Of a DNA stretch of 39,657 nt, positions 1 through 39,657 are shown piece by piece. Under the pieces are notes generated by a model. It worked only from the letters and a program-made list of their open reading frames with translations. It was not told where the DNA came from and searched no databases. The translations under genes were made by a program, and so were the position numbers. The stretch comes from an uncultured bacterium. Lineage in GTDB: Bacteria; Cyanobacteriota; Vampirovibrionia; Gastranaerophilales; Gastranaerophilaceae. Every line of letters begins with the position of its first letter. Position 1 is the stretch's first letter. The stretch spans positions 1 to 39,657 of the forward strand of contig CANAIK010000010.1 of the NCBI GenBank assembly GCA_947361225.1. The letters run 5' to 3'.

Positions 1-157
1 CCAAGTTGTCAAAAACCCTATCCACAGGACGATAAAAAGGGGAGGGAAGTTTAAGGTTCATTTTCTAACTCCAAAACAGTCTAGAAGTTTATTGAACCAC
101 AGAAATTATTAAATGGGAAGGGGGTAAAAAGAAGAAAAAAAAGGGGGCTAAAATTTT

Positions 158-183
158 AAAAGCCCCTTTGATTCGGGGCTTTT
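158..183. terminator. Bidirectional hairpin terminator
   Basis: A perfect 9-bp inverted repeat (AAAAGCCCC, then GGGGCTTTT) with an 8-base loop is followed on the + strand by a T-rich stretch at 184-192. The A-rich left arm makes it equally usable from the minus strand, where it lies just beyond the end of the HNH gene. A G-rich segment at 142-149 could pair with the left arm instead; see findings. Confidence 0.7.
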
Positions 184-256
184 GTCGTTTTTTAGTGCTA
201 TTGCATTTTTTACATTAATAATGTAAGGTTTTTTAAAAAATAGATTGTTTAAAAAA

Positions 257-499
257 TTAATATGGATATTTGTCGCTTTTTTTCCTGTTTTCAAGCCATT
301 GTAAGGGTTGCAAGTTTTTTTTGCAGTCTGTCCCGTTTTTGCTTACAGGATGCTTGTGGTCAATTTCCCAGGCGTATTTTCCACACGTCCCATAGGATCC
401 ATAGCGGATTGTGTTGCCGTAGGCATCTTTTCTCCAGACATTTGGGTTTTTTCCTTTGATTGGCTTTGATTTTTGCCATAGTTCATCTTTTTTAGGCAA
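257..499 (-). CDS. Small HNH endonuclease-domain protein
   Basis: This 80-residue protein carries a compact HNH-like nuclease core. It reads D47-H48 (WEIDHKHPVSKNGTD), then N62 (KKNLQPLQW), then N71 followed by KK. That is the HNN variant of the beta-beta-alpha metal finger, in which the His acts as general base and the later residues hold the metal. The start is a TTG at 497-499 with a well placed AGGAG a few bases upstream; no in-frame ATG lies near. It stands alone, flanked by non-coding repeat-rich DNA, with the 158-183 terminator beyond its 3' end. Small free-standing HNH proteins occur in phages, mobile introns and restriction loci, and also as poorly studied chromosomal genes; the substrate cannot be told here. 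The domain call is fairly sure, the role is not. Confidence 0.75.
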   Translation of the reverse strand: MPKKDELWQKSKPIKGKNPNVWRKDAYGNTIRYGSYGTCGKYAWEIDHKHPVSKNGTDCKKNLQPLQWLENRKKSDKYPY

Positions 500-800
500 A
501 TTTCTCTCCTTTTTTTAAATGACGTTCAACTCCCGTCCCCTTTTTGACTTTTTATTGCTTTTTAAACGGTTCTTGTTTGGTTGGAATATTTTTTTTGATT
601 TTCAATGGGGATGATAATTTATTGTATATGTTTTTTGATAATTAGTCAACTATTAATTGAGTAGAATAAACTAAATATTTATTTATTGTTTAAAAAGCCC
701 ATTTTATTTTAAAGGGAAGAAACTAGAATAAAAAATGGTTTATAAAAATAAATTTTATAAACTATCGATATATAATTAATGTTTTATACTAAACTTAGCT
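500..800. other. AT-rich intergenic stretch, no gene seen
   Basis: No credible coding frame with a ribosome binding site was found. The only visible structure is an A/T-only-loop inverted repeat at 738-762 (GTTTATAAAA, then TTTTATAAAC), which lacks the G/C base and clean T-run of a convincing terminator. The stretch close to 500 probably contains the promoter of the minus-strand HNH gene, but no clear -35/-10 pair could be chosen. Confidence 0.5.
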
Positions 801-826
801 AGATGCCGAAATAAATTCGCCATGAC
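801..826. repeat. REP-like palindrome, short form, copy 1
   Basis: A 26-base palindromic element whose complement reads GTCA, a stem, a short AT loop, the opposite stem, then TCT. The stem has one mismatch (left arm ATGCCGAA, right arm TTCGCCAT). It is almost the same as the copy at 1024-1049 and shares its end motifs with the longer elements at 934-1012 and 6579-6660. Confidence 0.75.
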
Positions 827-933
827 GGGTTTTAGGTAGTTTAATTTTAAAAATTTAAAATTCTGACAAACTAGGATTAAAGGCAGTTGCAATTTGGTTT
901 GCTTTACTTAAAGTGACATCATTACTTGCAACC

Positions 934-1012
934 GTCACCCTGAACTGACTAGAAAATAAGTCGAGATTTATCGAGACGTAATTTTCTGTTCCTACTTGGT
1001 GTTTTAGGGTCT
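934..1012. repeat. REP-like palindrome, long form, copy A
   Basis: It starts GTCA-CCCT-GAAC and ends GTTTT-AGGG-TCT. The outer stem pairs 937-944 with 1003-1010 (including one G-T pair). Its loop is enlarged by about 50 bases, and positions 942-992 recur with a single difference at 6588-6638. The inner part is itself palindromic (AGAAAAT, then ATTTTCT). Small open frames across it encode the HAEFISAS-like peptides typical of translated repeats and are not genes. Confidence 0.8.
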
Positions 1013-1023
1013 TGGACCGAATT

Positions 1024-1049
1024 AGATGCCGAAATAAATTCGGCATGAC
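1024..1049. repeat. REP-like palindrome, short form, copy 2
   Basis: A 26-base element with a perfect stem (ATGCCGAA, then TTCGGCAT) and GTCA/TCT-type ends on the complement. It begins 11 bases after the long-form element at 934-1012, so two members of the family sit nearly head to tail. Confidence 0.8.
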
Positions 1050-1099
1050 AGGGTTTTAAACCTTTAAGTGGGAGCCTTTTTGCTCCTGGGGGACTTCGT

Positions 1100-1293
1100 C
1101 CCACGTCGCTCATATAATGCTCAAGTCTGTCAAGCTCAACGCTTGCCAGCCTTTTGAGCACCGGCTCACGCATTGCTCCTGAGGGAATCAAAGATTCCCA
1201 CGTCGCTCATATAATGCTCAAGTCTGTCAAGCTCAACGCTTGCCAGCCTTTTGAGCACCGGCTCACGCATTGCTCCTGAGGGAATCAAAGATT
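1100..1293. repeat. 97-bp perfect tandem duplication, GC-rich
   Basis: Two adjacent 97-base units (1100-1196 and 1197-1293) are identical by eye. Each contains a long hairpin: TGCTCAA at 1118-1124 pairs with 1154-1160, CTG pairs with CAG, a T-C mismatch follows, then CAAGC pairs with GCTTG around a TCAAC loop. A second short hairpin follows (GGGAATC, AAA, GATTCCC). The array is much richer in G and C than surrounding DNA. No protein is convincingly encoded; the period is not a multiple of three. Confidence 0.9.
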
Positions 1294-1470
1294 CCCACGT
1301 CGCAAGATCGATAGTTACATATAAAACGAAAACTCATCGTTTCCGTTTTATATTCCACCCCGGGCGGAGCCCTGCTCCTGGGGGAATCAAAGATTCCCAC
1401 GTCGCAAGATCGATAGTTACATAAACGTCTTGCTCGACGCAAGCCGTTTATTCCACCCCGGGCGGAGCCC
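1294..1470. repeat. Two further hairpin modules with swapped stems
   Basis: Two modules share the flanks CCCACGTCGCAAGATC and TCCACCCCGGGCGGAGCCC but carry different hairpins between them. The first (1319-1353) has outer arms ATATAAAACG and CGTTTTATAT, an A-C mismatch, a 4-bp inner stem and loop TCATC. The second (1421-1451) has outer arms ATAAACG and CGTTTAT, a T-C mismatch, inner stem CTTGC/GCAAG and loop TCGAC. Sequence differs while shape is kept. Confidence 0.85.
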
Positions 1471-1472
1471 GT

Positions 1473-1511
1473 AAAAAAAGAGGGTCAAAGAAAACTAAAA
1501 AAATGACCCTC
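1473..1511 (-). terminator. Minus-strand terminator after the glycine-rich gene
   Basis: Read on the minus strand, GAGGGTCA (1511-1504) and TGACCCTC (1487-1480) form an 8-bp stem with a 16-base loop, followed directly by seven T residues. It lies about 160 bases beyond the stop of the glycine-rich prepilin-like gene and is its most likely transcription end. Confidence 0.7.
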
Positions 1512-1546
1512 AAATATCAAAACACAAAAATATAAGAAAAATATGG

Positions 1547-1634
1547 TTTTGCTCCGGATGAAGTCCTTAAGGCGGGATGTTGTCCCCTCAATGGGGCGTA
1601 GCGACCGACCATTGGTGTTGTAGTTGGAGCAAAA
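1547..1634. other. Structured GC-rich block in the 3' region of the prepilin gene
   Basis: An outer inverted repeat (TTTTGCTCC at 1547-1555, GGAGCAAAA at 1626-1634) encloses an inner CCCC/GGGG hairpin and a CAATGG/CCATTG pairing. It lies between the prepilin stop codon and its terminator, so it would be in the 3' untranslated part of that mRNA. No gene is seen here. Function unknown. Confidence 0.45.
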
Positions 1635-1670
1635 GGAGTACAACAACCTTTGATTACAATAGACGGAAAT

Positions 1671-4082
1671 TTAGTTCCATTCGATTATTACCGTGCCGTC
1701 TGCGCCTTTTCCGCCTTGCGATGCGCTAAAGTTCTTGGTGGAACCGCCTCCGCCTCCGCCACCGCCGTTAATGGCGCCTTGTTTTCCTTCTGCGGTTGAA
1801 AGAGGATAGTTGCACGTGCCTGAGGGCATGTTTCCACCACACCCCCCAAGACCTCGAAGGGAGTCGAATAATGAACACAGAGACGGTGAAACATTGCCTC
1901 CAACCCCGCCATAGCCGTCTTTTCCGTTTTCACCTTTGGCTTGGTTTTTAATTGCATTGTTGGAGTTTCCTCCTGTGCCGTGGGTTGAATTGGAGCCTGC
2001 GCCCCCTCCAAGACCGCCTTTGGAGCGTGCAAAAATTTGTGAGCTTATTGAAATGTAGCTGTCAGACCCTTGGGAGCCGTTTTGACCTGTATAGATTCCT
2101 GAGGATTGGTTTACAGCGCCCGGATTTCCGCCTTTTCCAATTTTTATGTCAACTTTTTGTCCGGGGGTTACACTTAGACTGTCAACTACAATGACTTGTC
2201 CTGAGGCGCCGCCGCCTCCGTTTGAGTTGATAAATTCAATGTATATAACGCCGTCCGCTCCTTTGCCTCCGGCTCCGGCGCTTGTGGTAGAGCCTCCGCC
2301 TCCGCCTCCTCCGGTTCCATAGTTTGTGGATAGGGCATTGGACCCGCTCCCGCCTGAGGATCCGCCTGATCCTCCTGAAATTAGTGAGTTTGCTTTTGTA
2401 TATGTTCCGCCGCCTGCTCCCCCGAGGGTTCCTGAGCCTACTGAGCCGCTTTTTCCTGTTTGGTTGCTTATTCCGAGCCAGTTTTTGTACGTTGCTTTGC
2501 TTGATGGATTAGATGTTTTAAATCCTCCGCCAACACCTGCTGCACCGTTTGTTGAGCCGGCTTTTCCGCCTGAAACTGAGGCTACAACGGAGTTATTTAT
2601 ACTTATGCTTGTTGTTCCTCCTTGAGAGCCTGCTGACCCTCCTTTTCCTATTGTAAAATTTAGGGTTTGTCCCGGGGTTACGGCGATTTCACCGACAAAA
2701 ACTTCGCCGGCACCCCCTCCGCCTCCGCCTTTTCCATCTACAGCAGGGGTTCCCGGGGTTGCGGGGGTTCCGGGGATAGTGTATGAACAGGAAAGTGCAT
2801 TTGCAAGAGCAGCTACGCTATAGGTAACCCGCATTGCTCCGGGTTTTGTTCCGTTACAATTTGTGGTTCCAAAAACTGTTGATGAACTTGCTCCGGTTGC
2901 AGCTTTTCCGCCCCCGCCAATTGTTTCACAACTTGCATTTGCGGCTGGACTACAAGAACAATTGGATGGACAAGTAGCCTTACTTCCACCAGCTCCGCCA
3001 TTTCCACCTTTACCGCCAGCTCCACTACTGGAAACACAGCCATTTGTTCCGTTCCCTGCGCCGCCGCCTCCGCCTCCACCGCCGCCGGCTTCAAAAAGAA
3101 TAGTTCCTGATGAATTTGTTATGGCGGTAGAACCTCCGCCGCCTCCACCGCCGCCGCAAGTGCAACCACCAACGCTGTTAGAAGAACCATTTCCGCCGTT
3201 TGCACCTGAAGTGCCACCAGCACCACCTGCACCACCTTTGCACGCACCAGATGATGATCCAGCACGCCCATTGCTGCCTTGGGTACCAACGATTAAGTTG
3301 ATTCCGTCTGCTCGATCACTTATAGTGACAGATTCATCTTTTTTATAAGCTCCTCTGCCTCCACCTGAATCACTCGTTGAATTACTCATTTTTGGACCTT
3401 TGCCACCTCCTGCGCCACAGGCTGTAACTGTTGAAATGGTTATTGTTGCGTTATTTGGAAATGTCGATATCTTTCCTCCGGGTGATACTGTTTCTCCTGT
3501 CGAAACAACCGTCCAAGAGCCACTACAATCACTTGCAAGAGAAGGGGCTTTATAACTATCGGGTGGAGTTATGGAAGTGAAAGCAAATGTCCCCGGTGTT
3601 TTTAAATCAGCACTTGTAATATTACTTAAAGATGGCGCAGACCCATACTTCGTCCCTGTGCTTGCATCTCCTGCGGGGGTTCCGGAGGTAGCAGGGGTTC
3701 CTTTTGTCCCGTTGGCGCCGCCTCCCCCGCCGCCTGTCATATATACTCTTATTTTGTTTACTCCGCTGGGTACAACCCAGTTTTGCGTCGAGGTTATTGT
3801 TTTTTCTCCGTAAGACGCTCCCCCGCCGCCCCCTCCGCCTGCTACAGAGGTGACTTTTATCCTTCTTACTTTGGTTGGGACTTCCCACTTGTCGTCTTCT
3901 GTAAAAACTTTGGATTGGTACGATACAATTTTTCCTTGCGTTAAGGATAGTTGATTCGACCTTAGTTTTTTTGTCATTATTGGAGCAAAAGCCGTAATAA
4001 TTATCGAAATTGTAATAATTGACACTAAAAGTTCAACTAAAGAAAATGCAAAGGGAAAGTTCTTATTTTTTTTGGGTAACAT
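1671..4082 (-). CDS. Prepilin-type protein with glycine-rich modules
   Basis: An 803-residue protein beginning with a type IV prepilin-like signal: basic leader, then A12|F13 with Glu at mature position 5 (FSLVELL) and a hydrophobic helix to about residue 32. After a short linker come modules very rich in Gly. One starts with the WVVPSGVNKIRVYMTGGG pattern of the glycine-rich domain family, and successive modules end in similar strands (GAMRVTYS, GADGVIYIEF, GADGTVIIEW). Many Cys lie between about residues 200 and 440. The ATG at 4080-4082 is chosen because AAGGAG sits just upstream; a longer frame exists but has no such site. A prepilin peptidase would trim it and a pilus/type II-like machine would assemble or export it. 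Its GC-rich codons reflect the Gly content rather than transfer. Family call good; role (minor pilin, adhesin) inferred. Confidence 0.85.
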   Translation of the reverse strand: MLPKKNKNFPFAFSLVELLVSIITISIIITAFAPIMTKKLRSNQLSLTQGKIVSYQSKVFTEDDKWEVPTKVRRIKVTSVAGGGGGGGASYGEKTITSTQNWVVPSGVNKIRVYMTGGGGGGANGTKGTPATSGTPAGDASTGTKYGSAPSLSNITSADLKTPGTFAFTSITPPDSYKAPSLASDCSGSWTVVSTGETVSPGGKISTFPNNATITISTVTACGAGGGKGPKMSNSTSDSGGGRGAYKKDESVTISDRADGINLIVGTQGSNGRAGSSSGACKGGAGGAGGTSGANGGNGSSNSVGGCTCGGGGGGGGSTAITNSSGTILFEAGGGGGGGGGAGNGTNGCVSSSGAGGKGGNGGAGGSKATCPSNCSCSPAANASCETIGGGGKAATGASSSTVFGTTNCNGTKPGAMRVTYSVAALANALSCSYTIPGTPATPGTPAVDGKGGGGGGAGEVFVGEIAVTPGQTLNFTIGKGGSAGSQGGTTSISINNSVVASVSGGKAGSTNGAAGVGGGFKTSNPSSKATYKNWLGISNQTGKSGSVGSGTLGGAGGGTYTKANSLISGGSGGSSGGSGSNALSTNYGTGGGGGGGSTTSAGAGGKGADGVIYIEFINSNGGGGASGQVIVVDSLSVTPGQKVDIKIGKGGNPGAVNQSSGIYTGQNGSQGSDSYISISSQIFARSKGGLGGGAGSNSTHGTGGNSNNAIKNQAKGENGKDGYGGVGGNVSPSLCSLFDSLRGLGGCGGNMPSGTCNYPLSTAEGKQGAINGGGGGGGGSTKNFSASQGGKGADGTVIIEWN

Positions 4083-4237
4083 CTTTCTTAACTCCTTTAA
4101 AAGTTTTATTAATAAATACATTACCATAATACAATATTTTTTTAAACAAGTACATTACTTTTTTTAAAAAAATGTTACCTAAACAAATAATCAATAATTT
4201 AGTGGATATGTAATTTTATAATTTTTTTTGTGAAAAT

Positions 4238-4268
4238 AACGTTACTATAACTAAAATTTAGTAACGTT
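4238..4268. promoter_or_regulatory. 10-bp-arm palindrome between divergent genes
   Basis: AACGTTACTA at 4238-4247 and TAGTAACGTT at 4259-4268 form a perfect inverted repeat with an 11-base spacer. It lies between the minus-strand prepilin gene and the plus-strand Xre-type regulator, 75 bases before the latter's start. It could be an operator for the regulator or a hairpin terminator (a few T residues follow on both sides); the position between two gene starts favours an operator. Confidence 0.5.
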
Positions 4269-4343
4269 TTTATGGTTTATTAATGACGATATAAAAATTA
4301 TTATATAGAAGTAACACATTTATTAATATTAAAAAGGTTAACA

Positions 4344-4697
4344 ATGGACAAAGTACTTTTAGGGAAAAAAATTAAACAAGCAAGAACAAATAAAGGTTTA
4401 ACCCAAGCTCAGCTAGGGGAGATTGTTTCGCTCCACGAAAAACATATTTCAAGAATTGAATCAGGAAAATATTTACCAACATTGGAGAATATAATAAAAT
4501 TATTTAAAACCCTTGAAATCGACCTTTGTGAGTGCAATCAAGACAATAATACGTTAAATATTGAGAATAATATTATTAAAACGGAATTTTTAAAATTTAT
4601 CAATAATTCATCGGATAACGAACTTGAATTCTACCTCGGACTTTTAAGACAGGCTCAAAAGGGCTTGGTTAAATACGAAAGAATGTTAAAAAATTAA
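4344..4697 (+). CDS. Xre-family helix-turn-helix regulator
   Basis: A 117-residue protein with an N-terminal Cro/CI-type HTH at about residues 6-60 (LGKKIKQARTNKGLTQAQLGEIV, then HEKHISRIESGKYLPTLENIIKLF). Its C-terminal half is charged, helical and Asn-rich, likely for dimerisation. AAAGG just upstream supports the ATG at 4344. It is divergent from the prepilin-like gene with a palindrome in the gap, so control of that gene or of itself is plausible but inferred. Its stop codon shares bases with the stop of the convergent gene at 4694-5008. No recombinase or phage gene is close, so there is no sign that it is a phage repressor. Confidence 0.88.
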   Translation: MDKVLLGKKIKQARTNKGLTQAQLGEIVSLHEKHISRIESGKYLPTLENIIKLFKTLEIDLCECNQDNNTLNIENNIIKTEFLKFINNSSDNELEFYLGLLRQAQKGLVKYERMLKN

Positions 4698-5008
4698 AAT
4701 TCGATTTGTTCGTAGTCGCCTGATTCTTTAAGTTGTTTTAATTTGATATTGTGAACCGCATTGTCCACCAGAAGATCAAAAGCTTTCATTTTTGTAATTT
4801 TAGGTGAGAATTCTTTAATTAAAGTGTCCTTAACCATTTGGGTCAGTCTTTCGTTGTCTTTGTTAATATCTTTGTTAACATCCGGAATCAAATAATCGAT
4901 GTAGCCTTTGGCAATTTTACATTCTTGAATTTTTGAGAACATCGCCCATTTGAGTTTCGGGCTGATATCTTTCAGTTTTCTTACAATTTTGAAGTTTTTA
5001 AAATTCAT
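4694..5008 (-). CDS. Hypothetical 104-residue protein
   Basis: Not recognised. The predicted protein is charged (many Lys and Asp/Glu), largely helical, with no signal peptide or membrane segment. It begins MNFKNFKIVRKLKDISP and ends in acidic/polar residues. AAGG precedes the ATG at a reasonable distance. It converges on the Xre-type gene so that both stop codons are read from one TTAA at 4694-4697. Codon use looks like the neighbours, which supports a real gene. Function cannot be inferred. Confidence 0.65.
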   Translation of the reverse strand: MNFKNFKIVRKLKDISPKLKWAMFSKIQECKIAKGYIDYLIPDVNKDINKDNERLTQMVKDTLIKEFSPKITKMKAFDLLVDNAVHNIKLKQLKESGDYEQIEF

Positions 5009-5210
5009 TTTGACCTTCCAATTATTTTTTTATGTTATTTATAAGTATCCTCAAAAAATAAAATGATAAATTTATAAATATTTGTTTACAAAAGTTTACT
5101 TAAATAAATTATATATTATTTTTTTGGTTTTGAAAAGTCCAAAAGTGCAATTTTTATGATTTTTGAGATATAAACTCCAAAGCTTATTTTTTTTGAAATT
5201 TGAATTTATG

Positions 5211-5240
5211 TTAAATTTAGTGCATACTTCTAGTATAAAT
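5211..5240 (+). promoter_or_regulatory. Candidate ftsZ promoter
   Basis: TTAAAT (5211-5216) and TATAAA (5234-5239) are separated by 17 bases, about 70 bases upstream of the ftsZ start. The -35 is weak. The rest of the 298-base gap 5009-5307 is AT-rich and shows no gene. Confidence 0.4.
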
Positions 5241-5307
5241 TCTTTACATTGAAGAATTTTTCAAATATAGTTAATGTAAAAAGATAAAAATTTAAGAGGG
5301 CTAATAA

Positions 5308-6510
5308 GTGGACAAGTTCAAATTAGACAACTATGATAGACAACCATCTGATTTTTCCAGGTTTTCGTCAAATGCAATTATTAAAGTAGTCGGTGTTGGC
5401 GGAGGCGGCGGCAACGCTGTAAATCGAATGATAGCATCTGGTTTATCCGGTGTTGAATTTTGGGCTATGAACACGGACGCTCAAGTTCTTGAAATGTCCA
5501 GCGCTCCAAGAAAAGTTCAACTGGGTACAAAGTTGACAAACGGGCTTGGTGCCGGTGGAAACCCTTCGGTTGGCGAAAAAGCGGCTGAAGAATCAAGAGA
5601 AGATATAACAGTGGCACTGGATAGCGCAGATATGGTTTTTGTTACAGCCGGAATGGGCGGTGGTACAGGAACCGGGGCTGCTCCTGTTGTTGCTAAAATT
5701 GCCAAGGAAATGGGGGCGTTAACAATTGGTGTTGTTACAAAACCATTCAAATTTGAAGGTAAAAAAAGACTTGCTCAAGCACTTCAAGGTCTTGAAAAAC
5801 TAAAAGAGAACGTAGATGCTCTAATTGTAATCCCAAATGACAAATTAATGGAAGTAGTTGAGCGCAGAACAACCTTCAAAGACGCATTTAGCGTTGTAGA
5901 TGAAGTTCTGCTTTGTGGTGTTCAAGGTATTTCAGATATAATTTTGGTTGGCGGTTTAATTAACGTTGACTTTGCCGATGTTAAAACAATAATGCAAAAC
6001 TCCGGTTCGGCGTTAATGGGTATCGGTAAATCATCGGGTGAAGGAAGAGCAATGGAGGCTGCTAAGCTTGCAATTGATTCTAAACTTCTTGAAACCTCAA
6101 TTAATGGCGCAACCGGTATTATTATGAATGTTACCGGTGGTCCTGATATGACTTTATTTGAAGTTAACGAGGCTGCAAATGTTATCCACGACGCTGTTGC
6201 AGACGACGCTGATGTTATTTTCGGTGCTGTTGTGGACGATAGAATCCAAGGGGAAATCCAAATTACAATTATTGCAACAGGATTCGAACTCAAAAACGGT
6301 GAAGTTTCAGCTCCCCACGCTGCTGAGAATAAGTTATCCGCAGCAGGATTATTCGGTGGCTTTAACCCTTCTAACATGCCCGGAAATTCCTCTTTCCCAT
6401 TCGGAACCCCGACTACTCAGGAAGAAAGAGTTAGAGAACAAACTGCACCTACAACAAGTTCAAGTTCTTTAGATATTCCGGAATTTTTGAATCCAAAAAA
6501 CAGATTATAA
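5308..6510 (+). CDS. ftsZ: Cell division GTPase FtsZ
   Basis: A 400-residue bacterial tubulin homologue that polymerises into the division ring. It has the N-terminal Gly-rich nucleotide site ([13 protein letters not shown], about 29-41), the tubulin signature GGGTGTG at 117-123, the NTDAQ loop and the T7-type region near VDFADV. A variable linker leads to a C-terminal peptide, [13 protein letters not shown], of the kind that binds FtsA/SepF. The start is GTG with GAGGG eight bases upstream. It stands as a single gene here, not next to ftsA or ftsQ; sepF lies at 34942 in the same window, and SepF is the likely membrane tether. Length is normal. Very sure. Confidence 0.99.
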
Positions 6511-6578
6511 AAAAATGATAAAAAATTAGGAATTTATATACAACTTTACACTAAATATTCCTAAAAACTAATCATAAT

Positions 6579-6660
6579 GTCATTTTCGAACTGACTAGAA
6601 AATAAGTCGAAATTTATCGAGACGTAATTTTCTGTTCCTGTGCAGGTGTTTTTCGAATCT
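6579..6660. repeat. REP-like palindrome, long form, copy B
   Basis: It starts GTCA-TTTTC-GAAC and ends GTTTTT-CGAA-TCT. Positions 6588-6638 match 942-992 with one difference in 51 bases. The outer stem uses different bases from copy A yet still pairs (TTCGAA at 6585-6590 with 6652-6657), so the stems co-vary. It sits in the 303-base gap between convergent ftsZ and the Crp/Fnr-type gene. Confidence 0.8.
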
Positions 6661-6745
6661 GATAATTGGTAAGATGCGAAAAACGAGTTCACCTTGGCAG
6701 TTTTAACTATCTTTAGTCTAATTTGCTATATAAGTCCTAAAAAAT

Positions 6746-6786
6746 AACTAAAAACGATTTCGCAAACAACGAAATCGTTTTTAGTT
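6746..6786. terminator. Bidirectional terminator between ftsZ and crp-like gene
   Basis: A perfect 17-bp stem (AACTAAAAACGATTTCG and its complement) with a 7-base loop lies between two convergent genes. The right arm contains a T5 run, and on the other strand the same holds, so it can stop transcription from both sides. Confidence 0.85.
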
Positions 6787-6814
6787 GTAAACATTGAATT
6801 CCGGATAAAAAACC

Positions 6815-7483
6815 TCAAATTTCAACTTTTAATAAAAATTTATTTTTTGAATAATTAATTAATCCTTCTTGTTTTAGTTTTGATAGCTCATAAGACATAG
6901 CGGATCTATCGATATTTAAATAGTCCGCAAGTTCTTGTCTATTGAATTTGAGTTCGAAAGAATTGGATTTATTCTTTAAACTTTCATTGGATAAATAGGT
7001 TAGGAGCTTATCTCTTATTGTTTTTTGAGAAATATTTTCTATTTTTTCGATTAATTCGATATTCTCCCTTGAAATTATATTAAACATATTCCTAATAAAT
7101 GCGCTATGGTGAAAACAAGCATTCTGACACATTGTTGAACATTTTTCATAATTGAGAATTAAAACAAGACTATCTTCAACGCAAAGAGCGTTTATATTGG
7201 ATTCAAAATTTTTAGACGCAACCAAAGAAAGACCAATATTATTAGAACCATATAGTTTTTGGATTATTATTCTTCTTCCCCAATATGTTTCTTTCTCAAT
7301 ATTAATTTCACCGTCCAGAATTAAATAAATTTTTGATATGATATCGCCTTGACGAAATATCATATCCCCTTGTTGATATTTTTTAATGTATCCTTCGAAA
7401 CATTTAAGCATTTTCTCAAGTTCGAAATCTTTTAATCCATAAAAAATAGGCGAATTTTTTATTTTGTGGTAATATTTTTGCAT
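6815..7483 (-). CDS. Crp/Fnr-family transcription regulator
   Basis: A 222-residue protein with an N-terminal cyclic-nucleotide-binding-like beta-roll (about 15-115, with QQGDMIFRQGD and LILDGEINI), a dimerisation helix (about 125-155) and a Crp-type winged helix (about 150-222). The recognition region is NRQELADYLNIDRSAMSYELSKL. It has five Cys: 28, 101 and a close group at 115, 119 and 123 followed by HH, so an iron-sulfur, haem or thiol sensor is possible. The phosphate-binding Arg pattern of true cAMP receptors is not seen. AAGGA precedes the ATG. It is divergent from rubredoxin-grcA; the palindrome at 7501-7516 lies between them, just upstream of this gene's ribosome site, which fits autoregulation. 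Signal unknown; an anaerobic or redox regulator is the best inference. Confidence 0.88.
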   Translation of the reverse strand: MQKYYHKIKNSPIFYGLKDFELEKMLKCFEGYIKKYQQGDMIFRQGDIISKIYLILDGEINIEKETYWGRRIIIQKLYGSNNIGLSLVASKNFESNINALCVEDSLVLILNYEKCSTMCQNACFHHSAFIRNMFNIISRENIELIEKIENISQKTIRDKLLTYLSNESLKNKSNSFELKFNRQELADYLNIDRSAMSYELSKLKQEGLINYSKNKFLLKVEI

Positions 7484-7500
7484 AGGGTTTTTTCCTTTTT

Positions 7501-7543
7501 TGTTGTAATTACAACAGAAATGTTGTTAAAACCAGTGTATAAT
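7501..7543 (+). promoter_or_regulatory. Rubredoxin-grcA promoter with Crp/Fnr-type palindrome
   Basis: TGTTGTAATTACAACA at 7501-7516 is a perfect 16-bp palindrome. A consensus -10 box TATAAT lies at 7538-7543, which would start transcription near 7550. No good -35 box stands 17 bases upstream (7515-7520 reads CAGAAA). The palindrome centre is then at about -41.5, the classic class II activator position used by Crp and Fnr. Confidence 0.7.
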
Positions 7544-7577
7544 AAAACTAGAAAAATAAAAAGGAGCAATTGTAAAA

Positions 7578-7736
7578 ATGGCAAAATACGTTTGTAATGT
7601 TTGTGGATATACTTATGACGAACAACTAGGCGATCCTGATAACGGGATTCAAGCAGGCACAAAATTTGAGGATTTAGACGCAAACTGGGTTTGTCCTTTG
7701 TGCTCAGTTGGTAAAGACGAATTTGAACAAGTATAA
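7578..7736 (+). CDS. Rubredoxin
   Basis: A 52-residue rubredoxin with the two Cys pairs that bind one iron: C6-x2-C9-G-Y and C39-P-L-C42. The usual aromatic and acidic residues lie between ([15 protein letters not shown]). Length is typical of the family. AAGGAG lies 11 bases before the ATG. It carries electrons in the cytoplasm, commonly to oxygen- or peroxide-reducing enzymes in anaerobes. It is the first gene of an apparent operon with grcA, 16 bases downstream, which suggests a role in oxygen protection. No rubrerythrin or superoxide reductase is seen in this window. Confidence 0.96.
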
Positions 7737-7752
7737 ATAAAAGGAGATAAAA

Positions 7753-7998
7753 ATGGCTACTCAACAAGAAGAAAATTTAATTAATTTATTAGACGGCTAT
7801 GTTGAACAAGGCGGTCATCATTTGAATGTTAATGTTTTTAACAGAGACACTTTGCTTGACGCACAAGCTCATCCTGAAAAATACCCTCAACTAACAGTTC
7901 GAGTTTCAGGTTATGCTGTTAATTTTATTAAATTAACAAAAGAACAACAAGACGATGTAATTTCAAGAACATTCCATTCTCAAATGGGTTGTTGCTAA
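7753..7998 (+). CDS. grcA: Autonomous glycyl radical cofactor (GrcA/YfiD-like)
   Basis: An 81-residue protein that closely matches the C-terminal glycyl-radical domain of pyruvate formate-lyase and of E. coli YfiD. It reads [32 protein letters not shown] and [13 protein letters not shown]; the radical Gly is G53 in RVSGYA. In the family it replaces the damaged radical domain of oxygen-cut pyruvate formate-lyase. It is shorter than E. coli YfiD (127 residues) at the N-terminus and ends in an unusual GCC. AAGGAG precedes the ATG. It follows rubredoxin and is likely transcribed with it. It could be a detached piece of a formate-lyase gene, but the clean start and its own ribosome site argue for a working stand-alone protein. 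Confidence 0.9.
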
Positions 7999-8018
7999 GA
8001 AAAATTAGTAAATTAAGA

Positions 8019-8048
8019 AAAAATCGGAGTTTTTAGACTCCGATTTTT
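8019..8048. terminator. Bidirectional terminator after grcA
   Basis: AAAAATCGGAGT and ACTCCGATTTTT form a perfect 12-bp stem with a 6-base loop. It is placed between grcA and the convergent gene whose stop lies only 3 bases beyond. T-rich DNA follows on the + strand and the arms supply T-runs on both. Confidence 0.9.
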
Positions 8049-8050
8049 AT

Positions 8051-8431
8051 TTATTTATTTTTTTCAATTAACTCAATTGAATTATTATCAGGATCCTTTA
8101 TAAAAGCAATCCTTGTGTTAATTGTACTTAAATAAAACGGTTCAACATCCCATTTGTAGTTATAAAGTTTCATTTTTTTATCAACTTCACTTAAATCGTC
8201 ACACAAAAAAGCAAAATGACCGAAAGCAACGCCGTTTTTGTATCCTTCCGGGGGAATTTCATCGTTAATCGTAAGTTCGATTTCAACTTTTGTTGTTTCG
8301 TCTTGCAAATATTGAAGATAACAATCTTCGAGTCTTAATCTTCTGGTTTTTTTGAGTCCTAAAAAATCGCAATAAAATTTTAAGGATTCTTCCTCGTTTT
8401 TTACTCTTATCATTGAATGTAGAAACTGCAT
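8051..8431 (-). CDS. VOC/glyoxalase I-like protein
   Basis: A 126-residue vicinal-oxygen-chelate protein with two beta-alpha-beta-beta-beta halves. Likely metal ligands are H5 (LHSMIRV), a Glu in the VEIELTI strand, the His of GHFAF and the Glu of IELIE near the end; this is the His/Glu pattern of glyoxalase I. The sequence ESLKFYCDFLGLKKTRR also fits GloA. The expected role is isomerising the methylglyoxal-thiol adduct to an S-lactoyl form, but VOC proteins have many substrates. AAAGGAG precedes the ATG. It is divergent from the alpha/beta hydrolase, with only about 50 bases between starts. Confidence 0.82.
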   Translation of the reverse strand: MQFLHSMIRVKNEEESLKFYCDFLGLKKTRRLRLEDCYLQYLQDETTKVEIELTINDEIPPEGYKNGVAFGHFAFLCDDLSEVDKKMKLYNYKWDVEPFYLSTINTRIAFIKDPDNNSIELIEKNK

Positions 8432-8467
8432 ATTATTTTTCTCCTTTCTATAATTCTACAAATAAGT

Positions 8468-8480
8468 TATAATAAAATCA
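8468..8480 (+). promoter_or_regulatory. -10 box next to the start codon (leaderless)
   Basis: TATAAT at 8468-8473 is followed by seven bases and then the ATG at 8481. A start of transcription at about 8480 would leave essentially no leader, and no Shine-Dalgarno is present. The -35 region is weak. Confidence 0.55.
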
Positions 8481-9194
8481 ATGGAGAACTTATTTTTAAC
8501 AACCAAAGATAACACTAGAATTGCGATTAATTATTATAATAAAAATAGGGATGAAGTTGTAATTATTGCGCCCGGGTGGTGTATGACAAAGGATTCTAAG
8601 GCGTTTTTAGAAATTGCTCAAGAATTTAATAAAAAGTACGATGTTATATCACTAGACTTTAGAGGCCACGGGAAAAGCAAGGGTTTTTATACTTTTAGCG
8701 CTAAAGAAATCCTTGATTTATCTTGTGTTGTTGATTTTGCAAAAAAATATCAAAAAATTTACCTTGTCGGATTTTCCTTGGGGGCTAATATTTGTTTAAT
8801 TTATGCTGCTCAAGATAAATCAATATCTAAAGTAATTGCAATAAGTCCTGCTTGTGATTTTAACAAAATTGAGAATCAAATGCACAAAAAAGCTGCCTGG
8901 GGTGAAACAATTAAAAAATTTGAACTTTCAAGGTTTTTATCGATTCGACCTTGCGTTGTTCCTTATAAAAAAATAAAACCTATTGATATTATTAAAAAAA
9001 TTGAAGCTCCAACTCTTTTTGTTGCAGGGAAAAAAGACCCAACCGTTCATTTTTGGCATACGGAAAAACTTTATCAAGAAACAATATGTAAAAAAGAGTT
9101 CAAAATTTATAAAAACGGTTTCCACGCCGAGGATTTGTTTTTGCACTACAGGGAGGATTTTACAACAACTTGTTATAGCTGGTTATCTAATTAA
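8481..9194 (+). CDS. Alpha/beta hydrolase
   Basis: A 237-residue alpha/beta-hydrolase of the serine aminopeptidase/monoglyceride-lipase type. Visible features are the early APGW oxyanion strand, DFRGHGKS at 59-66, the nucleophile elbow GFSLGA with Ser99, the acidic residue in GKKDPT, and the catalytic His in NGFHAEDLF near the end. No signal peptide is present, so it is cytoplasmic. The substrate cannot be predicted. It has no ribosome site and probably starts a leaderless message. A tRNA gene on the other strand begins 4 bases after its stop, leaving no room for an ordinary terminator. Confidence 0.88.
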   Translation: MENLFLTTKDNTRIAINYYNKNRDEVVIIAPGWCMTKDSKAFLEIAQEFNKKYDVISLDFRGHGKSKGFYTFSAKEILDLSCVVDFAKKYQKIYLVGFSLGANICLIYAAQDKSISKVIAISPACDFNKIENQMHKKAAWGETIKKFELSRFLSIRPCVVPYKKIKPIDIIKKIEAPTLFVAGKKDPTVHFWHTEKLYQETICKKEFKIYKNGFHAEDLFLHYREDFTTTCYSWLSN

Positions 9195-9198
9195 AATT

Positions 9199-9271
9199 TG
9201 CCGATGATGCGATTCGAACGCACGACCTATTGATTACGAATCAATTGCTCTACCAACTGAGCTACATCGGC
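9199..9271 (-). tRNA. tRNA-Thr (anticodon CGT)
   Basis: Read on the minus strand, a 73-base cloverleaf has acceptor arms GCCGATG and CATCGGC, a D-loop with AGCTCAGTTGGTAGAGC, and an anticodon loop TTCGTAA giving CGT. The T arm contains GTTCGAATC and the discriminator is A. CCA is not encoded. Confidence 0.96.
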
Positions 9272-9320
9272 AAAAACAAAATAAATTATACTTCGTATAA
9301 AGTATAAATTCAAGTTTTTA

Positions 9321-9350
9321 TTGACGGGTCATTTTTTTTAAAGTTAATAT
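9321..9350 (+). promoter_or_regulatory. Promoter of the RND efflux operon
   Basis: TTGACG at 9321-9326 and TAATAT at 9345-9350 are separated by 18 bases, about 30 bases before the adaptor gene. A second TATAAT at 9353-9358 is too far from this -35. No regulator gene or clear operator is next to it. Confidence 0.55.
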
Positions 9351-9380
9351 ATTATAATAAGGACTTATTAGGGGTAGAGG

Positions 9381-10538
9381 ATGAAAATAACAAGAAAAAA
9401 AGCTGTAATTATTGTATTGCTTATTATTATTGTTCCAATAATTTATAATAAAATTTCTGCTTTGGTTTTGGGCTTAGCGCAAAAACAGGCAATGTCGAAA
9501 CCAAAAGAAGTTGTTGTGGGAAAACCGATAATCCAAGATGTTTTAATAACGGCTCAATCTACGGGAAGAATCGAAGCAAAGTATTCGGTTGATGTTATAG
9601 CTCGGGTTAGCGGTTTTTTAATGAAAAAATACTTTAAGGAAGGGGATTTTGTAAAAAAAGGTCAAACTTTATTCCAGATTGATCCAAGGGAATATCAAAT
9701 TCAGGTTAATAACTCAAAAGCCACGGTAAATCAATACAGCGCACTTTTGAAAAATTCCCAGCAAGAACTAAATCGAGCTCAAGCACTCGTTAAGGAGGAT
9801 TTAATAAGTCGATCTGACGCTGATTTAAGTTTGGCAACAAGAAATCAAAATAAAGCCTTGTTGGATGCTGCAAGACAACAACTGGAGCTCGCTCGAGTTA
9901 ATCTTGGTTATACAACAATAAAATCTCCTATTGAAGGAAGAATAGGTAAAGTTAATATTACGGAAGGCAACTACGTAAACGCTCAATCGGGATCTTTAGT
10001 TAATATTTCAAGTACCAATCCTGTTTATGTTTCTTTTAGTTTAAAAGGGGACGATTTTGTTAAACTTCTTCAATCAAGTGATAAATTGAAAGATGTTAAG
10101 GTAAGAATCCAATTCGACAACGGAGAATGGTATGACAAAATCGGTAAAGTTGAATTTGTCGATAATAAAATTGACAAAGACTCGGGATCCATTGCCTTAA
10201 GAGCGGTTTTTGACAATGAAAAAGGCTGGTTGGTTCCGGGTAACTATATGAAAGTTGAACTTGAATCAACTAAAACCGTTAGCTACTTGACCGTTCCTCA
10301 AAGCTGCACTAAAGGGGACGCAATGAGCGGGTATTATGTTTGGGGAATTGATGAGAACAACAAGGCTGTTCGAAAAGATATAAAAGTTTCTCAAGATATT
10401 AATAACAACTGGGTTGTAGAAGACGGTTTAAATAAAGACGATACAATTGTAACCGCAGGGATTCAGAATATTGTATCCCAAGGACAAAACCTTAAAGTTA
10501 TAACAAATGAGGAATATTTAAGCAAACAAGGACAATAA
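9381..10538 (+). CDS. RND efflux periplasmic adaptor (MFP)
   Basis: A 385-residue membrane-fusion protein. An N-terminal membrane anchor (about 7-28) is followed by the first half of the lipoyl domain (VDVIARVSGFLMKKYFKEGDFVKKGQTLFQIDPREY), a coiled-coil hairpin (about 105-180), the second lipoyl half (IKSPIEGRIGKVNITEGNYV), then beta-barrel and membrane-proximal domains. There is no lipobox Cys, so it stays anchored by its helix. It bridges the inner-membrane pump to the outer-membrane channel. Three bases separate it from the pump gene. AGGGG lies six bases before the ATG. The substrate is unknown. Confidence 0.95.
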   Translation: MKITRKKAVIIVLLIIIVPIIYNKISALVLGLAQKQAMSKPKEVVVGKPIIQDVLITAQSTGRIEAKYSVDVIARVSGFLMKKYFKEGDFVKKGQTLFQIDPREYQIQVNNSKATVNQYSALLKNSQQELNRAQALVKEDLISRSDADLSLATRNQNKALLDAARQQLELARVNLGYTTIKSPIEGRIGKVNITEGNYVNAQSGSLVNISSTNPVYVSFSLKGDDFVKLLQSSDKLKDVKVRIQFDNGEWYDKIGKVEFVDNKIDKDSGSIALRAVFDNEKGWLVPGNYMKVELESTKTVSYLTVPQSCTKGDAMSGYYVWGIDENNKAVRKDIKVSQDINNNWVVEDGLNKDDTIVTAGIQNIVSQGQNLKVITNEEYLSKQGQ

Positions 10539-10541
10539 AAA

Positions 10542-13500
10542 ATGAAAAAAATTTTCGATTTTAATAAATTATTCTTCTTTATAAGAAAACCGAGATTTGC
10601 CCTTGTAATTTCCGTATGTATTGTAATTGTAGGGTTAATTTCACTTGCAACCCTAAAACAAGAAAGCTACCCCGATGTTACTCCGCCTCAAATTTCCGTT
10701 AGTGCAAGTTATATGGGGGCAAACGCTGAGGTAATTGAATCTTCGATTGCTACTGTTCTTGAGAATAAATTAAACGGGGTTGAGAATTTGTCTTATATGA
10801 GTTCAACCTCAACAGACGGAAACTATTCTTTAACAATGTACTTTAAAGTCGGATCCGATAAAAATATCAATTTAATGAATGTTCAGAATAGAATCCAGCA
10901 AGTTCAATCCCAATTGCCCGAAGAAGTTAAAAGAACGGGCGTTACGGCAATTAGTCGATCAAGCGGCGCAGGGGCTTTAATTCTAAGTTTGGTTCCTGAA
11001 AAAGGCAGCTGGTCGCAGCTTGATTTAACCAACTACGGTTCAATTTATATTAAAGACGAACTAAAAAGGGTGGACGGAGTAGCCGATGTCAATGTTTACG
11101 GCGCCGGGGATTATTCGATGAGAATCTGGCTTGATCCAACCAAAATGTCCGGTCTTGGAATTTCAACAAGTGAAGTAAAAGCTGCGGTTTCGTCTCAAAA
11201 CACTCAAGTAACTGCAGGGGCGCTTGGCGCTCTTCCGACAGAAGAAAAACAAGCACTGCAAATTACCCTTAAAACAAAAGGAAGACTCAACAGCGTTAAA
11301 GAATTTGAGGATATTATAATTAGATCCAATTACGATGGGTCGAATGTAAGAATTAAAGATATTGCAACAGTTGAACTTGGAGCACAAAGTTATTCGAATC
11401 TTGGTTTGGTAGACGGAAAACCCTCTGCAATTGTAATGGTTTCACAACTTCCTGATGCTAATGTTATTAATTTATCTAAAGCGGTTAGGAAAAAGGTTGA
11501 TGAAATCAATTCAAGACTCGATAACGGGTTAAAAATTATTGTATTAAAAGACGACGCTGAATATATCGAAGAATCAATCCACGAGGTTGAATTTACAATT
11601 CTTCTTACCGCCTTAATCGTTATTTTAATTATTTTCTTGTTCTTAAATGACGTAATTGCAACTTTTGTCCCTTGCGTTACAATTCCTGTGTCTTTAATAG
11701 GAACATTTGCAGCTCTTAGCGCTCTTAATATGAGTATTAATTTATTGTCTTTATTTGCACTTGTTTTAGCGGTAGGGGTTGTTGTCGACGATGCTATTGT
11801 TGTCATTGAGAACACAAAAAGACACTTAGAAGAAGGAAAATCAGCTATTGTTGCAACGCAACTTACAATGGAGGAAGTTGGATCTTCTTTGGTTGCAATG
11901 GCTTTAGTTTTAATGGCGGTTTTTGTTCCTATTATTTTTATGGGTGGAATGACAGGGGTTATGTACAAACAATTTGCGGTTTGTATTGCCGTTTCAATTG
12001 CAATTTCAGCAATTTGCGCTCTTAGTTTGTCTCCTGCAATGTGTTCAAGTTTTTTAAAGAAAGAAAATAAAGAAACTGAGAAAAAAGAGAATGCAATAAC
12101 AAAAATCGTAGATAAATTTAATTATTATTTCGATAAAGTTGAAACTTTTTATTTGGAGTTTGTTGAAAAATTTGTTTATAGTAAAAAACTTACAATTATT
12201 ACTTATATTTCAATAATTTTTCTTGTTGCGCTATCGTTTAAATTTATTCCGACAGGTTTTATTCCTGATGAAGATCAAGGGGTGTTATTAGCAAGTATAA
12301 CACTGCCTGACGGTGCGTCTTTATCAAGAACTCAGGAGGTTTCAGAAAAATTTGTAAGTCAAATTGAGAATTTTGAAGGAATCGATAAAGAAAGATTGAT
12401 TGTTTTTGGTGGAAACGGTGCCGTTAATAGCGCTACTGCAATTATAATGTTAAAAGATTATAAAGAAAGAAAAATTGGAGTCTTAGATTGGATTAAAAGA
12501 AAAATTCAAGGAAAACCGACAGATTTATCTCACGCAGCGATTCTAAGAAAAATTAGAGGGGTTGCAGCTAATACTAAAGAGGCGTCCATTATGGCTTTTT
12601 CGCCCCCTGCAATTATGGGAATGAGCCTTATGGGTGGATTTGAGTTTCAAATGTTATCTAAAGGGGAATATAGTCCCCAGCAGCTTGAAAACTGGGCAAA
12701 CCAGCTTGTATCAGCGGCGAATCAGGACCCTAGCTTATCAAGTGTTTATACATCTTTCCAAGCGAATGTTCCACAGTATATTGTTGAAATTGATATTCAA
12801 AAAGCTTTGGCTCAGAATGTTGATTTACAAGAACTTTATTCAACCCTATCTTCTATGCTTGGAACTTATTATATTAATGATTTTAATAAATATGGACGTG
12901 TTTTCAAGGTTCAAATGCAGGCTTTAGACAAATATCGAAGTAAAGCAGGGGATTTATCGGGGATTTACGTAAAAAACAGAGCAGGAGTGATGGTTCCTGT
13001 GTTATCAATGGTTAAGTTGAACCAGACGATAGGAACCGCCTCAATTACAAGATACAATATGTATCAATCCGTTCAAATTCAAGGTCAACAAGCAGCAGGA
13101 AAAAGCTCGGGCGAGGCAATGAGCGCAATGGAGGAAGTTGCAAAAAAAGTATTGCCGTCCGATATGAGTTTTGATTGGTCCGGAACCTCCGCTCAAGAAC
13201 GTGAGGCCTCGGGACAAACCGTTGTAATTATTGTTATGGCTTTGGTGTTCGTTTATTTGTTTTTGGTGGCACTTTATGAAAGCTATACAATTCCTGTTGC
13301 GGTTTTGCTAATTTCGCCGGTTGCTGCTCTTGGAGCGCTCATTTTTCAAATGATGATTAACCAATCTTTCGATATTTATTCTCAAGTCGGAATGATAACT
13401 TTGATTGGACTGGCAGCGAAACAGGCGATTTTGATTGTTGAGTTTGCAAAAGTTGAACACGAAGAAAACGGATTGGATGTTAAAAAAGCAGCCCTAAAAG

Positions 13501-13748
13501 CAGCAAAATTGAGATTTAGAGCGATTATGATGACAGAACTTGCTTTTATTATCGGAGTTATGCCAATGTTATTTGCAAGTGGCGCCGGAGCTAATTCAAG
13601 AATCTCTGTTGGTTCAACCGTTTTTGGCGGAATGATTGCAGCGGCAACAATCGGAGCAGTCTTAACACCTGCGTTTTATGTTCTGGTTCAGGAATTTGTC
13701 GATAAATTCCCTAAGAAAGAAATTAAGAAAGAAGATTTGGAATATTAG
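10542..13748 (+). CDS. RND efflux transporter, AcrB/HAE1 type
   Basis: A 1068-residue inner-membrane proton-driven pump. It shows the RND plan of TM1, a large periplasmic loop, TM2-6, then a second repeat of TM7, loop and TM8-12. The proton-relay Asp pair is D416-D417 in GVVVDDAIVVIENT, the TM4 signature. The N-terminus (ATLKQESYPDVTPPQISVSA) and the length match the hydrophobe/amphiphile-efflux group, which exports drugs, bile salts, dyes or lipids, rather than the longer heavy-metal group. A charged Lys/Glu stretch (about residue 505) joins the halves. It is co-transcribed with the adaptor and tolC-like genes (3- and 2-base gaps). The actual substrate is not evident. Confidence 0.97.
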   Translation: MKKIFDFNKLFFFIRKPRFALVISVCIVIVGLISLATLKQESYPDVTPPQISVSASYMGANAEVIESSIATVLENKLNGVENLSYMSSTSTDGNYSLTMYFKVGSDKNINLMNVQNRIQQVQSQLPEEVKRTGVTAISRSSGAGALILSLVPEKGSWSQLDLTNYGSIYIKDELKRVDGVADVNVYGAGDYSMRIWLDPTKMSGLGISTSEVKAAVSSQNTQVTAGALGALPTEEKQALQITLKTKGRLNSVKEFEDIIIRSNYDGSNVRIKDIATVELGAQSYSNLGLVDGKPSAIVMVSQLPDANVINLSKAVRKKVDEINSRLDNGLKIIVLKDDAEYIEESIHEVEFTILLTALIVILIIFLFLNDVIATFVPCVTIPVSLIGTFAALSALNMSINLLSLFALVLAVGVVVDDAIVVIENTKRHLEEGKSAIVATQLTMEEVGSSLVAMALVLMAVFVPIIFMGGMTGVMYKQFAVCIAVSIAISAICALSLSPAMCSSFLKKENKETEKKENAITKIVDKFNYYFDKVETFYLEFVEKFVYSKKLTIITYISIIFLVALSFKFIPTGFIPDEDQGVLLASITLPDGASLSRTQEVSEKFVSQIENFEGIDKERLIVFGGNGAVNSATAIIMLKDYKERKIGVLDWIKRKIQGKPTDLSHAAILRKIRGVAANTKEASIMAFSPPAIMGMSLMGGFEFQMLSKGEYSPQQLENWANQLVSAANQDPSLSSVYTSFQANVPQYIVEIDIQKALAQNVDLQELYSTLSSMLGTYYINDFNKYGRVFKVQMQALDKYRSKAGDLSGIYVKNRAGVMVPVLSMVKLNQTIGTASITRYNMYQSVQIQGQQAAGKSSGEAMSAMEEVAKKVLPSDMSFDWSGTSAQEREASGQTVVIIVMALVFVYLFLVALYESYTIPVAVLLISPVAALGALIFQMMINQSFDIYSQVGMITLIGLAAKQAILIVEFAKVEHEENGLDVKKAALKAAKLRFRAIMMTELAFIIGVMPMLFASGAGANSRISVGSTVFGGMIAAATIGAVLTPAFYVLVQEFVDKFPKKEIKKEDLEY

Positions 13749-13750
13749 AT

Positions 13751-15319
13751 ATGAAAAAGATTTTTAATTTATTATTAATAATTGCAATTTGTCAGAATGT
13801 TGTACTAGCGAATAATTTATCGTTTTTTAAAAGAAAAACAGATAATAGCGTTAAAAAAGAAAAGATTGGTAAAGCGGATAAAAAAACCGATATTAAAATA
13901 GAGAAAAAAAATAAAAAGGAAAAAGAAATTAAAATAATTGAGCCCGAAAAAGAAAAAAAGGTCAACTATAAAAAAGAACAAAAAAAACAAACAAATAATA
14001 AACAAGCAAAAACCCAATCCTCTAAAGAGGCTGAGGGAATGTATGAAACAAAATTCCCCAAGGTTGATAGTGTGGTTGATTTATCCCAAATTGAAGAAGG
14101 GGTGACATTAAAAGATTGCATTAAACTGGCGATTTCTAATCATCCTTCAATTATGTCATCGATTAGCAATTCTGAAATTTATAAGACAAAAATCGGTCAA
14201 ATGTGGTCGAATTATTTTCCTACAGTTGGGGTGGGGATTAATTATTCAAGAAATAATCCTCTTGTAACATCAAAACTAATGGCGGATAATTCCTACAACA
14301 GCTATTATACTCCAACATTAAGTGCGGATTTACTTTTGTTTGATTTCGGAAAAACCAAAGCGCAAGTTGATGTTGCTAAAAGAAATTATGAATCCTCAAG
14401 GTTCGACGCACAGAATAATATCGAACTTGTTATTTATAATGTCAAATGTGCTTATTATAATATGCTTTTTGCCGCCGCTCAAAAGTTTGTGTATGAAGAT
14501 ACCGTTAAATCTTATGAATTGCAATTAAAACAAGCCGATGCGTTTTTTAAAATCGGAAAAAAAGCAAAAATCGATGTAACAACAGCGCAATACAACCTGG
14601 GGAATGCTAATGTTAATTTGATTAAAGCAAAAAATACCCTTGAATTATCCGGGGTTAAACTGGCTAATACCGTTGGGATTCCTGAATTAGAGAATGTTGT
14701 TTTAAAAGATGATTTAAATACGAAAAAATACGATGTTAATCTGGAAGAATTAATTGATATTGCCAATTCAACAAGACCTTCTCTTTTAAGTGCAAAAAAA
14801 AGAATGGATTCGGCTGAAATTAACATAAGAAGTGCTAAAAGGGAATTTACCCCAAGCATTAGTGCTTTCGGAGATTATTACAGAGGCGGAAGAAACCCTA
14901 GTGACGACGATGGATTCCAGGCGGGAATTGCTTTAAGTTACAGCAATTTTAACTTTTTATATCTAAAAAAACAAGTAGACGAAGCGAACGCTACCTATAA
15001 AAAATACCTTGCTGATTATGAGCTCGAAAAACAAAAGGTTTATTTGGAAGTTAAAAGCGCTTTTATAAATCTAGAGAATTCTTATGACAGTTTCGTTTCA
15101 GCACGTTTAGCGCTGCAAAGGGCAAAAGAACAACAATATCAGGCTCATAGAAGATATCAAGTCGGTTTAGGGAACGCAATCGAATTTAAAGACGCTCAAA
15201 ACACTTATCTTAACGCACAGCTCAACTATTATTCCAATTTATTGGAATACAACATTAACGCAGCTGAATTAGAACGAGTTGTAGGGGCGCCGATTAAAGA
15301 ATCAGACGTTAATTTATAA
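13751..15319 (+). CDS. TolC-family outer-membrane efflux channel
   Basis: A 522-residue outer-membrane factor. A signal peptide (about 1-21, ending VLAN) is followed by an unusual stretch of roughly 70 residues made almost wholly of Lys, Glu, Asn and Gln. Two homologous OEP repeats begin near LKDCIKLAISNHPSIMSS and LEELIDIANSTRPSLLSA, each with long helices that form the periplasmic barrel. It completes the tripartite efflux system and shows the cell has an outer membrane. The start is 2 bases after the pump stop. Its end overlaps the convergent tagD by 6 bases. The charged linker is not part of ordinary TolC proteins and may contact the wall or adaptor (inferred). Confidence 0.94.
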   Translation: MKKIFNLLLIIAICQNVVLANNLSFFKRKTDNSVKKEKIGKADKKTDIKIEKKNKKEKEIKIIEPEKEKKVNYKKEQKKQTNNKQAKTQSSKEAEGMYETKFPKVDSVVDLSQIEEGVTLKDCIKLAISNHPSIMSSISNSEIYKTKIGQMWSNYFPTVGVGINYSRNNPLVTSKLMADNSYNSYYTPTLSADLLLFDFGKTKAQVDVAKRNYESSRFDAQNNIELVIYNVKCAYYNMLFAAAQKFVYEDTVKSYELQLKQADAFFKIGKKAKIDVTTAQYNLGNANVNLIKAKNTLELSGVKLANTVGIPELENVVLKDDLNTKKYDVNLEELIDIANSTRPSLLSAKKRMDSAEINIRSAKREFTPSISAFGDYYRGGRNPSDDDGFQAGIALSYSNFNFLYLKKQVDEANATYKKYLADYELEKQKVYLEVKSAFINLENSYDSFVSARLALQRAKEQQYQAHRRYQVGLGNAIEFKDAQNTYLNAQLNYYSNLLEYNINAAELERVVGAPIKESDVNL

Positions 15320-15694
15320 ATCAAGTTTGATTTTGGTTGTTGAAATATCGGGAGTTCTTTTTAAATAAATTACATCGCATAAATCCGATAAGGAATCAAA
15401 TTTGCCTCTCCAATCATCGCCCATTACAAACACATCCGCTTCATATTTTTTAATATCGTTTCTTTTTTGTTCCCAATTCGATTCGGGAATAACTAAATCA
15501 ACGTATCTGCAAGCTTCAAGAATCATTTTTCTTTGAATATAAGTATAATATGATTCTTTCTTTTTAATTTTGTTAAATTCATCGGTTGATAATCCTACAA
15601 TTAAATAATCGCCAAGAGCCTTTGCCCGTTTTAAAAAATTAATATGCCCGTAATGTAATACATCGAATGTTCCATAGGTTATTATTCTTTTCAT
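15314..15694 (-). CDS. tagD: Glycerol-3-phosphate cytidylyltransferase (TagD-like)
   Basis: A 126-residue nucleotidyltransferase of the cytidylyltransferase family, which makes CDP-glycerol from CTP and glycerol 3-phosphate. It has the nucleotide-binding HxGH (H14-Y-G-H17) after TYGTFDVL, a Lys-rich KIKKKESYY region, and the C-terminal signature RTPDISTTKIK typical of TagD. Length matches TagD (about 130). It overlaps the upstream glycosyltransferase by 4 bases, so the two are translated together. CDP-glycerol would feed the glycerophosphotransferase-like protein at 17285-18781. A related CDP-ethanolamine or other alcohol-phosphate activity is possible but less likely given the signature. Confidence 0.9.
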   Translation of the reverse strand: MKRIITYGTFDVLHYGHINFLKRAKALGDYLIVGLSTDEFNKIKKKESYYTYIQRKMILEACRYVDLVIPESNWEQKRNDIKKYEADVFVMGDDWRGKFDSLSDLCDVIYLKRTPDISTTKIKLDL

Positions 15695-16842
15695 AGACCA
15701 ATTTCCTTTATTCTATCTACAATTAAATTCGCTTTTTTATTCCAAGAATTCTTTTTTGCTTGATTTTTCAAATATTCCTTAATTTCTTTATTGTTCGATA
15801 ATAAAAACGCATTTTTAATATCTTGAATAAATTCTTCCTCATTCTTGCTAACAAAAACCCCTTTGTAGTTTTTGCATTCAACTAAATCTCTTGTGCAAAC
15901 ACAAGGAATTCCAAGAGCGAAGAATTCAAAAAGTTTATTAGGACTCGTCGCTAGAGCAATTTTTCCCAATTTAAAAGGAATTATTGCAATTGAGAAAAAA
16001 CCGGAATATTTATATAAATCTTTATAATTCTTCACCCCAAGATAAAAATAATTAGGATATTTTTTCAAATTCAAATGATTTTTTTCATCGATAAATTTCC
16101 CGATAAAAACAAAATTGAACTTAGGATAAGTTTTTAAGGCTTGTTCAATTAAAGAAAAATCAATCCAATTGGCTAAATATCCGTAATACCCTACAATTGG
16201 TTGATTAAGAGCGGGAATAATATCAGGGGGCGGACAATCAACTTTTTTTTCAAAATCCTCAATTGTGACGCCGTTTTTTATTAAAAACGGGTTTTTAATT
16301 CCCAAATCAATCAAATCCTTGTAAAGTTTGTCACTTGTTGCAATAATAATATCCAAATCAAGCTTATTTAAGTTTTTATGAACACGAACTGCGTTTTTTG
16401 AATCGTTAATATCGTCTGAAATTTCATCGTAATAATCATAAATAATTCGATAATTCAATTTTTTTAATTTTTTTAGTTCTTTAAGTTTAATGCAGTTAAC
16501 GCTTGATAAATAATAGAAAATTTTGTTGTTTGTTTTAATTATCGGCAAAGTCGGGACTTCAAAAATATTGTCTTTGTAGGGTTTTGGCTCTTGAGTTCTA
16601 TAGGAAATATAAAAAACATAATCAAAGTGATTCTTAAACACATTAAGAAAATGATGCGGTCTTTGTTGGAACATTTGATTGGAAATAGGACTTGCATTCA
16701 TATAAAGGATTTTTTTCCCTTTAATTTTATTCAAAAATTCAATTGTTTTATTTTTTTTATAACAATTAATTCCAAATTGGTAGAATTTTAATTTAAGAAT
16801 CTTATAATCAAAATATCTTCTAATTTTTAAAAAAATCCCCAT
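15691..16842 (-). CDS. Glycosyltransferase, GT4/GT1-like
   Basis: A 383-residue GT-B fold enzyme. The N-terminal half shows the KILYMNASPISNQMFQQRPHHFLN start often seen in capsule/teichuronic glycosyltransferases. The second half has VGYYGYLANWIDFSLIEQAL, FNFVFIGK and the donor-binding ATSPNKLFEFFALGIPCVC. It has no signal peptide and no clear membrane segment, so it probably acts at the inner face of the membrane. There is no ribosome site; TATACT ends 6 bases before the ATG, suggesting a leaderless start. It overlaps tagD by 4 bases, which ties it to a glycerol-phosphate-containing polymer. Donor and acceptor sugars are unknown. Confidence 0.82.
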   Translation of the reverse strand: MGIFLKIRRYFDYKILKLKFYQFGINCYKKNKTIEFLNKIKGKKILYMNASPISNQMFQQRPHHFLNVFKNHFDYVFYISYRTQEPKPYKDNIFEVPTLPIIKTNNKIFYYLSSVNCIKLKELKKLKKLNYRIIYDYYDEISDDINDSKNAVRVHKNLNKLDLDIIIATSDKLYKDLIDLGIKNPFLIKNGVTIEDFEKKVDCPPPDIIPALNQPIVGYYGYLANWIDFSLIEQALKTYPKFNFVFIGKFIDEKNHLNLKKYPNYFYLGVKNYKDLYKYSGFFSIAIIPFKLGKIALATSPNKLFEFFALGIPCVCTRDLVECKNYKGVFVSKNEEEFIQDIKNAFLLSNNKEIKEYLKNQAKKNSWNKKANLIVDRIKEIGL

Positions 16843-16854
16843 AAACTAAGTATA
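16843..16854 (-). promoter_or_regulatory. -10 box next to the glycosyltransferase start
   Basis: On the minus strand TATACT (16854-16849) is followed by six bases and the ATG at 16842, giving a predicted transcript start on the A of the start codon. The same spacing and hexamer occur at recF. Confidence 0.5.
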
Positions 16855-16921
16855 ATTACAAATTCCAATTAACGCAATTTTGTAATTTGTCTTAAGAATA
16901 GGGTTATGATAGTATTTTTTT

Positions 16922-17323
16922 ATGAATTTGGAAAAATTTTTACAAGAAAACAACCCCCAGCAACAAATTGACAAATTATCAAAAAAATTGAACAATAAAA
17001 AAGTTGTAGTTTATGGGGCAGGACAGTATTTTGACCTGGTTTATAAAAATTATGATTTATCGAAGTTAAATATTGTTGCGCTTTGTGATAAAAAATTTGA
17101 ATTTGATTCGAATAATCCTTACAAATACCCTGCAATTACTCCAATGGAGCTTAAAGACTTTGATTTAGATTGTTTGGTCGTTGTTTTAATTAACGATTAT
17201 AACGTCACAATGACTATCGATAAGGAAATTCTAAAGAATTCCAAAAATGAGAATATTCGAATCCTTCCTTTAATAACCCCAACCTTAAAGTTTATCTTGA
17301 AGCTTTTCTTTAATCAAATTTAG
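16922..17323 (+). CDS. Stand-alone Rossmann-like sugar/polymer-associated domain protein
   Basis: A 133-residue protein with a Rossmann-type start, KKVVVYGAGQYFDLVYKNYD, followed by IVALCDKKF and LVVVLIND strands. It closely resembles the N-terminal domain of the convergent 498-residue protein (KKILLYGAGLFLDKILENYD, VVGISDLKF, VIVTLIN). Such nucleotide-sugar-dehydratase-like domains often precede transferases in surface polysaccharide clusters; catalytic residues are not seen. No ribosome site is present and TAGTAT lies 6 bases before the ATG. Its last 39 bases overlap the 3' end of the paralogue on the other strand. It may be a duplicate of that domain now used alone. Confidence 0.7.
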   Translation: MNLEKFLQENNPQQQIDKLSKKLNNKKVVVYGAGQYFDLVYKNYDLSKLNIVALCDKKFEFDSNNPYKYPAITPMELKDFDLDCLVVVLINDYNVTMTIDKEILKNSKNENIRILPLITPTLKFILKLFFNQI

Positions 17324-18781
17324 AATATTATCAGTCGATAAACCGATATTCAAATTTTTAATGAGCTTTAATCGTTTTGGTTCTAAGTTATCTTCTTTTT
17401 GAATTATAATTCTATTAAACCAATCCTCTAAATCTTTTTTGTTTTTGGCGCAATAATAATTCTTGATAATTTTTTGATTGAGTTTGGAATGATTTTTGAG
17501 ATTATTCTTAATTAAATAAATACAAGGGTTTTTACTAAATAAATATTCAACCACAAAAGACCCGCAATCGGTAATTAAAAGGTCTGAGGATAAAAAAAGA
17601 TTAAAATAATTTCCCCCTGTTTCAATTGAACCGATTTTTTTCCATTGGGATAAAAAATTGTCCAAATTCTCTTTTGTGTAATTGGTGTCGGATAAAAGTT
17701 TGTCATAAAACCCGGGGTGCGGTTTTAGAATCCAATTAAAATTACTAAATTTTTTTGCTAACTCTAAAATTACTTCTCCGCTCCACAAAAACGTTGCCCA
17801 ATTCAAACTTTTTTCACTAAAAGAATGATGAGGCGCAAAAATTATAGTCTTAGTTTTTGTTTGCTTTTTTTCTTTGTTAATAATTGAATCGAGTTTTGGA
17901 TGGGAAACAACATAAAGATTATTAAGAGTTTTATCGAATTTTAAATATTGTTTTTTTGCAGATTCATCCACCAAAAAGTGACAATAAAGAAGGGAGAAAA
18001 AGTCTTTTGTTTTATCGAACACAAAAGAACTTTCACTAATTGCATAGGGACAATAAAAACTTAGGGAATTCTCACTTGTATGAAGAATATTTTGACAATA
18101 ATCAATCCCCCAGGGCTGTTCATAAAAAATTAAATCCAAATTAAAGTCGTTGATATCCAAAAATTTATTATTTTTATTATCAAACACTTGAATTGGTTCA
18201 ATATTTTGATTTTTGAAAAAATTATAAAGATTAAAAAATTCTTCTTCATTATATTTTTTATCAGACCTTTTTGTTATTAAAACTTGGGGCTCGAAAAGTT
18301 CTTCTTGTAAAAATTTTCGATAAAGTGAATCATATTGCCACTTTGCAGCTTCACTAACTAAAAAACCGACCCTTATTTTCTTTTTGTCTTTTATTTTTTC
18401 AATAACTTTTGCATAATTTTTAAAAACCTCTTTTTTTTGTTCCTTTAAAGAAGGAAGGATTGAAACGATTTTTGCATTTGTTAATTTTTTTAGCTGCAGT
18501 TCAACTTGGGAAAAATTAATTAAAGTTACAATAACCAAATCAATTTTTAGTTGAGGAATTTTTTTAGGGTCTATTATTTTGTAGTTTTTGTAGAGTCCTT
18601 TTTTTCCGCTAAACTTTAAATCGCTTATCCCAACAACACTAAATCCGCTAAAATCGTAGTTTTCAAGGATTTTATCCAAAAACAATCCCGCTCCGTATAA
18701 CAAAATTTTTTTATCTTTGCATTTTTTCTTTAATTTATCGAAATTTTTTCGAAAAAATTCTTTTTTTGTATCAAAATCCAT
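17285..18781 (-). CDS. CDP-glycerol glycerophosphotransferase-like protein with N-terminal YGAG domain
   Basis: A 498-residue two-domain protein. Residues about 1-125 are the Rossmann-like domain described for the neighbour (GAGLFLDKILENYD). From about 135 it matches the CDP-glycerol:poly(glycerophosphate) glycerophosphotransferase fold (TagB/TagF). It shows VGFLVSEAAKWQYDSLYRKF, the key WILKPHPGFYD with its His, and SSDLLITDCGSFVVEYLF, where the acid and Ser pattern binds the donor. It would move glycerol phosphate from CDP-glycerol to a polymer or lipid; tagD nearby could supply the donor. AGAGGA precedes the ATG. It is short of full TagF size and is likely a primase- or single-transfer type. 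Specificity is inferred. Confidence 0.75.
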   Translation of the reverse strand: MDFDTKKEFFRKNFDKLKKKCKDKKILLYGAGLFLDKILENYDFSGFSVVGISDLKFSGKKGLYKNYKIIDPKKIPQLKIDLVIVTLINFSQVELQLKKLTNAKIVSILPSLKEQKKEVFKNYAKVIEKIKDKKKIRVGFLVSEAAKWQYDSLYRKFLQEELFEPQVLITKRSDKKYNEEEFFNLYNFFKNQNIEPIQVFDNKNNKFLDINDFNLDLIFYEQPWGIDYCQNILHTSENSLSFYCPYAISESSFVFDKTKDFFSLLYCHFLVDESAKKQYLKFDKTLNNLYVVSHPKLDSIINKEKKQTKTKTIIFAPHHSFSEKSLNWATFLWSGEVILELAKKFSNFNWILKPHPGFYDKLLSDTNYTKENLDNFLSQWKKIGSIETGGNYFNLFLSSDLLITDCGSFVVEYLFSKNPCIYLIKNNLKNHSKLNQKIIKNYYCAKNKKDLEDWFNRIIIQKEDNLEPKRLKLIKNLNIGLSTDNILNLIKEKLQDKL

Positions 18782-18795
18782 TTTTCCTCTTAATT

Positions 18796-18830
18796 ATAAA
18801 GTTGACCCCATTTTTTGAGATCAACTTTAT
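18796..18830. repeat. Inverted repeat between the gltD-like gene and the transferase
   Basis: ATAAAGTTGA and TCAACTTTAT form a perfect 10-bp stem around a 15-base spacer. It lies just upstream of the minus-strand transferase start and just after the gltD-like gene. No strong T-run follows, so it may be an operator or a weak terminator. Confidence 0.5.
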
Positions 18831-18850
18831 TCTATAATTGATTTTTTAAT

Positions 18851-20215
18851 TTATGCTAACGCTTCAATAATTGCTTTTGCCGCTCTTTTTCCTGCGCCCA
18901 TAGCATTAATCGCAGTAGAAGGACCCAAAGGAGCAACGTCGCCTCCAGCATAAACAGATTCAACCGAGGTTTCGCCTTTTTCATTAATTATAATGTAGCC
19001 TTTGTTGTCCGTATTAAGGTCGATTTTATCATTCTCGCAAGAACGTTGAATTATTGGATTAGGACCTGTTCCAAGTGAAACAATAACGCTATCTAATTCA
19101 AAATCGACAAATTTTCCTGTTCCAACAGGTCTTTGACGACCTGAACTATCGGGTTCGCCAAGTTCCATAATTTCAAATTTCATTGATTTTACCCAGCCGT
19201 TATCCCCTTCGATTTCAATTGGAGCGTGGAGGAATTTAAACTCAATTCCTTCTTCTTTAGCGTGGCGAATTTCTTCTAATCGAGCGGGAAGTTCTTTTTC
19301 TGTTCTTCTGTAGAAAATATAAACTTTTTCATACCCAACTCGAACAGCGGTTCTCGCTGCGTCCATTGCAACGTTTCCACCGCCTATAATTGCAGCGGAT
19401 TTTCCGATTTTTAGAGGAGTCGGAGTGTCTTTGTCCTGTGCGTGCATTAAATTAACCCTTGTTAAGAATTCGTTTGCACTGTAAACACCGTTTAAATTTT
19501 CTCCTTTAATATTCATCATTTTAGGCAATCCTGCGCCCGAGCATATGAAAATTGCGCTGTAGCCTTCTTCTTGGAGTTGTTTTATTGTTATTGATTTTCC
19601 TACAATTACATTTTTATAGAATTTTACACCGATATTCTTTAAACTTTCAATTTCTCTATCCAAAACGGTTCTGGGCAATCTAAAGGGAGGAATTCCGTAT
19701 CTTAATACACCGCCCAGTTCGTGGAGTGCCTCAAAAATTGAAACTTCAAAACCTGCTGCTCTTAAATCCGCTGCAGCGCTCATTCCGGCACATCCTGAAC
19801 CGACAATTGCAACTTTTTTTCCATTAGGAGTAATGGAGACCGGTTTTGGCTGGGTGTTATCTCCAACGTATCTTTCAAGCGCCCCAATAGCAACGCTTTC
19901 GCCTTTAATCCCTAAAATACAGTTTCCTTCACATTGTTTTTCTTGAGGACAAACTCTTCCGCAAACCGAAGGCAGCATTGAGGATTGTCTTATAATTTCC
20001 CCTGCTTTATCAAGGTTATTTTCTTTAATTTCTTTAATAAAAGAAGGAATATCGATATTAACAGGACATCCCTGTTTGCATCTTGCGTTTTTGCAGCTCA
20101 AGCATCTTGATGCTTCAAGTGCTACTTGTTCTTGAGTTAAATTTTCCTCTACAGGGTCGAAGTTTTGTCTTCTTTTTAAACAATCCTGTTCTTTTTGTCT
20201 TTGTCTTTGTGCCAT
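18851..20215 (-). CDS. GltD/NfnB-like NADPH-dependent oxidoreductase
   Basis: A 454-residue flavoprotein of the glutamate synthase small-subunit family. An N-terminal ferredoxin-like part binds two Fe-S clusters: C38, C41, C46, C50 and C85, C89, C95, C99. Then come the FAD motif (VAIVGSGCAGMSAAADL, about 149-165), an NAD(P) motif (SAAIIGGGNVAMDAART) and a closing GGDVAPLGPSTAINAMGAG. In partners it passes NADPH electrons to GltB or, in NfnAB, joins electron bifurcation. Neither a GltB large subunit nor NfnA lies nearby, so the partner is unknown. AGGAG precedes the ATG. It is divergent from the HAD phosphatase gene. Confidence 0.88.
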   Translation of the reverse strand: MAQRQRQKEQDCLKRRQNFDPVEENLTQEQVALEASRCLSCKNARCKQGCPVNIDIPSFIKEIKENNLDKAGEIIRQSSMLPSVCGRVCPQEKQCEGNCILGIKGESVAIGALERYVGDNTQPKPVSITPNGKKVAIVGSGCAGMSAAADLRAAGFEVSIFEALHELGGVLRYGIPPFRLPRTVLDREIESLKNIGVKFYKNVIVGKSITIKQLQEEGYSAIFICSGAGLPKMMNIKGENLNGVYSANEFLTRVNLMHAQDKDTPTPLKIGKSAAIIGGGNVAMDAARTAVRVGYEKVYIFYRRTEKELPARLEEIRHAKEEGIEFKFLHAPIEIEGDNGWVKSMKFEIMELGEPDSSGRQRPVGTGKFVDFELDSVIVSLGTGPNPIIQRSCENDKIDLNTDNKGYIIINEKGETSVESVYAGGDVAPLGPSTAINAMGAGKRAAKAIIEALA

Positions 20216-20272
20216 ATATATAACAACTCCTATAAAAATTTATTTTCTTTATATTTTTATTGTATAATAAAA

Positions 20273-20278
20273 AAAATA
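20273..20278 (+). promoter_or_regulatory. -10 box upstream of the HAD-ispF pair
   Basis: A consensus TATAAT lies 15 bases before the GTG start. AAAGGGG follows before the start, so this message has a short leader with a ribosome site. A convincing -35 is not visible. Confidence 0.4.
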
Positions 20279-20293
20279 AAAGGGGTTAATGTT

Positions 20294-21097
20294 GTGACAA
20301 AAATTAAACTTTGGATAAGTGATATAGATGGAACCTTAATAAACTACGATTCAACAATGACTCAAAGGATGAAGAATCTTATTGAGAAACTAAACAAAAT
20401 TAATTTTAAACTTGTTTTATCAACAGGAAGAATGTATCAAGGAGCGCAATTTGCAGCTGATAATTTTAATCTTTCAACTCCTGTGGTTTGCTATCAAGGG
20501 GCGGTTGTAAGAACAAAGGATGAAATTCTTTGGAGAGTTGCACTTAAGGATAAACTTGCATATGAAATTATTGATTATCTTAAACAAAAAAAAATCCACA
20601 CACACGTTTATAACAACGACATATTGTGGGTTGAGGATGACAACAAGGAAATAATGACTCAATATTGTCATAATCGAGGAACAACCTATAGTGTTATTGA
20701 TGATTTTTATAAACTTGACTTAAGTTCAGGCTGCGAAAAACTTTTAGCGGTTATTTACGATGAAAAATTAATGCAGGAAGTAAAAGAGGAGCTAACCTAT
20801 AAATATAAAGGGATTTTAAATATCGTCCAAAGCGCTAGAATGTATCTTGAAATTAATGATAAAAACGCATCTAAAGGACAAGCTCTTAATTTTTTGAAAA
20901 AATACTGGAATCTATCGGATGAAGAAATAATCGCCTCAGGGGATCAGGATAATGATATTGAACTATTAAAAAACGCCCATTATAAAGTTTGCGTAGGTAA
21001 TAACAGTCAAAAATTGGCGCAAATTGCAAATTACAGAGTAACTAGCGTTAATAGCGACGAACTTGTAGATTTGGTTGAGGAACTTGTCTTATGTTAA
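20294..21097 (+). CDS. HAD-superfamily phosphatase, Cof/YidA type
   Basis: A 267-residue cytoplasmic phosphatase. Motif I is DIDGTL near the start (nucleophile Asp), motif II is the LVLSTGR strand, and motifs III/IV lie in KGQALNF and ASGDQDNDIELL near the end. A large C2-type cap lies between, as in Cof/YidA enzymes that hydrolyse sugar phosphates, flavin or pyridoxal phosphates. The GTG at 20294 is chosen: AAAGGGG precedes it and it places the catalytic strand at the usual distance, while a longer frame would run into the divergent gene. The last 7 bases overlap ispF, implying coupled translation. Substrate unknown. Confidence 0.85.
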   Translation: MTKIKLWISDIDGTLINYDSTMTQRMKNLIEKLNKINFKLVLSTGRMYQGAQFAADNFNLSTPVVCYQGAVVRTKDEILWRVALKDKLAYEIIDYLKQKKIHTHVYNNDILWVEDDNKEIMTQYCHNRGTTYSVIDDFYKLDLSSGCEKLLAVIYDEKLMQEVKEELTYKYKGILNIVQSARMYLEINDKNASKGQALNFLKKYWNLSDEEIIASGDQDNDIELLKNAHYKVCVGNNSQKLAQIANYRVTSVNSDELVDLVEELVLC

Positions 21098-21567
21098 GAA
21101 TCGGATTGGGATATGATATCCACAAGCTTGAAAAAAACAGAGATTTAATCTTGGGCGGAGTTAAAATTCCTTTTGAATTAGGACTTTTAGGTCATTCCGA
21201 CGCCGATGTTCTAATTCACGCAATAATTGATTCGATTCTGGGGTCTGTTGCGCTGGGGGATATTGGATCTTATTTTCCTGATACGGACAATAATTACAAA
21301 AATATCGACAGTTCAATTCTTCTTAAAAAAACGGTTACAATGCTAAAAAATAAAGGTTATAGAATTATTAATATTGATTCTAATATTATTTGTCAAAAAC
21401 CAAAATTGGCTCCTTATATTGATAAAATTAGAGAAAATCTGGCTTGTTTTATTGAAATTCCTAAAGAAAATATTAGTGTTAAAGCTAAAACCAATGAAAA
21501 ACAGGATTCTATCGGTTTAGGGGCTGCAATTGCAGCGCAGGCTGTTGTTTTAGTTGAATCTATCTAA
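21091..21567 (+). CDS. ispF: 2-C-methyl-D-erythritol 2,4-cyclodiphosphate synthase
   Basis: A 158-residue IspF, the MEP-pathway enzyme that cyclises CDP-methylerythritol phosphate and releases CMP. The zinc ligands are D9, H11 and H43 in GLGYDIHKL and ADVLIHAIID. HSDADV, ALGDIGSYFPDTD and the C-terminal KAKTNEKQDSIGLG region are all present. Length is normal. It begins inside the HAD gene and ends 8 bases into the convergent unknown gene. IspF supports isoprenoid synthesis by the bacterial/plastid route, in line with a cyanobacterial relative. Very sure. Confidence 0.97.
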   Translation: MLRIGLGYDIHKLEKNRDLILGGVKIPFELGLLGHSDADVLIHAIIDSILGSVALGDIGSYFPDTDNNYKNIDSSILLKKTVTMLKNKGYRIINIDSNIICQKPKLAPYIDKIRENLACFIEIPKENISVKAKTNEKQDSIGLGAAIAAQAVVLVESI

Positions 21568-21943
21568 TTCCAAACATTAATTTGTTGTATGAACCCAAAG
21601 AGGATAAACTATCCATTCCGTCGTTTTTTTGTTTGGGTTTAGAGATATTAGCGCTTGGATAAAAATATCCGCAGGCTCCATTAAGTTCTTCTGTTGTTGT
21701 TTTTTCTTCTTTTTTGTCGTTTTCCAGTTGTTTAATTGCTAATCTTAGACAAGTTCTTGCTTCGGATGTTGAAATTCCGTAAACTTGAGCGATTCGAGAA
21801 ATAAAAGTAGCGGGATTGTAAATTCTTGGAAGTCCTTGTTCTACAAGATCTACAACAACTTCCTCGCAAGTTTCGAATCTGTTTTGTTCTTGGTTTTTAT
21901 TGTTTTCTGTTTCTAAATTTGAAATATTATAAACTTGATTCAT
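21560..21943 (-). CDS. Hypothetical 127-residue protein
   Basis: Not recognised. The N-terminus is Asn/Gln/Glu-rich. The middle (about 25-75) is a likely helical core, EEVVVDLVEQGLPRIYNPATFISRIAQVYGISTSEARTCLRLAIKQLE, shown here only as segments: EEVVVDLVEQGL, FISRIAQVYGIS and EARTCLRLAIKQLE. That has the look of a small helix-turn-helix or docking domain. The tail is low-complexity (Ser, Lys, Gly). There is no signal peptide. A purine-rich AAGGTCG stretch lies upstream of the ATG. It converges on ispF with an 8-base overlap. Codon use resembles the neighbours. Confidence 0.6.
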   Translation of the reverse strand: MNQVYNISNLETENNKNQEQNRFETCEEVVVDLVEQGLPRIYNPATFISRIAQVYGISTSEARTCLRLAIKQLENDKKEEKTTTEELNGACGYFYPSANISKPKQKNDGMDSLSSLGSYNKLMFGIR

Positions 21944-22038
21944 TTTTTCGACCTTTATTTCTCTTATACTTGAATAAAAACAAATTTATAATGATTATTT
22001 CAAAAGTATATATTTTTTTAACAATTCTTAATAAAAAA

Positions 22039-22112
22039 TACGCCCGATGGGACTCAAACCCACGATCTTTGGCTTCGGAGACCAACGCTTTATTCAACTA
22101 AGCTACGGACGT
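22039..22112 (-). tRNA. tRNA-Arg (anticodon CCG)
   Basis: On the minus strand a 74-base cloverleaf has acceptor arms ACGTCCG and CGGGCGT (one G-T pair), a D arm AGCTTAGTTGAATAAAGC, and anticodon loop CTCCGAA giving CCG. The T arm contains GGTTTGAGTCC and the discriminator is A. CCA is not encoded. Confidence 0.94.
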
Positions 22113-22205
22113 ATATATTGTTTATTCTAACAAAGAAATTTTAATTAATCAAAAATTAGCAACTAAGATATTGGATTTTTTGCAATTTATCATTAAATTG
22201 TGGAT

Positions 22206-23126
22206 ATGATTAAAAGTTATTATGATATTCTTGGGGTCGAGGAATCCGCCAATAAGACTCAAATTAAGAATCAATATAAAAAATTGGTTAAAATTTATCA
22301 TCCTGACATAAATTCTTCCCTTGAAGCGGAATTTATATTTAAAGAAATAAATAAAGCAGCGCAAATTCTTCTTAACGACAAAAAAAGAAAAGATTATGAT
22401 TTGTTGAGGAAAAACAACAAAAAAATTTATCGACCCTCTTGTAATAAGTATTCTTTTGATGATTTATTTAAAAAAACAAAAAAAGAAGAAAACAAGCCAA
22501 TAAAAGGAGACGATATTTTTGTTTCGGTTGAAATTGACTATAAAGAGGCGCTTTTAGGGACTTATCGGGTCGTAAATATCGCTAATAGTACGATTTGTCC
22601 CAAGTGTCAGGGTAAAAAATTTGCAAATAATTCGATTTGTTCTTATTGCAATGGGGTTGGAGAAAAAATCGACAATAAAAAAATTACCGTTAAAATCCCT
22701 GCTAACTTAAAGAATAAAGCAAAACTAAGAATTAAAAACGAAGGTCAAAAAGGTGCATTCGGGGGCAAAAACGGGGATTTATACGTAGTTGTTAATATTC
22801 AACCTAAAGACGAGTTTACAATTAAAGACGGGATTGTTTATGTCGAAGTTAAAATTTCCCCTTATACTGCGGTTTTAGGGGGCAATGTTTCTGTTTTGAC
22901 TCTTTGGGGTGAAGCAACAATAAAAATCCCCCCTTTGACAAAAACGAACCAAAGTTTTAAACTTGTTAATGTTGGAATATTAAATGAAAAAACCAACAAA
23001 AAAGGCGATCAAATCGTAACGCTAATCGTTGAAACTCCTTCTAAGGTTACAGATGAGGAATTTCGATTGTATGAAAAATTAAAAGAGATTAATCAAAAAA
23101 AGAAGAATGCAAAAATCATTAATTAA
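22206..23126 (+). CDS. DnaJ-family co-chaperone with a reduced zinc region
   Basis: A 306-residue J-protein paralogue. The J domain (about 1-65) has the HPD motif at 32-34 (KIYHPDI). The Gly/Phe linker of true DnaJ is replaced by a Lys-rich stretch. Only two Cys motifs remain, CPKCQGK and CSYCNGVG, enough for one zinc site instead of two. The C-terminal substrate domains follow (AKLRIKNEGQKGAFGGKNGDLYV, YTAVLGGNVSVLTLWGEATIKIPP). It would stimulate an Hsp70. The ATG fits the family start (MIKSYYDILGV); a GTG six bases earlier coincides with a predicted leaderless start. It overlaps queE by 20 bases. The full DnaJ gene is at 36169 and is interrupted. Confidence 0.85.
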   Translation: MIKSYYDILGVEESANKTQIKNQYKKLVKIYHPDINSSLEAEFIFKEINKAAQILLNDKKRKDYDLLRKNNKKIYRPSCNKYSFDDLFKKTKKEENKPIKGDDIFVSVEIDYKEALLGTYRVVNIANSTICPKCQGKKFANNSICSYCNGVGEKIDNKKITVKIPANLKNKAKLRIKNEGQKGAFGGKNGDLYVVVNIQPKDEFTIKDGIVYVEVKISPYTAVLGGNVSVLTLWGEATIKIPPLTKTNQSFKLVNVGILNEKTNKKGDQIVTLIVETPSKVTDEEFRLYEKLKEINQKKKNAKIIN

Positions 23127-23769
23127 AGAAATTTTTACATCAATTCAAGGCGAAGGTCCTTATGTCGGGGAAAAACATATTTTTGTAAGGTTTTTAGGCT
23201 GTAATCTTAATTGCAAATTCTGCGATACGGATTTTTCCCCCCTAAACTCAAGTGAATATACAACCCAATCTTTATTCAACTACTTAAAACCCATTGATTG
23301 CACTACAATTAGTTTTACGGGTGGTGAGCCTTTATTAAGTTCCGAGTTTTTGGTTGAGTTTTTAGGGAATTATAAAGAAAAATTAAATAAAAAAATATAC
23401 CTTGAAACAAACGGAACTTTGTATAAGGAATTAGAAAAAATTGTCGATTTTGTTGATATTATTGCACTTGATATTAAACTTCAATCTGCAACAGGACAAA
23501 AAAACCGTTTTTTAGATAATCTTCAATTCTTAGAAATTGCAAAGAAAAAGGAAAATTTTATTAAAATCGTTTTTGATGAGAATATCACGGACGATGAAAT
23601 TAAAGAGGTTATAAAAATTGCAAAAAAATTTAATTCTTTAATTATTTTGCAACCCAAAATGCCCTTGAGTTCTCAATTAGACGTACTTCAAGTTTTTGAT
23701 AAGTTTTATCAAAACTACAAAAATATTCGTCTTATTATCCAAACTCATAAATTTTTAAATATTGATTAA
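23107..23769 (+). CDS. queE: 7-carboxy-7-deazaguanine synthase QueE
   Basis: A 220-residue radical SAM enzyme that converts carboxy-tetrahydropterin to the deazaguanine precursor of queuosine in tRNA. The cluster Cys are C32, C36 and C39 (GCNLNCKFCDTD), preceded by SIQGEGPYVGEKHIFVRFLG and followed by SFTGGEPLLS. This is the classic QueE pattern. The reading frame starts inside the 3' end of the DnaJ-like gene. Other queuosine genes are not in this window. The C-terminus is short but plausible. Confidence 0.93.
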   Translation: MQKSLIKEIFTSIQGEGPYVGEKHIFVRFLGCNLNCKFCDTDFSPLNSSEYTTQSLFNYLKPIDCTTISFTGGEPLLSSEFLVEFLGNYKEKLNKKIYLETNGTLYKELEKIVDFVDIIALDIKLQSATGQKNRFLDNLQFLEIAKKKENFIKIVFDENITDDEIKEVIKIAKKFNSLIILQPKMPLSSQLDVLQVFDKFYQNYKNIRLIIQTHKFLNID

Positions 23770-23797
23770 TAACTGTTTTTTTGTAATAGTATTTTCT

Positions 23798-25225
23798 ATG
23801 AACAAAAATTTTTTAAAAAAAATTAAAAATTTTATAAGAATTAAAGATAAAAACGACAATACCCCCTTGCTGGATGCTATGATTAACTACAAAAAAGCGC
23901 CAATGGTGGCTTTTCATATCCCGGGGCACAATAAGGGCTTAGGAGTTCATCCGAGGTTTTTTTCGCTCGCAGGAGACGCTCTTAATATTGATACAACAGA
24001 CGAATTCGATAACTTAGGAACCTTGCATCCTTCAACCGGCGCTATTAAAAAAGCACAAGAACTTGCGGCAATCGAATTTGGCGCAAAATCAACTTTTTTT
24101 GTAACAGGGGGATCAACCATTGCTAATTTAGCATTGGCTTTTTCAACAACCGGACCCAACGATGAGGTTTTGGTCGGTCGAAACTGCCACAGATCCGTTT
24201 TAACGGGTTTAATAATAACAGGAGCAAAAGTTAATTGGATAATTCCTAAAAAACTTAACGATTGGGCGATTTTTGGCGCAATTCAACCTCAAGATATAGA
24301 AGAAAAACTAAAACACAATAGAAACATAAAATTGGTTTGGATTACAAATCCGACTTATGAGGGCAATGTTTCGGACATTAAAAAAATTGCAGAAATTACA
24401 AAAAAATATAAATGTTCTCTTATTGTAGACGAGGCCCACGGTTCTTTGTGGAATTTTAGTGAAAGATTTCCAAAAAGCGCACTTTTTTATGGAGCGGACG
24501 CTGTTGTTCATTCTTTCCATAAAACCGCAGGGGCAATGACTCAGGCGTCGATGCTGCATTTATCCAAAAAAAGTTCTTTTGACGAAGAAAAAATTAAACA
24601 AGGATTAAAACTTCTTCATACAACAAGTCCTTCTTTGCTTTTGTTAACAAGTTTAGATGCCGCAAGAAGTAATCTTTCAAGCGACAAAGGACAAAAAATG
24701 CTCAATAGTGCAATCGACAATGCTCTTTATTTCCGCTCGGAAGCGAAAAATATTGAGAATTTGTCTGTTCTTGAGGGCGATATTGACGTTACTAAAATTT
24801 TTATTAAAATGAAGAATTTAAACGGAATTCACTTAGAATCGATTCTTGAGCACAACTATAGAATTGAAGTTGAATCAGCGTCTGACGAAGGGGTGTTAAT
24901 CTTATCCAATATCGGTAACACAAGAAGTGAATTCGAGTATTTATTAAAATGTTTAAGGGAAATTTCTCAAGAAAACTACAATTATCCAAAACAGGATATT
25001 AAAATAATGCCTTTAATTGATCCTGAAATCGTAATGAATTTAAGGGAGGCTTATTTTGCCCCCAAGGAGGCAATTAATAAAAACGAGGCAGTGGGAAGAA
25101 TTTCATCTGAGGTTATTGCGCTTTGTCCTCCGGGGATTTCGGTACTTTTACCCGGGGAATTAATTAAAGAAGAACATCTTCCTTATTTATATAATTTCGA
25201 TAAAATTGAAGTTATAAAGGAATAA
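23798..25225 (+). CDS. Orn/Lys/Arg decarboxylase, short Gram-positive/cyanobacterial type
   Basis: A 475-residue fold-type I PLP enzyme. It has FHIPGHNKG near residue 39, the GGSTIANLAL phosphate-cup region, DEAHGS at 211 and the PLP-lysine motif SFHKTAG with K242. The C-terminal small domain is ALCPPGISVLLPGE. This is the short class that decarboxylates arginine, lysine or ornithine for polyamines; the amino acid cannot be fixed from the sequence. The ATG at 23798 is chosen because the longer frame lies in the queE tail and adds only a hydrophobic stretch without a ribosome site. A possible -10 element (TAATAG/TAGTAT) lies 5-8 bases before the ATG. Confidence 0.92.
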   Translation: MNKNFLKKIKNFIRIKDKNDNTPLLDAMINYKKAPMVAFHIPGHNKGLGVHPRFFSLAGDALNIDTTDEFDNLGTLHPSTGAIKKAQELAAIEFGAKSTFFVTGGSTIANLALAFSTTGPNDEVLVGRNCHRSVLTGLIITGAKVNWIIPKKLNDWAIFGAIQPQDIEEKLKHNRNIKLVWITNPTYEGNVSDIKKIAEITKKYKCSLIVDEAHGSLWNFSERFPKSALFYGADAVVHSFHKTAGAMTQASMLHLSKKSSFDEEKIKQGLKLLHTTSPSLLLLTSLDAARSNLSSDKGQKMLNSAIDNALYFRSEAKNIENLSVLEGDIDVTKIFIKMKNLNGIHLESILEHNYRIEVESASDEGVLILSNIGNTRSEFEYLLKCLREISQENYNYPKQDIKIMPLIDPEIVMNLREAYFAPKEAINKNEAVGRISSEVIALCPPGISVLLPGELIKEEHLPYLYNFDKIEVIKE

Positions 25226-25229
25226 AAAA

Positions 25230-26048
25230 CTAAGCTAAATCATCGGCAAGTTTAGAATCTGATTCCATGTCGGATTTTAAGGTTTGTCTTACGATATCTG
25301 CTTGCGTATCAAGCATTTTGCAAACCGTTTCAATATTTCGAACCTTGTCTTCTAAGATTACATCTGCGTTATTTGTAATATTCCCTGTAATATTCTGATA
25401 CGCTGCGAGTGCTGCGGAACTTGTTCCTTGCATTAAGTTTCCTGCAACGATTGCTCCAAGACCAAATTCACCGGCGTAAGGCGCAATTGATTGCAGAATT
25501 CCGCCCCAACCCGAAACAAGACCTGCAACGGGCAAAAGTATATTCTGTCCAAAACCAAACCCTGCTCCTGTTCCTGCAATATATGAGGCGCTATTCATTG
25601 CAGCAATTCCGGCTGCTGAAGTTGCATATCCTGTGGGTAAACCCGCAGCTCCTCCTGTTGGAACACCTTGAGAGCCAAAACCAAGTGAAATTGGAGCGGC
25701 TCCTGAGGGAAAACCCGAATAGCTTGATAATCCTGAAACTCCAAAGGAATTTGTTCCTGAATCAAGATAGGAATTGGTTGCATAATTAGGCGACCAATAA
25801 GAAGTCCCGGGGATATTCATCATAGAAGAACCCCCTAAAGTCGGCATAAAAGCAGACGGCGCAAATAAATTGGCAAGCTGCCATAAAAACCCTCCTGCGG
25901 TTCCAAAACCGGATCCTGTTGCGCTGGAACCTGAAACGGTTAAATCCCTTAATCTATCATAAGTTTCATACAACTCAGCTTTAGCGGAGGAACTTGCAGC
26001 TCCGTATTTATTTGCAATTGTTAGTGCGTGGTCATTTTTATAAGACAT
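25230..26048 (-). CDS. Low-complexity Gly/Ala/Ser protein, function unknown
   Basis: A 272-residue protein not recognised. A short charged helical head (about 1-35, ANKYGAASSSAKAELYETYD) is followed by about 180 residues dominated by Gly, Ala, Ser, Pro and aromatic residues. A helical tail (about 225-272, VRNIETVCKMLDTQADIVRQTL) is acidic. There is no signal peptide at the start, but the middle contains hydrophobic stretches that could insert in a membrane or self-assemble. GAGG precedes the ATG. It converges on the decarboxylase with a 4-base gap. The head and tail helices suggest an oligomeric shell or secreted filament component, which is only a guess. Confidence 0.65.
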   Translation of the reverse strand: MSYKNDHALTIANKYGAASSSAKAELYETYDRLRDLTVSGSSATGSGFGTAGGFLWQLANLFAPSAFMPTLGGSSMMNIPGTSYWSPNYATNSYLDSGTNSFGVSGLSSYSGFPSGAAPISLGFGSQGVPTGGAAGLPTGYATSAAGIAAMNSASYIAGTGAGFGFGQNILLPVAGLVSGWGGILQSIAPYAGEFGLGAIVAGNLMQGTSSAALAAYQNITGNITNNADVILEDKVRNIETVCKMLDTQADIVRQTLKSDMESDSKLADDLA

Positions 26049-26127
26049 ATATTACCTCAATATTTAGTTTAGTAGATATTTTGATAAATTTCCATAATAT
26101 ATTCTATGTATTTTTTAATAATTATTT

Positions 26128-26379
26128 CTAATTTGTCAAAATTTCTTCGTATAATTCTGAGGCTTGATTAACCGGAACATTTCCTATTGGAATTGTAAGA
26201 ATCTTGTATGATTTTATCCCGCTTTTAAATTCAAGAGAGATAATATCGCCCACTTTCAGTTGTTTTGCAGGTTTTGCGGGATTATTATTCACAAAAACAC
26301 GAGCGGAATCACAAACTTGATTTGCGGTTGTTCTTCTTTTAATTAATCTTGAAACTTTTAAGAACTTATCTAATCGCAT
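26128..26379 (-). CDS. rqcP: S4-domain RNA-binding protein (RqcP/Hsp15-like)
   Basis: An 83-residue protein made of one S4 domain (MRLDKFLKVSRLIKRRTTANQVCDS, then ARVFVNNNPAKPAKQLKVGDIISL). The size and sequence fit RqcP/YabO, which helps RqcH add Ala tails to stalled nascent chains on 50S subunits; the related Hsp15 of E. coli has a longer basic tail that is missing here. It overlaps the PfkB kinase gene by 10 bases and is translated after it. RqcH itself is not in the window. The family call is strong; the exact RqcP role is inferred. Confidence 0.85.
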   Translation of the reverse strand: MRLDKFLKVSRLIKRRTTANQVCDSARVFVNNNPAKPAKQLKVGDIISLEFKSGIKSYKILTIPIGNVPVNQASELYEEILTN

Positions 26380-27419
26380 ATTGTTGTAACCTTAAAAGCA
26401 GGGTCATTATCCAATCTTCTTTCAATTTCATCGAAACTTAAGAAACCTTCTTGAGCTCCAAAGTGCCCGCAAACCGACGCCGAGTTAATCGATGCGTATT
26501 TAAGGGCTTTTTCAATATCCCAGTTGTATTTGTCAATCGCCCCGCAAAAAGTTGAGGAAAAAGCATCTCCTGCTCCAAGGGTTGAAACAACAAGGGCGGG
26601 GAAAATCGGACAAATATAAATCTTTTTCCCGTCATAACAATAAACTCCGTGTTTTCCGTCTGTTATTACAACAACCGTGTCGGTATCCCCTCTTAAGGCT
26701 TTTAACATTGCAACAATATCAGGATGAATTTTTTCCCTGGAGAATTTTTCATCTTTTGTATCCTCACGCACTTCGATTTTAGTTACAAGGGTTGCTTCTT
26801 CTTTATTCATAACAACAATGGTCGCTGTTTTTAGAATTTTTGAAAAATATTTTGCCCCCTTCTTTAAAGCCGTCGTTCCGGCGTTAATGCACAAATTAAT
26901 ATTGTTTTCTTTGCAAAAATTGGATATTTTATCAAGGATTTTGTTGCTATCTCCTGAAAGCGGTGAAACATAGACCCAGCGGGAGTTTTTAATTGCATCA
27001 AAATTAACTTCTTTTTCTTGCACGTAAGCGTTTGCGCCTCTGTGCGCTAAAACGGTTCTATCGCCTTGAAAACTTACAAGAATTATTGAAAAACCGGTCA
27101 AGTGTTTTTTAGAATCAATAATATTCATAATATCGATTCCGGATTTTGCAAGTTTTAATTTGATAATATTGTTAAGTTCGTCGTTTCCCAGTTTTATTAT
27201 GGTTGAAGTTTTAAAACCGAGGTTTGCAAAATTTGTTGCAGTGTTAACTGCCCCTCCTCCAAGGTTTTTAGAAAAATCTGCAATTTCAGTCTTTGCTCCA
27301 TAGGGAAAAGACATAAATTCGCTTTTTTTTGCCATTTGACTAACGGTTACAATGCTTGCAACATCTGATTGCACAAAAACATCCTGAGTGGCTGAGCCAA
27401 TTGTTATAAAATCATACAT
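26370..27419 (-). CDS. PfkB-family carbohydrate/nucleoside kinase
   Basis: A 349-residue ribokinase-fold kinase. The first signature, GGGAVNTATNFANLGF, is at about 54-69 and the catalytic second signature, STLGAGDAFSSTFCGA, at about 290-305; its Asp is the base that activates the sugar hydroxyl. The middle has GFSIILVSFQGDRTVLAHRGAN. Substrates of this family include ribose, adenosine, fructose and fructose phosphates; nothing here decides. GAAGGAAG precedes the ATG. It is divergent from recF with a symmetric shared promoter between them, and overlaps rqcP at its end. Confidence 0.9.
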   Translation of the reverse strand: MYDFITIGSATQDVFVQSDVASIVTVSQMAKKSEFMSFPYGAKTEIADFSKNLGGGAVNTATNFANLGFKTSTIIKLGNDELNNIIKLKLAKSGIDIMNIIDSKKHLTGFSIILVSFQGDRTVLAHRGANAYVQEKEVNFDAIKNSRWVYVSPLSGDSNKILDKISNFCKENNINLCINAGTTALKKGAKYFSKILKTATIVVMNKEEATLVTKIEVREDTKDEKFSREKIHPDIVAMLKALRGDTDTVVVITDGKHGVYCYDGKKIYICPIFPALVVSTLGAGDAFSSTFCGAIDKYNWDIEKALKYASINSASVCGHFGAQEGFLSFDEIERRLDNDPAFKVTTICD

Positions 27420-27444
27420 AATTTATACTTCCTTCTTATGTTTC

Positions 27445-27459
27445 AATTATACTATAATT
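27445..27459. promoter_or_regulatory. Symmetric divergent promoter of recF and the PfkB kinase
   Basis: AATTATACTATAATT is a perfect odd-length palindrome that offers a -10 box on each strand: TATACT/TATAAT for recF and TATAGT/TATAAT for the kinase. On the + strand TATACT (27448-27453) ends 6 bases before the recF ATG. On the minus strand the kinase has a leader with a ribosome site. Confidence 0.6.
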
Positions 27460-28551
27460 ATGAAATTAAAAAAGTTAATTCTAAAAAATTATAGAAACTA
27501 TGAATCCTTAGAATACGATTTTTCTTTTGATAAAACTTTAATTATCGGAAAAAACGCACAAGGAAAAACAAATATCCTAGAATCAATTTATTATTTATGT
27601 GCGCTTGATTCCAATCGAATTAAAAGGGATTTGGAGTTAATTAGTTTTGGAAAAGATTTTTGTTCAATTAAAGCGCAAGTGCAAAAAAACGACACAGACT
27701 TAGATCTTGAGGTTGTAATTAATCCTCCAAAGAATAAAATTCTTAAGGTTAACGGTTTAAAAAAGGCAAAATCCGGGGATTTTTTAAGAGTTTTATCGAG
27801 TGTCAATTTTTGCGTTAATGATTTGCTTTTGTTGAGAGGGGAGCCGAAGAATCGAAGAAAATGGCTTGATTTAGCGATTTTTCAAGTTTATCCTCTTTAT
27901 TTGGAGAAACTTCAAAAATTTAACAAAGTTCGACTTCAGAAAGCCAATTATCTTCAAACAAATAGAATTAATAACGATATGTTGGATGTTTATAATCACC
28001 AGCTTGCTACAGAGAGCGCTAATGTTGTTTTTTTAAGAATGAAATATTTAAAGGAATTATCAAAAATTGCGCAAAAAAAACATTTAGCTATGGCGGATAA
28101 TGAGAATTTAACAATTAAATATCAAACCCAGGTTCCTAATTATTCAAATATTGTTGAACTGGAGAGAATAATTTATCAAGAGCTATTAAAAGTTAAAGAT
28201 GAGGAAATTAAGCGCTCTCAATGTTTAATCGGAGCGCACAGGGACGATATTGATTTTTTTATTAATGAAATTGACGCAAAAAAATTTGCATCCCAGGGTC
28301 AACAAAGAACAATTGTTTTAGCGCTTAAACTTGCGGAGCTCGAAATTATTAAAGATAAAACAAAACAAACCCCGCTTTTGTTGTTAGACGATGTTTTAGC
28401 GGAACTTGACAATGTTCGGCAAAATTTTCTTCTAAAATCAATCGATTCTGACATTCAAATGATAATAACAAGTGTTGATACACTGGCTTTTGATGAAACA
28501 TTTTTAGATAATGTCGATATTATAAAAATTGCAAACGGAAAAATCCTATAA
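27460..28551 (+). CDS. recF: DNA repair ATPase RecF
   Basis: A 363-residue SMC-like ATPase that loads RecA at single-strand gaps together with RecO and RecR. Walker A is GKNAQGKT at 30-37, the ABC signature lies in SQGQQRTIVLALKLAE and Walker B in LLLLDDVLAELD. The start MKLKKLILKNYRNY matches RecF; a longer upstream frame would read into the divergent kinase and is rejected. There is no ribosome site and the -10 box almost touches the ATG. Unlike many genomes it is not next to dnaA, dnaN or gyrB. It overlaps comEC by 6 bases tail to tail. Confidence 0.95.
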   Translation: MKLKKLILKNYRNYESLEYDFSFDKTLIIGKNAQGKTNILESIYYLCALDSNRIKRDLELISFGKDFCSIKAQVQKNDTDLDLEVVINPPKNKILKVNGLKKAKSGDFLRVLSSVNFCVNDLLLLRGEPKNRRKWLDLAIFQVYPLYLEKLQKFNKVRLQKANYLQTNRINNDMLDVYNHQLATESANVVFLRMKYLKELSKIAQKKHLAMADNENLTIKYQTQVPNYSNIVELERIIYQELLKVKDEEIKRSQCLIGAHRDDIDFFINEIDAKKFASQGQQRTIVLALKLAELEIIKDKTKQTPLLLLDDVLAELDNVRQNFLLKSIDSDIQMIITSVDTLAFDETFLDNVDIIKIANGKIL

Positions 28552-31086
28552 ATTGTTTTTAATTAAATTCTGCACAAAATCCTCTTTGTTAAAAGGAAGA
28601 TTGATTTTTTTATTAAACAAAACCGGTTTTATTTTTTTTATTGTGGAATCAAAATGATAGAAATTAATGTTTTTATCAATTTCAATTTTTATAAACCCGT
28701 AAACATTGGTTGATAAGGTTTTTATGTTATTTTTTTGAAGCAGTTGAACGGTTGAATAATGGGGGTGGTTAAAATCATTATAACCTGTTGAAATTAAAGC
28801 ATAATCGGGGTTTAATCGATTGAGCATTTCTTGGTTTATTGTGTTTTTTGCTCCGTGGTGTCCGATTTTTATAATATCGATTCTTGAAGGAAGATTTTTT
28901 TCTATTTCACTAAATCCCAAAACCCCTGAATCTCCCATAAACAGGATATTTTTATCTTTATATGTAACAAGAGTTATAATTGAAGTTTCATTCTCAAGTT
29001 GATTAATATTTTTTAAATTAATATTAGGTTTATAGGTTTTAATTGTTAAATCTTTTTCTTTGTAAATAATTGTCGAATCTTGCGCAATTTTATAGTTAAT
29101 TTTATTATTCTTTAAATAATCGACAATTTCTTTTTGGTTTTTTGAATCTTGAAAAACGTTTGTTATATAAACACAATCGTTAAGTCGAATTTGTTTTAAG
29201 ATATCTATGGTTCCGCCTGAATGATCGATATCGAAGTGCGTTATAATTAAATTCTCAAGCTTTTTTATTCTTTTATTGATAAGATAGCGATTAATTATAG
29301 TTTCCCCTTGAGAAAAACCGTTGGGAGCTTTTTTTCCGGTATCAATCAGAATATAGCGGTTTTTTGGAGTTTTAATTAAAAAACTGTCTGCGCTGCCCAC
29401 GTCGAATGCGAGTATTTCAAGATTATTTTTATAATAATCAATTTTTATTAAACTAAATAGAAAAACGATAAATAAACAAACAAAAACCAATTTTAATTTT
29501 TTGTTCTTAAAATTATTTTTTAAATTATAAACAAAAAGCAGAATTAAAGCCCAAAAAGCAAAAATTTGAAACAAATTAAACCCAAAAACACTGATTATTG
29601 AATACTTTAAAGAAGAAAACACGGAACTTATTTTAATTAGGAGTGCTAAAAAGGGATTTGCAATAATATCGAATAAAAACACGAGTTTGTCGCTTAGAAC
29701 AGGAATAAGAGCAATAATTGAACTTACAAATCCAAGAAAACTCAAAATTCCAATAAAAGGAACAACAAGAATATTAGAGAATAAACTATAAGGGGTCATT
29801 GTGTTAAAATAATGAGCTTGCAGAGGAACAACCCAAAGCTGCGCAATTAAAGGAACCGCAAAAATCGACGCAAGCGCTTTAGGGGAGAATAAGAACACAA
29901 AATATTTTTTTATTCTTGATAAATTTTTATATTTTGTATTAAATTTTTTCTCCAAATTATCGAATTTGGAAACGACAATATTGCAGCAGCTAATAAGACC
30001 GAAAGTTACTGCAAAAGAAAGCTCAAAACCAATATCAAAAAGCATTTTAGGACAAAATAATAAAATTAAGAATCCGACAAAAAAGATTAGCGCAGCTGAA
30101 TCCGCTTTTCTATCTATTAACTTCCCGAATAAAACAAATAAAAGCATTAAAGACGCTCTTAGAATTGAGGGCGGGAATCCTGTCATAAAAGTGTATATTA
30201 TTACAAAAAAAGCTCCTGTTAGAATTGATAAATAATAAGGAAAACGAGCTAAATTTGCAATCCACCACCAGATTCCAAAAATTAGCGCAACATTGAGTCC
30301 GCTTGCCGCTAATAAATGGATTAAACCTGAGGATCTAAAACTTTCTTTGGTTTTTTCGTCGGGATTAATTGTTTCATTGCCAAAAACGATTCCTCCTAAA
30401 ATTTCAAGTCGTGGGGATTTAATGTTTTTAGCGTGCGTTTTAATAATTTTATTTCTTGTGGATTCGAATTTGTTTAAGACAAAAAGCCATTTGTCCTGTA
30501 ATGAAACTTTGCTTAAAAGTTCGTAGTTATCACCATATAAAAGATATTTGCAATCGTTGTTTAATAAATAATTCCTGTAATCAAATTGATAGGGGTTAGT
30601 TGAGTGTTTCGGGGTTCTAAGTTTTCCTTGGACTTGAATATTATTTCCGATTTCAATTGTGTTGTCAATTTTACTATTATAAGGTAAACTTACAAGAATT
30701 TTTGAATCAAAAGTATCGATTTTTTTATTAAAAACCTTGATTTCACTTGGTTTTAAGTAAAACTTTACTTTATTGTTTTTTGTTACAATATTTTTATTGG
30801 AAACGACTTTTCCCGTAATTTCAACATTATTAGCATTAATTTCCTCATATAAAATTTGGTTTTTAGTGCAATCGATTCCTCTTATAATTCCAAGAAAGAA
30901 AATAAGATAGAGAAAAATTGCTTTTTTATAGTCAAAATTCAAACGAATAACAAAAAAACTGATTATTACAAAAACCAAAAACCCTAAAATAAGCTCATTG
31001 TTAAAAAACACCCCGCACAAACCAAGAATGTAGAATATTGTCAATAAAAAAGTAGTTATCTTAGAATTTGAATAGTTGTCTTCCAT
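28546..31086 (-). CDS. comEC: DNA uptake channel ComEC/Rec2
   Basis: An 846-residue multi-spanning membrane protein. It has an N-terminal pair of membrane helices, an OB-like extracellular region (VEITGKVVSNKN), the competence domain starting near LGGIVFGNETINP with SGLIHLLAASGLNVALIFG, and about ten further helices. A C-terminal metallo-beta-lactamase-like nuclease domain carries AFDVGSADSFLI and the metal motif HFDIDHSGG. In known systems it passes single-stranded DNA through the inner membrane during transformation. Its stop and the ftsY start region are close, so it is probably in an nusB-ftsY-comEC operon. The full-length, intact domains suggest it works. A prepilin-like protein is also present in the window. 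Confidence 0.93.
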   Translation of the reverse strand: MEDNYSNSKITTFLLTIFYILGLCGVFFNNELILGFLVFVIISFFVIRLNFDYKKAIFLYLIFFLGIIRGIDCTKNQILYEEINANNVEITGKVVSNKNIVTKNNKVKFYLKPSEIKVFNKKIDTFDSKILVSLPYNSKIDNTIEIGNNIQVQGKLRTPKHSTNPYQFDYRNYLLNNDCKYLLYGDNYELLSKVSLQDKWLFVLNKFESTRNKIIKTHAKNIKSPRLEILGGIVFGNETINPDEKTKESFRSSGLIHLLAASGLNVALIFGIWWWIANLARFPYYLSILTGAFFVIIYTFMTGFPPSILRASLMLLFVLFGKLIDRKADSAALIFFVGFLILLFCPKMLFDIGFELSFAVTFGLISCCNIVVSKFDNLEKKFNTKYKNLSRIKKYFVFLFSPKALASIFAVPLIAQLWVVPLQAHYFNTMTPYSLFSNILVVPFIGILSFLGFVSSIIALIPVLSDKLVFLFDIIANPFLALLIKISSVFSSLKYSIISVFGFNLFQIFAFWALILLFVYNLKNNFKNKKLKLVFVCLFIVFLFSLIKIDYYKNNLEILAFDVGSADSFLIKTPKNRYILIDTGKKAPNGFSQGETIINRYLINKRIKKLENLIITHFDIDHSGGTIDILKQIRLNDCVYITNVFQDSKNQKEIVDYLKNNKINYKIAQDSTIIYKEKDLTIKTYKPNINLKNINQLENETSIITLVTYKDKNILFMGDSGVLGFSEIEKNLPSRIDIIKIGHHGAKNTINQEMLNRLNPDYALISTGYNDFNHPHYSTVQLLQKNNIKTLSTNVYGFIKIEIDKNINFYHFDSTIKKIKPVLFNKKINLPFNKEDFVQNLIKNNL

Positions 31087-31088
31087 TT

Positions 31089-31994
31089 TTATTGTTCAAA
31101 AATTGCGTCGATAAATTCGGTTTTATTAAAATCAACCAAATCATCAATTTTTTCTCCAACTCCGACCAATTTTACAGGAATCTTTAAATCCTTGATAATT
31201 GATAGGATTATCCCGCCTTTAGGACTCCCATCGAGTTTTGTAATAGCGCAGGAATCAATATTTACAGCCTCAGAAAAAACATTCGCCTGATTAATGCTAT
31301 TCTGTCCTTGGGTTCCATCCAGCACAAGGATTGTTTCTAGAATATCGTTTTGTTCAAGTTTTTTTGTAATTACATTCTTAATTTTTTTCAATTCTTCAAT
31401 AAGATTGAATTTATTCTGCAATCTTCCTGCGCTATCAATTATTACAACGTCGTAGTTCTCTTTCTTTGCTTTATCAATCCCTTTAAAACAAAGGGCTGAG
31501 GCGGGAATTTTATCAATTAGAATATCAACTTCAGCTCTTTTTGCCCAAATTTCAAGTTGCTCTTGAGCGGCAGCTCGAAAAGTGTCCCCTGCGATTAGTA
31601 GAACTTTTAAATTCTCTTTTTTGAATCGATTCGCTAACTTTCCAATTAAAGTTGTTTTCCCTGCGCCGTTTACTCCAACGACAAAATAGATATTAAGTTT
31701 GTTTTTATCAAAATTTAATTGATAGTTATCAACCGAATTAAAAATAGCCTCAAATTCTTGTTTTAAAAAGTTTTTAAGCTCATTTGGCTTTATTTTTTTA
31801 TCTTTAATGGTTTCAATTAACTCAACCGATAAATCAACCCCTAAATCCGCTTTAATTAAAGTGGATTCAATTTCGTCAAGTTCGAATTCATCTAAAGTTG
31901 AAGATGTAAAACTAAAAATTCCTTTTAAAAAATTTTGAGTGGTTTTTGTAAGTGCATTCTTAATTTTATTATCTTTTTTAAAAAAATTAAACAT
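31089..31994 (-). CDS. ftsY: Signal recognition particle receptor FtsY
   Basis: A 301-residue SRP GTPase that brings ribosomes with membrane proteins to the translocon. A short basic N-terminal part is followed by the N domain and the G domain: G1 GVNGAGKT at 107-114, DTFRAAAQEQL, DSAGR and TKLDGSPKGG. It lacks the long acidic A domain of E. coli FtsY, as in many bacteria. The ATG at 31994 is chosen (MFNFFKK); a TTG four codons earlier is less likely. It starts inside the last codons of nusB (8-base overlap), so coupling is expected. Two bases separate its end from the comEC start. Confidence 0.96.
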   Translation of the reverse strand: MFNFFKKDNKIKNALTKTTQNFLKGIFSFTSSTLDEFELDEIESTLIKADLGVDLSVELIETIKDKKIKPNELKNFLKQEFEAIFNSVDNYQLNFDKNKLNIYFVVGVNGAGKTTLIGKLANRFKKENLKVLLIAGDTFRAAAQEQLEIWAKRAEVDILIDKIPASALCFKGIDKAKKENYDVVIIDSAGRLQNKFNLIEELKKIKNVITKKLEQNDILETILVLDGTQGQNSINQANVFSEAVNIDSCAITKLDGSPKGGIILSIIKDLKIPVKLVGVGEKIDDLVDFNKTEFIDAIFEQ

Positions 31995-32640
31995 TTTTAT
32001 CCACAACCCTGGCTAGAATTCCGTTTATAAAAGAAGGGGAATCATCGGTTGAATATTTTTTAGCTAATTCAAGGGCTTCGTCGATAACGACTTTGTGGGG
32101 AGTTTGTTTTATATATACAATTTCGACAATTGCAATTCTAAGAATGTCTTTATCGATTTTGAAAATTCTTTCAATATCCCAGCCTTTAGAGAATTCACCA
32201 ATCATTCTATCGATTTCATCTTTATTGTTTTTGTAGTTCTCGCAAATTAAATCCAAATATTCCCTAACGTCTTCTTTTTGACTTAGGGTGCAAAGTTCAG
32301 CGATATCAAGCGCATTAAGCGTTTTTTCCGCAGCGTTTAACATTGTGTCGATTTTTGCTTGAAAATCGTTTGTATATTTTAGTTCAACCGGAATATTTAT
32401 GCTGTCAATCGGACGGGATAAATTCTCGGGATGATTGTTTTCATATTCTATAATTTCATCTTTTAGTTCATTAAGCGCACTAACGCTCATTGAAACTTCG
32501 TCTTGAGCGCTTGAAACCAAAGTCCTTACGGATTTTAGGATTATTGACATAAAGTCTTCTTTTTTGTAGTTTTTAATATTTTTATCAAATTGTGAAAATA
32601 ATACCAAAGACAGTTCTCTGCTTGCTCTTCTTGCTTGCAT
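31987..32640 (-). CDS. nusB: Transcription antitermination factor NusB, long form
   Basis: A 217-residue NusB, which binds boxA RNA with S10 to prevent early termination in rRNA operons. The N-terminus (ARRASRELSLVLFSQFD) and the C-terminal half (WDIERIFKIDKDILRIAIVEIVYIK, PHKVVIDEALELAKKYSTDDSPSFINGIL) are clear. About 80 extra residues, helical and acidic, lie between; E. coli NusB is 139 residues, while cyanobacterial NusB is often extended in this way. AAGGAAG precedes the ATG. It leads an apparent operon with ftsY and comEC. Confidence 0.93.
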   Translation of the reverse strand: MQARRASRELSLVLFSQFDKNIKNYKKEDFMSIILKSVRTLVSSAQDEVSMSVSALNELKDEIIEYENNHPENLSRPIDSINIPVELKYTNDFQAKIDTMLNAAEKTLNALDIAELCTLSQKEDVREYLDLICENYKNNKDEIDRMIGEFSKGWDIERIFKIDKDILRIAIVEIVYIKQTPHKVVIDEALELAKKYSTDDSPSFINGILARVVDKNV

Positions 32641-32706
32641 TTTTTCTTCCTTTTTTTTAAATGTTTTTAAAATAATTATATTTTAAAAAAATCTATTTTC
32701 AAATAT

Positions 32707-33471
32707 TTATTCCTGCGGAATTTTAATACTTCCCTTAACGTCTTTGTTAATCCCGACTGATTCGAATAATGATCGGGATAGATCGTGTTCTGAGTTTGCG
32801 CTTAAGAATTTCCCGCTCGTCATTAAAGCAGTGCAGCGAAGCTGGTTGTTTGCTTCCATATCGTGGATATCAAAAGCAATTACATCGATTCTAATATCGT
32901 CCCTTGTTTTCATAAGGTCAATTACATAAGTACAGGGGCTTTCATCGCAATTTTCCCCTCCGTCCGTTAAAAGAATGATGTGTTTTTTGCCTGTAGTTCC
33001 GACAAAATCTTTATTTACGGCTTGTTTAAGAGAATATGTAATAGGAGTCCAGCCGGTTGCGTTGGTTGCAAATAAACTTCCTAAAATCGCTCTTGAATTG
33101 TCATAAGCTAAAGGGACGCTCAAAGTTGACGCTTGACAGCCTTGAAGATAGGTAAAACCGCTTTTGTGCCCGTAAACTCGAAGTCCTGTTTTAACATTAG
33201 GAGGAATTTTAGGCAGCAGTTCAGCCAAAGTCGACCTTGCCATTTCAACTTTTGATTTATTGCCTATTGAATCATTCATTGAATTGGAAAAATCAACAAT
33301 AAAAAGAATTTGAGAGTCTTTTTTTGAATCTTCAATACTTTTAGACACTTGAGTAATATTATTAGGCTGATAAATGCTGTAGTTAAAATTTGGTTCACTA
33401 TCGCTTTTTAAGGTGAAAAATAATCCCGGGATTAAAACCAAAAACGAACTTAATATAATTTTATTTTTCAT
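32707..33471 (-). CDS. Membrane-anchored or secreted VWA-domain protein
   Basis: A 254-residue protein with an N-terminal hydrophobic signal/anchor (about 3-22) and a von Willebrand factor A domain from about 50. The metal site (MIDAS) is visible: DFSNSM, the Thr of GWTPI and the Asp of LLTDGGE. Four Cys in the second half (GCQAS, NCDESPC, RCTAL) suggest disulfides outside the cytoplasm. It probably binds a protein or surface ligand through Mg2+. The ATG at 33471 is preferred: TATAAT lies seven bases upstream, though it overlaps another ATG three codons earlier. No typical partner (MoxR ATPase) is nearby. Confidence 0.82.
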   Translation of the reverse strand: MKNKIILSSFLVLIPGLFFTLKSDSEPNFNYSIYQPNNITQVSKSIEDSKKDSQILFIVDFSNSMNDSIGNKSKVEMARSTLAELLPKIPPNVKTGLRVYGHKSGFTYLQGCQASTLSVPLAYDNSRAILGSLFATNATGWTPITYSLKQAVNKDFVGTTGKKHIILLTDGGENCDESPCTYVIDLMKTRDDIRIDVIAFDIHDMEANNQLRCTALMTSGKFLSANSEHDLSRSLFESVGINKDVKGSIKIPQE

Positions 33472-33519
33472 AATTTGCATTATAATATACTATCTTTTAA
33501 AAAGTATGACCGAAAAAGG

Positions 33520-33999
33520 CTATTGAACATTGACTAATCCGTCATTTGTCAATTCTTCTTTTAGTTGTTGAGTGCTAACGTATTCAATTTTTGAGTTGTC
33601 GTCTTTTTTAAGATAAATTGTTTCAATTCCCGATTGGACAATAAATCTTTTACATAGAATACAAATAAAATTGTGTCCGTAAATATACATTGTTGCGCCC
33701 TGGCATCTGTCTTGTCCTGCTTGGATTATGGCGTTTTGCTCGGCGTGAATCGAACGACAAGTTTCATATCTTGTTCCTGAAGGGATTTTATTTTTAATTC
33801 TGTAACATTCCCCCAATTCCATACAAGATAAGACTTTTGAAGGAACTCCGTTGTATCCTGTTGCTTTAATTTTTTTATCCGCTCCGACAATAACTGCTCC
33901 AACTTGCGCTCTTAAGCAATTTGAGCGTTTTGAAACTGTTTTTGCAATTTCCAAGAAATATTCGTTCCATTCAATTGGTAAATTTTTATTATCTTGCAC
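33520..33999 (-). CDS. dCMP deaminase (ComEB-like)
   Basis: A 159-residue zinc deaminase. The catalytic HAE motif is H85-A-E87 (SIHAEQNAI) and the other zinc ligands are C113 and C116 in FICILCKRFI, where the usual Pro before the first Cys is replaced by Ile. SNCLRAQVGAVIV and the extra Cys/His region (SCMELGECYRI) fit dCMP deaminase, which makes dUMP for thymidylate synthesis. A purine-rich GGAAAAAA stretch lies upstream. Named ComEB in Bacillus, where it sits with comEC; here comEC is 2.4 kb away. Confidence 0.9.
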   Translation of the reverse strand: MQDNKNLPIEWNEYFLEIAKTVSKRSNCLRAQVGAVIVGADKKIKATGYNGVPSKVLSCMELGECYRIKNKIPSGTRYETCRSIHAEQNAIIQAGQDRCQGATMYIYGHNFICILCKRFIVQSGIETIYLKKDDNSKIEYVSTQQLKEELTNDGLVNVQ

Positions 34000-34201
34000 T
34001 GTAGTTTTTTCCTTTTTCCAGTTTTATTTTAATTTAAAAAAAAGCAAAAATCCATGACTTTTTTTTAAAAAAAATATTTTTCAAGCACTTTTTTATAAAA
34101 GATTAAGAAATATTAAGCAAATTATATTGAACCTAAATAACCACTCTGACATGGTTTTGGCATGGTTTAAAAAACCCAAAAAATCTGGCTTTTTAATTTT
34201 C

Positions 34202-34229
34202 TTGCAACTCTATATCAATAATTTATAAT
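34202..34229 (+). promoter_or_regulatory. Promoter of yggS-sepF
   Basis: TTGCAA (34202-34207) and TATAAT (34224-34229) with a 16-base spacer. Transcription would start near 34236, giving a leader of about 50 bases. The remainder of the gap 34000-34201 is AT-rich with no gene seen. Confidence 0.6.
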
Positions 34230-34285
34230 TAAAAAGAAGGCAAAATCAAAACCGAATATTGGGGAGTATTTTTAAAACTTTTACA

Positions 34286-34930
34286 ATGTTAATTAAAAAA
34301 AATTTTGAGAAAATTCTAAAAGAAATTGAGAATTACAACCCAACCATTATCGCTGTAACTAAATACTACGATATAGATACAATGATAAGCGCCTTTGATT
34401 GCGGTTTGAGGAATTTCGGGGAAAGTAAAGCGCAGGACGCACTCGAAAAAATCAACAAAATAGATGATACGATAAAAACGCAATCGATATATCATTTTAT
34501 TGGACATTTACAGTCAAATAAGGCAAAATACGTTGTTGGAAATTTTGAATATATCCACTCGGTTGATAGTTTAAAGATTGCACAATGTATTAATCAAGAG
34601 GCAAATAAAAAAGGCATTGTTCAAAAAATTTTAATTCAGGTAAATAATGCTTTTGAAAGCCAAAAATTTGGGGTAAATCCAATCGAACTTGAAAATTTAA
34701 TAAACGAAATTGGAAAGTTGGAATCAATCAATTTGGCAGGTTTAATGAATATAGCTCCTTTGATTGATGACACTAAAAAACTGAGAATGCTTTTTTCTCA
34801 AATGAGAGAGCTTAAAGAACGCTACAAACTTAAAGAACTTTCAATGGGAATGAGCAGGGATTACAAAATTGCACTTGAGGAAGGTGCAACAATGATAAGA
34901 TTAGGTAAAATATTATTCGAAAATAATTAA
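34286..34930 (+). CDS. yggS: PLP-binding protein YggS/PLPBP family
   Basis: A 214-residue alanine-racemase-like barrel protein that binds PLP and keeps vitamin B6 balance. The PLP Lys lies in TIIAVTKYYD near the start; HFIGHLQSNKAKYVV, the Q-V-N strand (ILIQVNN), GLMNIAP and the end SMGMSRDYKIALEEGATMIRLG are all family hallmarks. The ATG at 34286 is chosen; an in-frame TTG nine codons earlier is possible. A purine-rich GGGGAG lies 19 bases before the ATG, too far for a good ribosome site. sepF follows 11 bases later, the order found in Gram-positives and cyanobacteria. Confidence 0.94.
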   Translation: MLIKKNFEKILKEIENYNPTIIAVTKYYDIDTMISAFDCGLRNFGESKAQDALEKINKIDDTIKTQSIYHFIGHLQSNKAKYVVGNFEYIHSVDSLKIAQCINQEANKKGIVQKILIQVNNAFESQKFGVNPIELENLINEIGKLESINLAGLMNIAPLIDDTKKLRMLFSQMRELKERYKLKELSMGMSRDYKIALEEGATMIRLGKILFENN

Positions 34931-34941
34931 AAGGAGAAAAG

Positions 34942-35439
34942 ATGGCACTTTCAGAAAAAATTAAGGAAATTATAGGAGCACTGACCGACTCTTTAAATCC
35001 AATGGGAGAGGAGCAATACGAAGAAGAAATTGAGAATAACTTCGAGAATGAATATCCAACAGATAGAAACGCAGCTCTAGCTCCAAGTTTTACGGAAACT
35101 CCTCCTCAAAGAAAGCCAAGAGCCAACTTAAGAGTTCTTCCTCAGCCAAAATCCGGTGCATATGAAGTAGTTGTAATCGAACCTAAAGCTTATAATGAAT
35201 CTATTTCAATTGTTGAAGCATTAAAAGAAAGAAAAACTGTCATCTTAAACTTACAATTATTAGATAGAGAACAATCACAAAGAATCGTTGATTTTCTTTG
35301 CGGATGCACTCACGCTCTTGATGGGTCGCAAAGAAAAATCGGTGAGAATGTTTTCATCTTCACTCCTTCTAATATAAATATTTCTCAAGAAATAGTTAAT
35401 TCAAAATTATCAACTGATGCAATGTGGACAAAATCATAA
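34942..35439 (+). CDS. sepF: Cell division protein SepF
   Basis: A 165-residue SepF, which binds membranes through an N-terminal amphipathic helix and ties FtsZ filaments to the membrane. The first 20 residues can form that helix. A variable acidic linker follows (EEEIENNFENEYP). The conserved core runs from about 80: YEVVVIEPKAYNES, ALKERKTVILNLQLLD, RIVDFLCGCTHALDGSQRKIGENVFIF. AAGGAG precedes the ATG. A strong terminator follows at 35483. FtsZ in this genome has the C-terminal peptide SepF would bind. Confidence 0.95.
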   Translation: MALSEKIKEIIGALTDSLNPMGEEQYEEEIENNFENEYPTDRNAALAPSFTETPPQRKPRANLRVLPQPKSGAYEVVVIEPKAYNESISIVEALKERKTVILNLQLLDREQSQRIVDFLCGCTHALDGSQRKIGENVFIFTPSNINISQEIVNSKLSTDAMWTKS

Positions 35440-35482
35440 AAATTGCATAAGAAGTACGGAAAAAATAGAGAGTTAATAAGAG

Positions 35483-35510
35483 GATGTCTTTTTAAGACAT
35501 CTTTTTTTTT
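35483..35510 (+). terminator. Terminator after sepF
   Basis: GATGTCTT and AAGACATC form an 8-bp stem with a 3-base loop, followed by nine T residues. It is a clear rho-independent terminator for yggS-sepF. Confidence 0.93.
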
Positions 35511-35530
35511 AATAATATACAAAAGAGTAC

Positions 35531-35558
35531 TCGACATTATTAATTCATATTCTATAAT
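35531..35558 (+). promoter_or_regulatory. grpE-dnaJ promoter
   Basis: TCGACA (35531-35536) and TATAAT (35553-35558) are spaced by 16 bases, about 36 bases before the grpE ATG. No CIRCE inverted repeat (the HrcA operator) is seen around it. Confidence 0.6.
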
Positions 35559-35593
35559 GTAGATAGATTATATTTTTATATAAAGGAAACATT

Positions 35594-36160
35594 ATGGATG
35601 ACAACAAAAACCCTTTTGTAGATAATGAATCTCAAGTTGAAACGGAAGAAAAACAAGAGGAAACTAAAGATAGTGAGGAAACTCAACAAGAGGTTGAAGA
35701 AGTTCAAAATAATGAATTACAAGAAAAATATGATGAACTAAACAACAAATATATCCGCCTTGCTGCCGATTTTGACAATTATAGAAAGAGAACTCTGCAG
35801 GAAAAAGAGGAAATTTCAACTTATACTCAAATTGAAATGATAAAAAAATTGACAACTGTGTTGGATACTTTTGATAGAGCCAAGGAACATTTAAAAGAGA
35901 TTGATAATTGTGCAACCGTAAAAGAAAGCTACGAAGTAGCTTATAAACAGCTTTTAGATGTGTTAAAGAAAATGGGTTTAACTGAAATTGAGGCTTTAGG
36001 GGCTGATTTTAACCCAAACGAACACGAGGCAATAACGCAAGTCCCGACCGACGAATTTGAGGTTGATAAAGTTGCACTTGTGGCTCAAAAAGGCTATAAA
36101 TTGAACGATAGGGTTGTTCGACCGGCACTTGTTGGGGTTGCTAAGGAAAAAAGTGAGTAA
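35594..36160 (+). CDS. grpE: Nucleotide exchange factor GrpE
   Basis: A 188-residue GrpE, which releases ADP from DnaK. A disordered acidic N-terminus (Glu/Gln-rich, about 1-40) is followed by a long dimeric coiled coil ([24 protein letters not shown]) and the C-terminal beta domain ([37 protein letters not shown]). AAAGGAA precedes the ATG. dnaJ follows 8 bases later. dnaK is not in this window, which differs from the common grpE-dnaK-dnaJ order. Confidence 0.96.
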
Positions 36161-36168
36161 GGATAAAA

Positions 36169-37291
36169 ATGAATAAAACAATGGACTATTATGAAATACT
36201 GGGAGTTTCAAAAAACGCTTCCAAGGATGAAATAAAAAGAGCTTTTAGACAAAAAGCCCGTCAATATCACCCTGATGTTAACAAAGAACAAGGTGCTGAG
36301 GAAAAATTCAAAGAAATCGGGAAAGCATATGAAACTTTATCCGATGATAACAAAAGAGAAATTTACGATAGATACGGCGAAGACGGCTTAACAAATGCCG
36401 GTTTTAACCCAAATTCGTTTAATATGAACGATATTGATTTATCGGATATTTTTTCATCGTTCTTCGGAGGATTCTCAGGATTCGGGGGTGGATTTAGACA
36501 AGATCCGAACGCTCCTGTCGAAGGGGATGATTTAAGAATTGATATTGAAATAGACTTTTTAGAGGCTTGTTTTGGTGTTGAAAAAGAAATTAAAATAAGA
36601 CATTTGGAACCTTGCAGTGCTTGTAATTCAACAGGATTGGACAAAAATGCTAAAGATACGGTTTGTCCGACTTGCAAGGGACAAGGAAGGATTCAAAAAA
36701 AACACCCAAACCATTCTTGGGACATTCTCTAGTGTTACCACTTGTCCAAAATGTCACGGAACAGGCAAAAATCCTGCTGCTTTTTGTAAAACCTGTAAAG
36801 GTGTAGGAGCGGTTGAGAAAGAAAAGAAAATTACAATAAAAATTCCTCACGGGGTTGATAATCTTTCTAAAATGAGAGTAGCGCACGAAGGAAACGCAGG
36901 TAAAAACGGCGGAGCGAGCGGGGATTTGTATGTTGTAATTCATACTAAACAAACCCCCGAGTTTATAAGAAACGGTTTTGATATTTTCTCAGAAATCATA
37001 ATTTCAACTCCTCAGGCGGTTTTGGGGGATGAAATTACAGTTAAAACAATCCACGGGGAGTCAACTCTAACTATTCCAAAAGGAGTTCAAACCGGGGAAA
37101 GGTTGGTTTTAAAGGGTTTTGGCGTTCCTTATCTTGGAAGTGAGCATAAGGGAAATCATTATTTTACAATTAAAGTTGAAACCCCCAAAAAGCTTTCCTC
37201 CAAAGAAGAAAAACTCTATAAAGAACTTTTTATTCTGTCGAAACAAAATCAAAGTATTGTAGATAAAGTAAAATCAGCAATTAACAGATAA
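36169..37291 (+). pseudogene. dnaJ: Chaperone DnaJ, frameshifted at an A8 run
   Basis: Two reading frames together encode one DnaJ. The first (36169-36732) has the J domain with HPD, the Gly/Phe region and the first two zinc motifs ([16 protein letters not shown]). It leaves frame at A8 (36695-36702) and stops at 36732. The second frame continues from the same place with CPKCHGTG, CKTCKGVG and the substrate domains to 37291. Removing one A would give about 373 residues, normal for DnaJ (E. coli 376). All domains are otherwise well kept. So this is either a sequencing or assembly error in a homopolymer, a slippery site corrected in expression, or a fresh inactivation. AAGG precedes the ATG. 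It follows grpE. Confidence 0.9.
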
Positions 37292-37301
37292 GGTATAGAA
37301 T

Positions 37302-38762
37302 ATGAACTATAAAAAAAGTATAATTTTAGTTTTGTTAACATTATTAATGGTGTCAAATGCAGTTTTGGCGTCAAAACTTCCCGATGATGTTTGGGGATAT
37401 GTCAAAAAATCGATTCCAAGTGCAAAACAAAGATTTGACAGTGTTGTTGTGGTATCGGACAACGTTATGTATATTCCTTTGTATCCTCCGGCTAATAAGT
37501 CGGTTGATAAAGTTTCAATTGAATATGTTTATCCAAGCGGAAAGACTTTAAGTCAGCTCCCCGAGGTGGTTTTGTTAAACAATGGTTTTTCACTTCTTAA
37601 AGTTTTTAAAGACGACAAAGGAAACTATACATTAACTAAAAAAGACGATCTTCCAATTAAAGTTCGACTTGGTTTAATGCCTCAGGACATGTTAACTCCG
37701 ATTGGACTAAAAATGCCTGAGAGTTTGAAACTTACTTTAGGGGATCTTCTAATTCCTTCTAAAGACGAAACCACTTTAGCTCTTAAAGAGGAAGATAAAC
37801 AAAAAACCGTAAATCCTTATGCTCCTGCGGTTAAGAGAAACGAATTTATTCAGAGTGCAGAATTTAAAAATAAAAAGACTTTTATTAATCCTGCTAATTC
37901 TAAGTTTATTTCAGTTTATGATAATAGTTCTAAAACTCCGCTTTATGAATTAAAACTTGCGTCAATGCCTTTAAAAATTGTTACAAGCGAAGCTTCAAAA
38001 GCAGCGCTTGTGCTTTATTGGAGCACAAGGGAATTAGAAATTATCAGCTTAAAAGACGAAACAATTCTTGCTCGAATTCCGATTGATTCCAATGCGTCTG
38101 ATGTTGTACTTGATAAAAAAGAAAATATTGCCTATGTTACTTGTCCTCAGGCAAATAAAATTTATCTTGTGGATCTTAATTCAATGCAGCTTAAAAAAGT
38201 TATTAAACTGGATCAAAAACCATCTAAGATTGCGTATTGCGAAACTGATGATTCCATTGCTTTTTTTGATGAATTCTCATCAAAAATTTACAATGTAGTT
38301 AAAAACCAAGACGATTATATTGTTCAACCCTTAGGTGAAGTTAAGAATATATCTAAAGTAATAGCGGACGTTGCAAATATTTATGCACTAAGCAGAACCC
38401 AAAGTGAACTTTATGTTTTTGATAAAAATGAGGCAAAATTAATTAATACAATTCAAATTGATAAAAAACCAACCGATGCGATTCTATTTGGAACAAAACT
38501 TTTTATTCTGTGCTCTAAAGAAGGATATATGGATATTTATGACACAAAAGAATCCAAAATAATTTCAAGAGAACAACTTGCAAAAGAGGGTTTTTATTCA
38601 AAAATGACTTTAATTCCCGGGGATAATAATATTATAATTACAGGAATTAATTCAAAAAATTATCTTGTTTTTAGTTTGGATACAATGAAATTGGTTCGAA
38701 AACAAGAATCCTATGTGGATGTTGCGTCAATTGTAATTTTGGATAAAGCTGAAAGACTCTAA
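37302..38762 (+). CDS. Exported beta-propeller (YVTN-like) repeat protein
   Basis: A 486-residue protein with a clear signal peptide (hydrophobic 6-20, ending VLAS). The first 180 residues are mixed. From about 190 there are repeated four-strand blades of the YVTN/NHL type, e.g. IDSNASDVVLDKKENIAYVTCPQ followed by NKIYLVDLNS; later blades read PSKIAYCETDDSIAFFDE and PTDAILFGTKLFILCSKEG. It likely sits in the periplasm or at the surface as a binding scaffold; no catalytic residues are visible. It starts 10 bases after dnaJ, and its stop shares one base with the methyltransferase start (TAATG). Confidence 0.8.
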   Translation: MNYKKSIILVLLTLLMVSNAVLASKLPDDVWGYVKKSIPSAKQRFDSVVVVSDNVMYIPLYPPANKSVDKVSIEYVYPSGKTLSQLPEVVLLNNGFSLLKVFKDDKGNYTLTKKDDLPIKVRLGLMPQDMLTPIGLKMPESLKLTLGDLLIPSKDETTLALKEEDKQKTVNPYAPAVKRNEFIQSAEFKNKKTFINPANSKFISVYDNSSKTPLYELKLASMPLKIVTSEASKAALVLYWSTRELEIISLKDETILARIPIDSNASDVVLDKKENIAYVTCPQANKIYLVDLNSMQLKKVIKLDQKPSKIAYCETDDSIAFFDEFSSKIYNVVKNQDDYIVQPLGEVKNISKVIADVANIYALSRTQSELYVFDKNEAKLINTIQIDKKPTDAILFGTKLFILCSKEGYMDIYDTKESKIISREQLAKEGFYSKMTLIPGDNNIIITGINSKNYLVFSLDTMKLVRKQESYVDVASIVILDKAERL

Positions 38763-39337
38763 TGAACGAACTTCTAGAAAAAACCCTTTTGGATTTAGAG
38801 AAAACCAAAAACGATTTTTGGAATCTGGATAGAAATTGTGCCAATTTTTTGAACTTGTTAATAAAACTTAAAAATGCCAAAAATGTTCTTGAAATCGGCA
38901 CTTCAAACGGATACAGCGGTTTGTGGATTCTAGAAGCACTGGATTCCACTAAAGGGACGCTTACAACAATTGAGTTTTGGGAAAAAAGACAAAGGGTTGC
39001 AAGAAACAACTTTAATCTTTGTTTTCCAAGTGCTAAAATTGAACCTAAAATCGGCTCAGCCCTTGTTGTTCTTGAGGATTTGGCGATTGAAGTTGCAAAT
39101 AAAAAAAGAGAAAAATTCGATTTTGTTTTTATTGATGCATCTAAAAAAGAATATTTGGATTATTTTAAGTTAATCGACAATATGCTTGAACCTCAAGGAT
39201 TTGTCGTTGCCGATAATATCTTATCTCACAAAGATAGGGTTCAGAACTACATTGATTATTTGTACAATCATAAAAACTATCAATCTCAAATCCTTGATAT
39301 TGGTCAAGGTATGATGTTTTCAATAAAAAAGAGCTAA
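38762..39337 (+). CDS. SAM-dependent O-methyltransferase
   Basis: A 191-residue class I methyltransferase of the catechol-O-methyltransferase-like group (Methyltransf_3). The SAM motif is VLEIGTSNGYSGLWIL, followed by the acidic strand TLTTIEFW and the metal/substrate motif FVFIDASKKEYLDYF, then GFVVADNIL. Bacterial members methylate small phenols or hydroxyuridine in tRNA (TrmR); which applies here is open. It is translationally coupled to the propeller gene by a 1-base overlap. The end of the gene forms the left arm of the terminator. Confidence 0.88.
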   Translation: MNELLEKTLLDLEKTKNDFWNLDRNCANFLNLLIKLKNAKNVLEIGTSNGYSGLWILEALDSTKGTLTTIEFWEKRQRVARNNFNLCFPSAKIEPKIGSALVVLEDLAIEVANKKREKFDFVFIDASKKEYLDYFKLIDNMLEPQGFVVADNILSHKDRVQNYIDYLYNHKNYQSQILDIGQGMMFSIKKS

Positions 39338-39350
39338 TTATAGCTCTTTT
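39327..39350. terminator. Terminator overlapping the methyltransferase stop
   Basis: AAAAGAGCTA and TAGCTCTTTT form a perfect 10-bp stem with a 4-base loop; the stop codon is inside the hairpin. Runs of T/A on both sides make it work in both directions, also for the minus-strand genes beyond. Confidence 0.85.
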
Positions 39351-39375
39351 AAAATTTTAAGTCTAGTAGCTGTCT

Positions 39376-39522
39376 TTAACCGTTGTATGCTGAAATTGTG
39401 GTAGGAATTTGGCTTGTTGAATTGGATTCTATATAATTAGTTGTTTGGATAAACAAAACTGCGCAAATTATGATTAGAATAGCTAATAAATAGCTGTTTA
39501 GTTTGTCTAATACAAGATTCAT
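39376..39522 (-). CDS. 48-residue single-pass membrane protein
   Basis: A small open frame with ATG at 39520-39522 and TAA at 39376-39378. The peptide begins MNLVLDKLNSYLLAILIII, so a short head leads into a hydrophobic helix (about 11-27), and ends in a polar Ser/Thr/Asn tail. AGAGGGG lies 11 bases before the ATG. It lies 27 bases after the Ser-rich gene on the same strand and before a terminator, so it is probably the last gene of that operon. Function unknown; small size makes the call moderate. Confidence 0.6.
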   Translation of the reverse strand: MNLVLDKLNSYLLAILIIICAVLFIQTTNYIESNSTSQIPTTISAYNG

Positions 39523-39549
39523 TTTCTTATTTCCCCTCTTTGTAATTTT

Positions 39550-39657
39550 TTATGCCATAGCGCTAAAACTGCCGCTTGAACTGCTTGCGGAGCTTGAGGA
39601 AGTTGAAGAACTTGCAATTGAACCTGCGGTTTCAGCAGGAGCCGGGGTAAATAATGA
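39550..39657 (-). CDS. C-terminal end of a Ser/Ala-rich protein (cut by window edge)
   Basis: The last 35 codons of a minus-strand gene that runs beyond the window. The tail is Ser-rich with Ala, Gly and Thr and ends in SGSFSAMA. A second frame is also open here (Leu/Gln-rich, ending RGEIRK) and would overlap the next ATG as ATGA. The Ser-rich frame is preferred since its stop leaves room for the ribosome site of the next gene, but this is not certain. No function can be given. Confidence 0.45.
   Translation of the reverse strand, partial: SLFTPAPAETAGSIASSSTSSSSASSSSGSFSAMA

What the first reader, a model, noticed from the sequence alone, without database searches (positions are those of the whole stretch)
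1100..1470. GC-rich array of hairpins that keep one shape while changing sequence
Three different hairpins in one array share the same plan. Each has an outer stem, a single A-C or T-C mismatch, an inner stem of 4-5 pairs, and a five-base loop of the form TCNNC (TCAAC at 1136, TCATC at 1334, TCGAC at 1434). The modules at 1319-1353 and 1421-1451 have the same flanks but different stem bases that still pair, which is compensatory change seen within one array. A 97-bp unit is also perfectly duplicated. The block is GC-rich within very AT-rich DNA. Seen: repeats, pairing and loops. Inferred: a selected structure, perhaps a protein-bound single-stranded hairpin (as with REP and their transposases) or a structured RNA family.
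Basis: seen in the sequence. Interest (0 to 1): 0.75.

Follow-up and report, generated by a model that had tools for sequence, protein, structure and literature searches.

The report
Mobile hairpins that conserve shape only
In a gut bacterium related to cyanobacteria, about 100-base DNA repeats scattered next to genes keep exactly the same hairpin shape and loop while the letters of the stem are replaced wholesale, and they seem to insert by duplicating their target, using an enzyme that we could not find.

Summary
The window lies in a Candidatus Gastranaerophilales genome. Four ~95-nt units (1082-1469) each hold a short hairpin (hp1) and a longer one (hp2) with loop TCNNY. A covariance model found the same unit in all 28 genomes of the genus (482 copies, 1-43 each). 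In 113 distinct units, 14 of 15 modelled pairs change on both sides and 96.6% of cells pair (shuffled 74.8%). Of 86 hp2s chosen without a loop criterion, 81 have TCNNY.

G-U pairs are almost absent (7 of 735, against 6.6% in nearby terminators). Units 3 and 4 of the window have identical flanks but unrelated, still-paired hp2 stems, so hairpins are exchanged whole rather than drifting base by base. Isolated units are flanked by direct repeats of 12 bp or more in 18 of 47 cases (1.35% expected). At tRNA-Leu/gatB and groEL, empty sites carry one copy of the target and filled sites two or more.

Best reading: non-autonomous, REP/MITE-like mobile elements recognised by DNA hairpin shape. Y1/RAYT, IS110, Cas1, RT and integron integrase do not track them, and no Rfam family matches. 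The mobilising enzyme is unknown. New variant of a known kind.

The parts
1082..1171 (+). Unit 1: GCTCCTGGGG - hp1 - CCACGTCGC - hp2 - CACCGGCTCACGC
   Evidence: model R1, 70.4 bits
1175..1268 (+). Unit 2, same type as unit 1
   Evidence: model R1, 93.7 bits
1272..1371 (+). Unit 3: same 5' part, hp2 AAAACGAAAAC-TCATC-GTTTCCGTTTT, 3' module CCACCCCGGGCGGAGCCC
   Evidence: model R1, 79.0 bits
1374..1469 (+). Unit 4: flanks identical to unit 3, different hp2 ACGTCTTGC-TCGAC-GCAAGCCGT
   Evidence: model R1, 83.1 bits; flanks identical and core 0.35 identical to unit 3
1090..1102 (.). hp1 of unit 1, GGGAC-TTC-GTCCC
1183..1199 (.). hp1 of unit 2, GGGAATC-AAA-GATTCCC
1280..1296 (.). hp1 of unit 3, GGGAATC-AAA-GATTCCC
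1382..1398 (.). hp1 of unit 4, GGGAATC-AAA-GATTCCC
1123..1153 (.). hp2 of unit 1, loop TCAAC (GTTGA on the minus strand)
1220..1250 (.). hp2 of unit 2, loop TCAAC
1319..1353 (.). hp2 of unit 3, loop TCATC; a 26-29-nt core (about window 1322-1350) is found 100% identical in order-level relatives
1421..1451 (.). hp2 of unit 4, loop TCGAC
1099..1292 (.). Perfect tandem duplication of 97 bp
1351..1372 (.). 3' module TATTCCACCCCGGGCGGAGCCC, repeated at 1449-1470
1480..1511 (-). Intrinsic-terminator-like stem plus T tract (GAGGGTCA..TGACCCTC, T7 on the minus strand) of the neighbouring gene; the array starts just beyond it
   Evidence: sequence
1671..4127 (-). Neighbouring gene: glycine-rich secreted protein (PF21722) with a prepilin-like N-terminus

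Best explanation
The array is a local cluster of a clade-specific family of short, non-autonomous mobile palindromic elements in Gastranaerophilales. SHOWN: each ~85-150-nt unit has fixed sequence motifs (GCTCCTG.GG, CCACGTCGC, CGGCTTACGC) and hairpins whose sequence is free but whose shape is fixed: almost perfect Watson-Crick stems, purine-purine mismatches on one strand 5-7 pairs from the loop, and a pentaloop TCNNY (RNNGA on the other strand). SHOWN: units occur beside gene ends and tRNA genes, often flanked by direct repeats; empty sites in other species hold one copy of the target. SHOWN: hp2 can be replaced as a block while its flanks stay the same. INFERRED: the elements move as DNA; an unidentified trans-acting protein recognises the folded hairpin (shape plus loop) rather than a stem sequence, inserts it with a duplication of roughly 13-34 bp, and clusters then grow by repeated insertion and tandem duplication. 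Because only shape is read, arms are free to change or be exchanged, which also limits recombination between copies. INFERRED: the working strand is probably the minus strand of the unit, which folds better and is usually in the sense of the nearest gene.
For: Family in 28/28 genomes of the genus, 1-43 copies, and hp2-like cores in other families of the order. Covariation: 113 distinct units found by model, 14/15 pairs changed on both sides, score 0.480 against 0.123 +/- 0.007; 28 ungapped hairpins 0.878 against 0.213, falling to 0.23 or less when slid by one column. In 86 distinct hp2s taken without a loop criterion 81 have TCNNY, and the four inner positions are 344/344 Watson-Crick with no G-U although G-U was allowed; hp1 203 Watson-Crick to 1 G-U; nearby terminators 6.6% G-U. 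Flanking direct repeats of 12 bp or more in 18/47 isolated units against 1.35% in permuted controls. Empty and filled sites: tRNA-Leu/gatB (empty L282, L285, L295, L297; filled L274, L276, L277, L289) and groEL 3' end (empty L326 and L329, the latter the window's own genome; filled L316, L319, L327, L336). Hairpin swap with identical flanks. Absent from phage and plasmid records.
Against: No mobilising enzyme was found: Y1 1/28 genomes of the genus, IS110 0/28 over its cut-off, Cas1 3/28, integron integrase 0/28 over its cut-off, RT 12/28. Most isolated units (29/47) show no clear target duplication, and its length varies widely, which a classical transposase would not give; tandem reiteration with flanking DNA, as described for REP clusters (PMC3733652), could produce part of it. 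Orientation bias towards gene sense (52 of 72 arrays, 11 of 11 tRNAs, with crude ORF calls) would also fit a transcribed element. Movement itself was not observed; relatives are separate species represented largely by fragmentary metagenome assemblies.
Confidence: 0.6

Rival explanations
1. Structured RNA element: the minus strand of the unit is transcribed as a 3' UTR or leader RNA, folds into hp3-hp2-hp1 with GNRA-like pentaloops and tandem G.A internal loops, and controls mRNA or tRNA processing or stability.
For: Minus strand is in the sense of the nearest gene in 52/72 arrays and 11/11 tRNA neighbours; it folds more stably than the plus strand; the RNNGA loop and purine-purine mismatches are plausible RNA motifs; one relative has its unit-like hairpin between 23S and 5S rRNA (L031).
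Against: Almost no G-U pairs (1.0% plus strand, 1.9% counted on the minus strand, against 6.6% in nearby terminators); no Rfam match; in the window's genome arrays sit beyond the terminator; hairpins swap whole; copy number and sites vary greatly between species.
Confidence: 0.15
2. REP/RAYT system: hp2 is a REP-type hairpin mobilised by a Y1 (RAYT) transposase.
For: Dispersed, clustered, intergenic imperfect hairpins with a conserved mismatch; RAYT-sized PF01797 proteins occur in other genera of the family.
Against: PF01797 absent from the own genome and from 27/28 genomes of the genus that carry up to 43 copies; RAYT genes of relatives are not flanked by these hairpins; Y1 transposases make no target duplication (established knowledge), whereas flanking repeats are frequent here.
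Confidence: 0.08
3. No transposition: target repeats and hairpins arise by replication template switching and tandem duplication at stalled forks, with gene conversion between the two arms keeping stems perfect.
For: Variable repeat lengths, tandem copies (L283, L321), inverted copies of the target inside some elements at tRNA-Leu and groEL, near absence of G-U pairs.
Against: The same fixed motifs and loop recur at unrelated sites and in other families of the order; the inverted-target copy is not general (mean longest match 5.5 against 5.3 in controls).
Confidence: 0.12
4. Intrinsic terminators: hp2 is a bidirectional terminator kept at gene ends.
For: Some hp2s carry A and T tracts, e.g. 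L337 at groEL.
Against: Only 16/86 have a T tract after the 3' arm and 7/86 on the other strand; in the window the gene already has its own terminator; arrays hold up to four units.
Confidence: 0.05

Closest known systems
REPs / BIMEs with GTAG tag and RAYT transposases; REPINs
   Same: Short imperfect palindromes, intergenic, many per genome, mostly downstream of genes, clustered, with stem subfamilies that stay complementary (PMC3733652, PMC3116915)
   Different: No GTAG tag attached to hp2 as a rule, no RAYT in the genome, composite ~95-150-nt unit, fixed pentaloop with free stem, flanking direct repeats, almost no G-T pairs (G-T pairing is reported as frequent in GTAG stems, PMC3733652)
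CGTC-tagged REPs (incl. Neisseria dRS3, Rickettsia RPE)
   Same: Palindromes with 4-5-nt loops, no known dedicated transposase (PMC3733652); mosaic clusters in Neisseria
   Different: In the units CGTC follows hp1 one base away rather than tagging its 5' end, and stems do not begin with AT. Ordinary CGTC-like REPs are present separately at 800-833 and 1023-1056
Bacterial MITEs (Correia/NEMIS, RUP, ERIC, Nezha)
   Same: 70-300 bp, non-coding, next to genes, fold strongly
   Different: No terminal inverted repeats seen at the unit ends, longer and variable flanking repeats, no parent IS found
Small dispersed repeats of cyanobacteria (Elhai et al. 2008, title known through citations; text not held)
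   Same: Very short mobile hairpin repeats in a sister lineage (from own knowledge)
   Different: Could not be compared in detail; those are 21-27 nt according to memory
Integron attC sites
   Same: Folded single strand recognised by shape with free stem sequence (established knowledge)
   Different: No integron integrase over its cut-off, no attC box pair noticed, conserved loop instead of conserved boxes

Membership tests
REP/RAYT (GTAG REPs) | RAYT (Y1, PF01797) gene in the genome | tested here: not met
   0 matches in G000, 1/28 in the genus
REP/RAYT (GTAG REPs) | REPs flank the RAYT gene | tested here: not met
   No TCNNY hairpins of this kind near 20 PF01797 loci
REP/RAYT (GTAG REPs) | GTAG tetranucleotide at one end of the palindrome | tested here: not met
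   GTAG precedes hp2 only in some units (CGTAGTGC); others read GATAGTT or GGTTACGCC
REP/RAYT (GTAG REPs) | Dispersed, intergenic, imperfect palindromes in many copies | tested here: met
   482 copies in 28 genomes, near gene ends
CGTC REPs | CGTC directly at the 5' end of a stem that begins AT, loop 4-5 nt | tested here: not met
   Units lack it; definition from PMC3733652
MITE | Terminal inverted repeats | tested here: not met
   Unit ends GCTCCTGAGG and CGGCTTACGC are not inverted copies
MITE | Target site duplication | tested here: inconclusive
   18/47 isolated units with 12 bp or more of flanking repeat, variable length; empty sites
MITE | Parent transposon with matching ends | tested here: inconclusive
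   No parent element or cognate transposase was found; IS110 0/28 over cut-off and RT not linked; other DDE families not searched
Integron attC | Integron integrase | tested here: not met
   0/28 over cut-off for TIGR02249; the best hits score far below it and look like XerC/D
Known structured RNA (Rfam 15) | Match to a covariance model at gathering score | tested here: not met
   Only tRNAs found; three sub-threshold matches over the array
CRISPR-like arrays (Cas1 insertion duplicates the repeat) | Cas1 in genomes that carry arrays | tested here: not met
   3/28 genomes over the cut-off

The most novel reading that the evidence does not exclude
A new class of mobile DNA whose identity is coded by hairpin geometry instead of sequence: an unknown enzyme of Gastranaerophilales recognises a folded strand with a TCNNY/RNNGA pentaloop and fixed mismatch, inserts ~100-nt hairpin cassettes next to transcribed genes with a long, variable target duplication, and exchanges hairpin arms between cassettes, giving CRISPR-like alternations of a host-derived repeat and different hairpin units (L234: a 33-bp tRNA-Leu leader repeat three times with two different units between).
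Probability: 0.25. Interest if true: 0.85.

Novelty: new variant of a known kind. Interest (0 to 1): 0.62.

Why it matters
Most mobile repeats are defined by a conserved sequence that an enzyme reads. Here the stem sequence is almost free while pairing, mismatch place and loop are fixed in hundreds of copies, in a lineage with few genetic tools. It is a natural data set on recognition of DNA by shape, it gives a concrete target (find the protein that binds the TCNNY/RNNGA hairpin), and the long target duplications do not fit the common bacterial transposition mechanisms.

Tried and rejected
Y1/RAYT link: absent from the genome, RAYT loci without the hairpins. Integron attC: no integron integrase over the cut-off. 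IS110/bridge RNA: 0/28 over the cut-off. Cas1: 3/28. Reverse transcriptase: 12/28; genomes with RT have more copies (median 25 against 12, p 0.02 uncorrected, no control for relatedness), but at least the two RTs checked (own genome, G005) sit beside Avd-like proteins of diversity-generating retroelements, and units lie near only 3 of 14 RT loci. Idea that each element carries an inverted copy of its target: true by eye at groEL and tRNA-Leu, but not general (5.5 against 5.3 in controls). Known RNA family: none. Decayed gene: ruled out by covariation and by spread over 28 genomes. Viral, phage or plasmid origin: the hits in viral contigs are chance matches without hairpins, no match in phage or plasmid records. 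Bacteria outside this group are mostly chance matches without palindrome or hp2. A general test of hairpin swapping by flank identity was inconclusive with fixed slices and was replaced by stem-aware flanks. tRNA acceptor stems as a G-U control failed because of bad parsing and are not used.

Full report
What is there. The block at 1080-1480 consists of four units of about 95 nt (1082-1171, 1175-1268, 1272-1371, 1374-1469). Each has a short hairpin hp1 after GCTCCTG, the motif CCACGTCGC, and a longer hairpin hp2 with a five-base loop TCAAC, TCATC or TCGAC. Folding is far beyond shuffled sequence (z -5.9 as DNA). The block is 51% GC in DNA of 32-34%.

Where it is. Titles of related contigs name Candidatus Gastranaerophilales gut bacteria. 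The window's own genome has further units on contigs C5, C25, C63, C68 and C71. In this genome the arrays read at C5, C63, C68 and C71 and the one in the window lie just beyond the intrinsic terminator of large secreted genes: cysteine-rich paralogues, and in the window a glycine-rich protein with a prepilin-like N-terminus. A covariance model of 16 units finds 482 copies in the 28 genomes of the genus, 1 to 43 per genome, in every genome. A 26-29-base hp2 core of unit 3 is found identical in other families of the order, in intergenic places such as between 23S and 5S rRNA genes and beside tRNA genes.

Structure is under selection, sequence is not. For 28 hairpins aligned without gaps all 12 pairs change on both sides, 89% of cells pair (54% shuffled), and the covariation score is 0.878 against 0.213, dropping to 0.23 or less when slid by one column. 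Those hairpins were partly chosen by pairing, so the test was repeated on 113 distinct units found by model: 14 of 15 pairs change on both sides and the score is 0.480 against 0.123 +/- 0.007 (the alignment is fitted to the model, so pair counts lean towards it). When hp2 is located by pairing alone with no loop criterion, 81 of 86 distinct hp2s have the loop TCNNY. Units picked only by the hp1 motif in public genomes also nearly always have a TCNNY hairpin downstream when the organism is a Gastranaerophilales, and not when the match is a chance one.

DNA or RNA. The stems are almost purely Watson-Crick: 728 Watson-Crick, 7 G-U, 125 mismatches, with the inner four positions 344 of 344 Watson-Crick; hp1 shows 203 to 1. 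Intrinsic terminators of the same contigs have 6.6% G-U. Mismatches are Pyr-Pyr or A-C on the plus strand, that is Pur-Pur or G-U on the minus strand, mostly 5-7 pairs from the loop. The minus strand folds better for each window hairpin, and it is in the sense of the nearest gene in 52 of 72 arrays and 11 of 11 tRNA neighbours (crude ORF calls). The lack of G-U and the exchange of whole hairpins argue for DNA; the orientation bias leaves an RNA role open. Related sequences were counted as independent, so p-values are indicative only.

Whole-hairpin exchange. Units 3 and 4 of the window have identical flanks on both sides of hp2 but stems that are only 35% identical and of different length, both paired apart from one mismatch; the same is seen between L012 and L013 of this genome and between relatives. 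This is replacement of a block, not slow compensatory change.

Insertion. Isolated units have a flanking direct repeat of 12 bp or more in 18 of 47 cases, against 1.35% for permuted flanks. At the tRNA-Leu/gatB locus, four species have an empty site with one copy of the tRNA 5' end, and others have one or more hairpin units between two to four copies. In L234 a 33-bp stretch of tRNA-Leu leader occurs three times with two different units between. At the groEL 3' end the window's own genome (L329) and L326 are empty, while L316, L319, L321, L327 and L336 are filled and repeat the last codons. Other targets by eye: tRNA-Arg, tmRNA 3' end. This fits insertion with target duplication, but lengths vary (about 13-34 bp where clean) and some longer repeats include a third hairpin module, so part may be tandem reiteration.

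Machine. No gene family tested tracks the elements: Y1, RT (the two checked belong to diversity-generating retroelements), integron integrase, IS110, Cas1. The window's array has no match in the phage and plasmid collections.

Compared with the known. The nearest kinds are REPs/BIMEs and CGTC REPs (PMC3733652), REPINs (PMC3116915, seen as an abstract) and MITEs. REP clusters are described as reiterated with segments of flanking DNA, mostly downstream of genes, which is similar. The defining marks of each were tested and not met, or are inconclusive (see membership table). I therefore file it as a new variant of bacterial dispersed palindromic repeats that works like a shape-recognised mobile hairpin, not as a member of the REP/RAYT family. 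No paper on such repeats in this lineage was found in the open library; subscription papers were not searchable.

Noticed in passing
window 800-833 and 1023-1056: Two copies of a separate palindrome that reads CGTCATGCCGAATTTATTTCGGCATCTA (or a close variant) on the minus strand, which fits the CGTC-tagged REP family (PMC3733652); similar sequences also occur near the other arrays (L010, L013).
   Followed up: partly
L345 (G000:C57:4000-11000), 2388-3943: The window's genome carries a diversity-generating retroelement (Avd-like protein plus reverse transcriptase); similar pairs occur in several genomes of the genus.
   Followed up: partly
window 1671-4127 and L011-L013: Family of large secreted surface genes, cysteine-rich or glycine-rich, the window's with a prepilin-type N-terminus, that share the same terminator and 3' flank; the hairpin arrays sit at their 3' ends and could promote recombination among paralogues.
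   Followed up: partly
L234, L274, L283, L289 (tRNA-Leu/gatB) and L252: A second element type (CTCTCG-hairpin-CTTCGGCAGAGTGCC) inserted at the same tRNA-Leu site, with an inverted partial copy of the tRNA-Leu 5' end (GATGTGGCGAA).
   Followed up: partly
L265, L316, L319, L321, L327 (groEL 3' end): Third hairpin hp3 whose right arm is the groEL 3' end itself and whose left arm changes with it between species (GTAATTTT/AAAATTAC and GTAAAACC/GGTTTTAC).
   Followed up: partly
contig ends, e.g. G016:C59, C60, G024:C22, G003:C20: Many units lie at contig ends, so the elements probably break short-read assemblies and true copy numbers are likely higher.
   Followed up: no
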